23,538 bases of DNA from Bacillota bacterium (GTDB lineage Bacteria > Bacillota > Bacilli > Alicyclobacillales > SLC66), in contig JAJZCJ010000009.1 of assembly GCA_021846145.1 (NCBI GenBank), positions 1-23,538 of the forward strand, written 5' to 3'. Positions 1-23,538 of the stretch are shown here, piece after piece (the stretch's first letter is position 1; every line of letters begins with the position of its first letter). The translations under genes and the position numbers were made by a program. The notes beneath the pieces are model-generated. The model was not told the DNA's origin and did no database searches. It saw nothing but the letters and a program-made list of their open reading frames with translations.

Positions 1-20
1 CTTATTGGTCACATCCTTAA

Positions 21-35
21 TCGTAATCATGACTA
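21..35. promoter_or_regulatory. Zur-like operator
   Basis: The 15 bases TCGTAATCATGACTA match the Bacillus Zur consensus TCGTAATNATTACGA at every specified position except two. The site abuts the -35 element of the promoter for the metal ABC importer, where a bound repressor could block RNA polymerase. Fur and PerR boxes share the core but start differently; the TCGTAAT half favours Zur. The match is seen directly; regulation by zinc is inferred. Confidence 0.6.
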
Positions 36-65
36 TTTACAAATAGATGATTTTGCTGGTATACT
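36..65 (+). promoter_or_regulatory. sigma-A-type promoter of the metal importer operon
   Basis: TTTACA (36-41) and TATACT (60-65) are separated by 18 bases, a good vegetative promoter. Transcription would start near 72, about 40 bases before the first gene. The Zur-like box lies directly upstream. Confidence 0.6.
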
Positions 66-110
66 CCTACCGTCAGCATACTTTGCGTGATATTGGAAGG
101 AGCCATCATT

Positions 111-1046
111 ATGACGATTCGGCATATAGGGCGAAAATTAGGATTTGGCATACTGCTGATTAGCGGTATGCTGCTCGCTGGATGTGCAGGGCCGGCGTCG
201 CATGTGCTGAACGCCAATCATCGGGTGATTTTAGCGGTAGGGGCTGAGAATCAATATGCAAATGTGATCGCGCAAATTGGCGGCACGTATGTATCTGTGA
301 GTTCTTTGATCAGCAACCCCAGCACAGATCCTCATTCCTACGAGGCCACCACTAGTGATGCAATTAAGGTGGGTCAGGCGGAGCTTGTAGTGCAAAATGG
401 ACTTGGTTATGATCAATTTGTGAATAAGTTAGAATCGGCTACTTCTAATTCTCAACGCATGGTGATTGATGTGGGACAGTCTCTTCATATGCCTATGAAC
501 ACACTTAATCCTCATCTTTGGTATGATTATAAAATTATGCCAAAAGTAGCCTTGTTGGTGGAGCGAGCTTTATCCAAATTGAATCCGTCGCATGCTTCAT
601 ACTTTTTACAAAACCTACATTCTTTTGATCATTCATTACAAACGTGGACAAAGACAATGCAAAAAATCAAGTTGAAGTTTCCGCATGCTCCCGTCATGGT
701 GACAGAACCTGTAGCAGATTACATGTTGGAGACTGCAGGTTTGTCTATTGTTACGCCTTGGCCTTTTCAGGCGGCGGTGATGAATGGAGTCGATCCTTCG
801 CCGCAATCGGTACAGCAACTGGAACAGTTTATTGTGTCTCGCCGAATCAAGGTGTTTGTTTATAATTTGCAGGCAGTAGATACGGTGACGCAAACTTTGT
901 TACAGCTTGCTATCACTCATCATGTACCTGTGGTAGGTGTTTATGAAACGATGCCCACGGCAATGAATTATCAGCAGTGGATGACAGCAGAAGCGAATGC
1001 CGTATATCAGGCACTGGCAAACGGCAAATCTACGCAAAAGCTATGA
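111..1046 (+). CDS. metal (zinc-type) ABC transporter substrate-binding lipoprotein
   Basis: Extracellular lipoprotein of the cluster A-I (TroA/ZnuA) family that captures a divalent metal for the importer encoded next to it. The 311-residue protein starts with a basic, hydrophobic signal and lipobox LLAGC (Cys25). Likely metal ligands are His75 (TDPHSYE), His135 (NPHLW), Glu199 (TEP) and Glu279 (YETMP). The last two replace the His and Asp of classical ZnuA/MntA and fit the TroA_b-like subgroup. There is no His-rich loop. ATG at 111 follows GGAAGGA (95-101) at good spacing; the longer frame from GTG 87 would run through that ribosome site. It is first in a four-gene operon. The Zur-like box favours zinc over manganese, but the metal is inferred. 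Confidence 0.88.
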   Translation: MTIRHIGRKLGFGILLISGMLLAGCAGPASHVLNANHRVILAVGAENQYANVIAQIGGTYVSVSSLISNPSTDPHSYEATTSDAIKVGQAELVVQNGLGYDQFVNKLESATSNSQRMVIDVGQSLHMPMNTLNPHLWYDYKIMPKVALLVERALSKLNPSHASYFLQNLHSFDHSLQTWTKTMQKIKLKFPHAPVMVTEPVADYMLETAGLSIVTPWPFQAAVMNGVDPSPQSVQQLEQFIVSRRIKVFVYNLQAVDTVTQTLLQLAITHHVPVVGVYETMPTAMNYQQWMTAEANAVYQALANGKSTQKL

Positions 1047-1066
1047 GTTAGAAAGAAGTGTTTATT

Positions 1067-1873
1067 GTGACAACTAGTTTATTGAGCTTGCATCAAGTAG
1101 ATGTCAGCGTGCGGGATAAAATGGTGCTGCAAAACTTGAATTTTGAGGTTAATGAGGGCGAATTTATCGGTATTATTGGTCCCAATGGCGCTGGGAAAAC
1201 TACTTTGCTCAAAGCTATTTTGGGGCTTATCCCGGTTCAACAGGGTCAGCTATTTTTTGCGGATGAACCGATGCGACGAGGGAATCGAAAATTGGCTTAC
1301 GTTCCGCAAAAGATTAACTTCGAACCAGATACTCCGCTGCGAGCTAGAGACCTCGTGGGGCTTGGATTAGATGGGCATAAATTAGGGTTTCCTTTTCCTA
1401 ATAGAAAGCGCAAAGAGCAAATTGAGGACGTCATGCGAGCGGTCAATGCGCTTCACTTTGCGGATGCGTCAGTAGGACGTTTATCAGGAGGGGAACAACA
1501 AAGGCTGATGATTGCACAAGCGTTGCTTAGTCAACCAAGGCTACTGTTATTAGATGAACCACTCGCGAATCTAGATATAAAGAGCGCGAATGAAGTAGTG
1601 CAGTTATTATCAAAAATAGGAAGAGAACGTCATCTCGCAATCATGCTTGTGGCTCATGACGTGAATCCTCTATTGGATGCCATGGATCAGGTGATTTACG
1701 TAGCGCAAGGACGGGCGATCAAAGGCGAACCGGAATTCGTGATCCAAAGTGACGTTCTTTCGCAACTTTATGGATATGATGTTGATGTCTTGCGCGTCCG
1801 CGGCAGAGTGTTAGTAATGGCTGGAAAAGATGGGGATGGATTTTCTCCTGTGAAAGAAGTGAGTTTCTCATAA
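1067..1873 (+). CDS. metal ABC transporter ATP-binding protein
   Basis: ATPase that powers the metal importer from the cytoplasmic side. In the 268-residue form it has Walker A GPNGAGKTT (38-46), Q-loop in YVPQ (about 81), signature LSGGEQQR (139-146), Walker B LLLLDEP (159-165) and the H-loop His in AHD (197). The C-terminal tail after the H-loop (IYVAQGRAIKGEP) is typical of ZnuC/MntB-like subunits. GTG at 1067 fits the AAGAAG-type site at 1052-1057 better than GTG 1058, which would overlap it. The stop TAA overlaps the ATG of the next gene by one base (TAATG), so the permease is probably translationally coupled. Confidence 0.92.
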   Translation: MTTSLLSLHQVDVSVRDKMVLQNLNFEVNEGEFIGIIGPNGAGKTTLLKAILGLIPVQQGQLFFADEPMRRGNRKLAYVPQKINFEPDTPLRARDLVGLGLDGHKLGFPFPNRKRKEQIEDVMRAVNALHFADASVGRLSGGEQQRLMIAQALLSQPRLLLLDEPLANLDIKSANEVVQLLSKIGRERHLAIMLVAHDVNPLLDAMDQVIYVAQGRAIKGEPEFVIQSDVLSQLYGYDVDVLRVRGRVLVMAGKDGDGFSPVKEVSFS

Positions 1874-2739
1874 TGCAGTGGTATAGTTTTTTGGAAAATG
1901 GCCAAGTGGTAAGTGCGCTTTGGATTGGAGCCTTTGTTGCAGCAATTTCAGCGATGCTGGGTGTGTTTGTGGTGATGCGGGGACAATCCTTTGCTGGTCA
2001 CGTGTTAACTGACGTGGGCGCATCCGGTGGCGCTGGGGCGTTCTTATTTGGTATTAATGCGTGGTATGGTTTTATGTCATTTGGGTTGCTTGCTGCGTTG
2101 GGAATTGACTTGACGGGAGATCGGGCGCGCAATCGGGATGTAGCGACTGGGATTATTTTAACCTTTGCGATGGGTCTTAGTGCGCTCTTTTTGTACTTAG
2201 ATTCCCAATTCACTGCCAGCGCAAATTCAACGATGATGATTTTATTTGGTTCGATTTTTGCTATTCCGCCCATTATGATGCCTATCATGATTGGCACGAC
2301 TGTGGTGGAAGCAGTATTGCTGTTCCTGATTTTTAGACCTTTATTGTTTAGCTCGATACAACCAGAGATGGCGATGACACGAGGGGTGCCTGTCCGCCTC
2401 ATCAGTTTACTATATATGCTTATGTTGGCGGTGGCGGTGGAAAATGGGTCGATTATTGTGGGAGCTTTGCTCAGTACTGGATTGTTAATTGGCCCTGCTG
2501 CGACAGCGGTGCAATTGACTGAACGACCTGTGGTAGCGATGTTTATGGCCATGGGGATCGGTGTTGTGGCGACTTGGACGGGTATTTTGCTTGCATATTT
2601 TAGTTATAACTGGCCGCCGTTAGGGCGTGGTTATCCGGTCAGCTTCTTTATTTCAGTGATTATTCTTATTGTTTATCTTCTAGTAAGAGTTAGTTCTTTT
2701 CGAAAGGGCGTCATCGCAAATGAATCAGGGATTCGCTAA
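1873..2739 (+). CDS. metal ABC transporter permease (ABC-3 family), first subunit
   Basis: Integral membrane subunit of 288 residues, with about eight hydrophobic segments typical of the ZnuB/TroC/MntC family. The N-terminal region has the family pattern FVVMRGQSFAGHVLTDVG, in which the channel-lining His and Asp lie near the first helices. A second conserved stretch is VENGSIIVGALLSTGLLIGPAATA. It starts with ATG overlapping the ATPase stop, and its last 20 bases overlap the next permease gene. Two different permease genes in one operon suggest a heterodimeric channel, as in Tro/Mnt-type systems, rather than the single permease of most Zur-controlled zinc importers. Confidence 0.9.
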   Translation: MQWYSFLENGQVVSALWIGAFVAAISAMLGVFVVMRGQSFAGHVLTDVGASGGAGAFLFGINAWYGFMSFGLLAALGIDLTGDRARNRDVATGIILTFAMGLSALFLYLDSQFTASANSTMMILFGSIFAIPPIMMPIMIGTTVVEAVLLFLIFRPLLFSSIQPEMAMTRGVPVRLISLLYMLMLAVAVENGSIIVGALLSTGLLIGPAATAVQLTERPVVAMFMAMGIGVVATWTGILLAYFSYNWPPLGRGYPVSFFISVIILIVYLLVRVSSFRKGVIANESGIR

Positions 2740-3559
2740 TGTTTTTTTCTTTGGTATGTTTTCTCAGGGTTTTATGTGGAATGCGCTGATCAGTGGGACG
2801 ATGGTCGCATTATTGGCCTCAGGAGTTGGATTTTTCGCGATTTTGAGGGATGCCTCATTCGCTGCTCACGCCTTGCCTAAAATTGGATTTGCCGGAGCAG
2901 CTGGTGCTGTGTTGTTAAATGTAAGTCCCATTTTGGGGTTGGTTGTGTTTGCGGTAGGAGGGGCATTGGGGATTGGTTGGTTAGGCAAACGCGATCGACA
3001 CGAAGTGGGGACGGCATTATTACTGGTGGCCGCATTAGGAGTTGGCGCATTATTTTTAGTGCTTAATGATAAATATGCTGCAGGTGCCTATGCTTTGTTG
3101 TTTGGACAATTGGTTGGTGTGAGTGCTTCAGAGACCGTGTATATTGTTGTTTTGAGTTTTGTTGCACTGCTTGTCTTGTTGATTTTATTCAGACCGATGT
3201 TATATGTCACCATTCTACCCGATATTGCTCAAGCGCGCGGATTGCCAACGGCGGGGCTCAGTATCTTCTATCTCGTGATTGTTGGTATCGCTACTGCGGT
3301 TACTGTTCCTGTCGTCGGCGCTCTATTATCATTTAGCATGATGATCGCCCCAGCAGCTACCGCTAGAGCTCTTTGGCGTAGCCCAGCGGCAGTAGCGATC
3401 GGTGCGATGGTCGAAGCCGTGCTGATCGTGTGGCTATCGCTTAGTTTCGCGTACACGACCGGTTGGCCAGTGGGGTTCTTTGTGGCGACGTTAGCCGCGT
3501 TGTTTTACGCGGTAGCCAAGGGTTATGAAGCAGTTTGGATTAATCGGCGCATTAGTTAA
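2720..3559 (+). CDS. metal ABC transporter permease (ABC-3 family), second subunit
   Basis: Second membrane subunit, 279 residues, homologous to the preceding gene product. Shared family patterns include FFAILRDASFAAHALPKIGFAGAA near the N-terminus (split here: FFAILRDASFAAHAL, then PKIGFAGAA) and VPVVGALLSFSMMIAPAATA later. ATG 2720 is preceded by GAAAGGG (2702-2708) inside the end of the upstream gene, so translation is coupled. The stop codon overlaps, by four bases (TTAA, 3556-3559), the stop of the convergent reductase gene. No terminator hairpin separates the two genes. The role as partner of the first permease is inferred from operon structure. Confidence 0.9.
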   Translation: MNQGFANVFFFGMFSQGFMWNALISGTMVALLASGVGFFAILRDASFAAHALPKIGFAGAAGAVLLNVSPILGLVVFAVGGALGIGWLGKRDRHEVGTALLLVAALGVGALFLVLNDKYAAGAYALLFGQLVGVSASETVYIVVLSFVALLVLLILFRPMLYVTILPDIAQARGLPTAGLSIFYLVIVGIATAVTVPVVGALLSFSMMIAPAATARALWRSPAAVAIGAMVEAVLIVWLSLSFAYTTGWPVGFFVATLAALFYAVAKGYEAVWINRRIS

Positions 3560-4572
3560 CCTTCAATGGGCACCTTCACCAACAATTTACCGGTATTTTC
3601 CCCGTGAAACAAACCGATAAATGCCTCTGGGGTACGCTCAAATCCCTCAATGATAGTTTCTCTGATCTTAATTTTCCCTTGCTGATACCATTGGGACAAT
3701 TGCAACTGTGCCTGTGAAAAAGATTCTGCAAAGTCTGTTACGATAAATCCCTGTAAATGCGTACGACGGGTGACGAAGGTGTGGAACACGTTCATCGAAA
3801 TATGCGCTGGTTTGGTGTCGTTGTAATGGGCAATTTGGCCACACAGTGGGATGCGAGCAAAGTCGTTTAATGAATAGATGACTGCTTCAGAAACGGCCCC
3901 ACCCACATTATCAAAGTACACATCTACCCCATTAGGGCATGCATTGCGAATATTTTGATGCAAATGCTCGCGATCTTTGTAATCAATGACTTCGTCAAAT
4001 CCTAGTTCATTTTTTAAATAAAGTAGTTTATCTTGTGCACCCGCGATACCGACCACTCGGCACTCTAATAGTTTGGCAATTTGACCTGCAATGCTTCCAA
4101 CAGCTCCTGCTGCGCCTGAGATGACCACTGTCTCACCAGGGCGTGGATTCCCGATCTTTGTTAGGCCAAAAAAAGCAGTGAGTCCAGGGATTCCGAGTAA
4201 ACCAAGTGCTGTTGAAGGGGGCGCAAGTTCTGGATCAAGTTTGCTAATCGACTGATCCTCTTGAATGACATTATATAAGCGCCACGACCATTGTCCGGTG
4301 ACATAATCACCCACTTGGTATTTTGGATTGCGGGAGTCTACCACTTGGCCGACGATACCACCATTTAAAGGTTTTCCGACGACAAAAGGGGCGACATAGG
4401 ATCGGTTTTCCGTCATGCGTCCGCGCATGTAAGGATCGACCGAAAGATAATGTGTACGCACCATAATCTGGCCATTTTCTAATGCGGGCATGGGGCAGTC
4501 TTGTACGCTAAAATCATTCACATGTGGCATCCCCACAGGGCGATTGGCTAAAATGATCTCCTTATTCTTCAT
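3556..4572 (-). CDS. NADPH-dependent medium-chain oxidoreductase (CurA/YfmJ/LTB4DH-like)
   Basis: Zinc-free medium-chain reductase, about 338 residues, of the group that reduces alpha,beta-unsaturated ketones or aldehydes with NADPH (curcumin reductase CurA, prostaglandin reductase). The N-terminal part carries YLSVDPYMRGRM, a hallmark of this group. The Rossmann nucleotide loop is GAAGAVGS (about 153-160), and VDVYFDNVGG follows later. ATG 4572 lies six bases after AGGGGG; ATG 4578 would touch that site. The ribosome site overlaps the stop codon of the upstream patB-like gene (TAGGGGG), so the two are a coupled operon. The substrate cannot be told from sequence. Confidence 0.88.
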   Translation of the reverse strand: MKNKEIILANRPVGMPHVNDFSVQDCPMPALENGQIMVRTHYLSVDPYMRGRMTENRSYVAPFVVGKPLNGGIVGQVVDSRNPKYQVGDYVTGQWSWRLYNVIQEDQSISKLDPELAPPSTALGLLGIPGLTAFFGLTKIGNPRPGETVVISGAAGAVGSIAGQIAKLLECRVVGIAGAQDKLLYLKNELGFDEVIDYKDREHLHQNIRNACPNGVDVYFDNVGGAVSEAVIYSLNDFARIPLCGQIAHYNDTKPAHISMNVFHTFVTRRTHLQGFIVTDFAESFSQAQLQLSQWYQQGKIKIRETIIEGFERTPEAFIGLFHGENTGKLLVKVPIEG

Positions 4573-4582
4573 GGTCATCCCC

Positions 4583-5761
4583 CTAATTTTTTTTATTCCA
4601 GGCAGCGGCTATGTTGGTGATGGCTTCGTCAATATAGGATCTTGGGCAGGCGAGATTCATGCGCTGAAACCCAGTGCCTTCTTCACCAAAAAGGTGTCCT
4701 TCGTCCATGGCGACGCCAGCTTCATGCACAAAAAAATGATCCAACTCTGCTTTAGTGAAGCCCAATTCTCGACAATCTAGCCATGCTAAGTAAGTGCCTT
4801 CAGGCTTAATTAGTTTTATTTGTGGCATTTTTTCAAGCAGTAATTGTTGAAGTGTGACTAGATTGCCTTCGAGGTAATCCAACAGTTCATTGAGCCATGG
4901 CTCGCCATGGCGATAGGCAGCTTCTAGCGCAGTGACGCCAAAGGTATTAGCACCTTCCATGGAGTATTTTTGTATCACTTTTTTGTACTTTTGGAGCATG
5001 TCGGGGTTGGGAATAATCAGGGCTGCCGTCTGTAGTCCTGCCAAATTAAAGGTTTTGCTGGGGGCAATGGCCGTTACACTGATGTCCTTAAATCGTTCAT
5101 CGAGTGATGCAAAAGGAGTGTGGTGATAATTCTTATACACTAAGTCATGATGGATTTCATCGCTAATCACCGTGACGTTATATTGTAAAGCGAGTTCGCC
5201 CGCTGTTCGCAGTTCGTCTGCTGTCCATACTCGACCTACAGGGTTGTGCGGGCTACATAATATCCATGCTTTCGCTCCTGCTTGAAATTGTGCTTCTAGT
5301 GCGTCATAGTCCATCTGATAGCGCTTGCCATCAAATGCGAGCGGGGCTCGTAAGACTTGTCGATCATAATTGCGGATGACTCGTTCAAACGGATGGTACA
5401 CAGGAGGCTGGACAACGACTTTGTCGCCTGCGTCGGTCAGCGCGTCGATAAGAAATCCAATTCCAGGTACGATTCCGGGTGCATGCGCGATCCACTGGGT
5501 ATCAATATTGAAATGGTGTCTATTTGCTAACCACTGTTGAATCGCCTCATAATAACTGTCCGTGCGAAGTGTGTAGCCGAAGATGCCGTGTTGAAGTTTT
5601 TCTTGCATCGCCTCTAATACTGCATCTGGAGCAGCGAAATCCATATCAGCTACCCACATTGGCAATGCCTGCTCAACCTGAAAGCGTGTGCGAAGTCCAT
5701 CCCACTTTACAGATGCGGTGTTCTTTCTTGCAATGGGATCATCAAAATGACCGACCAACAC
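4583..5761 (-). CDS. patB: PatB/MalY-type PLP-dependent C-S beta-lyase (cystathionine beta-lyase-like aminotransferase)
   Basis: Fold-type I PLP enzyme, about 392 residues, most like Bacillus PatB, which cleaves cystathionine or cysteine S-conjugates to a thiol, pyruvate and ammonia. Visible family signatures are LPMWVADMDFAAP near the N-terminus, HNPVGR (172-177), DEIHHDL (201-207) and the PLP lysine in APSKTF (Lys236). AGGAGG (5766-5771) is four bases from GTG 5761 and seven from TTG 5758. The TTG may be the true start, which would remove one residue. It is first in a two-gene operon with a reductase. A TATAAT at 5856-5861 on this strand is a possible -10 element without a clear -35. Confidence 0.85.
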   Translation of the reverse strand: MLVGHFDDPIARKNTASVKWDGLRTRFQVEQALPMWVADMDFAAPDAVLEAMQEKLQHGIFGYTLRTDSYYEAIQQWLANRHHFNIDTQWIAHAPGIVPGIGFLIDALTDAGDKVVVQPPVYHPFERVIRNYDRQVLRAPLAFDGKRYQMDYDALEAQFQAGAKAWILCSPHNPVGRVWTADELRTAGELALQYNVTVISDEIHHDLVYKNYHHTPFASLDERFKDISVTAIAPSKTFNLAGLQTAALIIPNPDMLQKYKKVIQKYSMEGANTFGVTALEAAYRHGEPWLNELLDYLEGNLVTLQQLLLEKMPQIKLIKPEGTYLAWLDCRELGFTKAELDHFFVHEAGVAMDEGHLFGEEGTGFQRMNLACPRSYIDEAITNIAAAWNKKN

Positions 5762-5908
5762 GTAACCTCCTAAAACACATGATTTGCATCACTTTACTGA
5801 CACATGTGAGCAATTAGATTAAGATGATCAAAAGAACCTGCGCAAACTAGTTTATATTATACCTCGTAACCATTGGTTTTAATTAATGGGGAAATGTTAA
5901 TGTATGCA

Positions 5909-5938
5909 TTGAATGCTCTCATAAAAATGCGGTACATT
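5909..5938 (+). promoter_or_regulatory. possible promoter of galE
   Basis: TTGAAT (5909-5914) and TACATT (5933-5938) are 18 bases apart, about 45 bases before the galE start. The elements are only moderate matches. The 220-base gap between patB and galE is otherwise AT-rich and without a gene. Confidence 0.35.
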
Positions 5939-5983
5939 GTGTAAAAGTTTTGGGAAAAATATTTATCATTGGAGGTAAAATTT

Positions 5984-6979
5984 GTGTCTATTTTAGTTAC
6001 TGGTGGAGCCGGGTATATTGGCAGTCATACAATAGCAGAATTACAAGCACATCATGAAGAGGTAGTAGTTGTTGATAATTTGAGCTTAGGGCACGGTGAA
6101 GCGATTCGTGTGTTGGATGTTCCCTTTTATCAAGTGGGTATAAGAGACAAGGAAAAAATAATTTCGATCATGCGCGATCACAAAACGGATGCGGTGGTGC
6201 ATTTTGCTGCGTTTTCACAGGTGGGGGAAAGTGTGCGTCTACCGCTCAAGTATTATCAAAATAACGTAGCTGGGACAACAGAACTGCTATCTGCCATGGT
6301 GGAGGCGGGGGTCAATAATATTGTCTTTTCTTCTACTGCGGCAACCTATGGGGAACCAAAAGCGGTTCCTATTACGGAGACACATCCAAAACACCCTTCC
6401 AATCCTTATGGCGAGTCCAAGTTAGCCATTGAACGTATGTTGCACTGGTGTTACCAAGCTTATGGGATACAGTCCATCAGTCTTCGCTATTTTAACGCCG
6501 CGGGAGCTCATCCAGAATTACCTATTGGTGAACATCACGAAAATGAGAGCCATCTTATTCCGATTGTGTTGCAAGCAGCACTTGGTATTCGCGATAATGT
6601 CACTGTTTTTGGCTCCGATTATCCCACATCAGATGGTTCTTGTATTCGTGATTACATTCATGTGATGGATTTAGCCAGTGCTCATCGATTGGCAGTTGAT
6701 CGGTTGCGAAACACGCGCATGGGGGCAGAGGCGTACAATTTAGGTATAGGACAAGGGTATTCGGTGATGGAAGTGATTGAAACTGCCCGCGCAGTAACCA
6801 AACGGGAGATACCTGTTGTGTTTGGGGAGCGTCGAGAAGGTGATCCGGCAGTACTTGTTGCGGCACCAGATTTAGCAAAGCACGTATTGCAGTGGGAACC
6901 AGCGTACCAAGAGTTATCGGGTATTATAGAATCTGCTTGGAAGTGGCACTTGCACCAGCCTAATGGATATAGTAGCTAA
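5984..6979 (+). CDS. galE: UDP-glucose 4-epimerase
   Basis: Cytoplasmic short-chain dehydrogenase-type epimerase that interconverts UDP-glucose and UDP-galactose using bound NAD. The 331-residue protein has the NAD loop TGGAGYIGSH at the N-terminus, SSTAATYG with the catalytic Ser/Thr, and the YGESK pair (Tyr-x3-Lys). SLRYFNAAGA and GSCIRDYIHVMDLA are also typical of GalE. GTG 5984 sits eight bases after GGAGG (5971-5975); an upstream TTG at 5969 falls inside the ribosome site. The gene converges on the sulfolipid operon and overlaps the last gene there by four bases. It may supply UDP-galactose for glycolipids or wall polymers; the link to the sulfolipid genes is only positional. Confidence 0.93.
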   Translation: MSILVTGGAGYIGSHTIAELQAHHEEVVVVDNLSLGHGEAIRVLDVPFYQVGIRDKEKIISIMRDHKTDAVVHFAAFSQVGESVRLPLKYYQNNVAGTTELLSAMVEAGVNNIVFSSTAATYGEPKAVPITETHPKHPSNPYGESKLAIERMLHWCYQAYGIQSISLRYFNAAGAHPELPIGEHHENESHLIPIVLQAALGIRDNVTVFGSDYPTSDGSCIRDYIHVMDLASAHRLAVDRLRNTRMGAEAYNLGIGQGYSVMEVIETARAVTKREIPVVFGERREGDPAVLVAAPDLAKHVLQWEPAYQELSGIIESAWKWHLHQPNGYSS

Positions 6980-8154
6980 ATTTGAATTAACTCTTCTTTA
7001 GATGATGCAGGTTTGTTTTGGCCTTTCATCATGCGAATGCGGTGCATGCGAATAGCCAACTCGTAGTAATGGATTAATTTGTCCGTTGGTGCTAACCAAT
7101 TACGGGTTTCGGCAATGTTTCTAGCATTAATAGCCATCTGGCGCTGTAGTGGGGATTGTGACATCAGTTTTTGTATGGCATTTACGAGTGACTGTAGGTT
7201 GCCGGGTTGGTAAACAATCCCTGATTCGTGTCCTTCTAGCAATTCTCTGGTGGGTAGGCTGTCGGCTGCAATAATAGGCAATCCAGAAGACATGGCTTCT
7301 AGTAAAACTAATCCCAATGTCTCTGTCGTTGACGGGAAAATAAATCCGTCCGCAGAAGCATAAGCTGCGGATAATTCATCGCCATGCAAGAAACCTAAAA
7401 ATTTGGCATGAGTCTCCGCAAACACGCGTTCCAGCTTGTCCCGTGCTGGACCATCGCCAACAAACGCAATGCTCAAGTTAGGAATCAGGTTTAAAAGCGG
7501 GCGAATTTGATCCAAGTCTTTTTCATGTGCTAGGCGTCCAACATAAAGCAGAATAAAGTGATCTGGGTGGCCAGCTGTCAAATAGTTGCGCATCCTGTCA
7601 TCTCGGTATTGAGGGTGAAATCGCTGTGTATCTACTCCACCTTCCCACCAGCGTACGTTACGGTATCCTCTACCTATCAGTTCGTTTACCATGGTCTTTG
7701 ATGTCGCCAAATTAACGGAGGCCAAATTATGAATGATGCGTAAATAATGCCATGCCACAGGGTCGAGAAAGGGAACGTGATAGGTGTGGGCATATGCGGC
7801 TAAGTGTGTATGAAAAGATGCCACGAGGGGCAGTTGCATCTTTCTAGCATAATAAATGCCACCAAGGCCAAGCACTACCGGATTGACAACATGTACTAGG
7901 TCGGGTTGAAAATCCTGTAGGAATGTTCCCATGGATTTTGTGGGAAAACAAAACTTTAGTTGTGGATAAAAAGGGTATGGAAAGCCTCTGATAGGCAGGA
8001 TCGGTATTCCCTTATACTGACTTTCGCCTCCATAGGGAGCGACAATTGCCAATTCATGATCTGATGCCATCAAATGGTCAATTGTCGCAAGTAACCGCGT
8101 CACGATACCGTCAGTGGAGGGCAAAAATGTTTCCGTAAATAGAGCAATCTTCAA
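6976..8154 (-). CDS. sqdX: GT4 glycosyltransferase, probable sulfoquinovosyl-diacylglycerol synthase (SqdX/SQD2-like)
   Basis: GT-B glycosyltransferase of 392 residues, expected to move sulfoquinovose from UDP-sulfoquinovose to diacylglycerol at the cytoplasmic membrane. The donor-site elements are YVGRLAHEKDL (about 204-214), FVGDGP (231-236) and the E-x7-E motif at Glu278/Glu286 in PSTTETLGLVLLEAMSSGLP. The stretch FLHGDELSAAYASAD is very like plant SQD2. It starts with TTG 8154, six bases after AGGAGG. Related GT4 enzymes include mannosyl- and glucosyltransferases, so the specific name rests on resemblance to SQD2 and on sqdB two genes upstream. The stop overlaps the galE stop by four bases (CTAA). 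Confidence 0.75.
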   Translation of the reverse strand: MKIALFTETFLPSTDGIVTRLLATIDHLMASDHELAIVAPYGGESQYKGIPILPIRGFPYPFYPQLKFCFPTKSMGTFLQDFQPDLVHVVNPVVLGLGGIYYARKMQLPLVASFHTHLAAYAHTYHVPFLDPVAWHYLRIIHNLASVNLATSKTMVNELIGRGYRNVRWWEGGVDTQRFHPQYRDDRMRNYLTAGHPDHFILLYVGRLAHEKDLDQIRPLLNLIPNLSIAFVGDGPARDKLERVFAETHAKFLGFLHGDELSAAYASADGFIFPSTTETLGLVLLEAMSSGLPIIAADSLPTRELLEGHESGIVYQPGNLQSLVNAIQKLMSQSPLQRQMAINARNIAETRNWLAPTDKLIHYYELAIRMHRIRMMKGQNKPASSKEELIQI

Positions 8155-8196
8155 CGCTAAACCTCCTGTTTAGGCAACTATTTACGCAACCCTCAG

Positions 8197-8640
8197 TCAG
8201 GCGTGATAGACGAAGTTACGCAAAATCACATAACTGAGTCCAGATGAAATTGCCATTGCGATTACCTTGGAAAGGTTGCTGCTAACTATATAAGGAAAAT
8301 CAAAGGTATACAAAATACGTGAGATAAAAACCAACGCACTATTATTAACTAACACATTCAAAATCCCCTGAGCTAAAAATAGGCGTTGCTCTTTGCGTGG
8401 GTTTGTTGAGCGGTCAGAAAAAGTCCAGCGTCGATTTAGTTCATAACTCATCGCAATAGCACTAATTACAGCTATTGTATTATAGAAAATCAATAATAGC
8501 GGAGATTTCGTTGGATTGATTAACAGGCACAGGTTGAGCACTAACAAATCAATTGCTGCATTAACAACCCCAACGAGCAAAAATTTAAGATAACGACCTT
8601 CGCTCAACTTTAAAAACCACAGTCTAGACGTTCGTATCAC
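8197..8640 (-). CDS. GtrA-family small membrane protein
   Basis: Membrane protein of 147 residues with four predicted helices (about 18-40, 48-68, 87-107, 120-142). It has the GtrA-family pattern: FLLVGVVNAAIDLLV in helix 1, the NRRWTFS loop after helix 2, and a C-terminal LRNFVYHA. GtrA proteins are thought to help move lipid-linked sugars across the membrane or to assist glycosyltransferases. It is read from GTG 8640 after a GGGGGAT site. It lies between sqdB (28 bases upstream) and the sqdX-like gene (42 bases downstream) in one transcription direction. This suggests a role in glycolipid handling, but that is inference. Confidence 0.85.
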   Translation of the reverse strand: MIRTSRLWFLKLSEGRYLKFLLVGVVNAAIDLLVLNLCLLINPTKSPLLLIFYNTIAVISAIAMSYELNRRWTFSDRSTNPRKEQRLFLAQGILNVLVNNSALVFISRILYTFDFPYIVSSNLSKVIAMAISSGLSYVILRNFVYHA

Positions 8641-8668
8641 AAATATCCCCCAAATGACTCTTGGTTAT

Positions 8669-9826
<1,158 letters not shown>

Positions 9827-9970
9827 TCAAGACATCTTTATTACTCAATAGTTTCCAATATATCATACAATCCTTAAAACTCGCTTGATAAATAAGAACT
9901 CTTTTACCATAAATGAATTTGTTCGCGTATTATCAAAAGCCAATATGAAAGCGCACAGGCAAAGCAAGTT

Positions 9971-10003
9971 AATCACCGAGCTAAAAAAGCCCGGTGATTT
10001 TTT
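9971..10003. terminator. hairpin with T-run at the 3' end of fhs
   Basis: AATCACCG (9971-9978) pairs with CGGTGATT (9992-9999), with an inner GC/GC pair and a 7-base loop. A run of six T follows on the plus strand (9998-10003). The fhs stop codon lies in the hairpin. On the fhs strand there is a run of A before the hairpin but no clear T-run after it, so it looks stronger for plus-strand transcription than for fhs itself. Confidence 0.55.
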
Positions 10004-11651
10004 CATTTTCGTCAATATCAATGCGGAGTGCTGTAGGGACTTTTGGCAATCCTGGCATGGTCATAATGTCGCCTGTTAGGCAGACCAAAAAGCCTGCTCC
10101 TAATGAAGGGCGAATTTCTCTCACGGTGATCGTAAAGTCTTGAGCATTTCCGATCAGATTCGCGTTATCAGAAAAGGAGTACGGTGTTTTGGCGATGCAA
10201 ACCGGTAGATGATCCCAGCCATGGCGTACGCAATCTGCCATTTGTCGATGCGCATCGGGGGTGAATTCAACTTTAGATGCCCCGTAGATTTCCATGCATA
10301 TCGTTTCGATTTTTTCCTCGATGGATAAGGTTTGATCATAGAGTGGGTGAAACATCAGCCTTGGTGTATCAATGGCGTTCATCACAGCCTTCGCCAATTC
10401 GATGCCTCCCTCGCCGCCTTTCTCCCAGACTTCTGTTAGTGCTAAAGTGAAGCCTACCTCGCGGCAAAGCGACTGAATGGTGGCGATTTCCGCGTCTGTA
10501 TCGCTGGTGAAACGATTGAGGGCGATGACGAAAGGAACGTGGTATTTTTCAATGATTTCGGCATGGTGACGCAGATTGGCAAATCCACGTTTGATAGCGC
10601 TTAGATCTTCGTGCGACAATTCTTTTTTGGGGACACCACCATGATATTTGAGCGCACGTATGGTTGATACGATGACCACTGCTGCGGGGCTCAGGCTGCC
10701 TTTTCGACATTTGATGTCAAAGAATTTTTCTGCGCCTAGATCAGACCCGAATCCTGCTTCAGTAATCACCACGTCGCCAAGTTTTAATGCCATTTTAGTG
10801 GCTGTGATGCTGTTGCATCCATGAGCGATGTTAGCAAAGGGACCGCCGTGGATGAAGGCCGGTGTGTTCTCAGTTGTCTGCACTAAATTAGGGTGAATCA
10901 CATCCTTTAGCAGAGCGGTCATTGCACCTTGCGCGCCCAAATCTCTTACATAAACAGGTGTGTGTTCATCTGTATATCCGATGAGTATGTTAGCCAAGGC
11001 TTCTTTTAATTCTTCCACATTTTCTACAAGGCACATGATCGCCATGATTTCGGAAGCGACTGTGATGTCAAAACCAGTCTCTCTGGTAACGCCATTGTTG
11101 TGGCCACCAAGACCAATAACGATTTGCCTTAAGGAACGGTCATTGATGTCTAGCACCCGTCGCCAAGTGATCCGGTCTGGGTTGAGGTGTAAGGAATTGC
11201 CTTGGTATAGATGATTGTCAATCAAAGCGGCAAGTAAATTATGAGCGGACGTGATGGCGTGAAAGTCTCCGGTGAAATGCAGATTGATTTCTTCCATTGG
11301 GACAACTTGGGCATTGCCGCCACCTGCTGCTCCTCCTTTCAGGCCGAAATTGGGGCCTAGTGAAGGTTCGCGCAATGCGGCGATGGTATGGACGCCGATC
11401 TTGTTCATGGCTTGTGAAAGGCCAACGGTAACGGTTGATTTTCCTTCTCCAGCTGGTGTGGGGCTCATCGCAGTCACGAGGACAAGATTGCCGTCAGGTT
11501 TGTCTTTTAATTTTTGTAACACTTTAAGATCTACTTTTGCCTTGAAATGTCCGTAAGGGATCCACTCATCTTCTGAAAGTCCAAGGTTCTGTGCGATTGT
11601 CTTGATGGGAATAAGATGTGCAGATTGCGCAATTTCGATGTCTGTTTTCAC
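9981..11651 (-). CDS. fhs: formate--tetrahydrofolate ligase
   Basis: Cytoplasmic ATP-dependent enzyme that joins formate to tetrahydrofolate, giving 10-formyl-tetrahydrofolate for one-carbon metabolism. The 556-residue length is typical of the family. Visible features are the ATP loop PTPAGEGKST (64-73), LREPSLGPNFGLKGGAAGGG, the folate/formate-site region FTGDFHAITSAHNLL, and the C-terminal GDIMTMPGLPKVP. GTG 11651 lies eight bases after AGGTGG (11660-11665). It stands alone between sqdB and a divergent small gene. Confidence 0.96.
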   Translation of the reverse strand: MKTDIEIAQSAHLIPIKTIAQNLGLSEDEWIPYGHFKAKVDLKVLQKLKDKPDGNLVLVTAMSPTPAGEGKSTVTVGLSQAMNKIGVHTIAALREPSLGPNFGLKGGAAGGGNAQVVPMEEINLHFTGDFHAITSAHNLLAALIDNHLYQGNSLHLNPDRITWRRVLDINDRSLRQIVIGLGGHNNGVTRETGFDITVASEIMAIMCLVENVEELKEALANILIGYTDEHTPVYVRDLGAQGAMTALLKDVIHPNLVQTTENTPAFIHGGPFANIAHGCNSITATKMALKLGDVVITEAGFGSDLGAEKFFDIKCRKGSLSPAAVVIVSTIRALKYHGGVPKKELSHEDLSAIKRGFANLRHHAEIIEKYHVPFVIALNRFTSDTDAEIATIQSLCREVGFTLALTEVWEKGGEGGIELAKAVMNAIDTPRLMFHPLYDQTLSIEEKIETICMEIYGASKVEFTPDAHRQMADCVRHGWDHLPVCIAKTPYSFSDNANLIGNAQDFTITVREIRPSLGAGFLVCLTGDIMTMPGLPKVPTALRIDIDENEKITGLF

Positions 11652-11712
11652 CTAAAAGGCCACCTTTGTTTGAAGTCTTGCAGCGAAACAATTAATGACT
11701 CACATCATCCAT

Positions 11713-11740
11713 TTATCATTTTAACTCATCTTTATAGCAA
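11713..11740 (-). promoter_or_regulatory. possible promoter of fhs
   Basis: On the minus strand TTGCTA (11740-11735) and TGATAA (11718-11713) are 16 bases apart, about 60 bases before the fhs start. The -10 match is weak. Confidence 0.3.
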
Positions 11741-11768
11741 CTGCGCATGTTTGAAAATTAAGTCTTAT

Positions 11769-11796
11769 TTGTAATTGTGTACATTTGCAATATAAT
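11769..11796 (+). promoter_or_regulatory. promoter of the 65-residue ORF
   Basis: TTGTAA (11769-11774) and a perfect TATAAT (11791-11796) are 16 bases apart. Transcription would begin near 11803, leaving a leader of about 63 bases. Confidence 0.55.
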
Positions 11797-11865
11797 TTAC
11801 TACTGGTTGATTTTTTGCATAATTCCAATGACAATAGAGATGTAGAATTAGAAGGAAGTGGGAAG

Positions 11866-12063
11866 ATGGAAACACCGAAATTTCCTATTGCAATCGAGAT
11901 GGACGGAATTGTTTTTACAGCTATGGGATTGCGCAAAGTTAGTGGTCGTCGATGGATTGCGCAAGCGTATACGATTCATCCAGTGCTTGGTAGACAAGAA
12001 GTGGTGAGTCCTTCTGTTTTGTACCGTTTAGCGGAACAAATTTTAAATGGTGCTACCAAATAA
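11866..12063 (+). CDS. small protein of unknown function (65 residues)
   Basis: I do not recognise this family. The product is a soluble-looking 65-residue protein with no signal peptide, no cysteine, and a mix of beta-like (FPIAIEMDGIVFTAMG) and helical (VLYRLAEQILNGA) stretches. ATG 11866 is preceded by GAAGGAAGTGGGAAG, which gives a usable ribosome site, and there is a clear promoter upstream and a strong terminator just downstream. These signals make it very probably a real, separately transcribed gene. Confidence 0.75.
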   Translation: METPKFPIAIEMDGIVFTAMGLRKVSGRRWIAQAYTIHPVLGRQEVVSPSVLYRLAEQILNGATK

Positions 12064-12080
12064 TTAATCGCTACAAAACT

Positions 12081-12110
12081 AAGGCTGGATGTATGATATC
12101 CAGCCTTTTA
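12081..12110. terminator. bidirectional terminator between the small ORF and panD
   Basis: A perfect 10-bp stem, AAGGCTGGAT (12081-12090) and ATCCAGCCTT (12098-12107), has a 7-base loop. T-rich sequence follows on both strands (TTTTAATAAATT on plus, AGTTTTG on minus). It sits between two convergent genes and can serve both. Confidence 0.85.
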
Positions 12111-12122
12111 ATAAATTGTGTA

Positions 12123-12500
12123 TTATAGTTCCCACAGCGGATGGGAATCTATTGTGGTAATTCGATTCTTTTCATCGACATGAACCACATTGGCGGTGGT
12201 TTTCTCATATTCTTCATCAGTTACCGTGGCAAGTGATAAGATAATCACCAAATCAGTGGGTTGGAATAAACGTGCCGGTGGGCCGTTAAGGCAGATGGTA
12301 CCAGACCCAGCTTCAGCAGGGATCGCATACGTCCTCCACAGTGCTGCATTTGCGACATTGGTTACCTGAACCATTTCGTATGGTCGTAAATTAATCGCAT
12401 CCATTAACGCGCGATCAATAGTGATACTTCCGACGTAGTCGAGTCTGGCTTCTGTTACGGTAGCGCGGTGAATCTTTCCTTTGCATATTTCACGAAACAA
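12123..12500 (-). CDS. panD: aspartate 1-decarboxylase proenzyme
   Basis: Pyruvoyl-dependent enzyme that decarboxylates aspartate to beta-alanine for pantothenate and coenzyme A. The 125-residue length and the sequence match PanD: Lys9 and His11 in GKIHR, the self-cleavage site Gly24-Ser25 in YVGSITID, the catalytic Arg and Tyr in WRTYAI, and LNGPPARL followed by DLVIILS. The start is TTG 12500 with GGGAGG ten bases upstream, slightly distant. panB and panC are not nearby. It lies 145 bases downstream of an omega-aminotransferase operon on the same strand, so beta-alanine may link them, although a hairpin separates them. Confidence 0.93.
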   Translation of the reverse strand: MFREICKGKIHRATVTEARLDYVGSITIDRALMDAINLRPYEMVQVTNVANAALWRTYAIPAEAGSGTICLNGPPARLFQPTDLVIILSLATVTDEEYEKTTANVVHVDEKNRITTIDSHPLWEL

Positions 12501-12562
12501 TTTTGATCAACCTCCCTGGTTATTGTAAAGGTAAATTTAAAACAAATAAAGTATAAAACTAT

Positions 12563-12582
12563 CCAAGTGGAGATTCACTTGG
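12563..12582 (-). terminator. possible terminator after the aminotransferase operon
   Basis: CCAAGTG (12563-12569) and CACTTGG (12576-12582) form a perfect 7-bp stem with a 6-base loop. On the minus strand it is followed by ATAGTTTTATAC, which is T-rich but not a clean T-run. It lies about 65 bases past the aminotransferase stop. Confidence 0.45.
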
Positions 12583-12645
12583 AAGATAATGATGGCGCGG
12601 GTGGGCTCAAACGTAGTCTATCCAATCAGCAAATTCAAAAGTTGT

Positions 12646-14013
12646 TTATACGATGGATTCTATCGCTGACTTCACTACATTTTTAATGGTCATCATCTGT
12701 TCTTCATTGGTGATGAGTGGAGGTGCTAATGTGAGTACATTGTTTAAGCCAGCCACAGTATCCCCATTGCGGCCAATAATCACGCCTGTATTTTTGCATG
12801 CTGTGACAATTTGCACCATCTGCGAAGAAGGGAGTGGGTCGCGTGTCTCTTGATTGGATACAAGTTCGATGCCAGCTAAAAGCCCAATTCCGCGTACGTC
12901 ACCGACAATAGGCAATGTTTTTAATTCGTTCAAATTTCGAAGCAGCAAAAAGCCTAATTCTTGTGAACGTTTGACCAGTCCTAGTTCATCAAATATCGCG
13001 AGATTTTCAAGCGCAGCGGCACAACTGACGGGATGACCTCCGAATGTGTTGACATGACGAAATCTCGAATATTCCCCTTCTGCTGCAACAAACACATCGT
13101 AAATTTCAGGTCGAACCGCGACAGCAGAAAGTGGCAGGTAGGCGCTGGTGATCCCTTTTGCCATGGTTACGAAGTCTGGAGTAATGTGGCTGTGTTGAAA
13201 TCCAAAATTTCTCCCTGTGCGACCAAAGCCGTTAATGACCTCGTCTGAAATAAGCAGAATATCGTATTTTCTACATATTTCAGATACCAGCGGCATGTAA
13301 TTTAGCGGCGGGATTAATACTCCGCCACCGGTGATAAACGGTTCCATAATCATGGCAGCAATTGTCTCAGGGCCTTCCCAAAGAATCGTTTTCTCAAGGT
13401 CGTGCGCCAGTTTTTCCCCGTATGCCTCAAGCTGATTTTCTGCACGGTCGCGATAGGGATCAGGGGGATGGACGTGAATAAAGCCTGGCATCAATGGTTC
13501 GTAGCCATATTTGCGCTGTTGTTGGCCAGTGGCTGAGAGCGCGCCCATTGTAGAACCGTGATAGGCGCGATAACGGGAGATAATCTTAAACTTGGTCGAT
13601 TGACCTTTTAGAAAATGGTATTGCCTAGCCATTTTAAATGCCGTCTCATTCGCTTCAGAACCACTGTTTGCATAAAAAATCCGGTAGGGGAAACCTAAAA
13701 GTTCATTAAGTTTTTCAGCCAATTTAGCACCAGGAATGTGTGCAGCGGTCATCGGAGCGTAGGATAACTGTACCATTTGTTCGTATGCTTTTTTGGCTAT
13801 CCGCTCATGACCATATCCAGCGTTCACACACCAAAGACCTGACATCGCGTCTAGATAACGGTTGCCTTGCACGTCTTGTACGAATACTCCTTGCGCGCGC
13901 TCTACCATCCACGCATCATTTTCTGAAGGACCAAAAGAATGCCACACATGATGGCGGTCGGCTGTTTGTAATTCCTCGACTGAGGGGGAGGTGTCATCTT
14001 GGACAATGCTCAT
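12646..14013 (-). CDS. class III omega-amino acid:pyruvate-type aminotransferase
   Basis: PLP enzyme of 455 residues, class III aminotransferase, which moves a terminal amino group (for example from beta-alanine, GABA or taurine) to pyruvate or a keto acid and leaves an aldehyde. Visible: AMSGLWCVNAGYGHE (56-70), as in omega-amino acid:pyruvate aminotransferases, NSGSEANETAFK (116-127), EPF at 224-226, SDEVINGFGRTG (256-267), and the PLP lysine Lys286 in TMAKGITSAYLP. ATG 14013 follows AAAGGATG. It lies 28 bases after the aldehyde dehydrogenase gene, which could oxidise its aldehyde product. The exact amine donor cannot be read from the sequence. Confidence 0.87.
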   Translation of the reverse strand: MSIVQDDTSPSVEELQTADRHHVWHSFGPSENDAWMVERAQGVFVQDVQGNRYLDAMSGLWCVNAGYGHERIAKKAYEQMVQLSYAPMTAAHIPGAKLAEKLNELLGFPYRIFYANSGSEANETAFKMARQYHFLKGQSTKFKIISRYRAYHGSTMGALSATGQQQRKYGYEPLMPGFIHVHPPDPYRDRAENQLEAYGEKLAHDLEKTILWEGPETIAAMIMEPFITGGGVLIPPLNYMPLVSEICRKYDILLISDEVINGFGRTGRNFGFQHSHITPDFVTMAKGITSAYLPLSAVAVRPEIYDVFVAAEGEYSRFRHVNTFGGHPVSCAAALENLAIFDELGLVKRSQELGFLLLRNLNELKTLPIVGDVRGIGLLAGIELVSNQETRDPLPSSQMVQIVTACKNTGVIIGRNGDTVAGLNNVLTLAPPLITNEEQMMTIKNVVKSAIESIV

Positions 14014-14041
14014 TGTCGCGCATCCTTTCTTGAATGAAACA

Positions 14042-15478
14042 TTAATACACTTTATGGCGAATGGTAATCACTTTGGTGTGGCTCATGTAATCGATGGACG
14101 CGCGAGATCCTTCTTTGCCGATGCCACTGCTTTTGATGCCCCCGTAAGGCATGGTGTCTGGGCGCGCGGTAGAAGATTGATTGATATTGACACTGCCTAT
14201 TTTCAGTCCATGCGCGATGGCAAATGCAGTTTGCAAATCATTTGTAAAAACGCCCGCTTGTAAGCCGAAATCGCTGTCATTGCATTGCTCGATTACTTCA
14301 TTCACTGTTTGATAGGATAAAATATTGACGACGGGGCCAAAAAGTTCCTTGCTCATCACATCCATATCAGGCTTGACCTGAGTAAGTACGATGGGTGGCA
14401 TTAGTTTACCCTGTCTGGCTCCCCCTGAGAGTGCGACCGCCCCCTGTTCTACGGCTTCGCTCACCCACCGTTCAATGCGCAAAGCGGCATTGGTGCTAAT
14501 CAGCGGGCCCACCTCTGTGGCTTCATCCATTGGGTCACCCAGTTGTAGTGTTTGTACACGTGCCATAAAGTGCTCTAAAAAAGAATCGAGTATATCTTGA
14601 TGTACAAAGATTCGTTGGGCTGACACACAGACTTGTCCAGCAAAGGAAAAAGCAGCTTTCACCAATGCTTCCACTGCGGTAGTGAGGTCTGCATCATGGT
14701 GAACGATGTTGGGAGCATTGGAGCCCAACTCCAGAATGACGGGGCGCAAACCAGAATTCGCCTTGATGTCTTCACCCACGGTGACGCTTCCGGTGAAGGT
14801 ATAAAGGGCGATGCGTGGGTCTGTAACTAACGCTTTACCAACACTGGCTCCGCCGTAAACTAAATTCAGGTATCCTTTAGGTAAACCAGCATCCATCATC
14901 AGTTCGACGATGAAGGCACCTGTTGCAGGTGTGGCATCGGCTGGTTTTAATATGACAGCATTACCAGCGGCCAAGGCAGGCCCAATTTTAAGCGAAGTAA
15001 TATTAAAAGGAAAATTAAATGGGGTGATGGCACAGATCACTCCCAATGGTTCCTTGACCGTCATGCTGATAATTCGCTCTCCATTCACGGAATCTTGTTC
15101 TTCAGTGAATCCATGTTGGCGAGCCGCTTCTTCCGATGCTGCCTTGTAATTCGAGATGGCACGTCCCACTTCTAAACGTGCATCACGAATTGGTTTTCCC
15201 GTCTCTAACGTGAGCAAGCGAGCGGCTTCTTCACTACGCTGTGCGAGCAGTTCGGATGCTCTTGATAGTATGGTTGCCCTAGTGCGTGGTGTTAATTCGC
15301 GTGCCGCAGCAGCTTGTGCTATCTGTATGGCTTCGCTAATTTCGTTTTGATCAGCTTGTGCATAGGTAAAGACAATTTCATCATTCCATGGATTTCTAAT
15401 TTGAATTAAAGCGTTATCATCTACTGTTTTGGTGCGCCACTCTCCGTTGATAAAGCTGCTTTTGACTGTTGCACTCAC
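14042..15478 (-). CDS. NAD(P)-dependent aldehyde dehydrogenase
   Basis: Aldehyde dehydrogenase superfamily, 478 residues, oxidising an aldehyde to the acid. The catalytic Cys284 is in FAGQVCVSAQR, the general-base Glu250 in LELGSNAP, and Asn155 in TPFNFPFN. The C-terminal MPYGGIKSSGIGKEG is also conserved. The LGSNAP and GQVCVSAQR forms point to the subgroup that contains y4uC-like, phosphonoacetaldehyde and sulfolactaldehyde dehydrogenases, rather than to the CoA-acylating methylmalonate semialdehyde type. Its ATG overlaps the end of the upstream threonine-synthase-like gene by four bases, so the pair is coupled. The substrate is probably made by the downstream aminotransferase (inference). 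Confidence 0.88.
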   Translation of the reverse strand: MSATVKSSFINGEWRTKTVDDNALIQIRNPWNDEIVFTYAQADQNEISEAIQIAQAAAARELTPRTRATILSRASELLAQRSEEAARLLTLETGKPIRDARLEVGRAISNYKAASEEAARQHGFTEEQDSVNGERIISMTVKEPLGVICAITPFNFPFNITSLKIGPALAAGNAVILKPADATPATGAFIVELMMDAGLPKGYLNLVYGGASVGKALVTDPRIALYTFTGSVTVGEDIKANSGLRPVILELGSNAPNIVHHDADLTTAVEALVKAAFSFAGQVCVSAQRIFVHQDILDSFLEHFMARVQTLQLGDPMDEATEVGPLISTNAALRIERWVSEAVEQGAVALSGGARQGKLMPPIVLTQVKPDMDVMSKELFGPVVNILSYQTVNEVIEQCNDSDFGLQAGVFTNDLQTAFAIAHGLKIGSVNINQSSTARPDTMPYGGIKSSGIGKEGSRASIDYMSHTKVITIRHKVY

Positions 15479-16689
15479 AATAAATCCCCCTGAAATGCGA
15501 ATGTCTTAGGCGATGCAGTAATTTGATCTGTGTATTTTAAACCGGATCCAGTGTTCATTACTAATACAGTTTCATCGGGGCGAATCCAACCTTGCTCGCG
15601 TAATTTGCGCACACCGGTAATTCCTGCCGCTCCTTCGGGACTGGTGTGCAGGCCATCTTTGCGAACTACGTTTTGTCGTTCTGCATGAATTTGTTCATCA
15701 TCGACACTGATGGCAATGCCGTCGGTATTCCTCAGCACATCTAAGATGAGAAAATCGCCAAATGCCTTAGGAACGCGCATGCCAAATGCGATCGTATGTG
15801 GGTTTTGCCATTCAACGGAAGCGCGATCACCATTTTCAAAGGCACGAACAAGCGGGGCGCAACCTGATGCCTGCACAATGACAAAACGAGGCATGCGGCG
15901 CTCGATCCAACCCAGTTCTTGAAGCTCGCTTAGTGCTTTGTAGATACCAATCACACCGGCTCCGCCACCTGTTGGGTAGACGATTACGTCCGGGATGGAC
16001 CAAGCAAATTGTTCTGCGATTTCAAATCCCATTGTCTTTTTACCTTCTAAGCGATAAGGCTCTTTGAGGGTTGACACGTCGTACCAAGTTTTGGACTTTA
16101 CTAATTGAGGAAGAGTTTTACCTGCATCAGCAATCGTGCCATCAATCACATACAAATCGGCACCTGCAATTAGGCACTCTTTTTGAGGAGTAATTGGTGC
16201 TGATTTTGGCATTACTACCGTAATATCCATGCCTGCTCTGGCGGCATACAGCGACCAAGCCGCACCTGCATTGCCATTGGTTGGGATGCCGATGGCGCGT
16301 ACGCCCATCTCTTTCGCTTTGGAAATACCGATTGACGCACCTCGTGCTTTGAACGTTCCTGAAGGTAGAACTCCTTCATCTTTGGCATAGAGGTTCTCCA
16401 TGTTCATGCTTGCCGCTGTTTCAGACAGGCCAACGATGGGGGTCATCGCTTCGTTTAGGGACACGATGTTTTCAGGATGGTGAACGGGGAGCAATTCGTG
16501 ATATCGCCAAAAATTTGCTGGTCTATCGGTTAGAACCGATCGATCCATAGATTTTTTTAATGAAGGAAGGTCGTAACGAACAAATAATGGGAAACCGCAT
16601 GTATCGCAGACTTGAATGATTGTGTCTGGTTGGTATTCTTTTCCACAGTAGGAGCATTGTAAGTGTGACATAAAGCTATATGGACTCAA
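15475..16689 (-). CDS. threonine synthase-like PLP enzyme with N-terminal zinc ribbon
   Basis: Fold-type II PLP enzyme, 404 residues. A four-cysteine ribbon (Cys12, 15, 28, 31: CSYC, CDTC) precedes the catalytic domain. The PLP lysine is Lys114 in PSGTFKARGA, the substrate loop is PTNGNAGAA (136-144), and the phosphate-binding loop is PTGGGAGVIG. This matches threonine synthases, but the family also holds cysteate synthase and other beta-replacement enzymes. hom and thrB are absent here. TTG 16689 lies seven bases after GGAGG. A TATAAT at 16747-16752 on this strand is a possible -10 box. It is first in an operon with an aldehyde dehydrogenase and an aminotransferase, an odd setting for threonine synthesis. 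I am sure of the superfamily, not of the reaction. Confidence 0.82.
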   Translation of the reverse strand: MSPYSFMSHLQCSYCGKEYQPDTIIQVCDTCGFPLFVRYDLPSLKKSMDRSVLTDRPANFWRYHELLPVHHPENIVSLNEAMTPIVGLSETAASMNMENLYAKDEGVLPSGTFKARGASIGISKAKEMGVRAIGIPTNGNAGAAWSLYAARAGMDITVVMPKSAPITPQKECLIAGADLYVIDGTIADAGKTLPQLVKSKTWYDVSTLKEPYRLEGKKTMGFEIAEQFAWSIPDVIVYPTGGGAGVIGIYKALSELQELGWIERRMPRFVIVQASGCAPLVRAFENGDRASVEWQNPHTIAFGMRVPKAFGDFLILDVLRNTDGIAISVDDEQIHAERQNVVRKDGLHTSPEGAAGITGVRKLREQGWIRPDETVLVMNTGSGLKYTDQITASPKTFAFQGDLL

Positions 16690-16830
16690 GGGGACACCTC
16701 CGGATAAAAATCACGTTCTTCAATCTTCAATAGGATAGCTGCATCAATTATAGTTGGGAAGATTTAAAATTAGCTTTACATGAAATGATCCTGTTATACG
16801 TGTATTGTGATGTTGTGGGAGGTGTGCAAG

Positions 16831-17442
16831 TTGCGGGATCGTCTTGATCAGGCCATTCAATTGGCGGCTGGTGCGCATGAAGGTCAATATCGTAAGGGGA
16901 CAAAGATTCCTTACATTACCCATCCGTTTGCCGTGGCCATGCTGTTACAGACGTATGGGTATGGCCAGGATCTTGTGATTGCTGGCTTACTGCATGATGT
17001 TTTGGAGGATACAGCAGTAACTTATGATGAAATTGCTGCACAATTTGGGTACCAGGTGGCGGAGTTAGTGCTTGCTGCGTCGGAACCAGATAAATCCTTG
17101 TTATGGAAGGAACGCAAAGATCACACATTAGAAAGCGTGAGGAGCGCCTCGTTAGATGTAAAGATTTTGGTGTGTGCGGACAAGTTACACAATCTTCGCA
17201 GTATTCTTGCTGATCTCACACAGTATGGGTCTGTCGTATGGGAAAGATTTCACTCAGGAGTAAAATATTCAGGACGTGAAGCACAAGTTTGGTATTATAC
17301 GGGCATTCTTAAAAGTCTGTATGCGGAGCTTTCGAGGGATCAGGACATTCCGATTTTTGCCGCGTATCGTCAAGAGGTTTTAGCGCTTCGTCGTTGGGAT
17401 GCGATGGAGCGATTGGGGGAGCAAAATCATGATGGGGGATGA
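16831..17442 (+). CDS. HD-domain phosphohydrolase, stand-alone alarmone hydrolase-like (SpoT/MESH1 type)
   Basis: Protein of 203 residues, formed essentially by the HD domain of RelA/SpoT proteins without synthetase, TGS or ACT domains. Metal-site residues are His31 (YITHP), His55-Asp56 (LLHDVLED) and Asp117 (CADKLHNL). RelA/SpoT proteins use this domain to hydrolyse (p)ppGpp, so a small alarmone hydrolase is likely; hydrolysis of another nucleotide is possible. TTG 16831 is eight bases after GGGAGG (16817-16822), while earlier in-frame starts overlap the site. The last 14 bases overlap the glutaredoxin gene, so the two are probably translated together. Confidence 0.8.
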   Translation: MRDRLDQAIQLAAGAHEGQYRKGTKIPYITHPFAVAMLLQTYGYGQDLVIAGLLHDVLEDTAVTYDEIAAQFGYQVAELVLAASEPDKSLLWKERKDHTLESVRSASLDVKILVCADKLHNLRSILADLTQYGSVVWERFHSGVKYSGREAQVWYYTGILKSLYAELSRDQDIPIFAAYRQEVLALRRWDAMERLGEQNHDGG

Positions 17443-17707
17443 AAATTTGCAATCAAGAGAGATCGTCGTTTACACAACCACTTCCTGAGGTAAATGTCTG
17501 TTAGCGAAAGAGTTTCTTTCGCATCGTGGTATTCCCTTTCGAGAAGTACACGTGTTTGACAATGGTGAGGCGGTCAATGAATTAGTACAACTCACGGGTT
17601 CTTTGTCGGCCCCAGTAGTGCTTGTGGGAAAGAGGTATATTCGTGGGTACGACCCAGTCGGAATGATCGAGTTATTGATGCAATCGGGTTGGGTAAAAGA
17701 AGAATAG
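17429..17707 (+). CDS. putative selenocysteine glutaredoxin (in-frame TGA at the active site)
   Basis: A 92-codon frame from ATG 17429 to TAG 17705-17707, interrupted only by TGA at codon 20 (17486-17488). Reading TGA as selenocysteine (U) gives EIVVYTTTS-U-GKC-LLAKEFL, a glutaredoxin active site with U in place of the first Cys of CxxC. The rest is intact: the cis-Pro region GSLSAPVVLVG (about 57-67) and RGYDP (72-76), as in NrdH/YruB-like glutaredoxins. GGGGGAG (17415-17421) lies seven bases before the ATG, inside the HD gene. A hairpin fitting a bacterial SECIS follows the TGA. TGA is an ordinary stop for other genes here (for example 1044-1046, 17440-17442), so a general code change is ruled out. 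The alternatives are a nonsense mutation or a sequencing error. The role would be thiol-disulfide or peroxide reduction. Confidence 0.75.
17486..17522 (+). promoter_or_regulatory. candidate bacterial SECIS element
   Basis: Fifteen bases after the in-frame TGA, GCGAAAG (17504-17510) and CTTTCGC (17516-17522) form a perfect 7-bp stem capped by the loop AGTTT. The apical loop begins 22 bases after TGA and has G as its second base followed by T. Known bacterial SECIS elements lie within the coding sequence about 16-37 bases from UGA to loop and need a G in the first two loop positions. The element fits these rules; SelB binding is inferred. Confidence 0.65.
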
Positions 17708-17725
17708 TCAGGGCATTATGCGGTG

Positions 17726-17741
17726 TGTGATGATGATCACT
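17726..17741. promoter_or_regulatory. Fnr/Crp-family operator upstream of the RIC gene
   Basis: TGTGATGATGATCACT is a near-perfect palindrome of the form TGTGA-N6-TCACT, which matches the Bacillus subtilis Fnr consensus. Its centre (17733.5) lies 41.5 bases before a start point near 17775, predicted from a TATGCT -10 element (17763-17768). That is the spacing of a class II activator site. Activation under oxygen limitation or nitrosative stress is inferred. Confidence 0.6.
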
Positions 17742-17762
17742 ATTGTTTGCGATCGATTGCGG

Positions 17763-17768
17763 TATGCT
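17763..17768 (+). promoter_or_regulatory. -10 element of the RIC promoter
   Basis: TATGCT resembles TATAAT. No good -35 element exists at normal spacing, as expected of an activator-dependent promoter, and the Fnr-like operator occupies the -35 side. Confidence 0.4.
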
Positions 17769-17800
17769 ACCACTATCACGAATAGATGGGGTGTATCGAA

Positions 17801-18526
17801 TTGTTTAATGTCGGCGATACGTTAGGCGATGTGGTCACAAAATTTCCTTATGCAGCAACTATTTTTAGCCAGTCGCAGATTGATTTTTGCTGCGGAGGTG
17901 CCCGTTCCATTCAACAGGCGTTAGATGAGAAAAATTTGGACGCTCGTGGATTCATGCTTGCATTAAACGCAGCGTGGACAGAACAACAGAGTCAAGATTC
18001 TGTATTTATCAATTGGCAAGAAGCTCCTCTGACGAAACTTGTTGATCACATTCTCCAGGCTCATCACGCTTATCTGCAGCAAAATATGCCTAAAATTGGG
18101 GAATTATCCACGAAAATTCTGCGTGTTCACGGAGAACATCACGGTCAGGTGTTGTCCATATTGCACCGGCAATTCCACTTATTCAAGATGGCCATGGAGG
18201 AACATTTAATTAAGGAGGAAACGCAGGTGTTTCCTCGCATCAAGGCGTTTGAAGAGACGCAGACCGTCGCTGATCTTCGTGCGGTGAATCAGGCGATTGC
18301 CACGTTGGAGCAAGAGCATGAGGAAGCAGGTCAACTGTTGCGGACAATGCGTGAAATCACAGGTGACTACGAACTTCCCACTGACGCTTGCAAAACGTAT
18401 GTACTTACTTTTCAACTATTGAAGGAAATGGAAGACAACACGTTTGTGCATGTGCATCTTGAAAATAACATTTTATTCCCGCGACTGCGCCAATTGGAAG
18501 CTGAATTTCAAGCAGATCGGCGATAG
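17801..18526 (+). CDS. ric: iron-sulfur cluster repair di-iron protein (RIC/YtfE/ScdA family)
   Basis: Cytoplasmic di-iron protein, about 241 residues, that helps rebuild iron-sulfur clusters damaged by nitric oxide or peroxide. The N-terminal domain has IDFCCGG (Cys30, Cys31), the ScdA_N hallmark. A hemerythrin-like domain follows with metal-ligand pairs in LVDHILQAHH, VHGEHH, EEHLIKEE, LEQEHEEA and VHLENNILFPRL. TTG 17801 is chosen because GGGGTG lies seven bases upstream and the product then begins like Staphylococcus ScdA; ATG 17786 has no ribosome site. It has its own Fnr-like operator and promoter, and lies just after the glutaredoxin gene. Confidence 0.92.
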   Translation: MFNVGDTLGDVVTKFPYAATIFSQSQIDFCCGGARSIQQALDEKNLDARGFMLALNAAWTEQQSQDSVFINWQEAPLTKLVDHILQAHHAYLQQNMPKIGELSTKILRVHGEHHGQVLSILHRQFHLFKMAMEEHLIKEETQVFPRIKAFEETQTVADLRAVNQAIATLEQEHEEAGQLLRTMREITGDYELPTDACKTYVLTFQLLKEMEDNTFVHVHLENNILFPRLRQLEAEFQADRR

Positions 18527-18651
18527 GATGCGTTTCCAAATATGTGCAGGGATCTTTTGGCTGAGCGCGTGACTGACCCTAGTGGTTTGGATAGTGCCGC
18601 CTTCCCGTACTTTTTTATAGTACCAGTGGTCGGTTTTTCGATACAGCAAAA

Positions 18652-18915
18652 CTAGGCATTGATCAACTCTTGATACTCGGCCCACAGTACCATTGCGTCC
18701 GGGAAGGCAGCCTCCATAACGCTCCGCAGGCGTGGAGTGGCTTTTCCCACTTTGATTAAATTCCGTTCCATTTCCTCCAACAAATCGGACAACCGAATGC
18801 GGCGATGGGAACCGACCATATGGTACGGAATCTCGCCTGCTTCGAGGACTTTGACGACATGCGTGCGAGAAACCTGCAATATATCGGCAGCCTGTTGAAC
18901 CGACACGATGATTTT
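18652..18915 (-). pseudogene. antitoxin HTH domain fused to a PIN-toxin remnant
   Basis: The reading frame has an excisionase-type helix-turn-helix, SVQQAADILQVSRTHVVKVL then EAGEIPYHMVGSHRRIRL, as in antitoxins paired with PIN-domain toxins. It runs directly into LEEMERNLIKVGKATPRLRS and VMEAAFPDAMV with YQELI, which resemble the middle of a PIN toxin. The rest of the antitoxin, the start of the toxin and the toxin C-terminus are missing. An in-frame deletion probably joined two neighbouring genes. The open frame continues upstream to 19032, but that part is antisense to a PadR fragment and shows no family likeness. The 125 bases between the RIC gene and this remnant hold no recognisable gene. 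Confidence 0.55.
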
Positions 18916-19357
18916 GCGGCTCTTGTCCGAAGCTGAGCACTCGGGTGGTGAATATGAGTTGAAGGAAGCTACGATGCACTCCAGCATCCAGCGGCTTGAG
19001 GCAGACGGTGATATCGAGTGGTATTGGGGCAATGATTCTCAGGGTGGACGGCGTAAGTATTTTCGCATTACCGAAAAAGGCAAGGCCACTTATGCCAGCA
19101 ATAAAAGCAATTGGGAGTACGCAAAGCGCGTACTCGACACCTTTGAGAACTGTATCTTTAATGGCGTTGATTTCAAATATTCTGATTTGCGAGGGATTTG
19201 TTTTGACGGGCAGACCTTCATCGGTGTCAAGTTTGACAAGTCTGCACTGAACGACGTTTCGTTTAGGGGAGCGACACTCAAGAACGTGTCATTCACTCTA
19301 CCTTTTTCCGTGACAAACAACCATTACACACGAGGCAGCGACTTCGAAATGCCTTGA
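18908..19357 (+). pseudogene. truncated PadR-type regulator joined to pentapeptide-repeat segment
   Basis: The first part matches the second half of a PadR winged helix: GGEYELKEATMHSSIQRLE (recognition helix side), YWGNDSQGGRRKYFRITEKG (wing), then NWEYAKRV. Helix 1 and the YGYEI region typical of the PadR N-terminus are missing. From about residue 77 the frame continues as pentapeptide-like repeats (FNGVDFKYSDLRGICFDG, then VKFDKSALNDVSFRGATLKN). It ends abruptly after VSFTLPFSVTN, where related proteins go on. Both ends appear cut, so I call it a decayed gene, although the open frame of 149 codons could still be translated. Confidence 0.6.
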
Positions 19358-19506
19358 TACAACTAGCAGAGGATCCATTTACCAATCAGAACGTCAAAAG
19401 ATTGAAGGGCACGGACACTATGCTCAGGCTCCGCGTAGGGGATTTAAAGCTGATGATCCTAGTAATTTCAATCGGAAACAGGGGTGACGTTTATAACAAG
19501 TTTTAG
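19327..19506 (+). pseudogene. RelE/ParE-family toxin remnant
   Basis: The frame ending at TAG 19504-19506 reads TRQRLRNALIQLAEDPF, then VKRLKGTDTMLRLRVGDLK, then LVISIGNRGDVYNKF. These are the classical RelE/StbE pieces (LxxdPf, kLkG, yRLRvGd, IGhRgdvY). The N-terminal third is missing and about ten residues between RVGD and LVI appear deleted. It partly overlaps, in another frame, the end of the PadR fragment. No intact antitoxin gene is adjacent. Confidence 0.65.
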
Positions 19507-19600
19507 GCTTCCGATTGTGTCATTTTGAGTTCGCCCTTTTTTTCAAAAATGTTTATGTATTTGTTTCGCATAAACCCTGATTCTGTTGCATTCGGGTCGT

Positions 19601-19735
19601 TTACTGCAGTGCGCCATGTGATGCATCTCCACGAAATTGCTGGATATGGCGAAACGCGGCGAGAAACGTTTCCTGTGTCAAATCCTTCGACTCTTCCGAA
19701 TCATTTGTAAACCGATAGCACCACCCGAAAGTGAA
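19601..19735 (-). pseudogene. ECF sigma factor fragment (region 2)
   Basis: On the minus strand the frame reads FTFGWCYRFTNDSEESKDLT, then QETFLAAFRHIQQFRGDAS, and then a stop at 19601-19603. It is a clear match to sigma region 2 of extracytoplasmic-function sigma factors (DltQEtFlrafr..qFrgdas). Regions 2.4 and 4 are absent and so is the N-terminus, so this is a relic. The surrounding bases 19507-19600 and 19736-19856 hold no recognisable gene. Confidence 0.7.
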
Positions 19736-19856
19736 GTAGTATAAAAGTCACCCCGGAGTATGGATTTTATGTAGCCGACGAGATGGCCGTCTTAACTGAT
19801 CGGTCTGAAGCAAATATCGCACACGCAATGGTTTCAAATTCCTTGGTTCTAAAGAG

Positions 19857-20275
19857 ATGAACCAATTGATGGGTGGTTTACAAATGATTAATCTAAAAAT
19901 GCTTATCATACAAATAGCAGGCATGTTCGTCGTTTTTGCTCTCACTTTGTTCCGTTCCGCTGGAACGATCGCGTGTATCGGGAAAATTCGTACCTGTCTC
20001 CAGCCGTGCGTGTCCAAAGTGAGCGGGAACAAACAGTGATATCAACGGGACCTTATAGCATAGTGCGACATCCGATGTATGCCACAGCCTTCATGTTTTT
20101 TATTGGTACATGTCTTTTGCTTGGGTCGGGGTATGGACTCATCGTAAGTTTCGGAATTGTAGTGGGAATGGCATGGAGAGCAGTACAAGAGGAACACACA
20201 TTGCTTTTAGAACTACCTGGCTATGACGAGTATATATCAAAAGTGAAATATCACCTGATTCCTTATATTTGGTAA
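19857..20275 (+). pseudogene. isoprenylcysteine carboxylmethyltransferase-family protein, internal deletion and frameshift
   Basis: The C-terminal part (frame from about 19946 to TAA 20273-20275) is a good match to the ICMT/PEMT-like membrane methyltransferases: SPAVRVQSEREQTVISTGPY, SIVRHPMYATAF, then EEHTLLLELPGYDEYISKVK and LIPYIW. The start (from 19857, MINLKMLIIQIAGMFVVFAL, then FRSAGTIA) matches the first helix of the same family but is in another frame. The central helices are missing. The join lies near CGTTCC-GCT-GGAACG (19953-19967), a short perfect inverted repeat. An active product is unlikely. Confidence 0.7.
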
Positions 20276-20297
20276 TTAAGGAGTAAGCAATTATAGA
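20269..20297 (+). promoter_or_regulatory. probable promoter of the trhP operon
   Basis: TTGGTA (20269-20274) and TATAGA (20292-20297) are exactly 17 bases apart. Transcription would begin near 20304, giving a leader of about 130 bases before trhP1. Confidence 0.5.
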
Positions 20298-20298
20298 G

Positions 20299-20406
20299 TC
20301 CCGCTGGTCTTGAACATCCAGCAAAGCTCGACCAGTCCGGGAACCATGACCGATCAGTGAGCGATGCTGGATTTCCACCACGAACTTCGATAATCTTGTG
20401 GTGGAA
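20299..20406 (+). ncRNA. structured 5' leader of trhP1 (possible pseudoknot)
   Basis: CTGGTC (20304-20309) pairs with GACCAG (20330-20335), extended by TCCCG/CGGGA (20299-20303, 20338-20342) with a 2-base bulge. TTCCACCAC (20373-20381) pairs with GTGGTGGAA (20398-20406) around a 16-base loop. The first loop holds ATCCAGC (20316-20322), the exact complement of GCTGGAT (20366-20372), so a pseudoknot or a switch is possible. It ends 14 bases before the ribosome site. No match to a known riboswitch class was recognised, and no T-box motif is present. Confidence 0.4.
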
Positions 20407-20433
20407 TGTTCGCTTGCATGAAAGGAAGATTGG

Positions 20434-21360
20434 ATGGAACTGCTGGCCAATGCTGCTAGCCTCGATGAAGTAGCGCTATTTTACGAGGCGGGCGCGGATG
20501 CGTTGATTGTCGGTCATGAGCGGTATGCGCTGCGTGTGCCGGGATCGTTTGAAATAGAAGACATTGAGCGAGCCAAACAAATTGCCACTCGTTTGAATCG
20601 TAAACTTTACGTAGCCATGAACGCGTTGTTTCATCAGGACATGCTGGATGAAATTGAAGTGTATATCAAAAAACTGAGAGAAATCGGCGTTGACACGATT
20701 CAATTTGGTGATCCCGCCGTGCTGATGTCACTCGGTCAACAACATGGTGACACGGGTAGTTTGCGTATGCATTGGAACACAGAGACGACATCGACGAATT
20801 ATCATACGATCAACTTTTGGGCGAGAAAAGGTGTTCATCGAGCCGTGTTGGCACGGGAGCTTTCGCTGGATGATGTTTTGGAGATTAAACGGCAGACGAA
20901 CATCGAGATTCAGGTGCTGGTTCACGGGATGACGTGTATTTTCCATTCGAAGCGGGAGTTGGTCAGCAATTTTGCCCGCTATCAAGGGAAAGATGTCACA
21001 GAGGCGTCGTTCGGGCTGGGGCGTCGCCTGTTCGTGAAAGAAGATAAACGAGACGAGCAAAAATATCCGATTTATGAAGATGTGAATGGAACGCACATCA
21101 TGAGCTACGACGACATTTGCATGATTGAACATTTGTCGATGCTCATTAAAGCGGGTATCGATTCTTTGCAAATCGACACCATTTTGAAGTCGCTGGAGTA
21201 CAGCCGCACAGTCATTCGAATTTACCGGGAGGCCATTGATTTTTTACGTGAGTCGCCAAATGCGCCCATTCCTGCTCAATGGATGGAAGCGTTGAAAACA
21301 CTGCAGCCGCAAGATCGGCCATTCAGCACCGGGTTTTATTTTAAGGAACAGATTTATTGA
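20434..21360 (+). CDS. trhP1: U32 peptidase-family protein, tRNA hydroxylation subunit TrhP1 (YrrN-like)
   Basis: Protein of 308 residues like Bacillus subtilis YrrN. The peptidase U32 family members TrhP1 and TrhP2 are needed for prephenate-dependent 5-hydroxyuridine formation at the wobble base of tRNA. Visible: AGADALIVGHERYALR (19-34), FGDPAVLMSL (91-100), HWNTETTSTNYHTINFWA and RAVLARELSLDDV. In the segment where TrhP2 binds its cluster there is only one cysteine (Cys168 in VHGMTCIFHS), so it probably lacks a cluster and acts as a partner. ATG 20434 follows AAAGGAAG at five bases. The methyltransferase gene trmR (yrrM), often upstream in Bacillus, is not in the window. Confidence 0.85.
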   Translation: MELLANAASLDEVALFYEAGADALIVGHERYALRVPGSFEIEDIERAKQIATRLNRKLYVAMNALFHQDMLDEIEVYIKKLREIGVDTIQFGDPAVLMSLGQQHGDTGSLRMHWNTETTSTNYHTINFWARKGVHRAVLARELSLDDVLEIKRQTNIEIQVLVHGMTCIFHSKRELVSNFARYQGKDVTEASFGLGRRLFVKEDKRDEQKYPIYEDVNGTHIMSYDDICMIEHLSMLIKAGIDSLQIDTILKSLEYSRTVIRIYREAIDFLRESPNAPIPAQWMEALKTLQPQDRPFSTGFYFKEQIY

Positions 21361-21422
21361 TGAATGAGGCTGGCATGATGGATATGGTTGACATTATTTG
21401 CGGCTTAAATGAACGGATTTAG
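21360..21422 (+). CDS. possible 20-codon coupling ORF between trhP1 and trhP2
   Basis: An ATG overlaps the trhP1 stop (TGATG) and opens a 20-codon frame beginning MNEAGMMDMVD. Its TAG (21420-21422) overlaps the AGGAG ribosome site of trhP2. The layout is typical of translational coupling, but the peptide is not recognised and could be chance. Confidence 0.25.
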   Translation: MNEAGMMDMVDIICGLNERI

Positions 21423-21437
21423 GAGCGGGATCGTAAC

Positions 21438-22679
21438 ATGGAAAATTTGCGCTTTCAGACAGAGTTGCTTGCGCCAGCAGGAAATCTAGAGAAGTTGAAA
21501 TTTGCCGTTTTATACGGCGCGGATGCGGTCTACATCGGCGGCCATCAATTTGGTCTTCGCTCGAAGGCAGGAAATTTTTCGATGGAAGACATGCAAGAAG
21601 GCGTTCGCTTTGCGCACAGTCATGGGGCAAAAGTGTTTGTCGTGACCAATATCATCGCGCACAACAGCGACTTTGAAGGACTCGAAGCGTATCTTAAGAC
21701 AATCTACGAAATCGGTGTGGATGCGGTGATTGTAGCCGATCCCGCCATTGTCGAGTTTTGTAAACGCGTCACGCCGAACATGGAAATTCATCTAAGCACT
21801 CAGGCTTCCACGACGAATGCGAGAGCGGTGCAGTTCTGGGGCAACGAAGGCGTCAAGCGTGTTGTGCTCGCGCGTGAGGTGTCAATGGAGGAAATAAAGT
21901 CGATCAAGCAAAGTGTCCACGACGTGGAAATTGAAGCGTTTACTCATGGAGCCATGTGCAGTTCTTACTCAGGACGCTGCGTTTTGTCAAACCACATGAC
22001 CAATCGGGATGCGAATCGCGGTGGATGTGCACAATCTTGCCGCTGGAAATATGATTTATATGAAGATGGGGACGAAAAACTCAATGCAAAGGAAACGTCT
22101 CTGCTGCAAAATGATGACGAATACTTCACGATGAGTTCGAAGGATCTCAGCATGATTGAACATATTCCGGATATGATTCGCTTTGGTGTGAACAGTCTGA
22201 AAATCGAAGGCCGCATGAAAAGCGTTCATTATGTCGCGACCGTGGTAGGGACGTATCGCAAAGTGATCGATGCGTTTTTGGCAAATCCGGATGGATTTGT
22301 GTTTAAGCAGGAGTGGAAAGAAGAAATCATAAAGGCATCGACGCGTGGCACGTCAACGGCATTTTTCTATGACAAGCCGACAGATGAAGCGCAGATTTAC
22401 GGGCAGCCGCCGAAAATGGAAAAGTTCGACTTTGCAGGGTTAGTGATGGACTTTGATGTAGAAAGCAGGATCGCCTTGATTGAACAGCGCAATTCGTTTC
22501 AAGTGGGGCAGGAAGTGGAGTTTATCGGCTCGCGCAGAGAGAATTTCACGCAAATTATTGAAGAAATGTGGAGCGAGAACGGAGAAGTGATTTCAGGAAC
22601 AAATGTACCGATGCAAAAAGTACGGGTGAGAGTTTCGCAACCCGTGAAACCGTATGACATTATGCGCAAATCGATGTGA
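21438..22679 (+). CDS. trhP2: U32 peptidase-family protein, tRNA hydroxylation subunit TrhP2 (YrrO-like)
   Basis: Protein of 413 residues like Bacillus subtilis YrrO. The N-terminal barrel begins ELLAPAGNLEKLKFAVLYGA and includes HLSTQASTTNARAVQFW. The four cysteines of the family's iron-sulfur site are present: Cys174 and Cys181 (MCSSYSGRC), and Cys197 and Cys201 (CAQSC). SLKIEGRMKSVHYVATVV and the small C-terminal beta domain follow. It works with TrhP1 in tRNA wobble-uridine hydroxylation (known for the family; inferred here). The AGGAG at 21421-21425 is 12 bases from the ATG, rather distant. It ends with TGA; no terminator hairpin is evident. Confidence 0.92.
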   Translation: MENLRFQTELLAPAGNLEKLKFAVLYGADAVYIGGHQFGLRSKAGNFSMEDMQEGVRFAHSHGAKVFVVTNIIAHNSDFEGLEAYLKTIYEIGVDAVIVADPAIVEFCKRVTPNMEIHLSTQASTTNARAVQFWGNEGVKRVVLAREVSMEEIKSIKQSVHDVEIEAFTHGAMCSSYSGRCVLSNHMTNRDANRGGCAQSCRWKYDLYEDGDEKLNAKETSLLQNDDEYFTMSSKDLSMIEHIPDMIRFGVNSLKIEGRMKSVHYVATVVGTYRKVIDAFLANPDGFVFKQEWKEEIIKASTRGTSTAFFYDKPTDEAQIYGQPPKMEKFDFAGLVMDFDVESRIALIEQRNSFQVGQEVEFIGSRRENFTQIIEEMWSENGEVISGTNVPMQKVRVRVSQPVKPYDIMRKSM

Positions 22680-22937
22680 AATGTTGTGAAGAGCAGTATT
22701 CGCCGCTGTATAACCAGGAATGAGTAAAAAGAATAACACGGAGACGATCAAAAGTACGACTGCCCATGGTGTATATGTCCCAAACACTCTGTATCTCTAA
22801 TATCCTTCTTCCACAGGCATGGTGTAATTTATAATATGCACATGCCTTCTTCCTCGGATATCTGCCCAGACCATCTAGACTGATCGGATTGTGTTCGTGT
22901 ATTTGCTTGAAATTGGTATACCGAAAAATAAAGTCCT
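22680..22937. other. intergenic region downstream of trhP2
   Basis: No convincing gene. On the minus strand a GTG frame (22787 leftwards) begins with a hydrophobic stretch, but it lacks a good ribosome site and runs into the antisense of trhP2. GGCATG (22816-22821) and CATGCC flank an AT-rich core with TATAAT-like bases. Confidence 0.4.
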
Positions 22938-23297
22938 GTGCCGGAAAACAAAGTTGTATACGTAAGAACTTCAGCAGAACTGGAACGGATTATCACATAT
23001 TGTCCATTCTCCGAGACAGTGCGAAGAGAAGCCGAGACATCTACACAGGTAGAGACCTTCTACGTATCCTTGTTACTTAAGCCGGCTGCTCCTGAAGGAA
23101 TTGAACAATTGAGGGGCTTCACCTCTGAAATAGACGAATTTCGAATTCAAGATCGCGAGGTTTATTTGTTGCTTCGTGAAGGGGTAAGGAATTCTAAGCT
23201 TGCGAACAATCTTTTTATGTTAAACGTACTTTCTACCATGCGTAATTGGAAAACTATGAACAAACTCAATGCTTTAGCAAAAGCCATGGAAACTTGA
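22938..23297 (+). CDS. hypothetical protein (119 residues)
   Basis: I do not recognise this protein. It is soluble-looking, 119 residues, with a beta-like start (KVVYVRTSAELERIITY), a middle rich in Glu and Leu (VYLLLREGVRNSKLANNLFM) and a basic, helical end (NWKTMNKLNALAKAMET). The GTG 22938 start lacks a clear ribosome site, so the real start is uncertain and the gene may be truncated. The composition is protein-like and the frame is the longest here, so a real or recently decayed gene is likely. Confidence 0.5.
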   Translation: MPENKVVYVRTSAELERIITYCPFSETVRREAETSTQVETFYVSLLLKPAAPEGIEQLRGFTSEIDEFRIQDREVYLLLREGVRNSKLANNLFMLNVLSTMRNWKTMNKLNALAKAMET

Positions 23298-23455
23298 GAC
23301 ATCGGGATCATGAGTGGCGGATTGTTATTTTGTTAATTGTGGCAATAATCCCATATGACCAATCGGTGATGTGTTGCATGATCATACACCGACGGTAGCA
23401 TGGTCTTATTAAACAGTCGGGCCGTTATGTGCAATAGTGCGTCAAGTTAAAAATG

Positions 23456-23495
23456 TGATAATGTTTTTATCATAGGCTGTTCCTGTCATAGGAAC
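23456..23495. repeat. two adjacent inverted repeats
   Basis: TGATAA (23456-23461) pairs with TTATCA (23467-23472) around TGTTT. GTTCCT (23479-23484) pairs with AGGAAC (23490-23495) around GTCAT. They lie in a gene-free stretch from 23298 to the window end. They could be operators of a gene beyond the window. Confidence 0.5.
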
Positions 23496-23496
23496 C

Positions 23497-23512
23497 TGTG
23501 ATCGCTGTCACC
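23497..23512. promoter_or_regulatory. Crp/Fnr-like site at the window end
   Basis: TGTGATCGCTGTCACC fits TGTGA-N6-TCAC(A/T) except for the last base and resembles the site before the RIC gene. Any controlled gene would lie beyond the window. Confidence 0.35.
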
Positions 23513-23538
23513 TAAAAAAATAAAAGACCCTAGCAGCA

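Follow-up and report, generated by a model that had tools for sequence, protein, structure and literature searches.

A probable selenocysteine-containing glutaredoxin, with a SECIS-like hairpin, encoded in a Bacillota genome related to Alicyclobacillus tolerans

The stretch of DNA analysed here (the window, 23,538 nucleotides) carries a small glutaredoxin frame that is interrupted by one TGA at its active site and lies between a gene for an HD-domain protein and a gene for an Fe-S cluster repair protein. The features on which the argument depends are as follows.

16807-17442, plus strand: HD-domain protein (SpoT/RelA hydrolase-like), upstream; PF13328, E 1e-21
17429-17707, plus strand: probable selenocysteine (Sec) glutaredoxin gene, 92 codons plus TAG, whose read-through product covers the whole of the PF00462 profile; start codon likely at 17429 or 17432, with a further in-frame ATG at 17399
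17486-17488, plus strand: in-frame TGA, the candidate Sec codon, at residue 20 and the first position of UxxC
17495-17497, plus strand: TGT codon of the putative resolving Cys23 of UxxC, which is Cys in all 15 rows of the protein alignment
17504-17522, plus strand: bacterial SECIS-like hairpin, 8-bp stem, loop GUU, 23 nt after the TGA
17552-17707, plus strand: truncated ORF of 51 aa with a GTG start, reportable by a standard gene caller
17786-18526, plus strand: RIC/ScdA/YtfE-type di-iron Fe-S cluster repair protein, downstream; TIGR03652, 241 bits (cut-off 204.7)

The glutaredoxin frame overlaps the end of the HD gene by 14 nt and is preceded by a Shine-Dalgarno-like run, GGGAG, at 17417-17421. 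Its only in-frame TGA is codon 20, and 72 open codons follow in translation. Read through the TGA, the predicted protein matches the Pfam Glutaredoxin profile PF00462 from position 1 to 60 of 60 (E 3.1e-13, 50.2 bits, cut-off 22.9). The active-site motif is TTTS-U-GKC, which by codons places U20-G-K-C23, with Sec first and Cys fourth. The first-pass annotation had described a 92-codon glutaredoxin frame with one TGA at codon 20, this same motif, a conserved Pro (A61-P62) and an RGYDP region, and translation together with the Pfam match bears out each of these. It had also foreseen that conventional gene callers would miss or truncate the gene; mechanical ORF rules do split the frame, into a 29-aa piece (ATG 17399 to the TGA) and the 51-aa GTG remnant, and database entries from relatives start after the TGA.

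An AlphaFold2 model built from a five-row alignment (mean pLDDT 79.4) has strands at 12-16, 38-41, 63-66 and 69-72 and helices at 21-32, 46-56 and 76-85. This is the beta-alpha-beta-alpha-beta-beta-alpha order of a glutaredoxin fold, with the active site at the start of helix 1. The leading Foldseek matches were 3ic4, 4tr0 (cGrx2), 3zit/3zij (BC3987, thioredoxin-like) and 7c10, entitled 'Dithiol cGrx1'; the model superposes on 7c10_A with an rmsd of 1.2 A over 74 columns at 32% identity, and Sec residue 20 aligns with chain residue 13. Clostridium oremlandii cGrx1 (U13/C16) resembles the window protein in its glutaredoxin fold, in having Sec first in UxxC with Cys three residues on, and in a shared KEFLS downstream of the active site. 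The two differ in that only about a third of residues are identical and that the window protein has UGKC where the cGrx1 chain has CPHC. Experiments described in PMC4479559 used U13C/C16S mutants of the Clostridium Grx1, and that text offers a functional precedent, in that Grx is reported there to reduce the selenoprotein MsrA of the same organism.

Sec-glutaredoxins with UxxC appear among the known selenoproteins tabulated or mentioned in two sources (PMC13188914 Table 1; PMC9312934), the former giving WP_010943784.1 as an exemplar, and a list in PMC1794560 includes glutaredoxins of Geobacter, Moorella and Alkaliphilus. Since such proteins are already known, the window gene represents a further clade of known Sec-glutaredoxins, unlike the others in belonging to the order of Alicyclobacillus tolerans. 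The exemplar WP_010943784.1 is presumably from Geobacter sulfurreducens. A literature search for selenocysteine or selenoproteins in Alicyclobacillus or Sulfoacidibacillus, judged by title and the start of the abstract, returned nothing relevant. Among NCBIfam profiles the best match was the YruB family (TIGR02196; 62.6 bits over positions 2-68 of 74), which falls below the cut-off of 88.55 and is not a selenocysteine-defined model. The UXX-star families, also glutaredoxin-like with an active-site Sec, scored 39.4 against a cut-off of 66 bits (NF041212), 35.2 against 100 (NF041211) and 36.0 against 97 (NF047338). A review table gives their motifs as UxxT for family 1 and GxGU for family 2 (PMC13188914), whereas the window protein keeps UxxC. 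NrdH redoxins (TIGR02194), which share the small glutaredoxin-like fold, reached 39.1 bits, below the cut-off of 85.75.

The strongest local evidence for Sec is the hairpin at 17504-17522, GCGAAAGA-GTT-TCTTTCGC, which was absent from the first-pass annotation. The bSECIS model set out in PMC13188914 calls for a loop of 3-9 nt, a stem of 4-16 bp, a spacing of 16-37 nt, a G within the first two loop positions and an MFE of -7.5 or lower. Here the loop is 3 nt with G first and then U, the stem 8 bp, the spacing 23 nt, and the MFE -8.6 for the 19 nt or -10.1 kcal/mol with flanks (17500-17526). Folding of 17500-17526 is exceptional for its composition (z -4.24, matched by 0 of 200 shuffles); the wider 81 nt show no unusual stability (z -1.04, equalled or bettered by 26 of 200 shuffles), so the folding evidence concerns the small hairpin only. 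On both strands the window holds 930 TGA triplets, of which 28 are flanked by no fewer than 15 open codons on the 5' side and 60 on the 3' side. When each is represented by its longest SECIS-type stem, the TGA of the glutaredoxin is the single one of the 28 with at least eight stem pairs and an MFE of -7.5 or lower. Under the looser published minimum of four pairs one other passes, at 15686 on the plus strand, antisense inside a PALP-enzyme gene. Chance origin of the open frame around the TGA is excluded because the TGA is conserved in relatives, as set out below. Within the window an Rfam scan gave no family at gathering score, and a tRNA search found none.

Glutaredoxin matches (E <= 1e-15) were present in 14 of 59 genomes sampled from the order of Alicyclobacillus tolerans. 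Twelve have TGA at the identical codon and two have a Cys codon in the Sec column, TGC in G040 and TGT in G044. The TGA-form genomes include one isolate, A. tolerans BL-1, and three MAGs. A single-sequence scan of genome contigs for relatives of the glutaredoxin found none; an alignment-based contig scan recovered four loci, each with its TGA at the corresponding codon, one of which (L003 of L001-L004) is that of A. tolerans BL-1. In a wider class sample of 398 genomes, drawn from a larger group and searched at 1e-20, 14 genomes matched, a search that can miss members because the genomes were sampled and at most 14 candidates were scored in each. Seven of these were already in the order set (five TGA, two Cys), and among the seven others TGA occurs only in G127, from outside the order. 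The first-pass annotation had left it to an alignment of homologues whether Cys or Sec fills this column, and had regarded further disruptions of the frame in close relatives as evidence against a selenoprotein. In the homologues read across residue 20 the column is TGA or Cys and nothing else, and each of the 12 order orthologues has, in the frame that matched, the TGA as its sole stop. The in-frame TGA is thus conserved or exchanged with Cys, as in a selenoprotein.

The two forms are not scattered at random over the family. On a tree of 25 rows and 76 columns (14 Sec and 11 Cys forms, with P0005 and P0007 omitted because they duplicate G044 and G040) the Sec and Cys labels cluster, with at least two changes needed and none of 500 shuffles as low. 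We claim no direction for the change, since 11 of the 22 inner forks of this tree are open. The locus in G127 (L115, minus strand, TGA at 1528) encodes a distant Sec-glutaredoxin with the motif AFUGQC, which groups with the Cys forms of G113 and G079 (100/99), the placement of that group being weak. A second match, weaker and uninterrupted by a stop, is present in each of the order genomes G042 and G043 (71.5 and 69.1 bits).

Conservation of the hairpin follows that of the TGA. From the 13 TGA sequences (12 from the order plus the window) RNAalifold predicts exactly the eight hairpin pairs and nothing else. The hairpin is kept in all 13: eleven have all eight pairs standard, G001 is without the top pair and G059 has one mismatch. 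Paired cells make up 98.1% of 104, a figure that falls to 39-73% when partners are slid by one to three columns. One C-G pair is changed to U-A on both sides in three of the 13 (G024, G057 and G058), which replaces Ala by Val on one arm and swaps one Ser codon for another on the opposite arm. The covariation score was reached by 4 of 500 shuffles; the covariation is nevertheless thin, because it involves one pair only and shuffles reach the number of both-sided pairs (1) in 363 of 500 cases and that of further pair types (2) in 500 of 500. Among same-residue pairs, identical codons account for 358 of 420 in the six hairpin codons and for 1235 of 3167 elsewhere. The 19-nt hairpin of G127 is letter-identical to that of the window, although G127 lies outside the order and its protein is distant. 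The conserved 8-bp stem is absent from the Cys forms G040, G044, G073, G079, G113 and G316. Other hairpins occur in G040 (-8.2), in G113 (-9.9, partly overlapping the SECIS position) and in G316 (-5.6), and the folds of G044 (-3.0), G079 (-4.2) and G073 (-2.6) are weak.

The peptide [AV]KE[FY]LS follows the active site in 14 of 14 Sec forms and in 0 of 11 Cys forms of the tree set. One tentative explanation, to which we give slightly less than an even chance, is that the SECIS hairpin, rather than the enzyme, dictates this peptide. If so, the segment would act as an RNA/protein module with a dual code, kept frozen while lineages diverged deeply or carried between them together with its gene, and released from constraint once Cys replaces Sec. 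Sec forms that have the conserved stem and Cys forms that lack it together constitute a small natural test of SECIS constraint on protein sequence.

The machinery for Sec, which the first-pass annotation had expected the organism to carry, is found in the relatives. A selA match over cut-off occurs in 29 of the 59 order genomes and in all 12 with the TGA form (Fisher p 4.6e-5, kinship ignored); of the Cys-form genomes G044 has it and G040 does not, and E. coli alone has it among 14 control genomes. The tRNA-Sec family is over cut-off in 4 of 4, 14 of 41 and 12 of 15 genomes of three sets, which together cover 12 of 12 TGA genomes, and ARAGORN likewise calls a tRNA-SeC with anticodon TCA in all 12. 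Less weight falls on tRNA-Sec than on selA, because the tRNA family is over cut-off in five of the 14 control genomes too, and E. coli is the only one of those five with selA. In G001-G004, the four genomes searched for the remaining two genes, selB is over cut-off in three, being apparently split over two contigs in G001, and selD in all four.

By its kin, then, the window organism would have this machinery as well. Among the 59 order genomes, those closest to it by formate-tetrahydrofolate ligase are G049 and G050, both 79% identical to the window. G050 has selA and tRNA-Sec and no such glutaredoxin at 1e-15; G049, at 1.6 Mb probably partial, has none of selA, tRNA-Sec or a window-type glutaredoxin at that threshold. 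The glutaredoxin is not a constant part of Sec use, because 16 of the 29 selA genomes have no match to it at 1e-15. All seven selD matches over cut-off in G001-G004 (L029-L035) contain one in-frame TGA, and two selD loci are present in each of G002, G003 and G004; SelD is therefore itself a probable selenoprotein, duplicated in these genomes. Four genomes show a mismatch between the two markers, G028 and G033 having tRNA-Sec over cut-off with no selA at 1e-50, and G035 and G055 having selA with no tRNA-Sec match at 1e-8. Such cases may stem from incomplete assemblies, from decay of Sec use or from false tRNA matches.

We read 17429-17707 as the gene of a dithiol-type (UxxC) glutaredoxin selenoprotein, a thiol/selenol-disulfide oxidoreductase whose UGA would be decoded as Sec through a SelB-bound hairpin, and assign this reading a probability of about 0.95. 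The comparative evidence is strong, and judged on it this is very probably a selenoprotein gene, with Sec predicted to be inserted at residue 20. SelB carrying Sec-tRNA-Sec would bind the hairpin at 17504-17522, and the ribosome would then read the UGA at 17486 as selenocysteine. In the protein, Sec20, most likely the nucleophile, would attack a disulfide or sulfenic-acid substrate, Cys23 would resolve the mixed selenenyl-sulfide, and the reductant would presumably be a thioredoxin-reductase or low-molecular-weight thiol system; this is the redox chemistry we infer for a protein with Sec20 and Cys23. Bacilli commonly use bacillithiol rather than glutathione. The finding adds an order-level Sec-glutaredoxin clade around Alicyclobacillus, with A. 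tolerans BL-1 as a named isolate that carries the gene.

Among the alternatives, the one that survives best accepts that the Sec machinery decodes the UGA and holds that the residue is often Cys, sulfur being inserted for selenium when selenium is scarce. Cys-for-Sec misincorporation is known in other systems, and natural orthologues carry Cys at residue 20, but such misincorporation would be a condition-dependent side reaction of the same gene, and we consider it improbable as the principal account.

A selenoprotein gene is also to be preferred to a pseudogene or sequencing error, in which the TGA would be a nonsense mutation or a miscalled base in an ordinary Cys glutaredoxin. The TGA is a single base away from both Cys codons, TGC and TGT, and two orthologues in the order have the Cys form. 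The same TGA, however, recurs in 12 order genomes, the isolate and MAGs among them, the frames are open on both sides, and pN/pS is below 1. Over 78 pairs of the 13 TGA sequences, its median is 0.24 for the eight codons before the TGA and 0.35, with a highest value of 0.63, after it; we used pN/pS and not dN/dS because synonymous differences from the window are near saturation. Protein conservation is thus seen both before and after the TGA, and the ratios indicate that both sides are under purifying selection. A defective gene or misread base is accordingly a very improbable source of this TGA.

That TGA is an ordinary sense codon in this organism, under which code the frame would likewise be open (the sole point in favour), is scarcely credible, given that under table 11 a TGA terminates six of the 20 genes examined in the window, including the upstream HD gene (17440-17442) and both U32 peptidases, and that the TGA orthologues sit in genomes with SelA and a TCA tRNA-Sec.

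Decoding of the TGA as Sec bears also on what public databases hold. In a first protein search all four homologues, from four candidates, begin past the TGA position. A later profile search gave 133 proteins at E <= 1e-8, 120 of them among the matches listed. Among the best 21 of the 133 (E 1.1e-18 or lower), 12 begin beyond the TGA position and are without the active site (11 of 63-83 aa, plus P0021), seven are full-length with Cys (P0005-P0011, of which P0005 is the G044 protein and P0007 that of G040), and P0020 is a fusion with other domains; P0022, also among these rows, was left out of the classification by Sec, Cys or start. When the DNA was read, 7 of the 12 entries equalled the genomic tail after the TGA, the start residue aside (P0004 from G003, P0012 from G024, P0015 from G004, P0016 from G059, P0017 from G058, P0019 from G057 and P0021 from G042), and the remaining five are probably truncated at the TGA as well. 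Sources include A. tolerans (P0004), A. mengziensis (P0012), Sulfoacidibacillus thermotolerans (P0016) and Acidibacillus sp. (P0019), and the 51-aa remnant of the window has the same start point and length as P0001. Annotation that treated the TGA as a stop has therefore left public entries from A. tolerans, A. mengziensis and S. thermotolerans devoid of their catalytic site. The more distant database proteins P0059 and P0087 start with MKEFLS or MAKEFLS, as expected of a sequence cut off after a TGA, and may be further unrecognised Sec-glutaredoxins.

It might be argued from such entries, and from the downstream starts themselves (GTG at 17552 in the window; in relatives an ATG, GTG or TTG a short way past the TGA), that the TGA is a regulatory stop which ends a short N-terminal peptide and is followed by a second product devoid of active site, but we regard this as next to impossible, as that product would be without the catalytic motif and strand 1, purifying selection acts on the eight codons preceding the TGA, the hairpin fits the SECIS rules, and the Cys forms are one uninterrupted protein.

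The surroundings of the Sec-glutaredoxin gene vary between genomes. Comparison of the nearest ORFs in 15 loci, the window included, 10 of them with about 1.5 kb or less of flank per side, found no shared partner gene. The upstream HD gene had no match in 21 relative loci searched. The RIC gene is also downstream of the G004 orthologue, at 47% identity, and was not seen in the other relative loci searched. Ten neighbours were scanned with Pfam, one of which has no family; the others differ, comprising LytR-CpsA-Psr, PIG-L, aminotransferase V, SpoIID, DUF1028, peptidase M29, coat F, short-chain dehydrogenase and methyltransferase. A link of the glutaredoxin to Fe-S repair or nitric-oxide stress was considered and is not claimed, because RIC lies beside only the window and G004 genes and the other neighbours differ. 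Farther downstream in the window, at 18652-19357, a minus-strand HTH_17 ORF overlaps a plus-strand PadR-plus-pentapeptide ORF by 125 bases (18908-19032), and both have Pfam support.
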